From: a virus
Length of the DNA stretch: 32,131 nt
Direction: 5' to 3' (one strand)
IMG/VR virus record: IMGVR_UViG_3300005435_000040
Coordinates: 1-32,131 of that record
Below are positions 1 through 32,131 of the stretch, in pieces. Both the position numbers and the translations under genes were made by a program. Every line of letters starts with the position of its first letter. The stretch's first letter is position 1. The notes under the pieces were generated by a model. The model was not told the origin of the DNA. It made no database searches and saw only the letters and a program-made list of their open reading frames with translations.

Positions 1-105
1 ACCCGCCGCGATCGCCGTGATCAGCTTGATGACCGGGTCGCCCGCGTACCAGTAGAACGGCAGGCTGAACGTCTCGCCCTGAACGATAGTGAAATCTTGA
101 TCCAT
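1..105 (-). CDS. Partial phage virion-region protein (N-terminal 35 codons)
   Basis: Only the first 35 codons are present; the gene runs off the left edge. The protein begins MDQDFTIVQGETFSLPFYWY. Its ATG overlaps the TGA of the upstream adaptor-like gene as ATGA, so it belongs to the same late minus-strand operon. A short beta-rich start with a QGETF-type phrase is common in small proteins encoded after the adaptor genes of phages, but I cannot assign a function from 35 residues. A neck, tail or fibre-associated protein is possible from position alone. Confidence 0.6.
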   Translation of the reverse strand, partial: MDQDFTIVQGETFSLPFYWYAGDPVIKLITAIAAG

Positions 106-785
106 CACAGGCCGCCATACGCCATGAGGCGCGGTGTCTGGTTGCGACGGGCCTTCTCGAGCTTGGCCTGGTCGCAGTACGCGACGAAGGCGGCTTGGAA
201 TTCCCTCGACTTCGCCTCGTTGAACGTCTCAGCGTCTTGCTTGGCGTAGGCCAAGTGCTTCATCCACAGCAGCAGGTGCAGGTGGTGCTCCTGGCGCACC
301 TCGAATCTGTCCGGCACGTTGCGTTTGGAGATCTCGCACAGCGGCAGCCGCTCGACGATTAGGTTCAGCGTGTCGTCCGCTGCAGGGATGCGCACCAGGC
401 GCAGCTTCCCGTCTTCCATGTCGACAATCGCAACGAGCACGTTGCCGGTCAAGTTCATCTCGTTCGTCGCCGGGAACGGGTAGTTCATCTTGTCGGCGCC
501 GGCCACGTCGCCGTACGACAGCAGGCGGATGTCCTTGCCGGTGCTGGCAAGCGAGATGCTGCGGATCCGCAGCACCGCGGGGTGAATCTCAACCCAAGGT
601 TCACCGGCGGAGACCTGCGCCTGCGCGGCCTCGGAAGAGGAGTCGCGGATACCGTCCGTGAGCCGACACAGCATGCCCTGCGCGTCGTCCATGTAGCCGT
701 AGACCTCGTCCGCCGACCACAGAAACGGCTCGACGACGTCCACCACGTCGCTACGGAAACGGGCGTAGAGATGCAGAGGGGTCAC
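105..785 (-). CDS. Putative phage head-tail adaptor protein, 226 aa
   Basis: This 226-residue soluble protein has no signal peptide or membrane segment. The N-terminal part (about 1-60) is helical and includes DEVYGYMDDAQGMLCRLTDGI, which resembles the start of phage adaptor proteins that dock under the portal. The middle (65-150) is beta-rich and the C-terminal end is a charged helix (KSREFQAAFVAYCDQAKLEKARR). It lies in the head operon after the capsid genes and has 4-base overlaps with both neighbours, which suits a head-completion role. Function is inferred from position and general shape; no catalytic motif is visible. Confidence 0.55.
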   Translation of the reverse strand: MTPLHLYARFRSDVVDVVEPFLWSADEVYGYMDDAQGMLCRLTDGIRDSSSEAAQAQVSAGEPWVEIHPAVLRIRSISLASTGKDIRLLSYGDVAGADKMNYPFPATNEMNLTGNVLVAIVDMEDGKLRLVRIPAADDTLNLIVERLPLCEISKRNVPDRFEVRQEHHLHLLLWMKHLAYAKQDAETFNEAKSREFQAAFVAYCDQAKLEKARRNQTPRLMAYGGL

Positions 786-1162
786 GCTGGGACCCTATTC
801 TTGACCTCGTTCCAGATCGGCTCGAGCTCCTGCGTGGTCACCATTAGGCCGGTCTCTTTGTTCAGCACGTTGATGTTCGGGCGCGCGCCGGCGGTGAAGT
901 CCCCGCGCTGGTTGCGCTCGAGCATCTTCTCGACCGCAGCGACGATCGCCGGGCGCCGTGCGTCCATCTCGACCTTCGCGCGATCGATCTCAGCAAGCGC
1001 GATCGCTTCGGCCGCCTTGTCCTCGTCCGCGGCCACGCCGCCGAGGGCGATGACTTCCTTGACGAGCCGGGGCGGGACGAACGTCGGGACATCTGCCTTG
1101 AACAGCACGGAGAGTCCGGTGAGCGAGACGTGCAGGTGGTCGCGGTTCAGCTTCATCTTCAT
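782..1162 (-). CDS. Small head-operon protein, 126 aa, function unknown
   Basis: The reading frame extends upstream to a TTG at 1180, but the AGGAG Shine-Dalgarno (minus strand, 1177-1173) lies inside that extension. ATG at 1162, ten bases downstream of it, is therefore the likely start (MKMKLNRDHLHVSL). The protein has a region with VPTFVPPRLVKEVIALGG and an Ala/Glu-rich helix (about 50-95). It sits between the capsid genes and the adaptor-like gene and follows a terminator hairpin, so its expression is probably stepped down from the capsid genes. I do not recognise a family with confidence; a minor head protein is the positional guess. Confidence 0.6.
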   Translation of the reverse strand: MKMKLNRDHLHVSLTGLSVLFKADVPTFVPPRLVKEVIALGGVAADEDKAAEAIALAEIDRAKVEMDARRPAIVAAVEKMLERNQRGDFTAGARPNINVLNKETGLMVTTQELEPIWNEVKNRVPA

Positions 1163-1184
1163 TGCGGAGCAGCTCCTCAAAGTG

Positions 1185-1224
1185 AAAAGACGCGGTCCAG
1201 CGATAGCTCGACAGCGTCTTTTTT
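1185..1224. terminator. Bidirectional rho-independent terminator-like hairpin
   Basis: Nine-base arms AAAAGACGC (1185-1193) and GCGTCTTTT (1214-1222) pair across a 20-base loop. On the plus strand the second arm runs into a T6 run, and on the minus strand the structure ends in T4. It lies just downstream of the decoration gene on the minus strand, where a partial terminator would lower expression of the head-completion genes relative to the capsid genes. Confidence 0.6.
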
Positions 1225-1233
1225 CATGCGGTG

Positions 1234-1277
1234 AGAATTCGGCAAGGGCGCTTCATGGACGCCCTCGCCGGAATTCT
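1234..1277 (-). other. Long hairpin at the 3' end of the decoration gene
   Basis: On the minus strand, arms AGAATTC and GAATTCT (1277-1271 and 1240-1234) extend inward through GGC/GCC and AGGGCG/CGCCCT with one bulge, giving a stem of about 17 pairs. The outer base touches the stop codon of the 1277-1720 gene. No T-run follows directly, so it may be a 3'-end mRNA stabiliser working together with the terminator just downstream. Confidence 0.5.
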
Positions 1278-1720
1278 TAGTTGGGCACTGCCTCGTTGGC
1301 CTTGCCGTCGATCACGAACAGAACGTCCACGACGACCTTGCCCGTGGTGGCATCGCCGTTGGTGTTCACCAGCGTGAAGCGGATGTCCTCACCCGTGCCG
1401 GTGTAGCCCGTCGGAACCAGCGCTGTGCGGGCCGCCGACTTGATGCTCGTGGCACCGAGGTAGCGCGTCGCCGAGCCGGAGTCGCCGATGGCAAGTGTCT
1501 GCACACCGGAGTCGTTGCCGACGGTGACGACCGTCAGCTGGCCGCCGACGACGCGCGCGCCCTTCGGCAGCTTGATCGCGTCGAAAGGACCGGCACCGGT
1601 CGCGGCGAACGTCTGGACAACACCGGAGGTGTTGGCCAGCGTGTCGCCAGCGCTGATGTCGTACGTGAAGCTCGCGGCCAGCTGGTACTGGGCCGAGCGA
1701 TTTGCTTTGAGTGCGCTCAT
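1277..1720 (-). CDS. Capsid decoration (cement)-like protein, 147 aa
   Basis: This 147-residue protein starts at the ATG at 1720, seven bases after a GGAG, and begins MSALKANRSAQYQLAASFTY. It is rich in Gly, Thr, Ala and Val and almost free of Cys, with alternating beta segments such as ARVVGGQLTVVTV and KVVVDVLFVIDG. This is the composition expected of a beta-rich capsid surface or cement protein. It follows the major capsid gene by 11 bases, the classic place for a decoration protein. The assignment rests on position and composition rather than a diagnostic motif. A longer in-frame reading to 1879 would run into the capsid gene and is not needed. Confidence 0.6.
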   Translation of the reverse strand: MSALKANRSAQYQLAASFTYDISAGDTLANTSGVVQTFAATGAGPFDAIKLPKGARVVGGQLTVVTVGNDSGVQTLAIGDSGSATRYLGATSIKSAARTALVPTGYTGTGEDIRFTLVNTNGDATTGKVVVDVLFVIDGKANEAVPN

Positions 1721-1731
1721 GCGAGGGCTCC

Positions 1732-2844
1732 TTAGTAGGCCGTGTAGCAGCTGATGACGCCGAAGTCCTGCACGGTGTCGCCCGCATAGATCGAGTTGAA
1801 CTTCGGCTTCAGGAAACCGATGATCTTCCCGCACGAGATGCCCGGCTGGTTTTCGTAGTCGAATTCCTTCTCGACCCACTTCGGCGCGCCGAGATCGGCC
1901 ATTCCGAGCGCTTGCGAGCCACAGAACAGGATCTGGTTGCCGTCGACCGTACCGCTGCCGCCGTACTTCGAACCCGCCGCTGCTTCCGACGTGTTGGGCA
2001 CGTGGCGGAATTCATGCAGGTACAGGCCGTCCATCTTCACGGCATCGCCGGTGAACAGGTTGTTGTCGTCACCGCGGGTCTGCGCGTAGCGCAAGTTGGC
2101 GATGTAGTCGGGGTCCTTCTTCAGGGCCGCCATCCCGAACGGGTGCAGGAAGACGTGGTACGTCTCGCTGCCGCCGTCGGCGCGCACGCCACGCATGTAC
2201 TGCGTCTTGGCGTAGGCCTTGAGCGAGACGAGCATCTTGTACGACGGGGTATCCGTCGCCGCGACGCCGCTCGATGCCGCGCTCGTGACGAGCACGTTGT
2301 TGGTACCGTCCCAGCGGAGCAGGCGCTTCGCTGTCGGGACCGCTACGTCGGCCGCGAACTCGAGGTTCGGCAGATCCGAGCCCACGCGCGCGTTGCCATT
2401 CGGCTTGTTCGCGTAGGAGATGCCGGCGAGCGTCAGGAACGCGATCTGGTCGATCCGATCGGACAGCCAGTACGCCAGGACGTCGCGGGAGTTCTCGCGG
2501 AAATTGACGACCGACTTTTGATCGGCCATTTCGCCTTCGTGGCGATTCGCGTGACGCAGCTGATCGATACGGATCACCTGGTCGTACGACTTCATCGCCT
2601 CTTCGTTGCCTTCCAGCGTGCGGTCGCCGGCAACGCCGTCGCCTTCGAGGTCAGCCAACAGCGTGATGACGGCGCGGGCACCCTTCTCGCTCTTCTTCAG
2701 CTCGGTGATGTGCTGAATCATTGCGTTCGGGCCCTTGCCCAGGAACTTGTTGACGAAGGACATGTTCCGGGCGTTGCGCCAGGTGTCCATCGCCCAGATC
2801 GTCTTCTGCTCGTTGGTGAGCAGTGCGAAATTGGTGAAAGCCAT
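1732..2844 (-). CDS. Major capsid protein, N4 gp56 family
   Basis: This 370-residue protein forms the icosahedral shell. Its N-terminus (FTNFALLTNEQKTIWAMDTW, then FVNKFLGKGPNAMIQHITEL) and the following block with ITLLADLEGDGVAGDRTLEGNEEAM are typical of the N4 gp56-type HK97-fold capsid family. Later segments (DRIDQIAFLTLAGI near 130, HVFLHPFGMAALKKDPDY near 225-245, and a C-terminal GVISCYTAY) also fit, and the length is usual for the family. The start follows a GAGAGG ribosome-binding site. A 7-bp hairpin lies directly upstream and the scaffold gene precedes it, the usual order of portal, scaffold, capsid. Confidence 0.9.
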   Translation of the reverse strand: MAFTNFALLTNEQKTIWAMDTWRNARNMSFVNKFLGKGPNAMIQHITELKKSEKGARAVITLLADLEGDGVAGDRTLEGNEEAMKSYDQVIRIDQLRHANRHEGEMADQKSVVNFRENSRDVLAYWLSDRIDQIAFLTLAGISYANKPNGNARVGSDLPNLEFAADVAVPTAKRLLRWDGTNNVLVTSAASSGVAATDTPSYKMLVSLKAYAKTQYMRGVRADGGSETYHVFLHPFGMAALKKDPDYIANLRYAQTRGDDNNLFTGDAVKMDGLYLHEFRHVPNTSEAAAGSKYGGSGTVDGNQILFCGSQALGMADLGAPKWVEKEFDYENQPGISCGKIIGFLKPKFNSIYAGDTVQDFGVISCYTAY

Positions 2845-2856
2845 GATCGCCTCTCT

Positions 2857-2875
2857 TCACAATTGAAGATTGTGA
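2857..2875 (-). promoter_or_regulatory. Hairpin in the capsid-gene leader; rest of the 2845-2984 gap
   Basis: A perfect 7-base inverted repeat, TCACAAT and ATTGTGA with a 5-base loop, sits just upstream of the ribosome-binding site of the capsid gene. It could shape the 5' end of a processed capsid mRNA or influence translation. The rest of the 140-base gap holds no reading frame I can support and no convincing sigma-70 promoter. Confidence 0.4.
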
Positions 2876-2984
2876 CTCGTAGGACAGGCCTTTAACGCCG
2901 GCTTGTCAGAGAGGCGGGTGCGTGCGCTGTCGCGGCACGGGGCGGCTCACCTATCGCGGAGCGGTTCGATAACTACATGATACA

Positions 2985-3980
2985 TCAGCCCAAATCGCCG
3001 CGCAAGCGCTTCAGCGTCTGGTCGCCCAGCGCGGAGAACTGCTCGTAGTCTAACGTGGCGATGTCGATCTTAGACATGCCCATCTTGTCAGAGTCGGTAC
3101 CGCCCTTGAGCGCGGTCGGCTGCGCCGCGGCTGCCTTGAGCGCCTTGTCGACCGCTGCGGTCTTGCGCTCGGCACCCTTGTCGGGCTTCACCGGCGCGGC
3201 AGCGGCTGCCGCCGCTTCCGGCTCAGGATCGAGGCCGAACTTCATGACCGCCATCTCCACCGCCTCGCGCAGCGCTTCGGCGGGCGAGCTGCCGCCCATC
3301 TCGAAGCCGCCCTGCAGGCGGGCCACGAAGTTGACGTAGTCCTGGTTGTAGAGCGCCGTGTTAGCGTCGTCGAACTGCGGGTACGTCTCCTTGTAGAGCT
3401 GCACCAGCTCGCCCAGGCTGTCCGCGTGGCGGCTCTCCTGCGCGTGCGAATTCGAGATCGCCGTCGCCTCGATGGTGCCGATCTGGCGGTTGAGCTTGTT
3501 GATTTCGCTCATCACCACCTTGGCCTTGTCGAGCTCGCCGTCGGCGATCAGCTTGCCGTATTCCTCGCTCTTACCGTCCAGCTGCGCCTCGAGCGCCTTC
3601 GTGTCCGGCGTGCGGCCCTCGACAACGCCCAGGCGCTCCTGCAGCGCGCGGTTGGCGGCTTCCAGCGCGGCGACCTTGGCGCGCGCTTTATTGTTCACCT
3701 CGTCGAAGCGCGCCTTGGGGATGAACTTGCCCTCCTTGTCGCGCGGCTTGTCTTCGGCCTTGGCCGGATCCTTGGCCGCGTCGTCTTCAGTCTTGGCGGC
3801 CTCGTCCTTGACCGGGTCCTTGGCTGCGTCTTCCTTGGCTGGACCCTTGCCGATCAGCTCGAGCTCGGCTTCGGTGAGGTCGATCTCCTGCGGGGGCGTT
3901 GCCGCCATCACATCACCACGATCGGCTGCCGGGTCGGCAGCGGGGAGATCAGGGGCCAGATTTTCGATTTCAGCGGGCAT
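2985..3980 (-). CDS. Scaffolding protein, 331 aa
   Basis: The protein is highly charged and built mostly of Ala, Lys, Asp and Glu. An acidic N-terminal third contains degenerate KDPxKxEDAAK repeats (about 45-80), a coiled-coil helix follows (about 95-180, NNKARAKVAALEAANRALQE onward), and the C-terminal region is Ala-rich with a small basic end (DQTLKRLRGDLG). This is the composition expected of an internal scaffold that guides shell assembly through a basic C-terminal helix and is later lost. It lies between portal and capsid genes, and its ATG overlaps the portal TAA. No protease motif is visible. Confidence 0.8.
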   Translation of the reverse strand: MPAEIENLAPDLPAADPAADRGDVMAATPPQEIDLTEAELELIGKGPAKEDAAKDPVKDEAAKTEDDAAKDPAKAEDKPRDKEGKFIPKARFDEVNNKARAKVAALEAANRALQERLGVVEGRTPDTKALEAQLDGKSEEYGKLIADGELDKAKVVMSEINKLNRQIGTIEATAISNSHAQESRHADSLGELVQLYKETYPQFDDANTALYNQDYVNFVARLQGGFEMGGSSPAEALREAVEMAVMKFGLDPEPEAAAAAAAPVKPDKGAERKTAAVDKALKAAAAQPTALKGGTDSDKMGMSKIDIATLDYEQFSALGDQTLKRLRGDLG

Positions 3981-6190
3981 TATTTTCCTCGGCTTGCGGG
4001 TTTGGGTTTCGGCTTGGCCTTGGCGAGCTTGAGTGCGCTCGTGGCGGTCGCCTTCTGCTGCTTCTCGGTGTTCTTCGCGGCCTGGTCGGCCTGCTCAGTG
4101 GTCTGCTGGTGCTGCATGGCGGCCATCCCTGCCTCGTGCGCCTTGTCCGCGGTCGACATCACCGCCTCGTGCGCATGCTGCTCGTCCTGCATCTGCTTCT
4201 CGTGCGCCTGCTCCGCGGCCTGGGAGGAGGCCTCGGCGTGGTTCTGCATCACCTGCGACATGAGGTCGGAGCCGCTCTCGCCCGGCTGCTCCGGCGCCGC
4301 GCTGACCATCTCGGCCACCTTGGCCTGCGCGCTGGCGGTCTTGAGCAGCGCGTCGGCCTTGGTCTTATCGGCCTCGGCGGAGAGCTTCGCCACGCCGGCC
4401 TGCTGGCCCTGCAGCGCGAGCTGCTTCTGCTGCTGCACTTCCGGGTCCGGCTGCGACATGCGCTGCCCCAGCTCGCGCTTCTCGCGCAGCAGTGAATGGG
4501 CGATGACGACGTCGTCGGGGATCTGGATGCCGGCCTCGCGCATCGCCATGCACTGCTCGAATTCCGACTCCTCGATCGTGTCCATGGCGGGTTGCGCCGA
4601 GATCACGACGTCGTACTCGCCCAGCGAGAGGTCGTTCGTGATCTGGCCCGTGGCAGCGTCGAACTGATTCAGCTTGAGGAACTCGTTCGCGTCCGGCGCG
4701 CCGCCCTGCTGCGCGGCTTGCGCCAGCGGGTTGCCATAGACGATGCGGTAGATCCGCGGCTCGGTGTAGTACTCCTGGATGATGTCGAGGATGTTGCGCG
4801 CCAGGAGGGAGCGCGTCATGTTCAGGTTGTCCATGACCTTGAGCTGATTAACCGAGCCACGCTCGCGCTTGGCCTTGATCGCCTTGCTCGACACGTCGGC
4901 GCGGTCCTGGCCGAGCGCGTTGTCGTCGATGTTCGAGATCGACTTGATGTGCTCCTCAGCCTTGTACGACACCCGCTCGATCCCGGTCGGGATCTGGTTG
5001 GGCTGAATCTTCTCCATGTCCTTGGTGTCGTCCAGCTCGAACACGACGCCTGTCTGCGCGCCGCGCTGCTCGAGCTCCTCGACGTCCATGTTCTTGAGCG
5101 AACCGCGCTTCACCTTCCAGCCGCTGTTCGCCGTCGTGTTGACGATGTGCAGCTCCTGCGAGCTCACCTTATTCAGCAGCTCCTGCGGATCGAGCAGGTT
5201 TTCGACGAGGCCCATCGTGCGGCCGCGCCGGAAGTACGGGAAGAACGGCACCTGCGTGAAGTGCTTGTACGGCGACCAGTCGTCGTGCAGACAGACCTGG
5301 CCGGCGGTCGTCGTCCAGCGGATGCGCTCGGAGAGCCGCTCGAGCACGCCGAGGTCGTACTCCTGCGAGACGTAGGCGATGCGGTCGCGCGACCACGCCT
5401 CGGGGATCAGGCGCTGGTCGCCGGTCTGCCGGTCGACGAAGTACTTCTGCTTGGTGAGCTTTTTGTACTGGCGCGAAATGACGCGGATGTTGCGGGTGAT
5501 CTTGCGGCCGGCGGTGAAGAACTGCATCGCGTGGCCGACGCCGCCGAAGCGGTCACGGTTGTGCTGGATGCTGTCGATGTCGGTCGCGAACGGGTTGGTG
5601 TTGTTGCCCTCGAGGTAGTCGGCGTCGTCCTGGTTGTAGAGGACGGCGACGTCATTGGAGGCGAGCCACTTGGTCTCGATCGTCTCCTTCCACGTGTCTG
5701 GGTCGTATTCTTCAGCATCCGGGTCGATCAGGATGTTGCGCGGATTCGGGACGAGGATCTCGACTTCGCCCTGCGTGCCTTTGGCGAACGACAGGCGTAC
5801 GTCGAAGAAACCGCGCGAGGTGATCGCGCCGTCGGCAAAGACCTCGGACTCCTTCCACAGCAGGAGGTTACGTCCTGCCATCTGCTTGAACAGGACGGCG
5901 ATCTCGTTGGAGAGGTCTTCGCCCGAGACGTGGAGCGGCTTGAACGTCGTCTCGGCGCGCGTCTGGATTTGGTCCCCCTGGATATTACTCAGGGTGGAGA
6001 GGATCTTGTTTATCGTCAACGCGGGACGGCGCTGCAGATCAAGCTGCTTTTTTACGACAGGCGACCATTGCTGGCCGAGGTAGTAGTCGTCACAGCGGTT
6101 GGCCTTGTCGATATAGTCAAGGTGGCCTGAGTCACGGACGTAAACGTAACGAAGCCAGTTCTCGTTCGCGAGTTCGATATCAATCGGCAT
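3980..6190 (-). CDS. Portal protein, 736 aa
   Basis: This is the dodecameric ring protein through which DNA enters and leaves the head. The start at 6190 (MPIDIELANENWLRYVYVRD) is preferred over the longer frame to 6391, whose extra 67 residues are a shadow of the upstream HNH gene. Features include an N-terminal block with YYLGQQW followed by RPALTINKILSTLSNIQGDQ, and LVPNPRNILIDPDAEEYD, a segment typical of P22-like podovirus portals. A QELLNKVSSQELHIVNTTAN stem-region helix follows, then a long Gln/Ala-rich coiled-coil C-terminus (about 600-736) ending in KAKPKPKPASRGK. The C-terminal tail may form the barrel that projects into the head. Confidence 0.88.
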   Translation of the reverse strand: MPIDIELANENWLRYVYVRDSGHLDYIDKANRCDDYYLGQQWSPVVKKQLDLQRRPALTINKILSTLSNIQGDQIQTRAETTFKPLHVSGEDLSNEIAVLFKQMAGRNLLLWKESEVFADGAITSRGFFDVRLSFAKGTQGEVEILVPNPRNILIDPDAEEYDPDTWKETIETKWLASNDVAVLYNQDDADYLEGNNTNPFATDIDSIQHNRDRFGGVGHAMQFFTAGRKITRNIRVISRQYKKLTKQKYFVDRQTGDQRLIPEAWSRDRIAYVSQEYDLGVLERLSERIRWTTTAGQVCLHDDWSPYKHFTQVPFFPYFRRGRTMGLVENLLDPQELLNKVSSQELHIVNTTANSGWKVKRGSLKNMDVEELEQRGAQTGVVFELDDTKDMEKIQPNQIPTGIERVSYKAEEHIKSISNIDDNALGQDRADVSSKAIKAKRERGSVNQLKVMDNLNMTRSLLARNILDIIQEYYTEPRIYRIVYGNPLAQAAQQGGAPDANEFLKLNQFDAATGQITNDLSLGEYDVVISAQPAMDTIEESEFEQCMAMREAGIQIPDDVVIAHSLLREKRELGQRMSQPDPEVQQQKQLALQGQQAGVAKLSAEADKTKADALLKTASAQAKVAEMVSAAPEQPGESGSDLMSQVMQNHAEASSQAAEQAHEKQMQDEQHAHEAVMSTADKAHEAGMAAMQHQQTTEQADQAAKNTEKQQKATATSALKLAKAKPKPKPASRGK

Positions 6191-6638
6191 GGTGATCCCC
6201 CAAGTGGCGCCACGAGCGCCCGCGGCGTATGTCCCACACCGTGTGGTAGCTAATCCCGAGTCGCATCGCGGCCTCGGAGTTTGTCTCGGTCGAAGAGCGC
6301 AGCGCCTGTACCTCGTCGTCGGTGAGCCTAGCCCTCCCGTGACGCTCTCCTGCGGCCCCTTTGCTGCGACCTTTCTCAACGCGATCTTCAATGTTTGCGA
6401 TCTGCGTACCTAGAAACAGATGTTGGTGATCTACGCACGGGGGGTTGTCACACCGATGGAGCACGTTTGACCCTTCGGGGATCGGCCCGACGAACAGCTC
6501 CCAAGCCGCCCGATGCGCGCGCCGCGAACCTCCGCCAATCCTCGTACGTCCGTAGCCCCGGTGACAGAACCCCTGCCACTCGAGGCAACCGTTCGGCATG
6601 CGCTTCGTCTTCAGCAGGAATTTTTCTCGCGGCGTCAT
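6180..6638 (-). CDS. HNH homing-type endonuclease, 152 aa
   Basis: This is a free-standing HNH endonuclease of the phage HNH_3-like type. The N-terminal part has CLEWQGF...GYGRTRIGGGSRRAHRAAWELF. The core is LHRCDNPPCVDHQHLFLGT, carrying the metal and zinc His/Cys residues, followed by NIEDRVEKGR. The C-terminal 45 residues contain LTDDEVQALRS and AAMRLGISYHTVWDIRRGR, a helix-turn-helix for target recognition. It overlaps the portal start by 11 bases and abuts the gene before it, as expected of a selfish insertion that kept the neighbour's start intact. It resembles the second HNH gene at 27067 but is not identical. Confidence 0.85.
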   Translation of the reverse strand: MTPREKFLLKTKRMPNGCLEWQGFCHRGYGRTRIGGGSRRAHRAAWELFVGPIPEGSNVLHRCDNPPCVDHQHLFLGTQIANIEDRVEKGRSKGAAGERHGRARLTDDEVQALRSSTETNSEAAMRLGISYHTVWDIRRGRSWRHLGDHHAD

Positions 6639-6875
6639 CTACTCATCCTCGCCATGCTGATATTCCATGCACGAGAGATTTGGGTTGGGTAGGCGCAGTC
6701 CGAGCTCGTGCTTCAGCAGCGCGATCTCCTTCATCTGCTCGACGACGGCTTGGTGCAGCTCTTTGACTTCGTCCGCCGTCATGTGCACGGAGCCGTCGGG
6801 GTCGACGGTGAACGCATGCGCGTCGAAGGCCGTGAGCGCAAGCAGTACTAGCGCGAGGAGAATCGTCGTTTTCAT
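6639..6875 (-). CDS. Small exported coiled-coil protein, 78 aa
   Basis: The N-terminus is a clear signal peptide (MKTTILLALVLLALTAFDAHA, cleavage likely after AHA near residue 21). The mature part is about 57 residues and contains one amphipathic helix (MTADEVKELHQAVVEQMKEIALLKHELGL). It lies directly after terL without a gap. A periplasmic helical protein could take part in lysis (spanin-like) or in membrane contact, but there is no lipobox, transmembrane anchor or nested partner gene, so I leave the function open. Confidence 0.6.
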   Translation of the reverse strand: MKTTILLALVLLALTAFDAHAFTVDPDGSVHMTADEVKELHQAVVEQMKEIALLKHELGLRLPNPNLSCMEYQHGEDE

Positions 6876-8492
6876 CTAGGCCCCCATGTGGCTTGTAGCG
6901 CGACCGCCGTAGAGCAACGACGCGATCTCGTCTTTCCAGGATTTCTTCTGCTTCGCCTTCGGAACCGGCGGCGGCGATTTCTGCGACGCCATCTGTGCGC
7001 ACCAGGCGAACGCATCCACCTGGTCATCGTGGTTGCCGCCAGCGAGGAAGCGCAGAAACTCGCGCTCGAGCGGCTCGTACCAGGGCGCATTCTTCGGCCA
7101 GCGCATGCGGCCGCGCTGCATCAGCACCTGCAGCGGCGTGGCGCGCACGCCTTTATCCTTGCCGAGCGTCTTCAGGACGACTAGCGTCGGCGATAGGTTC
7201 CGCTCCGCGCAACGCTTGGCGAACGTCGCGCTCATCGTCTTCCAGATCGCGCCGTCCTCGACGCCGAGGTAGTCCGGAGTCCACTTCTCATAGCTGTCCA
7301 GCATCTTCTCGACGATCGTGTCGCCGTCGGTCCACTTGCCGCGCACGCAGTCGCGCGCTTCGAACTCGTCGTCGCAGTCCTGCTCGATCGTCGCGCCGAC
7401 GGTGTAGTCGCCGCGCGTCGTATCGGTGATGGCGAAATCCCACGCCTGATACAGATAGCCGCGAGCGCGGCTGCGATTACCCGGCAGATCGACCGTAGGG
7501 GCGAACTGATCACGGGTGAAGTAGAGCCCGTCTTCAGGCGTGGGATTCTGTTGATAGAGCGCCGACCAGTGCCGCTTGGTCAGCGTCTTCTCGATGCGTT
7601 TCAGCATCGCTGTCGTGTAGCGGTCGGCGTGGAGCGGCTCGCCTTTCGTCCGCACCAGGCGCGCGGCCGCAGGGATGTCGCCCTCCGACGCGCGGTACAG
7701 GTTGTAGTCGTCGTCGAGGTACTCGTCCTCTTCGGCGATCGCCGGGAATTTGATGATCTCGAACTGATCGAAGTCCGGGTCGTCCCGCATCGCCTGCTGG
7801 ATGCGCCCGGCGCCGTCGTCCTCGTTCCACCACGTCTGGATCCACAGCACGCCGCCGCCGGGCGACAGGCGCGTGTAGGCGGTCGAGCCGTACCAGTCCC
7901 AGAGGTCGTCGCGGATGGTTACGCTGTCGGCTTCCTTGGCGTCCTTGATCGGGTCGTCGATGCCGAGCACGTCCGCGCCCTTCCCCGTGATACCGCCGCC
8001 AACGCCTGCTGCGATAAAGCCGCCGCCCTCGGTGGTTAGCCACGCCTCGTTCGACTGGCTGTCCGGGTGCAGCTTGGTGTGTTCGAAGAGTTTCTGGTAG
8101 TAGTCGCTCCTCATCTGATCGCGCACCTTGCGCGAGAAGCCGATCGGCAGGCTGACGTTGTAGCTCGACGCAATGAACTCGTGGTGCGGGAACCGGCCGA
8201 GGTGCCACGCCGGGAACATCTCGCTCGCCAGCGTCGACTTGCCGTGACGTGGCGGCATCAGCATGAGGATCCGCGGCGACTCGCGCTTCTCCACCGCCTC
8301 GCTGAACTTCTCGAGCTTGTGGCAGATAGCCTGGTGCACCCAGCCCGCCTGGTAGCGCGGCCGCATCTTCTGCACGTAGGACAGCATGCGACGGCGCAGC
8401 AGAACGCGCTCAGCCAGAGCGGCGCGCGCCGCCTTCTGGGCTCCGTTCAGCGCTACGGGTTCACGTTTGGTCTGAGTCGCTTCCGTCGTCAT
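6876..8492 (-). CDS. terL: Terminase large subunit (packaging ATPase and nuclease)
   Basis: This 538-residue motor protein pumps DNA into the head and cuts it. The ATPase half has a Walker A, PPRHGKST (80-87), and a Walker B-like VLGIDDP (175-181) with acidic residues. The RNase H-like nuclease half shows WDFAITD (Asp 352), LGVEDGA (Glu 412) and NHDDQVDAFAW (Asp 490/493), the three expected metal-binding positions. Length and motif order match the Terminase_6/17-like family. The start overlaps terS by 32 bases, so the two subunits are translationally coupled. Confidence 0.95.
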   Translation of the reverse strand: MTTEATQTKREPVALNGAQKAARAALAERVLLRRRMLSYVQKMRPRYQAGWVHQAICHKLEKFSEAVEKRESPRILMLMPPRHGKSTLASEMFPAWHLGRFPHHEFIASSYNVSLPIGFSRKVRDQMRSDYYQKLFEHTKLHPDSQSNEAWLTTEGGGFIAAGVGGGITGKGADVLGIDDPIKDAKEADSVTIRDDLWDWYGSTAYTRLSPGGGVLWIQTWWNEDDGAGRIQQAMRDDPDFDQFEIIKFPAIAEEDEYLDDDYNLYRASEGDIPAAARLVRTKGEPLHADRYTTAMLKRIEKTLTKRHWSALYQQNPTPEDGLYFTRDQFAPTVDLPGNRSRARGYLYQAWDFAITDTTRGDYTVGATIEQDCDDEFEARDCVRGKWTDGDTIVEKMLDSYEKWTPDYLGVEDGAIWKTMSATFAKRCAERNLSPTLVVLKTLGKDKGVRATPLQVLMQRGRMRWPKNAPWYEPLEREFLRFLAGGNHDDQVDAFAWCAQMASQKSPPPVPKAKQKKSWKDEIASLLYGGRATSHMGA

Positions 8493-8979
8493 CGGATGGA
8501 GCCGGCAGCAGAGCCACCTGTGGATCCTCCGAGACGGTGTCGTCGTCCTCGACGCGAACAGACTCGCCTTCGAGGATGGCCTTCACGAGCTCTTCATCGG
8601 ACATGTTCTCGATCTGCGACACCTGCACGGCGCCATTGATCGAAAGGTTGATCTGTTTCGTTTCCGGCGCGTAGTAGCCGCAGATCTTGGCCACCTCGCG
8701 CCACGCCGCCACCATGCTGGCCGGCTCAGACATCGTTCGTGCGATGTCGACCGCTTCGAGCAGGCCGTCCATGACCTTCTTCCGGCTCATGTTCGCCTTG
8801 TGCTCGTACTTCCCCTGCTCCTCCCGGATCGCCGCAACGACCTCGGGCCGCTTCATCAGCTGATGCCCCTCGACCGTCGGGAACGCATACCCGGCCGAGC
8901 GCGCCGCCTGCGTCTGGGTCATGCCCAGCGCGACGTTCTGGATAAACCTCTTGCACTGCTCGGTGGGCTTCCAGGGCAT
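8461..8979 (-). CDS. terS: Terminase small subunit, 172 aa
   Basis: This subunit recognises phage DNA for packaging. The N-terminal 45 residues contain a helix-turn-helix (RFIQNVALGMTQTQAARSAGYAFPTVEGHQLMKRPEV) as in Terminase_2-type small subunits. A helical oligomerisation region follows (about 50-100), then a beta strand (TKQINLSINGAVQV) and a very acidic C-terminal tail (DDDTVSEDPQ...DDDGSDSDQT) that may contact the large subunit. It is first in the late operon. No Shine-Dalgarno precedes the ATG, and a TATAAT box ends only 11 bases upstream, so the transcript may be almost leaderless. Confidence 0.88.
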   Translation of the reverse strand: MPWKPTEQCKRFIQNVALGMTQTQAARSAGYAFPTVEGHQLMKRPEVVAAIREEQGKYEHKANMSRKKVMDGLLEAVDIARTMSEPASMVAAWREVAKICGYYAPETKQINLSINGAVQVSQIENMSDEELVKAILEGESVRVEDDDTVSEDPQVALLPAPSDDDGSDSDQT

Positions 8980-8990
8980 CTAACGGCCTG

Positions 8991-9020
8991 ATTATACGAG
9001 AGTCTGACCCCGCAGTCTAA
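8991..9020 (-). promoter_or_regulatory. Sigma-70-like promoter for the packaging/capsid operon
   Basis: On the minus strand TTAGAC (9020-9015) is followed, after 18 bases, by a perfect TATAAT (8996-8991). Transcription would start near 8984, about five bases before the terS ATG at 8979. This suggests use of host RNA polymerase and a leaderless or near-leaderless first message. Confidence 0.65.
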
Positions 9021-9036
9021 CAAAGGTTCCGTTAGA
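9016..9036. promoter_or_regulatory. Inverted repeat between divergent operons, possible operator
   Basis: TCTAAC (9016-9021) and GTTAGA (9031-9036) form a 6-base inverted repeat with a 9-base spacer. It overlaps the -35 of the minus-strand promoter and lies just upstream of a plus-strand TAGAAT box. A dimeric regulator bound here could switch both directions, but this is inference from position and symmetry. Confidence 0.4.
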
Positions 9037-9040
9037 TTGG

Positions 9041-9111
9041 TAGAATCGGATGTGCGGGCTTTTGTCCTTCCGCCGGCGGAACTAAACCCGCTTCTCTGAT
9101 GTCAGACTGAT
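9041..9111 (+). promoter_or_regulatory. Candidate -10 and structured leader of the 9112 operon
   Basis: TAGAAT (9041-9046) is a good -10 element, but no strong -35 is visible. The leader contains a 14-bp perfect palindrome (9068-9081, TTCCGCCGGCGGAA) nested inside GCGGG/CCCGC arms (9054-9058 and 9087-9091), then a TCTGA-TG-TCAGA repeat (9095-9106). No clear Shine-Dalgarno precedes the ATG at 9112, so the structure may affect translation. Confidence 0.4.
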
Positions 9112-10161
9112 ATGAGACACACCCCTGCCCGGCCGCGCGTCCTTTTCATCCTGAAGCGCCGCACGGGCGACTACGAGGGGGCGTATGGAGGCGGCTACAC
9201 GCATTCACGTTCGTCCGGCCTGTTCAACTCGGTCGCTTTTGTTGTCGCCGAGCTCGAGAACCAGGGCTTCCAGGCGGAATTCATGGTCGTGACCGACAAC
9301 AACGATATCGACCGCGAAGTCGCGTCGTACCGCCCCACGCACGTGCTGATCGAGGCTCTTTGGGTCGTCCCGGAGAAGTTCGCCGAGCTCAAGCGCCTGC
9401 ATCCAAGCGTCAAGTGGGCCGTGCGGCTGCACAGCGAAGTGCCCTTCGTGTCCATGGAAGGCATCGCGTGCGACTGGGTCGCCCGCTACCTCGCCGGCGG
9501 CGTCGCCGTGGCCTGCAACAGCGAGCGCATGGCGGCGGACCTGCAGCGCCTGCACCCGCAAGGCAATATCCCCCTCCTCCCGAACTTCTACCCCCTGGTC
9601 ACCAGCCCGGGGCGCCCCGCGAAGCCGGCGCAGCGCCTTGATATTGGCTGCCTGGGAGCGATCCGGCCGCTGAAGAATACCCTGATCCAGGCGGTGGCTG
9701 CCGTCGAGTTCGCCCGCGCCAGCCGCCGGCACCTTTATTTCCACATCAACTCGAACCGCGTCGAGCAGCGGGGCGACCCGGTGCTGAAAAACCTGCGGGC
9801 GCTGTTCAAAGGGGCCGGCAGCGCCGAGCTGGTCGAGCACCCGTGGGTCAGCCATACAGAATTCCTCAAGCTCGTGGCGCACCTCGACCTCAGCATGCAG
9901 GTCTCGTTCTCGGAGACCTTCAACATCGTTACCGCCGACGCTGTGGCGTGCCACGTGCCGGTCGTCGTGTCGCCTGAGATCTCGTGGGTGCCCCGCATCT
10001 TCCATGCAGCGCCGACCTCCGTGCCCAGCATCGTGGCGGCGCTCGGCCGGGCGTGGGGGATGCGCAAAGTGGGCGGCGCGCGGCTTGCCAAGGCGGGTCT
10101 CTCCGCCTACAACCGGCGCTCGATGAAGCAATGGAAGGCCTGCCTGCAGGCCGGTCTCTAA
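9112..10161 (+). CDS. GT4-like (GT-B fold) glycosyltransferase, 349 aa
   Basis: This would be a cytoplasmic sugar transferase using a nucleotide-sugar donor. The C-terminal half shows IGCLGAIRPLKNT (178-190), matching the donor-site loop of GT4 enzymes, and FSETFNIVTADAVACHVPVV (266-285), the counterpart of the E-x7-E signature. Here the second acid is Asp rather than Glu. The N-terminal half carries a Rossmann-like region, with ARPRVLFILKRR at the start and WAVRLHSEVP near 102-111. It is the first gene of the plus-strand operon, directly opposite the terminase genes. The substrate could be phage DNA bases, virion proteins or host surface sugars; nothing in the sequence decides. The fold is fairly secure, the target unknown. 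Confidence 0.75.
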   Translation: MRHTPARPRVLFILKRRTGDYEGAYGGGYTHSRSSGLFNSVAFVVAELENQGFQAEFMVVTDNNDIDREVASYRPTHVLIEALWVVPEKFAELKRLHPSVKWAVRLHSEVPFVSMEGIACDWVARYLAGGVAVACNSERMAADLQRLHPQGNIPLLPNFYPLVTSPGRPAKPAQRLDIGCLGAIRPLKNTLIQAVAAVEFARASRRHLYFHINSNRVEQRGDPVLKNLRALFKGAGSAELVEHPWVSHTEFLKLVAHLDLSMQVSFSETFNIVTADAVACHVPVVVSPEISWVPRIFHAAPTSVPSIVAALGRAWGMRKVGGARLAKAGLSAYNRRSMKQWKACLQAGL

Positions 10162-10175
10162 AGTCAGAGCCGATC

Positions 10176-10376
10176 ATGCACGTACTCGAAGAGCTCAAGA
10201 CGCTCCTCCTGGTCAGCGCGATCCAGCGCGAGGACCCGCGCATCCAGCCACAACTGGTGCGCGACACGATCGAGCAGCTCGAGCAGCTGGTGCGCGAAAT
10301 CGCCGTGTGCCACGAGCTCCTGGACGCGGCCAGCGCGGTGATCGACGAGCTGACTCCGCTGGGCGTACGAGCATGA
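10176..10376 (+). CDS. Small helical protein, 66 aa, unknown
   Basis: The protein (MHVLEELKTLLLVSAIQRED...) is almost all helical, with two amphipathic segments (about 1-17 and 26-58) and no Cys cluster or membrane segment. It starts 15 bases after the glycosyltransferase stop and ends in an ATGA overlap with the next gene, so it is very likely translated. No family recognised. It could be a small dimeric or adaptor protein. Confidence 0.6.
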   Translation: MHVLEELKTLLLVSAIQREDPRIQPQLVRDTIEQLEQLVREIAVCHELLDAASAVIDELTPLGVRA

Positions 10377-10615
10377 GGGACTGGCTCTGGCGCGTCATCG
10401 TCGCGCTCGACACGCTGGTTGGCGCCTTTTTCCCACACGGCCATATCGGACAGACGATCAGCTCGCGCGCCGAGACGGCGCGGCAGGATGGCCACAGCTG
10501 GGGCTGCTGGCTCTGCCGCATTCTCGACCGGCTTGACCCCAACCACTGTGCCCAGGCCGTGATCAGCGACCGGGCGCGCGCCCAAGTGATCCTCGACGAC
10601 CTGAAAGGCCGCTGA
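10373..10615 (+). CDS. Small conserved-type phage protein, 80 aa
   Basis: The sequence MRDWLWRVIVALDTLVGAFF...GQTISSRAETARQDG then SWGCWLCRILDRLDPNHCAQAV follows the pattern of a small uncharacterised protein I know from many tailed phages: a hydrophobic start, a T-x-SSRA motif and a C-terminal D-x-NHC. The N-terminal 20 residues could be a membrane-associated helix. In other phages such genes are often found near lysis or packaging genes, but no function is established to my knowledge. It overlaps the upstream stop as ATGA. Confidence 0.7.
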   Translation: MRDWLWRVIVALDTLVGAFFPHGHIGQTISSRAETARQDGHSWGCWLCRILDRLDPNHCAQAVISDRARAQVILDDLKGR

Positions 10616-10795
10616 ATGATCGAGTACTACATCATCGAGAACTCCGGCAGCGTTCTGTCGCTGCGCCAGGCCACCCGTTCCGAGGCCAAAGACGCCATCG
10701 TGCCGCTGAAAACCACCGCGGTCTACCTGCGCGACGGCCAGAAGCTCGTACTCAGTGCCGAGTACTCGGTGCCGAGTACTTTGGAGGCGGCATGA
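10616..10795 (+). CDS. Small protein, 59 aa, with a repeat-encoded tail
   Basis: The gene starts immediately after the previous stop. The protein MIEYYIIENSGSVLSLRQAT... is short and beta-rich, with no known motif. Its last residues (EYSVPSTLEAA) are encoded by a stretch containing three overlapping GTACT/AGTACT-type repeats (10748-10780) that also carries the GGAGGC ribosome-binding site for the next gene. The stop TGA overlaps the next ATG. A V-P-S-T tail recurs in other small proteins of this window. Confidence 0.55.
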   Translation: MIEYYIIENSGSVLSLRQATRSEAKDAIVPLKTTAVYLRDGQKLVLSAEYSVPSTLEAA

Positions 10796-11277
10796 TCGAA
10801 AAACTGAAGTGGTGGTTCCTGTTCTGCGCCAGCGCCGCGGCGCTTACCGGCGCGGGTGTCTTCGGCCTGCTGCAGGGACTCTGGCACGTCGACCAGACCA
10901 AGCTCTCGTTCGTGATCCTGACGGTCTATTTCGTGGTCTCGGGCTGGGTGGGCTGGCTCACCGTCCGAGCGGCTGCCTGGGGCACGTTTCGCGGCGCCGC
11001 CATCCGGACTCTGCAGCAAGCCGAGGTCGCGAAGCACCACCACGCCTGCGAGGAGGCCTCCGACCTGCTCATGAAGCTGGCCATCATGGGCACCACGCTC
11101 GGCTTCTACCTCATGCTCTCCGGCGCCTTCGGCTCAGGTGCTGCCCCCACCCCCGCCGCGATCGGCGAAGCGGCCAAGGGGCTGGGCACGATCTGCATCG
11201 TCACCTTCGTCGGCGTGCTCTGCTCGAGCCTGCTCAACCTGCAGCTCGTCAACCTGCGCTACCTGACCGATGTCTAG
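10792..11277 (+). CDS. MotA/TolQ/ExbB-like membrane protein, 161 aa
   Basis: The protein has four predicted membrane helices (about 7-29, 38-58, 94-113 and 130-152) with a basic cytoplasmic stretch between helices 2 and 3. The third helix begins LAIMGTTLGFYLMLSGAFG and the fourth is AKGLGTICIVTFVGVLCSSL. This layout matches the two pore-lining helices of the MotA/TolQ/ExbB family, where LGTxxG follows a short cytoplasmic helix and a G/A-x-T-xxG helix precedes the exit. The next gene has an ExbD/MotB-type single helix with a membrane Asp and overlaps by 8 bases, which strengthens the assignment. In known members the pair forms an ion-driven motor. Its role in a phage is unknown; exclusion of rival phages, envelope energising or lysis control are possibilities. 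Confidence 0.6.
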   Translation: MIEKLKWWFLFCASAAALTGAGVFGLLQGLWHVDQTKLSFVILTVYFVVSGWVGWLTVRAAAWGTFRGAAIRTLQQAEVAKHHHACEEASDLLMKLAIMGTTLGFYLMLSGAFGSGAAPTPAAIGEAAKGLGTICIVTFVGVLCSSLLNLQLVNLRYLTDV

Positions 11278-11881
11278 GCGCCGGCCGGGGTACTTCTGGG
11301 CGTGGCTCGACCTCTACGCCACCATGCTGGGGGTCATCACGTACCTGTTCATCGTGGCCGTCGTCCAGGTGCACCCGGCTGCCAAGCCGGGCGTGGCCCT
11401 GAAGGCCGAGTACCTGGTGCAACTCACCTGGCCCTCCGGCGCGCGCGACGATCTGGACCTGCACCTGCTCATGCCGGACGACCGCCAGCTCAATTTCCGT
11501 GAGCACGAGGTGGGCTGGTGCGTGCTCGACCACGACGACATCGGCACCAACGGCGTCTACGTCGACTTCGCCACCGGCCAGACGCGTGCGCTGGAGCACC
11601 GCGAGGTGGCCACGGTGCGCGCGCTGGTACCCGGCCGCTACGTGGCCAACGTGCACGTCTACCGGCGCGCGGAGGGCACCGACAGCGCGACGCTGCAGCT
11701 GCCCTACCCGGCTCGGGTCACGCTCACGCGTCTGAACCCCCGGGTCGAAGAGCTGGCCGCCGTCGACGTGCCGCTCGAGCGCACCGGCGAGCAGAAGACC
11801 GCCTTCGCCTTCACAGTGGCTGAGGACGGCGCCGTGGCCGTGGACCTGGCTGCCGACGTGCCCTTCATCCCGGTGCGCTAA
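11270..11881 (+). CDS. ExbD/MotB-like protein with C-terminal beta domain, 203 aa
   Basis: After a short basic start there is one membrane helix, WLDLYATMLGVITYLFIVAV (12-31), with Asp 14 at its entrance, the position of the ion-binding Asp in MotB, ExbD, TolR and ZorB. The remaining 170 residues would lie outside the inner membrane. They include ARDDLDLHLLMPDDRQLNF (58-76), CVLDHDDIGTNGVYVDF (84-100) and LVPGRYVANVHVYRR, resembling the D-x-D-L-H...LD-x-DD...G-x-Y-x-x-x-V phrases of DUF2135-like beta domains. It lacks the peptidoglycan-binding OmpA-type domain of MotB. The order ExbB-like then ExbD-like with overlap is that of a functional pair. Motif reading only; a profile search is needed for certainty. 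Confidence 0.6.
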   Translation: MSRRRPGYFWAWLDLYATMLGVITYLFIVAVVQVHPAAKPGVALKAEYLVQLTWPSGARDDLDLHLLMPDDRQLNFREHEVGWCVLDHDDIGTNGVYVDFATGQTRALEHREVATVRALVPGRYVANVHVYRRAEGTDSATLQLPYPARVTLTRLNPRVEELAAVDVPLERTGEQKTAFAFTVAEDGAVAVDLAADVPFIPVR

Positions 11882-12396
11882 TGGATCCCATCTTCGAGCT
11901 CCTGTGGCCGGCCCTGACCGTACTGTCGCTCCTCGCGACGTTCACCACCTGGGTCGCCCTGCGGGCGCCGGGCAGCTACCGCCTCAAGCTGCTCCTCGTG
12001 CCCGTAGCGCTGGTGGCCTGCACGGCGGCCGCGCCGCTCTTCGTCGACCTGCTTGGCCGCGCCGCGCCGCTCGAGCTGCCCCCCAAGTTCGTCCTGCTCG
12101 CGCACAACGTGATCGTGAAGGGCTCCCAGAAGGCAGGAATCGAGGTCTGGGCGCGCGTAGGCGCTTCGACGCGTCTGTACGTCATCCCGTACTCAAAACA
12201 GGCGGAGGAGGCCTTTGCGGGCGGCGAGAAGGCCGCGGCGCACGGCGGCCGGGTCGAGATCACGCGCCGCGGGCGCGGCGGTCACGGCGACAGCCGGGAC
12301 GAGTACGAGTCGAACCTGGTGCTGCCCGAGGCCGACGCGCCCAAGGACGCCCCGGCGCGCCCCGAGCCGCCCGCACCCGCGAAGGACTGGCTGTGA
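11881..12396 (+). CDS. Third membrane protein of the ExbBD-like operon, 171 aa
   Basis: Two N-terminal membrane helices (about 9-28 and 34-59) are followed by a soluble domain with a beta-rich centre (FVLLAHNVIVKGSQKAGIEVWARV) and a charged Pro/Ala/Glu tail (ADAPKDAPARPEPPAPAKDWL). The start is a TAATG overlap with the ExbD-like gene, so all three are coupled. It may be an accessory subunit of the channel, comparable in position to TonB or TolA, but I see no TonB C-terminal domain. Family not recognised. Confidence 0.6.
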   Translation: MDPIFELLWPALTVLSLLATFTTWVALRAPGSYRLKLLLVPVALVACTAAAPLFVDLLGRAAPLELPPKFVLLAHNVIVKGSQKAGIEVWARVGASTRLYVIPYSKQAEEAFAGGEKAAAHGGRVEITRRGRGGHGDSRDEYESNLVLPEADAPKDAPARPEPPAPAKDWL

Positions 12397-12467
12397 CCCG
12401 GCAGCTCATCGAGGGCCTCGTGCTGCTCATGCTCTGCACGCTCCTGCTCGCCCGGTGCGCCGGATGA
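12393..12467 (+). CDS. 24-residue single-helix membrane peptide (GTG start)
   Basis: A GTG overlapping the previous TGA opens 24 codons, MTRQLIEGLVLLMLCTLLLARCAG, ending in a TGA that overlaps the next ATG. Residues 5-20 form one hydrophobic helix. Perfect coupling on both sides argues that it is translated. It could be a small channel regulator or a degenerate lipoprotein; it is too short for firm assignment. Confidence 0.4.
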   Translation: MTRQLIEGLVLLMLCTLLLARCAG

Positions 12468-12829
12468 GAGCCGCACCCGCTCTGCCGAAGCGTGTCTGGA
12501 TCGGGACCAGCGAGGTCAAGATCTCAATCGTCCCGCACGACGACCCACAGCTCGACGGCGGAGAGACCCGCGGCACCACCATCTGTGAGCTGCCGCCGAA
12601 GGTCCACATCTCGGACGCGCTCGATCCGGGCTCGATGCTCGAGGTCGTGTGGCACGAATTGACACATGTAATCAACTGGTTAGCCGAACTCGGCGATGAA
12701 TCGACTGAAGAACAGGTGGCGGATGTGCACGGTCGGGCGTGGCCGGCGCTCCTTATCGCCAACCCGAAGCTGCAGCGCTGGTTCACCCACCAGATCAACG
12801 CCATCCGCAAGGAGCAGAGCAACGCATGA
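12464..12829 (+). CDS. HExxH zinc metallopeptidase-like protein, 121 aa
   Basis: The protein contains MLEVVWHELTHVINWLAELG (58-77) with the zinc-binding H-E-L-T-H (64-68), preceded by a beta strand region (PPKVHISDAL) and followed by a helix carrying EEQVADVHGRAW, where a Glu or His could be the third ligand. Small HExxH proteins of about 120 residues of this sort are found in many phages. A SprT-like or ImmA-like peptidase role is possible but not shown. It is coupled by ATGA overlaps on both sides. Confidence 0.65.
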   Translation: MRAAPALPKRVWIGTSEVKISIVPHDDPQLDGGETRGTTICELPPKVHISDALDPGSMLEVVWHELTHVINWLAELGDESTEEQVADVHGRAWPALLIANPKLQRWFTHQINAIRKEQSNA

Positions 12830-12993
12830 ACGACCCGCTCGCCGTATTCGTCGCCATGGGCGCCTGTGCCGGGGGCGTGGCCTACATAGCCAGCGCCAAG
12901 GACCTCGGGCGCACGGCGTGGATAGGCTGGCTGCTCGGCACCTGCTCGCTCGCCTGCGGCGTCACGCTCATGGTGCTGGCGGTGGGGGCCTAG
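12826..12993 (+). CDS. Small membrane protein, 55 aa, two helices
   Basis: MNDPLAVFVAMGACAGGVAYIASAKDLGRTAWIGWLLGTCSLACGVTLMVLAVGA has two Gly/Ala-rich membrane helices (about 4-22 and 31-53). It overlaps the preceding TGA as ATGA. Downstream comes a 50-base gap with GTACTCAG repeat remnants and then the endonuclease VII gene. A holin-like role would fit the size and topology, but no endolysin lies nearby, so I do not assign it. Confidence 0.55.
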   Translation: MNDPLAVFVAMGACAGGVAYIASAKDLGRTAWIGWLLGTCSLACGVTLMVLAVGA

Positions 12994-13044
12994 CACCTAG
13001 CACCCCGTACTCAGTTCTGTGAAGCCCGCAAGGGTGGAGAGCAC

Positions 13045-13421
13045 ATGACACTCTGGACGACACCCTCAAAACCTGCATTACGTGCGGGGTTCCAAAGCCT
13101 CGTACCGAGTACTCCGCCAATAGCGCCAAGCGCAGGGGGTTCTTTACCGAGTGCAAGGTGTGCTCGAGCATTCGCCGGGTCTCCAACAAGCTGGCCAGAC
13201 AGGAGGAGCTCGCCGGGAGGCCCTGCCCCAGCAAATGTGAGGTCTGCAACCGTCCTCCCTCCGGTAGGGGGCGCCTGCACTGGGATCACGACCACAGAAC
13301 CGGGGGGTTCCGCGGATGGCTGTGCTACCGGTGCAACATAGCCTTGGGCTTCTGCGAGGACAACGTCGAGATCTTGCGCAAGCTCATCGCGTACCTCGAG
13401 AAAAGTCGCGGCGCTGCGTGA
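13045..13421 (+). CDS. Recombination endonuclease VII-like, with apparent -1 frameshift
   Basis: This HNH-type endonuclease VII would resolve branched DNA before packaging. The main frame contains CEVCNRPPSGRGRLHWDHDH then RGWLCYRCNIALGFCEDNV, the His-Asp-His centre and zinc Cys pairs of the family. Homologues usually carry another N-terminal zinc-ribbon phrase, seen here as KTCITCGVPKPRTEYSANSA (from 13068) and FTECKVC. No ATG, GTG or TTG opens that frame upstream of it. The ATG at 13045 has an ideal GGAG five bases before it but lies in another frame. A -1 slip on the AAAA at 13068-13071 joins the two exactly (…TPSK/TCITCG…). Alternatives are a CTG start at 13053, or GTG at 13158, which would lose the ribbon. 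The gene may be a real frameshift product, a mutant or a sequencing error. Confidence 0.7.
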
Positions 13422-13490
13422 TTTTTTTTATTTGTAATCAGTACCTTAGAGATATTTCACACAGGAGTCGCTCGGGTCCCCTCCGGTACT

Positions 13491-13572
13491 CGCGCAGCGA
13501 CGTACCCCCACTTGGGATTCGGTACTCCGGACGACGTCGGAGTCCCTTGTACCGAGTACTTCGCGCTGCGCG
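13491..13572 (+). repeat. Nested stem-loop built from GTAC repeats in the 13422-13628 gap
   Basis: Outer arms CGCGCAGCG (13491-13499) and CGCTGCGCG (13564-13572) enclose CGGTAC/GTACCG (13520-13525 and 13549-13554), which encloses ACTCCG/CGGAGT (13524-13529 and 13538-13543). The surrounding 207-base gap starts with a T7 run after the endonuclease VII stop, which may be a weak terminator. It holds no reading frame with a credible start until 13629. The structure could act in RNA or as a cruciform. Confidence 0.5.
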
Positions 13573-13628
13573 CGAGGCAAGCCATGCCTGGTGTAGTTGA
13601 TATCCCTATCACCCACATGGAGATTGAC

Positions 13629-13826
13629 ATGAACGAAGTCATGGCAGCGGCAGGCAGCGTGCTGGCGAACGTGGTCGACGGCACGATCAACGGCAGCAAG
13701 CGCGTGGTGCGTGAGACGAAGGTCGGCAGCACCAGCTTCCTCGCCGGCTACAAGGCACAGCGTGCGAAGAACAAGGCACGCAGTGCCGGGTACGAGGTGA
13801 CTTACAGCGAGGCACTCGGCGTATAG
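13629..13826 (+). CDS. Small basic protein, 65 aa, unknown
   Basis: MNEVMAAAGSVLANVVDGTI... has an Ala-rich helix at the start and a basic second half (SKRVVRETKVGSTSFLAGYKAQRAKNKARSAG), so nucleic-acid contact is possible. The ATG at 13629 is chosen because GGAG lies six bases upstream; an in-frame ATG at 13617 contains that same GGAG. A strong terminator follows 35 bases after the stop. Not recognised. Confidence 0.6.
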   Translation: MNEVMAAAGSVLANVVDGTINGSKRVVRETKVGSTSFLAGYKAQRAKNKARSAGYEVTYSEALGV

Positions 13827-13860
13827 CACGTCGTGCTTCGTACGCGGTACTGAGTACTAG

Positions 13861-13888
13861 GGACGCGCGAGCTTCGCGCGTCCTTTTT
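13861..13888 (+). terminator. Rho-independent terminator
   Basis: A perfect 10-base stem, GGACGCGCGA and TCGCGCGTCC, with a 3-base GCT loop is followed by T5. It is preceded by the GTAC repeat cGGTACTGAGTACT (13846-13859). It ends transcription of the 13629 gene. Confidence 0.85.
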
Positions 13889-13922
13889 GCATGCAGCCGG
13901 ATTGGCTGCTGAGGAGATAGCC

Positions 13923-14174
13923 ATAACCAAGACCGAGCTTCAGATCGCGTACGCCAAGGCACTGGCCGACATCGGCGGCCTCAGCGCAGACAAGCACGCG
14001 CTCGAGCAGCAGCTCAGCGATGCAAAGGACCACGTGCGCAAGCTGCAGATCATCATCGGCAACCGCTACACGAAGATGCCGATCAAGCCGTCAGTCACGC
14101 CCGAACAAATCCGCTGGAAGCTCGCCGCAGAAAAAGCACAAGCGGCTGGCGGTACAGTTCAGCAGTATCTGTGA
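13923..14174 (+). CDS. Small coiled-coil protein, 83 aa, with probable AUA start
   Basis: The frame encodes ITKTELQIAYAKALADIGGL..., a helical protein with a probable coiled coil (ADKHALEQQLSDAKDHVRKL) and a basic, Pro-containing C-terminal part. No ATG opens it. In the neighbouring cassettes each start codon lies exactly six bases after GGAG. Here GAGGAG (13911-13916) plus six bases leads to ATA at 13923. In-frame TTG codons at 13887 and 13902 lie within the terminator tail and hairpin and lack a ribosome-binding site. An AUA start, or an ATG mutated to ATA, is the simplest reading. Function unknown. Confidence 0.55.
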   Translation: MTKTELQIAYAKALADIGGLSADKHALEQQLSDAKDHVRKLQIIIGNRYTKMPIKPSVTPEQIRWKLAAEKAQAAGGTVQQYL

Positions 14175-14181
14175 AGATCAG

Positions 14182-14230
14182 GGCTTGCTGCGCAAGCGGC
14201 AAGCCTTTCTTCATGTAGCCGGCTTGGCTA
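14182..14230 (+). repeat. 49-bp terminator/hairpin unit, copy 1
   Basis: GGCTTGC and GCAAGCC arms with a 10-base loop are followed by TTTCTTC, a terminator-like form, and then TAGCC-GGCTT-GGCTA, a second 5-bp hairpin. It differs from copy 2 at 14896-14944 by a single base. It lies between the stop at 14174 and the ribosome-binding site of the 14250 gene. Confidence 0.75.
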
Positions 14231-14249
14231 TCGCTACCTGGAGATCATC

Positions 14250-14438
14250 ATGGGATTCAAATTCGGCATCTACGCAGGACTGGTCGTCACCATCGCCACC
14301 GCGATCTACCTCGCCGCTGGCTACGCCGTCGTGCACACATTCGGCTGGGGCGGGCTCGGACTAATGCTCAGTGCCAGCTTCCTCGCCGGCGCCTGCGCAC
14401 ATCAACTGCAGGAGCTCGTATGTTCACCTGGGGCGTGA
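14250..14438 (+). CDS. Small membrane protein, 62 aa, two helices
   Basis: MGFKFGIYAGLVVTIATAIYLAAGYAVVHTF... contains membrane helices at about 6-30 and 34-52, then a short hydrophilic end (HQLQELVCSPGA). GGAG lies six bases before the ATG. It overlaps the next membrane gene by 19 bases. Not recognised; a paired small membrane complex with the following gene is plausible. Confidence 0.55.
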   Translation: MGFKFGIYAGLVVTIATAIYLAAGYAVVHTFGWGGLGLMLSASFLAGACAHQLQELVCSPGA

Positions 14439-14710
14439 TCGTCTTCATCGGGCTCTGGATCATCCTGCGCGATGTCAATCCAGTGACCAAAGCACGCCTG
14501 ATGGGCCAGCCGTTCCTGATCCATTTCATCGTGATCGGAAGCGGCTTGTGGATCCACGGCGGCTCAGCTGACGGGGCGATGGCTGCCATCGTTAGCGGTG
14601 TGTTCAGTGGTCTGTACGTGCGCTGGCAGCAGCGCATGTACGGCTACATTCGACGTGGGCAGTGGTATCCCGGCGTACTTCGTACTCGGGATCCGAGGAG
14701 CACAGCATGA
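14420..14710 (+). CDS. Membrane protein, 96 aa
   Basis: MFTWGVIVFIGLWIILRDVN... has hydrophobic segments at about 2-16, 32-47 and 50-65, then a basic tail (YVRWQQRMYGYIRRG). Its C-terminal residues GVLRTRDPRSTA are encoded by a GTACTTCGTACTCGGG repeat (14675-14690) that precedes the next gene's GAGGAG. The stop overlaps the next ATG. Function unknown. Confidence 0.55.
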   Translation: MFTWGVIVFIGLWIILRDVNPVTKARLMGQPFLIHFIVIGSGLWIHGGSADGAMAAIVSGVFSGLYVRWQQRMYGYIRRGQWYPGVLRTRDPRSTA

Positions 14711-14889
14711 AAACGCTTCGCCGCTGGAAATCGTGGATCAACTGGGTGTGGTGGCGAGTCCTGCACCTCGAGCAATGCGGCAACTGGCATCACTCCGGCT
14801 TCGTCTGCTGCCGGGCAAAACACCATCGAGGGCGCCACGAAAACTACGGCCTCCATTGGACCGAAAGCATCGGCAACGCATACGAATAA
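14707..14889 (+). CDS. Small Trp/His/Cys-rich protein, 60 aa
   Basis: MKTLRRWKSWINWVWWRVLHLEQCGNW... is basic and Trp-rich at the start and ends in HHSGFVCCRAKHHRGRHENYGLHW, a Cys/His cluster that could bind a metal. The ATGA overlap and GAGGAG site support translation. Resemblance to the short C-x-K-x-GHxGxH-type phage peptides is superficial. Not recognised. Confidence 0.5.
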   Translation: MKTLRRWKSWINWVWWRVLHLEQCGNWHHSGFVCCRAKHHRGRHENYGLHWTESIGNAYE

Positions 14890-14895
14890 CTTCAA

Positions 14896-14944
14896 GGCTT
14901 GCTGCGCAAGCGGCAAGCCTTGCTTCATGTAGCCGGCTTGGCTA
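14896..14944 (+). repeat. 49-bp terminator/hairpin unit, copy 2
   Basis: This copy is identical to the unit at 14182-14230 except for one base in the T-rich stretch (TTG for TTT). Here the first stem extends by two pairs (AAGGCTTGC/GCAAGCCTT), and CATGTAG (14926-14932) can alternatively pair with CTACATG (14948-14954), giving two exclusive folds just before the AAGGAG of the next gene. Confidence 0.75.
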
Positions 14945-14966
14945 CGCCTACATGAAGGAGCTGCAC

Positions 14967-15134
14967 ATGGACGAGCAGATTCTGGATCACGTACTCGAGG
15001 CCTGCACCGACGCGCTGTGGGCCGACGCCACGCGCGACCCGTGCGAGATCGCAGATGAAGCGGAGCACAGCCTGATCGAATCCTTCGGCTGCAACCTGGC
15101 CGGCAAATCCATCACCTCCAAGGAGTACGCATGA
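14967..15134 (+). CDS. Small acidic protein, 55 aa
   Basis: MDEQILDHVLEACTDALWAD... is acidic and helical, with two Cys near the ends and no recognisable motif. AAGGAG lies six bases before the ATG at 14967, so the in-frame ATG at 14952 is not needed. The stop overlaps the next ATG. Unknown function; the acidic charge would allow protein inhibition by DNA mimicry, but nothing specific shows that. Confidence 0.55.
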   Translation: MDEQILDHVLEACTDALWADATRDPCEIADEAEHSLIESFGCNLAGKSITSKEYA

Positions 15135-15871
15135 ACAACATCTTCACCACCCTGGCCAGCGTCCAGCCCGCCACTGCTTCGATCGTGGCACGCAGCATGG
15201 CCAACAGCAGCACCTGCGCCCTGATCGGCATGGTCAGCAACGCGATCGTGCGCGAGCAGAACGCCATAGCCCGCGGCACCAGCGAGGCCTACGCCGAGCT
15301 GCGCGACCAGGCGCAGGACGACAACAACGGCAGCGCGCCACTCGGCATGGACGGGCGGCTCACGCTCAACCAGCTCGTCGAGTGGACCGCGGCCATCCGC
15401 GCCTACGCCTTCACCGTCGCCAGCGGCCTCGAAGGCAATGAACGACGCTTCGCCGAGCCGCAGCAGGTGCGCGACAGCGTCGACTTCATGGCCACGCCGC
15501 GCACCGCGGTAGGCCAGGACCAGATCGACGCGGCGCTCGAGCTGATGCCCGACATCAGCAAGGAGCAGGCCGTGGCCTACATCCAGACCGTGGCCAAGGA
15601 TCGCGCCAGCACGCTCGCCGAGCACAAGGAAACGATCCTCGCGCGTGTCGAGGAACTGCTCAACGACGCTCCGGCCGACCGCGAGATGGAGAGCGTCTTC
15701 GACGACCTGCCGGAGAGCTACCGCTACGGGCTTATCACCAAGGCGTGCAGCAAGATCGTGCAGGAGGTCGACCGGCTGGCAATCTACGTCATCCGCGGAG
15801 TACCCGGTACTAGCGCCAAGCGCAAAGTACTGAGTGCTGACCTCCCGGCACTGGAGGCACTAGCGGCATGA
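15131..15871 (+). CDS. Helical protein, 246 aa, unknown, with an LAA-type tail
   Basis: This soluble, mostly helical protein has an N-terminal Ser/Ala/Thr-rich stretch (1-45), a charged middle and a second helical half (DQIDAALELMPDISKEQAVAYIQTVAK). The end, GVPGTSAKRKVLSADLPALE then ALAA, is partly encoded by GTAC repeats (15798-15834). The final ALAA resembles an ssrA-type ClpXP degradation tag, which might make the protein short-lived; this is a guess from three or four residues. It is followed directly by a strong terminator. No family recognised. Confidence 0.65.
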   Translation: MNNIFTTLASVQPATASIVARSMANSSTCALIGMVSNAIVREQNAIARGTSEAYAELRDQAQDDNNGSAPLGMDGRLTLNQLVEWTAAIRAYAFTVASGLEGNERRFAEPQQVRDSVDFMATPRTAVGQDQIDAALELMPDISKEQAVAYIQTVAKDRASTLAEHKETILARVEELLNDAPADREMESVFDDLPESYRYGLITKACSKIVQEVDRLAIYVIRGVPGTSAKRKVLSADLPALEALAA

Positions 15872-15876
15872 CGTTC

Positions 15877-15908
15877 AAGCGCTCAGGGGCAGCCCCGAGC
15901 GCTTTTTT
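15877..15908 (+). terminator. Strong rho-independent terminator
   Basis: AAGCGCTC-A-GGGGC pairs with GCCCC-GAGCGCTT, about 13 base pairs with a one-base bulge and a tight loop, and runs into T6. It closes the 9-16 kb plus-strand gene block and separates it from the replication block. Confidence 0.9.
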
Positions 15909-15926
15909 CTTGCCAGCTCAGACGCT

Positions 15927-15962
15927 GTTGAACCCTGCAAAAAGTGTTCGCCAGGGTTCAAC
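15927..15962. promoter_or_regulatory. Perfect 11-bp inverted repeat, possible operator
   Basis: GTTGAACCCTG (15927-15937) and CAGGGTTCAAC (15952-15962) are exact inverse copies separated by 14 bases, so their centres lie about 25 bp apart. There is no T-run after it, so a protein-binding site in the control region before the replication block is more likely than a terminator. Confidence 0.5.
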
Positions 15963-16188
15963 ACGATAAAGTCACATGAATTCAAGGACTTACTTCATTT
16001 GTTATAGAGTTATACCTATTTCTAGACTACACACAATAATATAAGGGGTAGTAGTAGAGGGGGGGTAATAGCATGTGCAGTGTGCATTCGGATTCTGGGA
16101 AAAGGTAGACCAAAAAATCGTACGCCCTGATTCCCCGCACAACCCCCTGATTCCAATCACTAATCTTCGTGAAAGGCTTTTGTAACGC
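15963..16188. other. AT-richer intergenic region, candidate promoter/origin
   Basis: This is the least GC-rich stretch of the window and holds no credible gene. It includes TATA-rich sequence (15999-16046), a purine run with G7 (16048-16068), and a 10-base direct repeat CCCTGATTCC at 16125 and 16145, spaced exactly 20 bases. The 16189 gene begins just downstream with an AAAGG site. The position before the replication block suits an early promoter or an origin; neither is proven. Confidence 0.45.
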
Positions 16189-16449
16189 ATGTCTCAATAC
16201 GACGACAAACCCACCCCGATCTACACCATGCAGGTCAAATCAATGCCTGACAGCCCTTGGCAGATCGTCGAACGATCGTACTTGACTCGAAGTGTCGCGT
16301 TAAAAAACGCCCAGAGCTACCGCGATTCCTTCCCCGATCAGCACGCAGTCCGACTGGTTGCCGCCATTATCGACGAGTCCCTGACCGAGATCCTGTCGGT
16401 ACAGCGGGCTTCAAACGTGCTCAAGATCGAGCCTGCTGAATCGAACTAA
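16189..16449 (+). CDS. Small protein, 86 aa, first of the replication-side operon
   Basis: MSQYDDKPTPIYTMQVKSMPDSPWQIVERSYLTRSVALKNAQSYRD... reads as a small alpha/beta protein: two strands, then a helix with basic residues. The pattern of a strand ending in W-x-IVE, then a helix, is common among small phage proteins of unknown role. A GTAC repeat pair (aaGTACagag...aaGTACtcac, 16456-16477) lies in the short gap after it. Not recognised. Confidence 0.6.
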   Translation: MSQYDDKPTPIYTMQVKSMPDSPWQIVERSYLTRSVALKNAQSYRDSFPDQHAVRLVAAIIDESLTEILSVQRASNVLKIEPAESN

Positions 16450-16493
16450 GCTCTAAGTACAGAGTCCAAAGTACTCACCCGGAGCACCCTGCC

Positions 16494-17147
16494 ATGACTG
16501 AACCTACCGCTGCTCCGCTACGGAATGGGCTGGAGCCTGCTCGGGATGCGCTAGTGGATCGGCTGCTACACGAAGTCGATGGATTCGGGACAATGTGGGA
16601 AGACCACAAAGCGTTGCTCCGCGAAGCTGCCGCCGCCCTCGCCCAACGGAATGACACGACGGAGTTCGACAACGCCTGCAAGACGATGGGGCGATTCGAT
16701 CGTGATCGTGCGGGAGCCGTGCCGCTGAGTCAGGCCATCGAAGAATTGGGGCGGGAACGCGACGAGTTACGGAATGACCAGATACCGCGACTCGTCGCAA
16801 TCGAGACGGCTGCGCGAGCGTATGTAGAGAAGATGGCAAGAACGTTCGAGGATGCCGAGCCAGAATTCAATGCACTTGTCGATGCTATCGACTCTGCTCC
16901 CTTCGAGATACCGCGAGACGAAGATGCGCGGCGATTGGACGCGATTGAGCGATTCGCGCACGGCACGGTTGACATCACGATCTGCCCACCAGGCAACCAC
17001 GGCGGCGAGCCTGGTAATTGGCTTTTCGCCATCGAGGACTCCGTGATGCCTTGCCGAACGGACGAGTATGAGGGTCCAACTATTCGCGCTGCAATAGATC
17101 AAGCGTTGGAACTGCACGACGCCACCATGCAGGAGGGGCAGCAATGA
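16494..17147 (+). CDS. Hypothetical phage protein, 217 aa
   Basis: The N-terminal half (1-130) is helical with a likely coiled coil (LSQAIEELGRERDELRNDQI). The C-terminal half (130-217) has PRDEDARRLDAIERF followed by a beta segment with CPPGNHGGEPGNWLFAIE and a final helix, reminiscent of small phage accessory proteins that combine a helical region with a short substrate-binding fold. The gene ends in MQEGQQ, encoded by a 14-base repeat that also forms the ribosome-binding site of the next gene. Function unknown. Confidence 0.6.
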   Translation: MTEPTAAPLRNGLEPARDALVDRLLHEVDGFGTMWEDHKALLREAAAALAQRNDTTEFDNACKTMGRFDRDRAGAVPLSQAIEELGRERDELRNDQIPRLVAIETAARAYVEKMARTFEDAEPEFNALVDAIDSAPFEIPRDEDARRLDAIERFAHGTVDITICPPGNHGGEPGNWLFAIEDSVMPCRTDEYEGPTIRAAIDQALELHDATMQEGQQ

Positions 17148-17320
17148 GCGAGCGTAGGCCAAGGCACGATGACATGCACTTTCCGCTAGCTAGGAGAGGG
17201 AAGCGCGCGACGAAGCGGCTCGGCATCTCTTGCGGACACGACCTGTTGAACAGCGGCCGTTGCGCGCGTTGCGGTAAGCAGATCAAGCCGGCGATGCAGG
17301 AGGGGCATAGCAATGGATAG
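17144..17320 (+). CDS. Small zinc-ribbon-like protein, 58 aa
   Basis: After a basic N-terminal part (RRGKRATKRLG) the protein has CGHDLLNSGRCARCGK, a C-x-H...C-x2-C set that can hold one zinc. It is joined by an ATGA overlap upstream and overlaps the next gene by 8 bases. Its end, MQEGHSNG, uses the same repeat as the previous gene's end. It may bind nucleic acid or a protein partner. Confidence 0.5.
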   Translation: MSERRPRHDDMHFPLARRGKRATKRLGISCGHDLLNSGRCARCGKQIKPAMQEGHSNG

Positions 17321-17549
17321 CCGCCAACTGAACGCACTCCCGACGCCGGCATCACAAATCGAGTCTATGCAACGCGCACTTACCGACCTGCGTACCGAGT
17401 GCGATGCACTGCGCAAGGATGCGGAACGGTATCGCTACGTTCGCACGCTGAACGTGGTCCAGTTCGCTGCATTGTTCACGGCCAACCTAAAAGGAAGCGG
17501 CCCGTTCGATGAACTCGTTGATGCCGCCCTCCAAGGACAAACGCCATGA
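17313..17549 (+). CDS. Small helical protein, 78 aa
   Basis: MDSRQLNALPTPASQIESMQRALTDLRTECDALRKDAERYRYVRTL... has a coiled-coil segment (about 15-45) followed by KDAERYRYVR and a short Gly-rich end. The phrase of a coiled coil then D-A-x-R-Y-R-x-L/V-R is widespread in small phage proteins, usually of unknown function. Coupled to both neighbours. Confidence 0.55.
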   Translation: MDSRQLNALPTPASQIESMQRALTDLRTECDALRKDAERYRYVRTLNVVQFAALFTANLKGSGPFDELVDAALQGQTP

Positions 17550-17731
17550 CCCTTCCGCCCTCGATTGAAGCCCTCCTCACCAGCGGCAGTGATGTATGGC
17601 TTGTACACGCAGTCGCCAACGAAGCCTGCCGCTTGCAGCGCGACGCTGATGAAGAGTACTTTCTCAAAGGTCGCGGCTTCTGGGGCTCCGGCCCCACGCT
17701 CGTCGTGCCCAGTACGGAGAACGAACCATGA
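17546..17731 (+). CDS. Small protein, 61 aa, with repeat-encoded VPSTEN tail
   Basis: MTLPPSIEALLTSGSDVWLVHAVANEACRLQRDADEEYFLKGRG... has no known motif. The last residues VVPSTENEP are written by the 18-bp junction repeat (17705-17722), which also supplies the GGAG for the next gene. The overlap with the next ATG is ATGA. Function unknown. Confidence 0.55.
   Translation: MTLPPSIEALLTSGSDVWLVHAVANEACRLQRDADEEYFLKGRGFWGSGPTLVVPSTENEP
17705..17722 (+). repeat. 18-bp GTAC junction repeat, copy 1
   Basis: GTGCCCAGTACGGAGAAC fits the consensus GTRCYYRGTACGGAGRAC. It encodes VPSTEN at the end of the upstream protein and places GGAG eight bases before the next ATG. Confidence 0.75.
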
Positions 17732-17922
17732 CCGCTGACGATTATCAACGCATCCTCAATTCCTTGGTCGCCACCCCCGCCTGCGCCGTACGCAACGCCG
17801 GCGAAGGAGACTACTCGGAGGGCCGCTCTATGTCCGATCTCGATGCTGAGCTCAGGCAACTTGGCGTAGATCCGGCAGACCCCAAGACCTGGCATTTCGT
17901 ACCCAGTACGGAGGACGTATGA
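17728..17922 (+). CDS. Small protein, 64 aa, with VPSTED tail
   Basis: MTADDYQRILNSLVATPACAVRNAGEGDYSEGRSMSDLDAEL... has a short helix, a loop and a second acidic helix. It ends FVPSTEDV, encoded by junction repeat copy 2. An internal ATG (17830, MSDLDAELRQLG) could give a shorter form. Coupled on both sides. Function unknown. Confidence 0.5.
   Translation: MTADDYQRILNSLVATPACAVRNAGEGDYSEGRSMSDLDAELRQLGVDPADPKTWHFVPSTEDV
17899..17916 (+). repeat. 18-bp GTAC junction repeat, copy 2
   Basis: GTACCCAGTACGGAGGAC encodes VPSTED and holds the GGAGGA for the ATG at 17919. Confidence 0.75.
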
Positions 17923-18131
17923 CTGAATACCGAGTCAAGTGGTGCCAGTGCCCCCATGTGCGCCATACTTCTCAAGTCCTGTTCGTAGAAGCAGAGAGCA
18001 CCGAAGCTGCCCACGCTATCGCCAAAGACCACATCGAGCGCACCTACCACATCGGCTGGTTCAGCATCTTCGGCGTCGATCCCTACACTCGCCCCACTGG
18101 CGGTCGGGTAGTACCCAGTACGGAGAACTGA
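17919..18131 (+). CDS. Small protein, 70 aa, with VPSTEN tail
   Basis: MTEYRVKWCQCPHVRHTSQVLFVEAESTEAAHAIAKDHIERTYHIGWFSIFGVDPYTRP... is a compact alpha/beta protein: a strand with C-x-C-x2-H, another strand, then a helix starting TEAAHAIAKDHI. The arrangement of strand, helix and strand resembles small phage proteins that sense or bind a partner through one helix. It ends VVPSTEN from junction repeat copy 3. Function unknown. Confidence 0.55.
   Translation: MTEYRVKWCQCPHVRHTSQVLFVEAESTEAAHAIAKDHIERTYHIGWFSIFGVDPYTRPTGGRVVPSTEN
18111..18128 (+). repeat. 18-bp GTAC junction repeat, copy 3
   Basis: GTACCCAGTACGGAGAAC encodes VPSTEN and provides GGAG for the ATG at 18134, which lies just after the upstream TGA. 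Confidence 0.75.
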
Positions 18132-18133
18132 AC

Positions 18134-18379
18134 ATGAAGTTCCCAGTACACGTCTCAACGCCCGACGGCCACATTCTCGTAGGCGATGGCTTCGAACACA
18201 TACTCACCTTTAGCTACGGCCGACTCGAGGATAAGCAAGAACTCGTCCGCCGCGCCAACGCCTTCGACGAGCTGCTCGAGTTCCTCCGCCGCTACGTCTC
18301 CTGCGGTTCGGCTGAAGACCGCGAGCTCTACGAGCGCCTCACGAAGTACGAAGTACCTGGTACGGAGGACAAAGCATGA
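18134..18379 (+). CDS. Small protein, 81 aa, with VPGTED tail
   Basis: MKFPVHVSTPDGHILVGDGFEHILTFSYGRLEDKQELVRRANAFDELLEFLRRYV... has an N-terminal beta hairpin and then helices typical of small phage accessory proteins (RRANAFDELLEFLRR). The tail EVPGTEDKA comes from junction repeat copy 4. ATGA overlap with the next gene. Function unknown. Confidence 0.55.
   Translation: MKFPVHVSTPDGHILVGDGFEHILTFSYGRLEDKQELVRRANAFDELLEFLRRYVSCGSAEDRELYERLTKYEVPGTEDKA
18353..18370 (+). repeat. 18-bp GTAC junction repeat, copy 4
   Basis: GTACCTGGTACGGAGGAC encodes VPGTED and carries GGAGGA for the ATG at 18376. Related GTAC-type pieces continue inside the next gene at 18416-18426. Confidence 0.75.
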
Positions 18380-18645
18380 GCTACTCCGAACTCGCCGAAG
18401 ATTTCGCCAAGCTCAGTACGAAGTACCTAGCGCAAAGCGCTGAGCTCGAAGCACTGAGAACGAAGTACGAGGCCCTCCTTGCCAAACACGAAGGACGGCA
18501 CAACGACATCTGCGTGACCATCGAGAAATACGACGAACTCAGCACCAAGTACGAAGCGCTTCGTACGGCTGCTCAGGACTACGTTCTCGACAATCATCAC
18601 GAATTCCACAACAAGCTCGTCAACCTCCTCGAGGACCAAGCATGA
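18376..18645 (+). CDS. Coiled-coil protein with internal STKYxAL repeats, 89 aa
   Basis: The protein is one long helix with repeated phrases, LSTKYLAQSAELEALRTKYE then LSTKYEALRTAAQD, encoded by sequence related to the GTAC repeats (AAGTACGAAG units at 18420, 18464 and 18550). It looks as if copies of the junction repeat were absorbed into coding sequence. Length and composition suggest a dimeric coiled coil. Function unknown. Confidence 0.5.
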   Translation: MSYSELAEDFAKLSTKYLAQSAELEALRTKYEALLAKHEGRHNDICVTIEKYDELSTKYEALRTAAQDYVLDNHHEFHNKLVNLLEDQA

Positions 18646-18824
18646 TCACCAAATTCACCGGCGCGCTCGTCACACTCGTGCTCATCGGCACCGGCGCGGC
18701 CATCAGCAACTACGTCTCGGCCCCCGCAGCATTCGCCGTGTGGGGGCTCATTCTCCCGCTCTGGATCTACAGCGCCATCGAGCTCGTGCGTATTGAAGAC
18801 GCCTGGCACTCTGATGTAAGATAG
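18642..18824 (+). CDS. Small membrane protein, 60 aa
   Basis: MITKFTGALVTLVLIGTGAAISNYVSAPAAFAVWGLILPLWIYSAIELVRIEDAWHSDVR has two membrane helices (about 5-23 and 28-49) and a charged end. It overlaps the previous stop as ATGA and lies just before the primase-helicase gene. Unknown role. Confidence 0.5.
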   Translation: MITKFTGALVTLVLIGTGAAISNYVSAPAAFAVWGLILPLWIYSAIELVRIEDAWHSDVR

Positions 18825-18832
18825 CCGGTCCC

Positions 18833-21223
18833 ATGCCACTCCTGACATTCCTCGAGGCCGACCGGCCTCTCGTCAAGTCGTACACTCTCGATTCGCAAGG
18901 CAATCTCGTCAAGGAATCGTATCCACGAGTGTGGGAGTTCACCAGCCACAGCATAGAAATCAACGGCTTGCAGGAGTTCCACGCCGCGCTGGTAACGGCG
19001 GCCGCGAAAGGCTGGTGCCTGCTGAAAGGCGAGCTGATACGCGTTCTGAAGTGCGAGAGTCGCGCGGGCTCAACCGACCCGAACACACTCACCTGGTTCA
19101 TCTGCCTCGACTTCGATCGGCTACCGCAAAATGTTCCGATCCAACAAGCCCTTGAGCTGCTTGCCCTCGGCGACTGCTCATACATCGTCCAGTATTCAGC
19201 GTCACATGGCATTGAACCTGAGAAGGGCGCAACGGCGCATGTTTTCGTGCTTCTATCGACGCCTGCCCACCCGGCCGCGCTCAAACAATGGCTCATTGGC
19301 CTCAACCTGCGTGTCGAGGCCCTCAAGACTCGGCTCGAGCTGACGCGCACGCACAACGCACTGAGCTGGCCGCTCGACGTCAGCACGTGCCAGAACGACA
19401 AACTGATCTACATCGCCCCGCCGCAGCTCGGCGCCGGCGTGGTCAGCGCGCACCAGGGCGAGCGCATCTGCCTGATCGAACGGGCGCAAAGCGCCATAGC
19501 GCCTGAAATACTGAGCATCCCTACAGTCGAGGCGAACCGCACCGGCATCAACGCGGCGCTCGACGCACTGCGTACGAAGCACGGACTGCCGGCACGACGC
19601 TGGTCGTACAAAGTGGACAAAACGTCCGGTTTGGACATTTTGGCCAAACCCGACGCGTCCACGCTCTCGGGGGTCAAGCGCGAGCGCGGCTTCACGTACT
19701 TCAACCTCAACGGCGGCGACAGCTGGGGCTACTACCACCCCGACGACGCGCCCGAGGTGATCCGCAATTTCAAGGGCGAGGCGAACTACCTCACCAGCGA
19801 GCTGCTGCCCGAGTACTGGGGCCAGGTGCAGCTCACGCGCGCGGCGCTGAAGCTGCAGGGCCAGCAGGCGCTGCAGAATCCGGAGCTGCAGACCGGCAAG
19901 CGGCAGATCCTGGCGTTTCGCGACTTCCGCACCGCCATCTACTACAACGGCTACTGGGATCCGGGTACTGAGCACCTCGAGCTCGCACGCGCCGCCAGCG
20001 AGCGGCAGCTGCAGGATTATCTGAAGGGCCACGGCCTGCCGGAGATCGAGCCGATCCCGGTGTGGAACTTAATTCACGACCCGCACTCTGATGTTCGAGT
20101 GAACGTCGCAGATAAGACTTTGAACACCTTCGAGGCCACGCAGTACATGAAGCAGGCGCACACCCCGGTGCACGACACCACCGGCTGTCCACTGATCGTG
20201 CGCCTGCTGCACAGCGCCGTCGGCCAGGACCCGGAGCTCGTCGAGCACCAGCTGAACTGGCTCGCCTGTGTCTTCGCGCTGCGCGCCAAGACGCAATCAG
20301 CGTGGGCCTGGCACGGAGTACAAGGTACTGGGAAGGGGCTCTTCGTGTATCGCGTGTTGATCCCCCTGCTCGGCTTGGGCAACGTCGTGGTCAAGCGCAT
20401 GGAAGAGCTCGAGGACCAGTTCAACGGCTACATCGAGCGCGCGCTCCTCGTCGTCATCGACGAGGCGCAGATCTCCGAGTCGCGCAAGAGCCGCATGGTG
20501 ATGGCGAACCTGAAGAACATGATCACCGAGCCGGAAGTCTCGGTGCGGAAGATGCACAGCGCGGGCTACACCGTGCCGAACTGGAGCAACTGGATCTTCC
20601 TCACCAACCAGCCCGACCCGGTACAAATCGAAGCCACCGACCGGCGCTTCAACGTCGGCGAATACCAGCAAGAGAAGCTCGTGATCAGCAGCGCCGAGGT
20701 CGACGCGCTCGAGCACGAGCTGCCGGTGTTCGCCAACTACCTGCGCACGCGCGCAGCCGACCTCGACCGGGCACGCGAGGTGCTGGAGAACGAAGCGCGC
20801 GCGCAGATGCGCGCCGCATCGATGAACTCGGTCGACGCCACCGCGCACGCCCTGATGGCCGGCGACCTGGAGTTCTTCTGGGACGCGCTGCCCGCCGGCG
20901 AGATGGGCATGCTCGGCCCCGAGCAGCAGATGTTGCACGAGGTGTACGCCAAGCTGATCCAGGCGGCGCTGAAGAATCCGGACCAGCGCTACACCCGCGA
21001 CGAGCTGCGCGTGTTCTTCGCTTACAACGTCGGTGACGTGCCGAGGACACCGGCGAAGTTCGCGTCGATGCTGCGCCACCACCGCATTCACCTGAAGACG
21101 TTGCGCGTCGCGGGGAAGCTCTCCCGCGGCATTGAAACCACCTGGAAGGCCTCTGATCTATGGATACGAGAACGCTTGGAGGAGTCGCGGTCGAAAGTGA
21201 CTCCGTTGAAAAGCGCCGCATAA
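18833..21223 (+). CDS. Primase-helicase (AEP-like and SF3 helicase), 796 aa
   Basis: This is the replicative primase and helicase of the phage. The N-terminal part has LTWFICLDFDRLPQN with Asp 93 and Asp 95, then YSASHGI (121-127) and AHVFVLL, the D-x-D and S-x-H motifs of archaeo-eukaryotic-type primases. The C-terminal half has a Walker A, HGVQGTGKG (494-502), and a Walker B, LLVVIDEAQ (538-546). WSNWIFLTNQPDP and ATDRRFNVGE follow, typical of the SF3/DUF5906 helicases of phages and plasmids. The length suits a fused enzyme. The start has no good Shine-Dalgarno, but the gene follows the upstream stop by 8 bases. It probably acts with the DNA polymerase at 29696. Confidence 0.85.
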   Translation: MPLLTFLEADRPLVKSYTLDSQGNLVKESYPRVWEFTSHSIEINGLQEFHAALVTAAAKGWCLLKGELIRVLKCESRAGSTDPNTLTWFICLDFDRLPQNVPIQQALELLALGDCSYIVQYSASHGIEPEKGATAHVFVLLSTPAHPAALKQWLIGLNLRVEALKTRLELTRTHNALSWPLDVSTCQNDKLIYIAPPQLGAGVVSAHQGERICLIERAQSAIAPEILSIPTVEANRTGINAALDALRTKHGLPARRWSYKVDKTSGLDILAKPDASTLSGVKRERGFTYFNLNGGDSWGYYHPDDAPEVIRNFKGEANYLTSELLPEYWGQVQLTRAALKLQGQQALQNPELQTGKRQILAFRDFRTAIYYNGYWDPGTEHLELARAASERQLQDYLKGHGLPEIEPIPVWNLIHDPHSDVRVNVADKTLNTFEATQYMKQAHTPVHDTTGCPLIVRLLHSAVGQDPELVEHQLNWLACVFALRAKTQSAWAWHGVQGTGKGLFVYRVLIPLLGLGNVVVKRMEELEDQFNGYIERALLVVIDEAQISESRKSRMVMANLKNMITEPEVSVRKMHSAGYTVPNWSNWIFLTNQPDPVQIEATDRRFNVGEYQQEKLVISSAEVDALEHELPVFANYLRTRAADLDRAREVLENEARAQMRAASMNSVDATAHALMAGDLEFFWDALPAGEMGMLGPEQQMLHEVYAKLIQAALKNPDQRYTRDELRVFFAYNVGDVPRTPAKFASMLRHHRIHLKTLRVAGKLSRGIETTWKASDLWIRERLEESRSKVTPLKSAA

Positions 21224-21348
21224 AGTTCGAGCGCGCGCTCGCAATACTCGGTACCTGGTACGTCGGACATCCTGCGACGTCCTTCAAGGCGCGCGAGAAC
21301 CCCTTCCTCGGCAGCCGCGCCAAGGCGCAGACGCGGGGGGCAGCATGA
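21160..21348 (+). CDS. Small basic protein, 62 aa, overlapping the primase end
   Basis: This frame overlaps the last 64 bases of the primase-helicase gene and ends in an ATGA overlap with the next gene. The C-terminal half (RALAILGTWYVGHPATSFKARENPF) contains a GTACCTGGTACG repeat (21251-21262). The ATG at 21160 has only a weak ribosome-binding site, so the start is uncertain. Unknown function. Confidence 0.45.
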   Translation: MDTRTLGGVAVESDSVEKRRIKFERALAILGTWYVGHPATSFKARENPFLGSRAKAQTRGAA

Positions 21349-21713
21349 GCCCCGAGCTGAAGGTGGGCTGGGTCGCTGCACTGCGTAGTGACGAGTATGA
21401 ACAGGGCCGAGGGGGCCTCCGCGACAGCGAAGGCGGCCACTGCTGCATCGGCGTGCTCGCGGATCTGATCGACCCTAATGGATGGGATGGATGGGATGGA
21501 TGGGACGAACGTTACTCCGATTCCATCGGAGATTCATGGAAAGGACAGACCGGATCGTTCAGCCGAGAGTATGCCGAATCCATCGGCCTGCCCTATGCAA
21601 TCAAGACCAACCTCGAGTGCATGAACGACGGCATCGAGAACGAGCAAACCGGCGAACACTTCGATCCCTGCGACTTCGAAGAAATCGCTGACTACATCGA
21701 GGAGCACCTGTGA
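21345..21713 (+). CDS. Acidic phage protein, 122 aa, with GWD repeats
   Basis: The start, MSPELKVGWVAALRSDEYEQGRGGLRD then HCCIGVLADLI, matches a small protein family common in phages and prophages (W-x-x-AL-RSG-x-Y-xQ-x-x-G-x-L...CC-x-GVL). The family is uncharacterised. A tandem GWDGWDGWD insertion follows (47-55), encoded by three ATGGATGGG units. The C-terminal part has NDGIENEQTGEHFDPCDFEEIADYIEEHL, a typical closing helix. Good confidence in the gene, no known function. Confidence 0.7.
   Translation: MSPELKVGWVAALRSDEYEQGRGGLRDSEGGHCCIGVLADLIDPNGWDGWDGWDERYSDSIGDSWKGQTGSFSREYAESIGLPYAIKTNLECMNDGIENEQTGEHFDPCDFEEIADYIEEHL
21478..21504 (+). repeat. Tandem repeat, three 9-bp units
   Basis: Three exact copies of ATGGATGGG in frame give Gly-Trp-Asp three times. 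Such a short exact repeat is prone to slippage and copy-number change between relatives. Confidence 0.85.
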
Positions 21714-21883
21714 TCCTGATCACCCCCGCCCTCGTCAAGCGCCTGCACGAGCCGGACGCCGACTTCAAGCTCGAGCACTCGAACACGCCGCACGTCGTCG
21801 ACGCCTTCAGCCCACCGCGGCCGTGGCACCAGGAGAAGTTTTGTCGCTTCATGCACCAGCTCAGAGAGCAGACCAGCTCATGA
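21710..21883 (+). CDS. Small protein, 57 aa (GTG start)
   Basis: A GTG overlapping the previous TGA starts MILITPALVKRLHEPDADFKLEHSNTPHVVDAFSPPRPWHQEKFC.... The end overlaps the next ATG, giving coupling on both sides. The N-terminal helix and the H-x-Q-E-K-FCRFMHQL end show no known motif. Unknown function. Confidence 0.5.
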   Translation: MILITPALVKRLHEPDADFKLEHSNTPHVVDAFSPPRPWHQEKFCRFMHQLREQTSS

Positions 21884-22101
21884 AGCGGCTTTTTCGCATC
21901 CTCGATCTGAAGACAGACTCACTCTTGCCGACCGACTACGAAGAGAAACCGGACGCCAAGCGCGCTCGCGACCTGCTCGAAGGCCCGCGCGACGTGGAAG
22001 CCCCGCGCCGTTACGTCGTAACGCCGGGCCCCGATCACAGAAACTGGAATTTCCAGCGGAGATCAGACGATGACGGACGAGACGAAAAGCGCGCGGCTTG
22101 A
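21880..22101 (+). CDS. Small charged protein, 73 aa
   Basis: MKRLFRILDLKTDSLLPTDYEEKPDAKRARDLLEGPRDVEAPRRYVVTPGPDHRNW... is rich in Arg and Asp, with no motif I can name. It starts with an ATGA overlap and its 3' end overlaps the next gene by 32 bases. Position between accessory genes gives no functional hint. Confidence 0.5.
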   Translation: MKRLFRILDLKTDSLLPTDYEEKPDAKRARDLLEGPRDVEAPRRYVVTPGPDHRNWNFQRRSDDDGRDEKRAA

Positions 22102-23404
22102 CACGTACGAGAAAGTGCGCGCTTGGGGAGTAGAAAATCACCCCACTTGCTGTTGGAATGGCTGTTGCCTCGCGGACAACGAGGATTTCTGGAAGCCGCG
22201 CGAAGCAGCTCGGTGCACCATCACCCTGAGCTGGGTCTCGGGCCACTTGGGCAAAAACGAGTACTACATTCATCAAGCGACGAGCGACCCGCTCAAGATC
22301 GCCTACACGCCTAGTCCCGAGTACGGCCGCGCCGACCGCCAGGTGGTCACCACCGTCGGCCGTTTCCTGACCAAGCACTACCGCGAGCGGTTCACAGACC
22401 TGCAGATCCGCGACATCGTCGATGAGCACCGCGCACGCTATGGCGAGCCCCGCGTGCACTTCGCGTTCTCAGCTGACGCGATCGAGCGCGTCTACACCAC
22501 CGGCCCAAGCTCGTGCATGTCGTACTCCGCGGACGCCTTCCGCACCCCGGAGCACCCGGTGCGCGTCTACGACGGCCCCGACACGGTGCTCGCCTGTATC
22601 GAGAGCACGCCGGGCAAGTACACCGCGCGCTGCGTGGTGCGGCTCGACCGGCAGCCGATGACGTTCAGCCGCGTCTATGGCGACGGCGCGCTGCTGAAAG
22701 AGCGCCTGCGCGCCTTCGGCTTCGTCGAGGACCCGGACTGGAGTCTCGACGGCGTGCGGCTACGCCTCGTACTCGACCGCGGCGCGCCGCTGTGCCCGTA
22801 CATCGACGGCAGCGGCATCGCCTGCAACGATGGCGAGTTCCTCGTCATCGGCAGCGGCCGCCTGTGCTGCCAGCAGACCAACGGGTACGCCGGACGAGTG
22901 GAAGAAGACGAGGAGGACGAGGAAGGCTTCCGCTGCAGCCACTGCGACGACTGGGACGATGGGGACGAGAACCGGACGTGGGAAGAGGAGTCGATCTGCG
23001 ATCACTGCGCGGAGAACTACTATGTACGGGCAGTCTGCAATCGGCGCGGGGACATGTATTACGTCCGCGACAATCGCGTGATCGAGGCTGACGGCGAGTA
23101 CTACCGCGACGATCCGGACGTGCTCGATGCGCACGACATCGTGCAGCTCCACGATGGCGATTACACCGGCAACAGCTGTGTCTACGTCGAAGACCGCGGG
23201 GAGTACTACCGGGAGCACGACGCATGCAAGCCGCGCGGCCGGCGCGAGTACTTCTGCACCGACGACTGCACCGAGATCGACGGCGAGTGGATTCACGACG
23301 ACGACCTCGCGGAGTGCTGCGGCCTGCGCTTCCACAAGGACTACCCACCGGACGACGTCGAGCTCGGCGAAGACGGCGAATTCCACAACAAGGAGACGGC
23401 ATGA
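22070..23404 (+). CDS. Large acidic Cys-rich phage protein, 444 aa, unknown
   Basis: The protein has two parts. The first (about 1-270) includes HFAFSADAIERVYTTGPSSC then CMSYSADAF, VRVYDGPDTVLACIES, and FSRVYGDGALLKERLRAFGF. This is a pattern seen in a widespread phage hypothetical family. The second (270-444) is extremely acidic (EEDEEDEEG, DDWDDGDENR) with CxxC pairs (CSHC, CDHC) and later CKPRGRREYFCTDDC and LAECC, suggesting several treble-clef or ribbon zinc sites. Total length is consistent with a multi-domain cytoplasmic protein. DNA mimicry or a zinc-based adaptor role are possible. No enzymatic motif visible. Confidence 0.65.
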   Translation: MTDETKSARLDTYEKVRAWGVENHPTCCWNGCCLADNEDFWKPREAARCTITLSWVSGHLGKNEYYIHQATSDPLKIAYTPSPEYGRADRQVVTTVGRFLTKHYRERFTDLQIRDIVDEHRARYGEPRVHFAFSADAIERVYTTGPSSCMSYSADAFRTPEHPVRVYDGPDTVLACIESTPGKYTARCVVRLDRQPMTFSRVYGDGALLKERLRAFGFVEDPDWSLDGVRLRLVLDRGAPLCPYIDGSGIACNDGEFLVIGSGRLCCQQTNGYAGRVEEDEEDEEGFRCSHCDDWDDGDENRTWEEESICDHCAENYYVRAVCNRRGDMYYVRDNRVIEADGEYYRDDPDVLDAHDIVQLHDGDYTGNSCVYVEDRGEYYREHDACKPRGRREYFCTDDCTEIDGEWIHDDDLAECCGLRFHKDYPPDDVELGEDGEFHNKETA

Positions 23405-24345
23405 AAATCCTCGAGATGCTGACGTACACGAGGCCCGCTGGCTCCGCCAGTGAAGCCGAATTCATCGGCCGCTTCATCACCCCGCACCGCCCCTCGCTGA
23501 TGGCCGGCAACCTGGTCGTCACTGTGCCTGGTGATCCGGACACACTCTTCAGCTGCCACACCGACACGGTGCACAAGGCAAGCGGCAAGCAGCAGGTGAT
23601 CTACGACGAGCCGCTCGACATGGCATTCAAGCAGGACAAGCTGCCTCTGGGCGGTGACGACACCGCTGGCGTATGGCTCCTGCTCGAGATGATCGCGCTC
23701 GGCATTCCCGGCACCTACGTCTTCCACTACGGCGAGGAGATAGGCTGCGTGGGCAGCAAGGCGCTCGCGCGCGAGCACCCCGAGTTCCTGGAGACGTTCA
23801 AGCGCGCCATCGCCTTCGACCGGCGCGGCACCACCTCGGTGATCACGCACCAGATGGGCGACCGGTGCTGCTCGGACGAGTTCGGCATCGCGCTCGCCAC
23901 GGCGCTTGGCGGCGGCTACGTCCTCGACGACACCGGCCTGTACACCGACACGGCGAGCTACATGGAGCTGATTCCCGAGTGCACGAACGTAAGCGTGGGC
24001 TACGACCACGAGCACGGCCCGGAAGAATTCCTCGACGTCGCGCACCTCAACTGGCTGCGCGAAGCGGTGCAGCACGTCCGCTGGCACGAGCTGCCGGTCA
24101 AGCGCGACCCGGCCGCACGTCCCGAGTGGAACCCGTATTCGGACGACGAGGCGTGGTGGCAGGCGCAGGACCGCGACTACATCCTCGACGAGGCGTTCAC
24201 GGACATCCAGTGCCTGGCCGACGCCGAGGACATGGTGCGCTACGAGCCCCTGCGCGCTGCCGAGATCCTCTGGGCGTTCATCTCCGAACAGGTTCAACCA
24301 GCCGTCGAACGGCTGCTGAAGGAAGAAATGCTCGAAGCGAACTGA
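23401..24345 (+). CDS. M20/M28-like zinc metallopeptidase, 314 aa
   Basis: The protein shows the metal-binding order of the co-catalytic zinc peptidases: CHTDTVH (His 53, Asp 55), LPLGGDDTAGVWLLLEM (Asp 86/87), HYGEEIGCVGS (Glu 112/113), AIAFDRRG (Asp 140) and YDHEHGPEE (His 203/205). The first 220 residues are the catalytic domain. The last 90, acidic and Trp-rich (WNPYSDDEAWWQAQD), look like an added helical domain. It starts in an ATGA overlap with the previous gene. Members cleave peptides or amide bonds; the phage substrate is unknown. Confidence 0.75.
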   Translation: MKILEMLTYTRPAGSASEAEFIGRFITPHRPSLMAGNLVVTVPGDPDTLFSCHTDTVHKASGKQQVIYDEPLDMAFKQDKLPLGGDDTAGVWLLLEMIALGIPGTYVFHYGEEIGCVGSKALAREHPEFLETFKRAIAFDRRGTTSVITHQMGDRCCSDEFGIALATALGGGYVLDDTGLYTDTASYMELIPECTNVSVGYDHEHGPEEFLDVAHLNWLREAVQHVRWHELPVKRDPAARPEWNPYSDDEAWWQAQDRDYILDEAFTDIQCLADAEDMVRYEPLRAAEILWAFISEQVQPAVERLLKEEMLEAN

Positions 24346-24357
24346 TCCTGGTTCTTC

Positions 24358-24436
24358 GTCGCCATCGTCTAACTGGTCTAGGACGACAGCCCCTTCAAGG
24401 CAGAGAATGCTGGTTCGAATCCAGCTGGCGACGCCA
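24358..24436 (+). tRNA. tRNA-Glu(UUC)-like gene with unusual anticodon arm
   Basis: The acceptor stem GTCGCCA/TGGCGAC is perfect, the discriminator is G and CCA is encoded. The D arm (GTCT…GGAC with GG in a 10-base loop), variable region and T arm (GCTGG-TTCGAAT-CCAGC) are canonical. Two bases (GA), one more than usual, separate the D stem from the anticodon stem. That stem, CAGCC/GGCAG, has one A·A mismatch and the 7-base loop is CCTTCAA. Reading positions 34-36 gives UUC, the glutamate anticodon, but position 33 is C where U is nearly universal. The length is 79 with CCA. It may be functional, a decaying copy, or a tRNA mimic. Confidence 0.7.
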
Positions 24437-24456
24437 CTCATCACAGAAAGGCAAGC

Positions 24457-24651
24457 ATGGTCTACGAGATCAACGGCAATTTCAAGATGCTCAACGCCGC
24501 CGGCCGCGTGACAAAGTCGCGCTCCGGCTTCGAACGTGTCGAAGGCAGCGTCCTCGAAGCGCGCATCAAGCGCGCACAGGCTCGCATCCGCTCGCTCAAC
24601 AGCGCCGTCCGCGACATGACGGCGCTCCTCAACGGCGAGCTCGACAGCTGA
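24457..24651 (+). CDS. Small basic helical protein, 64 aa
   Basis: MVYEINGNFKMLNAAGRVTKSRSGFERVEGSVLEARIKRAQARIRSLNSAVRD... starts with a short strand and ends in one long basic amphipathic helix (about 31-58). It lies between the tRNA and a terminator-like hairpin, with GAAAGG nine bases before the ATG. Could bind nucleic acid; not recognised. Confidence 0.55.
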   Translation: MVYEINGNFKMLNAAGRVTKSRSGFERVEGSVLEARIKRAQARIRSLNSAVRDMTALLNGELDS

Positions 24652-24656
24652 TCTAC

Positions 24657-24729
24657 GGGATGGCGGAGAGAACCACGCAGGCGTAAGGCGCCAGAGAAGC
24701 CGGCGTACTCCGCTGTTCCACCCTTTTTT
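24657..24729 (+). terminator. Long imperfect hairpin with T6, possible terminator or small RNA
   Basis: GGG-A-TGG-CGGAG (24657-24668) pairs with CTCCG-(loop)-CCACCC (24708-24712 and 24718-24723) and runs into T6. The 39-base interior holds smaller GC-rich stems such as ACGC-AG-GCGT. No protein-coding frame is supported in this 106-base gap. It may end the tRNA-containing transcript. Confidence 0.5.
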
Positions 24730-24757
24730 GAACTATCCGCTCTAACATGAGTCTGAT
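24728..24757 (+). promoter_or_regulatory. Candidate promoter TTGAAC-N18-TCTGAT
   Basis: TTGAAC (24728-24733) is followed 18 bases later by TCTGAT (24752-24757), directly after the terminator-like T-run. The same pair with 17 bases recurs at 31578-31606. The -10 ends right at the ATG at 24758, so if this promoter is used the nuclease would start at its second Met (24791). Confidence 0.4.
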
Positions 24758-25489
24758 ATGATCGACGACCTTCAGGATTCAGACTCCACGATGATCAAAG
24801 CCTGGTCACATTCACGCGACGCCAACTTCCGCACGTGCAACCTGCGCGCCAAGCTGCTCTACATCGACAAGCTGAAGGAGCCGCGCCCCCCGCTGAAGGA
24901 GGGGCAGACGGAGTACGCCAACGACCGCGGCACGCGCATCCACGAGGCGTCCGAGCTCTACGTCAAAGGCGGCGTCGAGCTGATCGGCGAGCTGGAGAAG
25001 TTCCGCCCCGAGTACGAGCGCACCCGCCAGCTCTACAGCGAAGGCAAGGTCAGCATCGAGGGCGAGTGGGCGTTCAACGACGCCTGGCAGCCGGTGGCCT
25101 ACATGTCACCCGACGTGTGGGTGCGCATCAAGCTCGACTTCATGATCCGCCCCGAGCCGAAGTGGGCCGTGGTCGTGGATCTGAAGAGCGGCCGGCGCTC
25201 CGGCAACGAGCTCAAGCACGCCGAGCAGACGCAGCTCTACGCCGTCGCCACGCTGCTCAAGTATCCGCAGATCGAGCGCATCACCACCGAGCTGTGGTAC
25301 TGCGACGTCGACGACCTGGCGCGCACCGAGTACACGCGCGAGCAGGCGATGCGCTTCTTCAAGATCTGGAACGAGCGTGGACTGGCGATCACCAGCGCCA
25401 CCACGTTCCCTCCGAACGCCAACAAATTCAGCTGCCGCTTCTGCCACTTCGGTCCGAAGGGCAGCGGGGTGTGCACCGTGGGGGTCTGA
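24758..25489 (+). CDS. PD-(D/E)XK exonuclease, Cas4/RecB-like, 243 aa
   Basis: This nuclease probably processes DNA ends for recombination and replication. It shows RGTRIHEASEL (His 62), EGEW (Glu 103), RIKLDFM (Asp 127), AVVVDLKSGRR (Asp 141, Lys 143) and QTQLYAVA (Gln 157, Tyr 161), the RecB/Cas4 motif series. Cys 27 near the N-terminus and Cys 226, 229 and 239 at the C-terminus (CRFCHFGPKGSGVC) are placed as in nucleases with an iron-sulfur clamp. An internal start at 24791 (MIKAWSHSR) resembles the usual start of phage relatives and may be the true one. It overlaps the next gene as TGATG. Confidence 0.85.
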   Translation: MIDDLQDSDSTMIKAWSHSRDANFRTCNLRAKLLYIDKLKEPRPPLKEGQTEYANDRGTRIHEASELYVKGGVELIGELEKFRPEYERTRQLYSEGKVSIEGEWAFNDAWQPVAYMSPDVWVRIKLDFMIRPEPKWAVVVDLKSGRRSGNELKHAEQTQLYAVATLLKYPQIERITTELWYCDVDDLARTEYTREQAMRFFKIWNERGLAITSATTFPPNANKFSCRFCHFGPKGSGVCTVGV

Positions 25490-25755
25490 TGGAAGTATTC
25501 GGCAATGAAGCGGCATTCCCCGACGAGATCCTCGGCAGCCTTGAGCTCTTGAATCTCGCCGTCGCGCGCGTGGCGCGCATCGGCTGCGTAGCAGTGAGCA
25601 ACGCCGAGGGCGTGATGCGCTTTGACCTCGTCGTGTTTCTGCCCAACGATGAGGACAACTTCGACCACTACGTCATCGGCCACATCACTCCTCAACCACC
25701 GCAGACTCCCGATGAGCTCATCGCCGCTCTTTCAACATCAACAGCAATCAATTGA
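25489..25755 (+). CDS. Small protein, 88 aa, between nuclease and helicase
   Basis: MEVFGNEAAFPDEILGSLELLNLAVARVARIGCVAVSNAEGVMRFDLVVFLPNDEDNFDHYVIGHI... is a small alpha/beta protein with a helix (16-30) and beta strands (33-52). It starts in a TGATG overlap and its end overlaps the helicase start by 44 bases. It could be an accessory subunit of the nuclease-helicase pair, judged only by position. Confidence 0.6.
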   Translation: MEVFGNEAAFPDEILGSLELLNLAVARVARIGCVAVSNAEGVMRFDLVVFLPNDEDNFDHYVIGHITPQPPQTPDELIAALSTSTAIN

Positions 25756-27070
25756 TTTCCTGCGTGGCAAGCCCGCCGCCTTCGATGCATCCGATCCCGG
25801 TACGGGCAAGACACGTGTGGCGATCGAAGTGGTTCGCGCCCGCGTGCGCGCCGACGGCCGGGCGATTCTCGTTACCGCCCCGAAGTCTCTGCTTCGTAGC
25901 GCGTGGCGTGATGACATTCTCAAGTTCGCCCCCGAGCTCGTCGTGAGCTGCGCCTATGCCGAGAACCGCGCGCAGGCCTTCGCCGAGCCAGCCGACGTGT
26001 ACGTCACCAACACCGACGCCGTCAACTGGCTCGTGCAGCAGCCGAAGAAGTTCTTCAAGCGCTTCAGCACGCTGATCAACGACGAGTCTGGCGCCTACAA
26101 GCACCACACCTCGCGCCGCTCGAAAGCGATCCGCACGCTCGCCCCGCTGTTCGAGTTCAAGGAGAACATGAATGGCACGGTTAATCCGAATACGATCCTG
26201 GATGCTTGGCATCAGTATTTCATCCTCGACGGCGGTCAGCGGCTCGGCAAGTCATTCTTCCACTTCCGTAACAGTGTCTGCAAGCCGGAGCAGGCGGGTC
26301 CGCGACCGGAGATGGTCCGCTGGACAGATATCGAGGGTGCAGAAGCCGTGGTGGCGTCGCTGGTTCGAGACATCACCATTCGGCACAAGTTCGAAGACTG
26401 CCTCGACATCCCGCCCAATCACGAGTACGCGCTGAAGTTCGTGATGCGCCCGAAGCACGAGAAGGTGTACCGCCAAATGCAGCACGCAGCAATCGCGTCG
26501 CTCGAGACCGGCAACGTGACCGCCATCAACGCGGCCGCGGTCAGCACCAAGCTGCTGCAGATCGCGTCAGGCGCGGTATACCAGGATGAATTTACCTATC
26601 ACATCGTCGACGAAGATCGAAACGAAATGATCATGGATCTTCTGGAGGAGCGGAAGCATTCCATCGTCTTTTTCCTCTGGAAGCACACAAAAGAGCAGCT
26701 CATCGCTGCGGCCAAGCGCCGCGGCTTCACGTACTGCATCCTCGACGGCGACGTCAGTGACACGCAGCGCACCGAGGCGGTCAGGCTTTTTGAGGCGGGT
26801 TTCTACAAGGTCCTCTTTGCCCATCCTCAGTCTGCTGCACACGGTCTGACTCTGGTACGCGCGACGACAACGATCTGGGCGTCGCCGCCGTGGAACCTTG
26901 AGCACTTCGTACAAGGGAACCGGCGCATCTATCGCGCCGGGCAGACACAGAAGACTGAAACGATCGTGATCCTCGCAGAGGGCACGCTCGACGAAAAAGT
27001 CTTCGCTGCCCTGAGCGCGAAGAAGATCCGGATGACGAATTTGCTCGAAGAACTAAAGGCCGCCGCGTGA
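25712..27070 (+). CDS. SNF2-type (SF2) helicase, 452 aa
   Basis: This helicase/translocase has a Walker A, SDPGTGKTRVA (27-37), motif Ia VTAPKSLLRSAW, and motif II degenerate as NDESGAYKHHTSRRSKA (123-139, Asp-Glu-Ser). The C-terminal lobe has IVFFLWKHTKEQL, LDGDVSDTQRTEAV and the motif VI-like QGNRRIYRAGQTQKTETIVI. The layout fits short phage SNF2 helicases, which work in replication or recombination alongside a PD-(D/E)XK nuclease, as here. The ATG at 25712 gives MSSSPLFQHQQQSIDFLRG, the usual Q-motif start; earlier in-frame ATGs lie in the upstream gene. Confidence 0.85.
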   Translation: MSSSPLFQHQQQSIDFLRGKPAAFDASDPGTGKTRVAIEVVRARVRADGRAILVTAPKSLLRSAWRDDILKFAPELVVSCAYAENRAQAFAEPADVYVTNTDAVNWLVQQPKKFFKRFSTLINDESGAYKHHTSRRSKAIRTLAPLFEFKENMNGTVNPNTILDAWHQYFILDGGQRLGKSFFHFRNSVCKPEQAGPRPEMVRWTDIEGAEAVVASLVRDITIRHKFEDCLDIPPNHEYALKFVMRPKHEKVYRQMQHAAIASLETGNVTAINAAAVSTKLLQIASGAVYQDEFTYHIVDEDRNEMIMDLLEERKHSIVFFLWKHTKEQLIAAAKRRGFTYCILDGDVSDTQRTEAVRLFEAGFYKVLFAHPQSAAHGLTLVRATTTIWASPPWNLEHFVQGNRRIYRAGQTQKTETIVILAEGTLDEKVFAALSAKKIRMTNLLEELKAAA

Positions 27071-27549
27071 CTGACTCTGAAGTTCGATTCTGGGCGAAGG
27101 TGGACAAGCGTGGTCCCGACGAATGCTGGCCTTGGGTCGGGGCGCGAACGAATAAAGGATATGGGCAAGTACGTCGCGGGGGCGCGATGTACCGCGCGCA
27201 TCGCCTTGCGTACCTATTCACTCATGGTGGGATAGCGCCGCGAGCGGAAGGCACGAGCGACCACGTCTTGCACAAATGTGACAACCCGCCTTGCTGCAAT
27301 CCGCGCCATCTCTTCGTAGGCACTCACGTCGAGAACATGCTCGATCGAGAGCGTAAGGGACGAACTCCTATCCCGGCACACGGAGCTGCGCACGTCAACG
27401 CCCGGCTTACGAACAAGCAAGTGCGAGCGATGCGGCGACGGTGGGCCACGGGGATAGAGACCACCTACGACCTCGCTGCAGCCTTCAACGTCTCGCAGTT
27501 CGCGGCGTGGCGGGCAGTCACTCACAGATCCTACAAGGAAGCCGCATGA
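27067..27549 (+). CDS. HNH homing-type endonuclease, 160 aa
   Basis: The GTG start overlaps the helicase stop. The protein has FWAKVDKRGPDECWPWVGAR, then MYRAHRLAYLF, the core LHKCDNPPCCNPRHLFVGTH and NMLDRERKGRTP, matching phage HNH_3-type endonucleases. The C-terminal part has LTNKQVRAMRRRW and TTYDLAAAFNVSQFAAWRAV, a helix-turn-helix for DNA recognition. It is a relative of the HNH gene at 6180-6638 (same core spacing), so the genome carries at least two of these mobile genes. It probably invaded the helicase/small-gene junction. Confidence 0.85.
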   Translation: MTDSEVRFWAKVDKRGPDECWPWVGARTNKGYGQVRRGGAMYRAHRLAYLFTHGGIAPRAEGTSDHVLHKCDNPPCCNPRHLFVGTHVENMLDRERKGRTPIPAHGAAHVNARLTNKQVRAMRRRWATGIETTYDLAAAFNVSQFAAWRAVTHRSYKEAA

Positions 27550-27677
27550 ACGACGAACTGCCTTGGGGCGCCGACGAAGTAGCCGAACCGAGCCCTCGCT
27601 TTTGTATCGACTGTTTGCGCTTCGAGCACGCACCCGGTTGCCCGAACGAAGTACTTGGTACGGAGGACGAAGAATGA
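27546..27677 (+). CDS. Small Cys-containing protein, 43 aa, with VLGTED tail
   Basis: MNDELPWGADEVAEPSPRFCIDCLRFEHAPGCPNEVLGTEDEE has CIDC...C, a possible partial zinc site, and a tail written by the fifth junction repeat. It overlaps both neighbours as ATGA, which supports translation despite its size. Function unknown. Confidence 0.5.
   Translation: MNDELPWGADEVAEPSPRFCIDCLRFEHAPGCPNEVLGTEDEE
27651..27668 (+). repeat. 18-bp GTAC junction repeat, copy 5
   Basis: GTACTTGGTACGGAGGAC lies 9 kb from the other four copies. It encodes VLGTED, in the same frame relation, and provides GGAGGA for the ATG at 27674. Confidence 0.75.
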
Positions 27678-27904
27678 AGGTCGTAAAAGCTACGACAGTG
27701 CCTTTCTCAGAGCTCGAAGCCGGCGAGGTATTCAGCTGTGCTGCGCGCTCGTTCTATTTCATCAAGACGTCGCAATTCGATGCCGCTGTTGCCCTTGACA
27801 GCGGCGAGCTGCTGAGACTCGGCGCCAAGGAGAAATGCACCCGCGTTCGCGGAGTGTTCGTCGAGGAAGGCGCCGATTACCTCGACTTGGAGGACGACGA
27901 ATGA
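27674..27904 (+). CDS. Small protein, 76 aa
   Basis: MKVVKATTVPFSELEAGEVFSCAARSFYFIKTSQFDAAVALDSGELLRLG... is beta-rich, with a pattern (a short strand, L-x-x-G-x-x-F, F-Y-x-K-T) seen in a small phage beta-barrel family of unknown function. The C-terminal VEEGADYLDLEDDE is acidic. It is coupled to both neighbours. No enzymatic residues stand out. Confidence 0.6.
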   Translation: MKVVKATTVPFSELEAGEVFSCAARSFYFIKTSQFDAAVALDSGELLRLGAKEKCTRVRGVFVEEGADYLDLEDDE

Positions 27905-28119
27905 CCCCGTACTTCGAACTTCGTACTTGGCTCGAAGCAGAAGGTTTCACCTTCCACTACTCGGCCGACGCCGGCCACTGGTGGGTGCTAGGTCGGCCTA
28001 GCTGGAGCAGCTACGAGACGGGCGAGTACTGGCAGGACCTCAAAACGTGCCTCGCCGAAGCCGTCAACCACCTGGTGCGCACGCGCCTCATCCACTTTGC
28101 AGAGGACCACGCAGCATGA
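27901..28119 (+). CDS. Small protein, 72 aa
   Basis: MTPYFELRTWLEAEGFTFHYSADAGHWWVLGRPSWSSYETGEYWQDLKTCLAEAVNHLV... is a compact alpha/beta protein with many aromatics and a closing helix. A GTAC-type repeat (27908-27928) lies inside its first codons. ATGA overlaps on both sides. Unknown function. Confidence 0.55.
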   Translation: MTPYFELRTWLEAEGFTFHYSADAGHWWVLGRPSWSSYETGEYWQDLKTCLAEAVNHLVRTRLIHFAEDHAA

Positions 28120-28295
28120 GACTCGACGAAATCGAAGACGAGATCGCAGCTCGGATCGGGGTTCTTTCGAAGTTGCGGCAGCCCGGACCGGTCGATCTGG
28201 GGGATGCGCAGGACAACGAAACGGTTCAAGACGACCTCTTTCAGGAGTTGGACATTCTCGAGTACCTTGAAAGCTACATCGAGTGCCACCGATGA
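28116..28295 (+). CDS. Small acidic helical protein, 59 aa
   Basis: MRLDEIEDEIAARIGVLSKLRQPGPVDLGDAQDNETVQDDLFQELDILEYLESYIECHR has two acidic helices with a flexible centre. The composition (about a third acidic) could suit inhibition of a DNA-binding enzyme, but no homology is recognised. Coupled on both sides. Confidence 0.55.
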   Translation: MRLDEIEDEIAARIGVLSKLRQPGPVDLGDAQDNETVQDDLFQELDILEYLESYIECHR

Positions 28296-28552
28296 GCAAG
28301 CTCACCGCAGCCCGCGCCGGCGTACCTCGTGCGAAGCCCGGAGCATTTGTCGCTCCGCCCTCCGGACGCAGCGGCAAGATCAAGCCCGCCACCGCCCTGT
28401 TCCTGGCACTCGGTGCTGAGGAAGCGTGGAAGTTCCTAGGCGGCGGACTGCGCGCGAAGATTCTGCTGCCGCTGGTGCTGCGCCGTGCTCAGTACCTGGA
28501 ACGTTGTGCCAAGCGGATGCCCCAACCGATAGAGGAGACCGTGGATGAATAA
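28292..28552 (+). CDS. Small basic protein, 86 aa
   Basis: MSKLTAARAGVPRAKPGAFVAPPSGRSGKIKPATALFLALGAEEAWKFLGGGLRAKILLPLVLRRAQYLERCAK... has a basic disordered start and then two hydrophobic/basic helices (about 34-50 and 53-72). The GTACCTGG fragment at 28494 lies inside its coding part. It overlaps the next gene by 8 bases. Function unknown. Confidence 0.55.
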   Translation: MSKLTAARAGVPRAKPGAFVAPPSGRSGKIKPATALFLALGAEEAWKFLGGGLRAKILLPLVLRRAQYLERCAKRMPQPIEETVDE

Positions 28553-28802
28553 AGCTACTTTCAGCAACCACGTAACTGAAGAGGAAACCCTCGCCTTCGC
28601 CCTCGGCGACGGCATAGAGGCGTCGTTCTCCGTCTCTGCCAGCGAGCGCGCGTTCTGGAAGCGCCTGGCGGCGATCGTGAATGCACACGACGTGCTCGTC
28701 TCAGCACTTCGAAGGGTTGGTCTCGGGGCCGACCTATTGTCTGAGACCGAAATACGGAGCGCTGCACGCGACGCACTTCGTACTGCGGGCGAAGAACTAT
28801 GA
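28545..28802 (+). CDS. Small protein, 85 aa
   Basis: MNKATFSNHVTEEETLAFALGDGIEASFSVSASERAFWKRLAAIVNAHDVLVSALRRV... ends in a helix with N-A-H-D-x-LVSALR, a phrase shared by many small phage proteins whose last helix probably dimerises. The start overlaps the previous gene and the stop overlaps the next. Not functionally known. Confidence 0.6.
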   Translation: MNKATFSNHVTEEETLAFALGDGIEASFSVSASERAFWKRLAAIVNAHDVLVSALRRVGLGADLLSETEIRSAARDALRTAGEEL

Positions 28803-29098
28803 GCCACACACCGACCCCATGGCACCTCGACCACACCGGCATCTGCGCCCCGAATGGCCGCACGCTGATCGATAGTTATGACGTCGCTGGTGAGGACGAA
28901 GAAGAAGTAGCAGGAAACCCCGCATTCATCGTCGCGTGTGTCAACAGTAACGAACTTCTAACCTCCGCGCTCCAGACGATCGCCGGGATCGCACGCGATG
29001 CGGCGGGGCAGCCGCCGGAAGCAGACTTCGCCGCGTGGGTGCTTTGGCAAGAGAAGAAACTCGTCGCGATAGTAAACGCGGCACAAGGCGCCCTGTGA
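28799..29098 (+). CDS. Common-type small phage protein, 99 aa
   Basis: MSHTPTPWHLDHTGICAPNGRTLIDSYDVAGEDEEEVAGNPAFIVACVNSNELLTSALQTIAGIA... fits a frequent phage protein pattern: HTP-x-PW at the start, then a beta hairpin, N-x-x-FIV-x-x-VN and a closing helix with LL-x-AL. The family is abundant but uncharacterised. Its C-terminal half contains a second helix (DFAAWVLWQEKKLVAIVNAAQGAL). The end overlaps the next gene's GTG. Confidence 0.65.
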   Translation: MSHTPTPWHLDHTGICAPNGRTLIDSYDVAGEDEEEVAGNPAFIVACVNSNELLTSALQTIAGIARDAAGQPPEADFAAWVLWQEKKLVAIVNAAQGAL

Positions 29099-29706
29099 CG
29101 CAGCCGATCGTGATCAGCTGCTTCGACTACACGACGAACATGATGCGTCCGTGGGCCCACGCGGGCTATCTCTGCTACTGCGTCGACACTCAGCATCCGC
29201 GCGGCGAGACGCGCGATGGCAATATGATCAAAGTCGGCGCTGACATGCTCGACTGGCTGCCGCCACGTAACGTCGCCTTCGCAGCATTTTTTCCGCCCTG
29301 CACCGACGTTGCAGTCAGTGGCGCGCGCTGGTTCAGAGACAAGGGCCTCGGTCGTCTGATTCGTGCGCTCGCGCTGTTCAAGCGCAGCGTGGATCTCGCA
29401 GAGATGCTCGGCTGTCCGTATCTGATCGAGAATCCGGTCAGCACCGTGAGCAAGTACTGGCGTGCGCCGGACCATAGCTTCGATCCCTGCGACTACGGCG
29501 ATCCATACACAAAGAAGACCTGCCTCTGGACCGGTGGCGGTTTCATCATGCCGGCGAAGAATCGAGTCGCGCCTACCGAAGGCAGCAAAATGCACCTGCT
29601 GCCACCGAGTGACGAACGCGCCAATCTGCGCAGTGCGACTCCGATGGGTTTTGCCAACGCGGTGTTCCGTGCGAACGCCAGAACGGAACTCGCAGATGCA
29701 GCTTGA
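29095..29706 (+). CDS. C5-methyltransferase-like phage protein, 203 aa
   Basis: The GTG start overlaps the previous TGA. Residues 6-28 (VISCFDYTTNMMRPWAHAGY onward) match the AdoMet-binding motif I of C5 methyltransferases in shape. FFPPCTDVAVSGARWF (65-80) gives the Pro-Cys catalytic loop (Cys 69) and YLIENPVSTVSKYW (109-122) the E-N-x motif. KKTCLWTGGGFIMP follows. There is no obvious target-recognition domain and motifs IX-X are not clear, so it is a minimal version. It may methylate phage DNA, act on nucleotides, or have another role. It overlaps the polymerase gene by 11 bases. Confidence 0.7.
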   Translation: MTQPIVISCFDYTTNMMRPWAHAGYLCYCVDTQHPRGETRDGNMIKVGADMLDWLPPRNVAFAAFFPPCTDVAVSGARWFRDKGLGRLIRALALFKRSVDLAEMLGCPYLIENPVSTVSKYWRAPDHSFDPCDYGDPYTKKTCLWTGGGFIMPAKNRVAPTEGSKMHLLPPSDERANLRSATPMGFANAVFRANARTELADAA

Positions 29707-31576
29707 CCTCAGCAAAGTGGTAGCGATCGATTTCGAGACCTACTACGACAAGGATTACTCACTCCGGCTCAAAACCATGAACACGTCGGAATACATTCGC
29801 GACGACCGCTTCCTGGCGCATTGCGTCAGCATCAAGCGGGGGGAGGCCCCGACCGAAGTGTTCTGGTACTCGGATATCCGGCCCGCGATCGAGCGCATCT
29901 TCCGCGGCGAGTGCTACCTCCTCGCCCACAACGTCGCGTTCGATGGCGCCATTCTGGCTGAGCACTATCACGTCTGCCCGTCGCTCTATCTCGACACCCT
30001 GTCGATGGCGCGCGCGCTGCACGCGGGGATGACGCGCGCCAGCCTGCAGGCGCTGTGCGAGTTCTACGGGCTCCCCGGCAAGAACCCAAACATCCTCGGC
30101 AAGATGAAGGGCTTCCGCGAAATCCCGCAGGAGCTCCGCGAAGAGGCCGCGCTCTATTGCGTCGGCGACACGGACAAGTGCTTTCAGATCTTCAAGCGCA
30201 TGATCGAGGTGTACCCCGAAGACGAGATCGCCCTCGTCGATTGGACCGTCCGCCAATTCTGTGACCCCGTGCTGCACGTCGACGTCGATCGTGCGCAGGC
30301 GGAGCTCGAGCGCGAGATCGCTCGTAAGAAGGAGCTGATCGACAAGACCGGTTTGGACGAGGAGCAACTGCAGAGTGCAAACAAGTTCGCACAGCAGCTG
30401 CGCGACCTTGGCGTTGACCCGCCGATGAAGATGTCCGCCAGGACAAAGATGTTGACGTTCGCGTTCAGCCAGCAGGACGACGAGTTCATGGCGCTGGCCT
30501 CACACGAGGATCAGAAGGTACGCGAGTTGCTCGCGGCGCGCCTGGCTGCGAAGAGCACGATCGGCGAAACTCGCGCGGAGCGCTTCGTCAAGGTGGGGAC
30601 GCGCCCCCTTCCCGTCGGCCTCAACTATTGCGCCGCGCATACTACGCGCTGGGGCGGTACGAACAAGATGAACCTCCAGAATCTGCCGAAGGAGGAGCGC
30701 GACGAGCAAGGTAATCCCATCCCGCTCACCGGCGAGCTGCGCAAGAGCATCGTGGCGCCTGAAGGCCATGTGATCGTAGTCGCGGACAGCGCGCAAATCG
30801 AGCCCCGCATCCTGGCTTGGTTCGCCGGCCAGAACGACCTCCTCGAACTCTTCCGCGCCGGCGAGGACCCCTATTGCGCCATGGGACCGATGGTCTACGG
30901 CCGCGAGATCACCAAGCGCGACCGCGACGAGCGCGCAGTGCTAAAGGCAGCGACGCTGGGCCTTGGTTATTACATGTCGGCGAAGCGCTTTCAGGGCACG
31001 CTCGCCATGGGCATCCTCGGCCCGAAGATCGACATGCCGCTCGATTTCTGCGAGCGCGTGGTGAGAGCCTATCGCGCCAAGAATCACATGATCACCGCCG
31101 CGTGGCGGGACATGGGCATGATCCTATATCGCATGCTGATGAAGAAGGCGCACGGCGACTCTGACGAGTACACGACTTACAAGGTCCTCGAATACGATGC
31201 GCAATCGATCTGGCTTCCTAACGGGCTCGGGCTGCACTACCCGGACCTGCAGGCTGAGTGGAATGATCGCTTCGAGCGGTTCGAGGATTTCACCTATCGA
31301 TCGAACGCCGAATATGTGCGCGTCCATCCCGGGATCCTGATTGAGAATGTGATCCAAGCGCTCGCTCGAGTCGTCATCGGCGAGCAGCTCCTCAAGATAA
31401 ACGCGAAGTACCGGGCAGTGATGACCACGCACGACGAGATCGTGTGCATCGCCGAGGACCACGAGGCCGACGAGTGCCTGGCGTTCATGATCGAGCAGAT
31501 GTCCACACCGCCGCACTGGGCGCCCGACCTGCCGCTGGGTGCTGAGGGCGGGTTCGACCGTTGTTACAGCAAGTAA
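29696..31576 (+). CDS. Family A DNA polymerase with 3'-5' exonuclease, 626 aa
   Basis: This is the replicative polymerase of the phage. Exonuclease motifs: VAIDFETYY (Asp 12, Glu 14), LAHNVAFDGAIL (Asp 83) and YCVGDTD (Tyr 154, Asp 158). Polymerase motifs: TTRWGGTNKMNLQNLP (316-331), motif A VVADSAQIEPRIL (Asp 364), motif B KRDRDERAVLKAATLGLGYY (407-426) and motif C TTHDEIVC (His 579, Asp 580, Glu 581). All catalytic acids are present. There is no 5'-nuclease domain. The ATG at 29696 (MQLDLSKVVAIDFETYY) is the sensible start; the longer frame is a shadow of the methyltransferase-like gene. Confidence 0.95.
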   Translation: MQLDLSKVVAIDFETYYDKDYSLRLKTMNTSEYIRDDRFLAHCVSIKRGEAPTEVFWYSDIRPAIERIFRGECYLLAHNVAFDGAILAEHYHVCPSLYLDTLSMARALHAGMTRASLQALCEFYGLPGKNPNILGKMKGFREIPQELREEAALYCVGDTDKCFQIFKRMIEVYPEDEIALVDWTVRQFCDPVLHVDVDRAQAELEREIARKKELIDKTGLDEEQLQSANKFAQQLRDLGVDPPMKMSARTKMLTFAFSQQDDEFMALASHEDQKVRELLAARLAAKSTIGETRAERFVKVGTRPLPVGLNYCAAHTTRWGGTNKMNLQNLPKEERDEQGNPIPLTGELRKSIVAPEGHVIVVADSAQIEPRILAWFAGQNDLLELFRAGEDPYCAMGPMVYGREITKRDRDERAVLKAATLGLGYYMSAKRFQGTLAMGILGPKIDMPLDFCERVVRAYRAKNHMITAAWRDMGMILYRMLMKKAHGDSDEYTTYKVLEYDAQSIWLPNGLGLHYPDLQAEWNDRFERFEDFTYRSNAEYVRVHPGILIENVIQALARVVIGEQLLKINAKYRAVMTTHDEIVCIAEDHEADECLAFMIEQMSTPPHWAPDLPLGAEGGFDRCYSK

Positions 31577-31577
31577 T

Positions 31578-31606
31578 TTGAACTTTTGCCAAATCTGTGG
31601 TCTGAT
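31578..31606 (+). promoter_or_regulatory. Candidate promoter TTGAAC-N17-TCTGAT
   Basis: It lies right after the polymerase stop. TTGAAC (31578-31583), 17 bases, TCTGAT (31601-31606) match the arrangement at 24728-24757. Transcription would begin near 31613, about 27 bases before the lipoprotein ATG. Two sites of the same shape suggest a shared promoter type. Confidence 0.4.
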
Positions 31607-31639
31607 ACTAACCCCGCTCTACTCTCACTTGAGACTCTC

Positions 31640-31756
31640 ATGCGCCTGCTGCTCGTCGTGGTCCTCGTGCTCCTCCCTTCTTGCACGACTGTTCCAGCCC
31701 CTGATCTGGCTGCGTACGTTCAGGCGCATCACGAGGCTTTCCCGCTAACGCTTTGA
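31640..31756 (+). CDS. Small lipoprotein, 38 aa
   Basis: MRLLLVVVLVLLPSCTTVPAPDLAAYVQAHHEAFPLTL has a short basic start, a hydrophobic run and a lipobox LLPSC with Cys 15. After lipidation about 24 residues would remain. In size and Pro content it resembles Rz1-type outer-membrane spanins, but no overlapping Rz gene is present. The ribosome-binding site is weak. It probably follows the promoter at 31578. Confidence 0.55.
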   Translation: MRLLLVVVLVLLPSCTTVPAPDLAAYVQAHHEAFPLTL

Positions 31757-31766
31757 AAGGAATCGA

Positions 31767-32131
31767 ATGTTAGAGCTGGCCACGCCGGTCGCGCAGAAGG
31801 CGCTCGGCCCCATGATCGACGCCCTCTTCGACCTGCGCGAGAAGAAGCGCGCGCTCGAGGCCGAGGCGAGCGAGCTTAGCAAGGTGATGGAGGCGAAGGA
31901 GATCGAGATCGCCGCCGAGCTCGAGCTGCAGGGGCTCGACAAGGCAACCGGGCGCAAGGCGCGCGTGGGGATCTCCGAAAGTGTCGTACCGCAGGTGACT
32001 GACTGGCCGGCGTTCTATGCCTTCATACGCCGCCACAACGCCTTCGAGCTCCTGGAGCGCCGTGCCGCCGCCGGCGCATTTCGTGAACACGCAGAACGCA
32101 GACGCGATAAGACGGTGCCCGGCGCGGTGCC
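31767..32131 (+). CDS. Coiled-coil phage protein, truncated at the window edge
   Basis: At least 121 codons are present before the right edge. GAAAGGA lies five bases before the ATG. Residues 18-55 form a coiled coil (MIDALFDLREKKRALEAEAS onward), followed by a small domain with WPAFYAFIRRHNAFELLERR and AAAGAFREH. This second part follows a common phage pattern (F-x-x-xI-x-x-x-x-x-F-x-LL-x-RR) found near replication genes; its function is not known to me. The C-terminal end is missing. Confidence 0.65.
   Translation, partial: MLELATPVAQKALGPMIDALFDLREKKRALEAEASELSKVMEAKEIEIAAELELQGLDKATGRKARVGISESVVPQVTDWPAFYAFIRRHNAFELLERRAAAGAFREHAERRRDKTVPGAV

Follow-up and report, generated by a model that had tools for sequence, protein, structure and literature searches.

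A phage-borne three-gene operon for a probable ion-driven membrane motor with a TerD-like domain

Bacteria use ion-driven motors of the MotA/TolQ/ExbB superfamily to swim, take up nutrients, divide, glide and defend themselves against phages. Three adjacent genes (A, B and C) in a viral record of 32,131 nucleotides (IMGVR_UViG_3300005435_000040, the whole of which is called the window here) raise the question of whether a virus also carries such a motor and, if so, what for. A preliminary description of the window, made from its sequence, had proposed that these genes encode a MotA/ExbB-like protein, an ExbD/MotB-like protein and a third membrane subunit. It had suggested superinfection exclusion, envelope manipulation or timing of lysis as their possible role.

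The window comes from a tailed phage, in which head, portal and terminase genes as well as replication genes can be read. In the first 9 kb, genes for the major head protein, the portal and the terminase point leftward, while primase-, helicase-, exonuclease- and DNA polymerase-like genes run rightward from about 18.8 kb. The trio sits near the start of this rightward arm (Table 1). All three open reading frames were confirmed at the coordinates first given for them, each with an ATG start and all on one strand; A and B overlap by 8 bases, and B and C have one common base at a TAATG junction. A, B and C form a tightly packed operon of a genuine tailed phage. Hydropathy predicts four membrane helices in A, one in B and two in C, which bears out the proposed topologies, and AlphaFold models of A and B agree with this.

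Searches with the single proteins of the window (against Pfam and PHROGs and, for A and C, against phages) returned almost no matches, and the case therefore rests on the family. When the window and its close relative L005 were left out of the profiles, these still selected exactly A, B and C among the 375 open reading frames of the window (E values of 2e-33, 4.5e-48 and 1.6e-24, respectively), which rules out an artefact of the window or chance reading frames. Profiles from bacterial relatives alone selected the same three (A 5.5e-10, B 4.7e-38, C 4.3e-8). Several smaller features flank the trio. A glycosyltransferase-like gene lies upstream (9112-10161; phrog_2170, 1.2e-3), a reading frame of 24 codons directly after C encodes a hydrophobic peptide (12393-12467; TRQLIEGLVLLMLCTLLLARCAG), and a small protein with a WHELTH metalloprotease-type motif is encoded downstream of C (12464-12829; phrog_1233, 2.5e-8).

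Table 1. Features of the trio in the window, with selected genes in related loci (coordinates preceded by a locus name refer to that locus).
Feature	Coordinates	Strand	Description
Gene A	10792..11277	+	161 aa; four transmembrane helices; minimal MotA/TolQ/ExbB-type protein
A, TM3 (pore helix 1)	11065..11121	+	Gly100, Thr101 (codon 11092-11094)
A, TM4 (pore helix 2)	11179..11235	+	Thr138 (codon 11203-11205), Gly141
Gene B	11270..11881	+	203 aa; ExbD/MotB-like single helix and TerD-like beta-sandwich
B, transmembrane helix (residues 9-34)	11294..11371	+	Asp14 (codon 11309-11311)
B, presumed periplasmic domain (residues 45-203)	11402..11878	+	TerD-like fold; candidate Ca2+ site
Gene C	11881..12396	+	171 aa; two-helix hairpin, presumed periplasmic domain (R98, G122), flexible charged tail
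Example bacterial A-B-C operons	L110:5263-7084; L118:5139-7187; L132:5313-7119		
Trypsin-like protease genes	L014:6127-7026; L134:4577-5224; L135:4132-4842		

About 50 non-redundant viral loci came from two viral scans together with isolated phages. In nearly all of them A precedes B and C follows it, mostly directly adjacent, and the order A-B-C on one strand is found across the 107 complete loci, phage and bacterial, that were compared. Carriers include T4-like Pootjesviridae, RHph_I1_18, the RHph_N3_19 group and the temperate phage 16-3 with its relatives, and the trio is also present on environmental viral contigs, some of them 225-296 kb long. In a collection of 50,697 phage records, B was seen with the queries used only in phages of Rhizobium and Sinorhizobium; these are of several unrelated kinds, and B is annotated as hypothetical or left unnamed in all of them. 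Homing endonuclease-like genes interrupt A-B-C in several rhizobial phages (L015:5147-5884, L134:6535-7077, L135:5264-6022), and in 16-3-type temperate phages A has at its start, or a short way upstream, a gene for a protease that is trypsin-like and probably periplasmic.

The surroundings of the trio differ between phages. In rhizobial T4-like phages its neighbourhood includes genes for a sliding clamp, gp46/47-like nucleases and sigma factors. In RHph_N3_19 it is surrounded by genes for polymerase and nucleotide metabolism, and on some environmental contigs it adjoins a T4-type DNA polymerase gene, as read from the sequence. In phage 16-3 it is placed between the tail-fibre/immX genes and attP, within what the published region limits define as the genetically silent arm (PMC10460002), and it is therefore probably dispensable in the laboratory. 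This context of replication or accessory genes points to an early or accessory envelope job and argues against a lysis timer.

By its sequence profiles, protein A falls into the MotA/TolQ/ExbB superfamily, in a minimal four-helix form. The A protein of the window matches no Pfam family by itself and PHROGs holds no clear family for it, but the profile search called for in the preliminary description upheld the assignment: 37 of 43 A homologues, searched singly, matched Pfam MotA_ExbB (E<=0.05, best 6.3e-12), and in a separate scan two homologues lay above the gathering cut-off. A profile of 13 members searched against the PDB retrieved TolQ (4.3e-5), type I ZorA (5e-5), ZorA (1.7e-4), MotA (0.002) and ExbB (0.006); its top 18 matches were all from the superfamily, and a profile of 43 members gave a similar outcome. 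Profile-profile comparison with TolQ/ExbB proteins from five genomes reached an E value of 4e-9 at 96% probability. The HMMER alignment places Thr101 and Thr138 of A on Thr145 and Thr178 of TolQ, and the pore helices are strongly conserved (Gly100 in 49 of 49 homologues, Thr101 in 47, Thr138 in 43 and Gly141 in 46). The AlphaFold model of A is a helical bundle (pLDDT 92.2) whose closest known structures are ExbB (Z 11.3), TolQ (11.2) and ZorA (11.0). Background helical bundles reach 10-11 and Foldseek E values are weak (0.1), so the structural match taken alone is within the range of chance and the sequence profiles carry the claim.

B was modelled as a helix (residues 9-34) followed by a beta-sandwich (pLDDT 89.5). 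Asp14, whose conservation the preliminary description had named as a test, sits in the helix near its cytoplasmic end and is kept in all 51 phage relatives and in 54 of 64 bacterial ones. It is absent from ten bacterial proteins (L115, L117, L118, L120, L121, L123, L124, L128, L130 and L131), and an Asp four residues before this position is conserved in 63 of the 64. The helix region of B relatives resembles ExbD/TolR (for example AFLDMLFNMALAF). Aligned with ExbD by profile, B gives a weak best match in which Asp is paired with Asp. Pfam ExbD found no match among 43 viral and 22 bacterial members, and MotB_plug was matched by two of 43 relatives, at up to 9.5e-4. A plain ExbD was rejected, given the missing Pfam match and the TerD-like domain. 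The reading of B as a one-helix partner with an Asp invariant in phages stands; 'ExbD/MotB-like' refers to its architecture and does not claim that the entire protein is homologous.

The outer domain of B was previously likened to DUF2135, a view that did not hold up as its main identity: one of 43 members matches that family, at 3e-4, within a small number of marginal matches to DUF2135 and PPC, and the clear structural match is to TerD. TerD-family chains score Z 11.5, 10.6 and 10.3 against the domain, with the next unrelated entries at about 6, and the Ca2+-binding TerD of Klebsiella scores 9.2. The sequence relation is weak (E 0.009-0.019), the Pfam TerD profile matching nothing in the window at E<=10 and none of 43 B members; an aligned W and a DxDL motif are common to both. 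Going by the title of structure 2kxt, we take TerD to bind Ca2+. All 115 relatives examined keep W54, D61, D63, D89, G92 and E112, an indication of a metal site in B, with D61, D63, D89 and E112 as candidate Ca2+ ligands. Among viral predicted structures, B matched domains within larger, unnamed proteins, and these only distantly. The beta-sandwich profile also matches parts of much larger bacterial reading frames (L157-L161; 423-1150 aa, E 2e-9 to 6e-6).

C had been described as a two-helix protein with a charged tail that serves as a third membrane subunit, and it proved to be conserved and to recur with A and B. It has no sequence match in the PDB and no clear PHROGs family. The short loop between its helices contains Lys and Arg, which suggests that both ends are periplasmic; the tail is probably periplasmic too. 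Beyond the helices comes a small domain, in which R98 and G122 are conserved, and then a flexible tail, which ends in LPxPQxPEK in most bacterial proteins and, similarly, in LPEK, FPKD or IIQKD in many phage proteins. The tail of the window's own C (PAPAKDWL) fits the motif only loosely. The motif is perhaps a docking peptide.

Taken by analogy with MotAB, ExbBD, TolQR and ZorAB, A and B would form a phage-encoded ion-driven motor of the inner membrane with C as a dedicated third subunit, a reading to which we give a probability of about 0.7. A ring of A, presumably a pentamer as in its relatives, would enclose the helices of a B dimer in a putative 5:2 complex. Protonation or Na+ binding at Asp14 of B, beside Thr101 and Thr138 of A, would be coupled through a presumed ion flux to rotation of the two parts relative to each other. 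The work would enter the periplasm through the TerD-like, probably Ca2+-binding beta-sandwich of B and the periplasmic tail of C and be delivered to an envelope target. During infection or lysogeny the trio would be expressed alongside early or accessory genes, apart from the lysis cassette, and would alter the host envelope. The phage may benefit by superinfection exclusion, for instance via the outer-membrane receptors of other phages. Such exclusion is the single best guess for the job of the trio, one based indirectly on membrane location, gene position and apparent dispensability, and it is tentative, at clearly less than an even chance.

A chromosomal counterpart of the trio supplies the close rival to exclusion, namely support of uptake. 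Scanning genomes with two very similar B sequences, taken from isolate-genome viral records, turned up no loci, and a wider alignment found 64 in Pseudomonadota (L070-L133), nearly all with A, B and C in order; examples are listed in Table 1. An even draw of 398 Pseudomonadota genomes contained 14 with strong matches, one of which was the chosen centre. The five loci viewed closely all have a chromosomal context. Bacterial A proteins are longer than those of phages (median 239 versus 158 aa). A PQQ-dependent dehydrogenase of the methanol/ethanol type neighbours the trio in 32 of the 64 loci and a MoxJ-like binding protein is near it in 18, while in 40 loci C is followed by a gene for a probable lipoprotein of about 240 aa (for example L088:7084-7806) with no NCBIfam match. 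TonB-dependent receptors occur near some bacterial trios, in two receptor clusters of five loci each; L132 belongs to both, and there a receptor gene ends just before A.

In this rival the phage trio would be an auxiliary energiser of the outer membrane, a Ton-like coupler that sustains uptake of nutrients or cofactors in the infected cell, as the chromosomal copy may do for PQQ-dehydrogenase metabolism. The PQQ-dehydrogenase clusters and nearby receptors of bacteria favour it, as does the confinement of B to rhizobial phages within the phage collection, and C could fill the part of TonB. However, neither receptor genes nor PQQ genes were seen next to the trio in phages, and C is not built like TonB, which has one N-terminal helix and a long linker. 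The modules of phages and bacteria are also on separate branches: in the tree of B the two groups lie on either side of one branch (support 100/97), the A tree agrees, and the C tree agrees except for one row. We consider the energiser about as likely as exclusion or slightly less so. The phage side of the B tree is much deeper, and provisional midpoint rooting nests the bacterial clade inside it, although bacterial diversity is undersampled; the bacterial branch was possibly derived by transfer from phages.

Timing of lysis, one of the roles first suggested, is disfavoured by gene context. A pore formed by A and B that leaks ions, depolarises the membrane and so triggers or delays lysis would suit phage-encoded membrane proteins, and one A homologue weakly matches a holin PHROG (2.3e-3). 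The trio is found with replication genes or in accessory regions, however, and in most flanks viewed no lysis gene is annotated beside it; a lysozyme gene appears in the annotated flanks of only two phages (X2_25 and TM3_3_14B), several genes away. In the window itself no lysis genes were identified. A leak would need neither the large conserved domain of B nor the tail of C, and the pore in this superfamily is normally plugged and coupled, all of which makes a depolariser improbable. Slightly harder still to credit is a passive complex, in which the fold is kept as an envelope scaffold and ion coupling is lost. Such loss would fit the ten bacterial B proteins that have no Asp14, but the presumed coupling residues persist in phages over very deep divergence (Asp14 in 51/51, Thr101 in 47/49, Thr138 in 43/49).

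The least probable alternative is a defence-like device, which would sense envelope damage done by another phage and set off a response in the manner of ZorAB and its partner proteins. In its favour are the common motor superfamily, the place of ZorA among the best PDB matches of A and the weak match of one bacterial A to NCBIfam ZorA (3.7e-5, 22.8 bits against a cut-off of 500). Against it, A is without a long cytoplasmic tail and B without a peptidoglycan-binding domain, and no nuclease or effector gene was noticed as a conserved companion of the trio. Zorya needs both the long tail of ZorA and the peptidoglycan-binding domain of ZorB (PMC11890865). A Zorya system was accordingly rejected for the trio, A being 161 aa without a tail and the domain of B being TerD-like; unlike ZorAB the trio is carried by phages, and no conserved ZorC/D/E-like neighbours were noticed.

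Among known systems, TolQR and ExbBD provide the best structure and profile matches of A. Like them, the trio has GT..G and T..G motifs in its two pore helices, with Thr at corresponding positions, a one-helix partner with Asp near the cytoplasmic end and a third subunit encoded alongside. Unlike them, it is phage-borne, A is smaller and has an extra N-terminal helix, B has the TerD-like beta-sandwich in place of the ExbD/TolR domain, and C is a two-helix hairpin rather than a TonB/TolA-type protein. The MotAB/PomAB stators have the same four-helix topology of A and an Asp-bearing B helix, and two B relatives match MotB_plug, but A has no large cytoplasmic domain that faces a rotor and B has no OmpA-like peptidoglycan-binding domain. 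In GldLM, which serves gliding and type IX secretion, the periplasmic domains of the axle transmit mechanical energy without binding peptidoglycan (PMC9389320). B resembles this axle in architecture, as a subunit whose periplasmic domain would pass energy on, but its single domain has another fold. That fold is the one of the TerD family (tellurite resistance, phage inhibition), from which the copy in B differs in being membrane-anchored and presumably periplasmic.

The trio appears new in composition and in its carriage by phages, while the motor kind itself is known. A literature search for phage MotA/ExbB systems, links between TerD and motors, and ExbB in PQQ clusters found no description in the sources within its reach, which left aside most subscription journals; the earlier remark that no phage system of this composition has been described stands for the searchable literature. 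The TerD-like fold of B, the breadth of phages with the trio and its chromosomal counterpart beside PQQ dehydrogenases went beyond that preliminary description. The trio may represent a previously undescribed class of ion-driven rotary motor, made up of a ring of ExbB type, an axle with a TerD domain and a hairpin as third subunit. Such a motor would do a viral envelope job in very diverse phages and have one bacterial branch beside PQQ dehydrogenases, possibly from phages. We put this somewhat below even odds.

The 161-residue A offers a minimal putative ring protein for structural work, and p038/p040/p042 of phage 16-3 in Sinorhizobium meliloti are a ready model. The bacterial loci also bring to light a chromosomal operon of PQQ-dehydrogenase gene clusters that seems to have gone unstudied. 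The trio is conserved from the classical phage 16-3 to contigs above 200 kb and, if the motor reading is true, viruses would tap the ion gradient of their host directly for mechanical work on the envelope.
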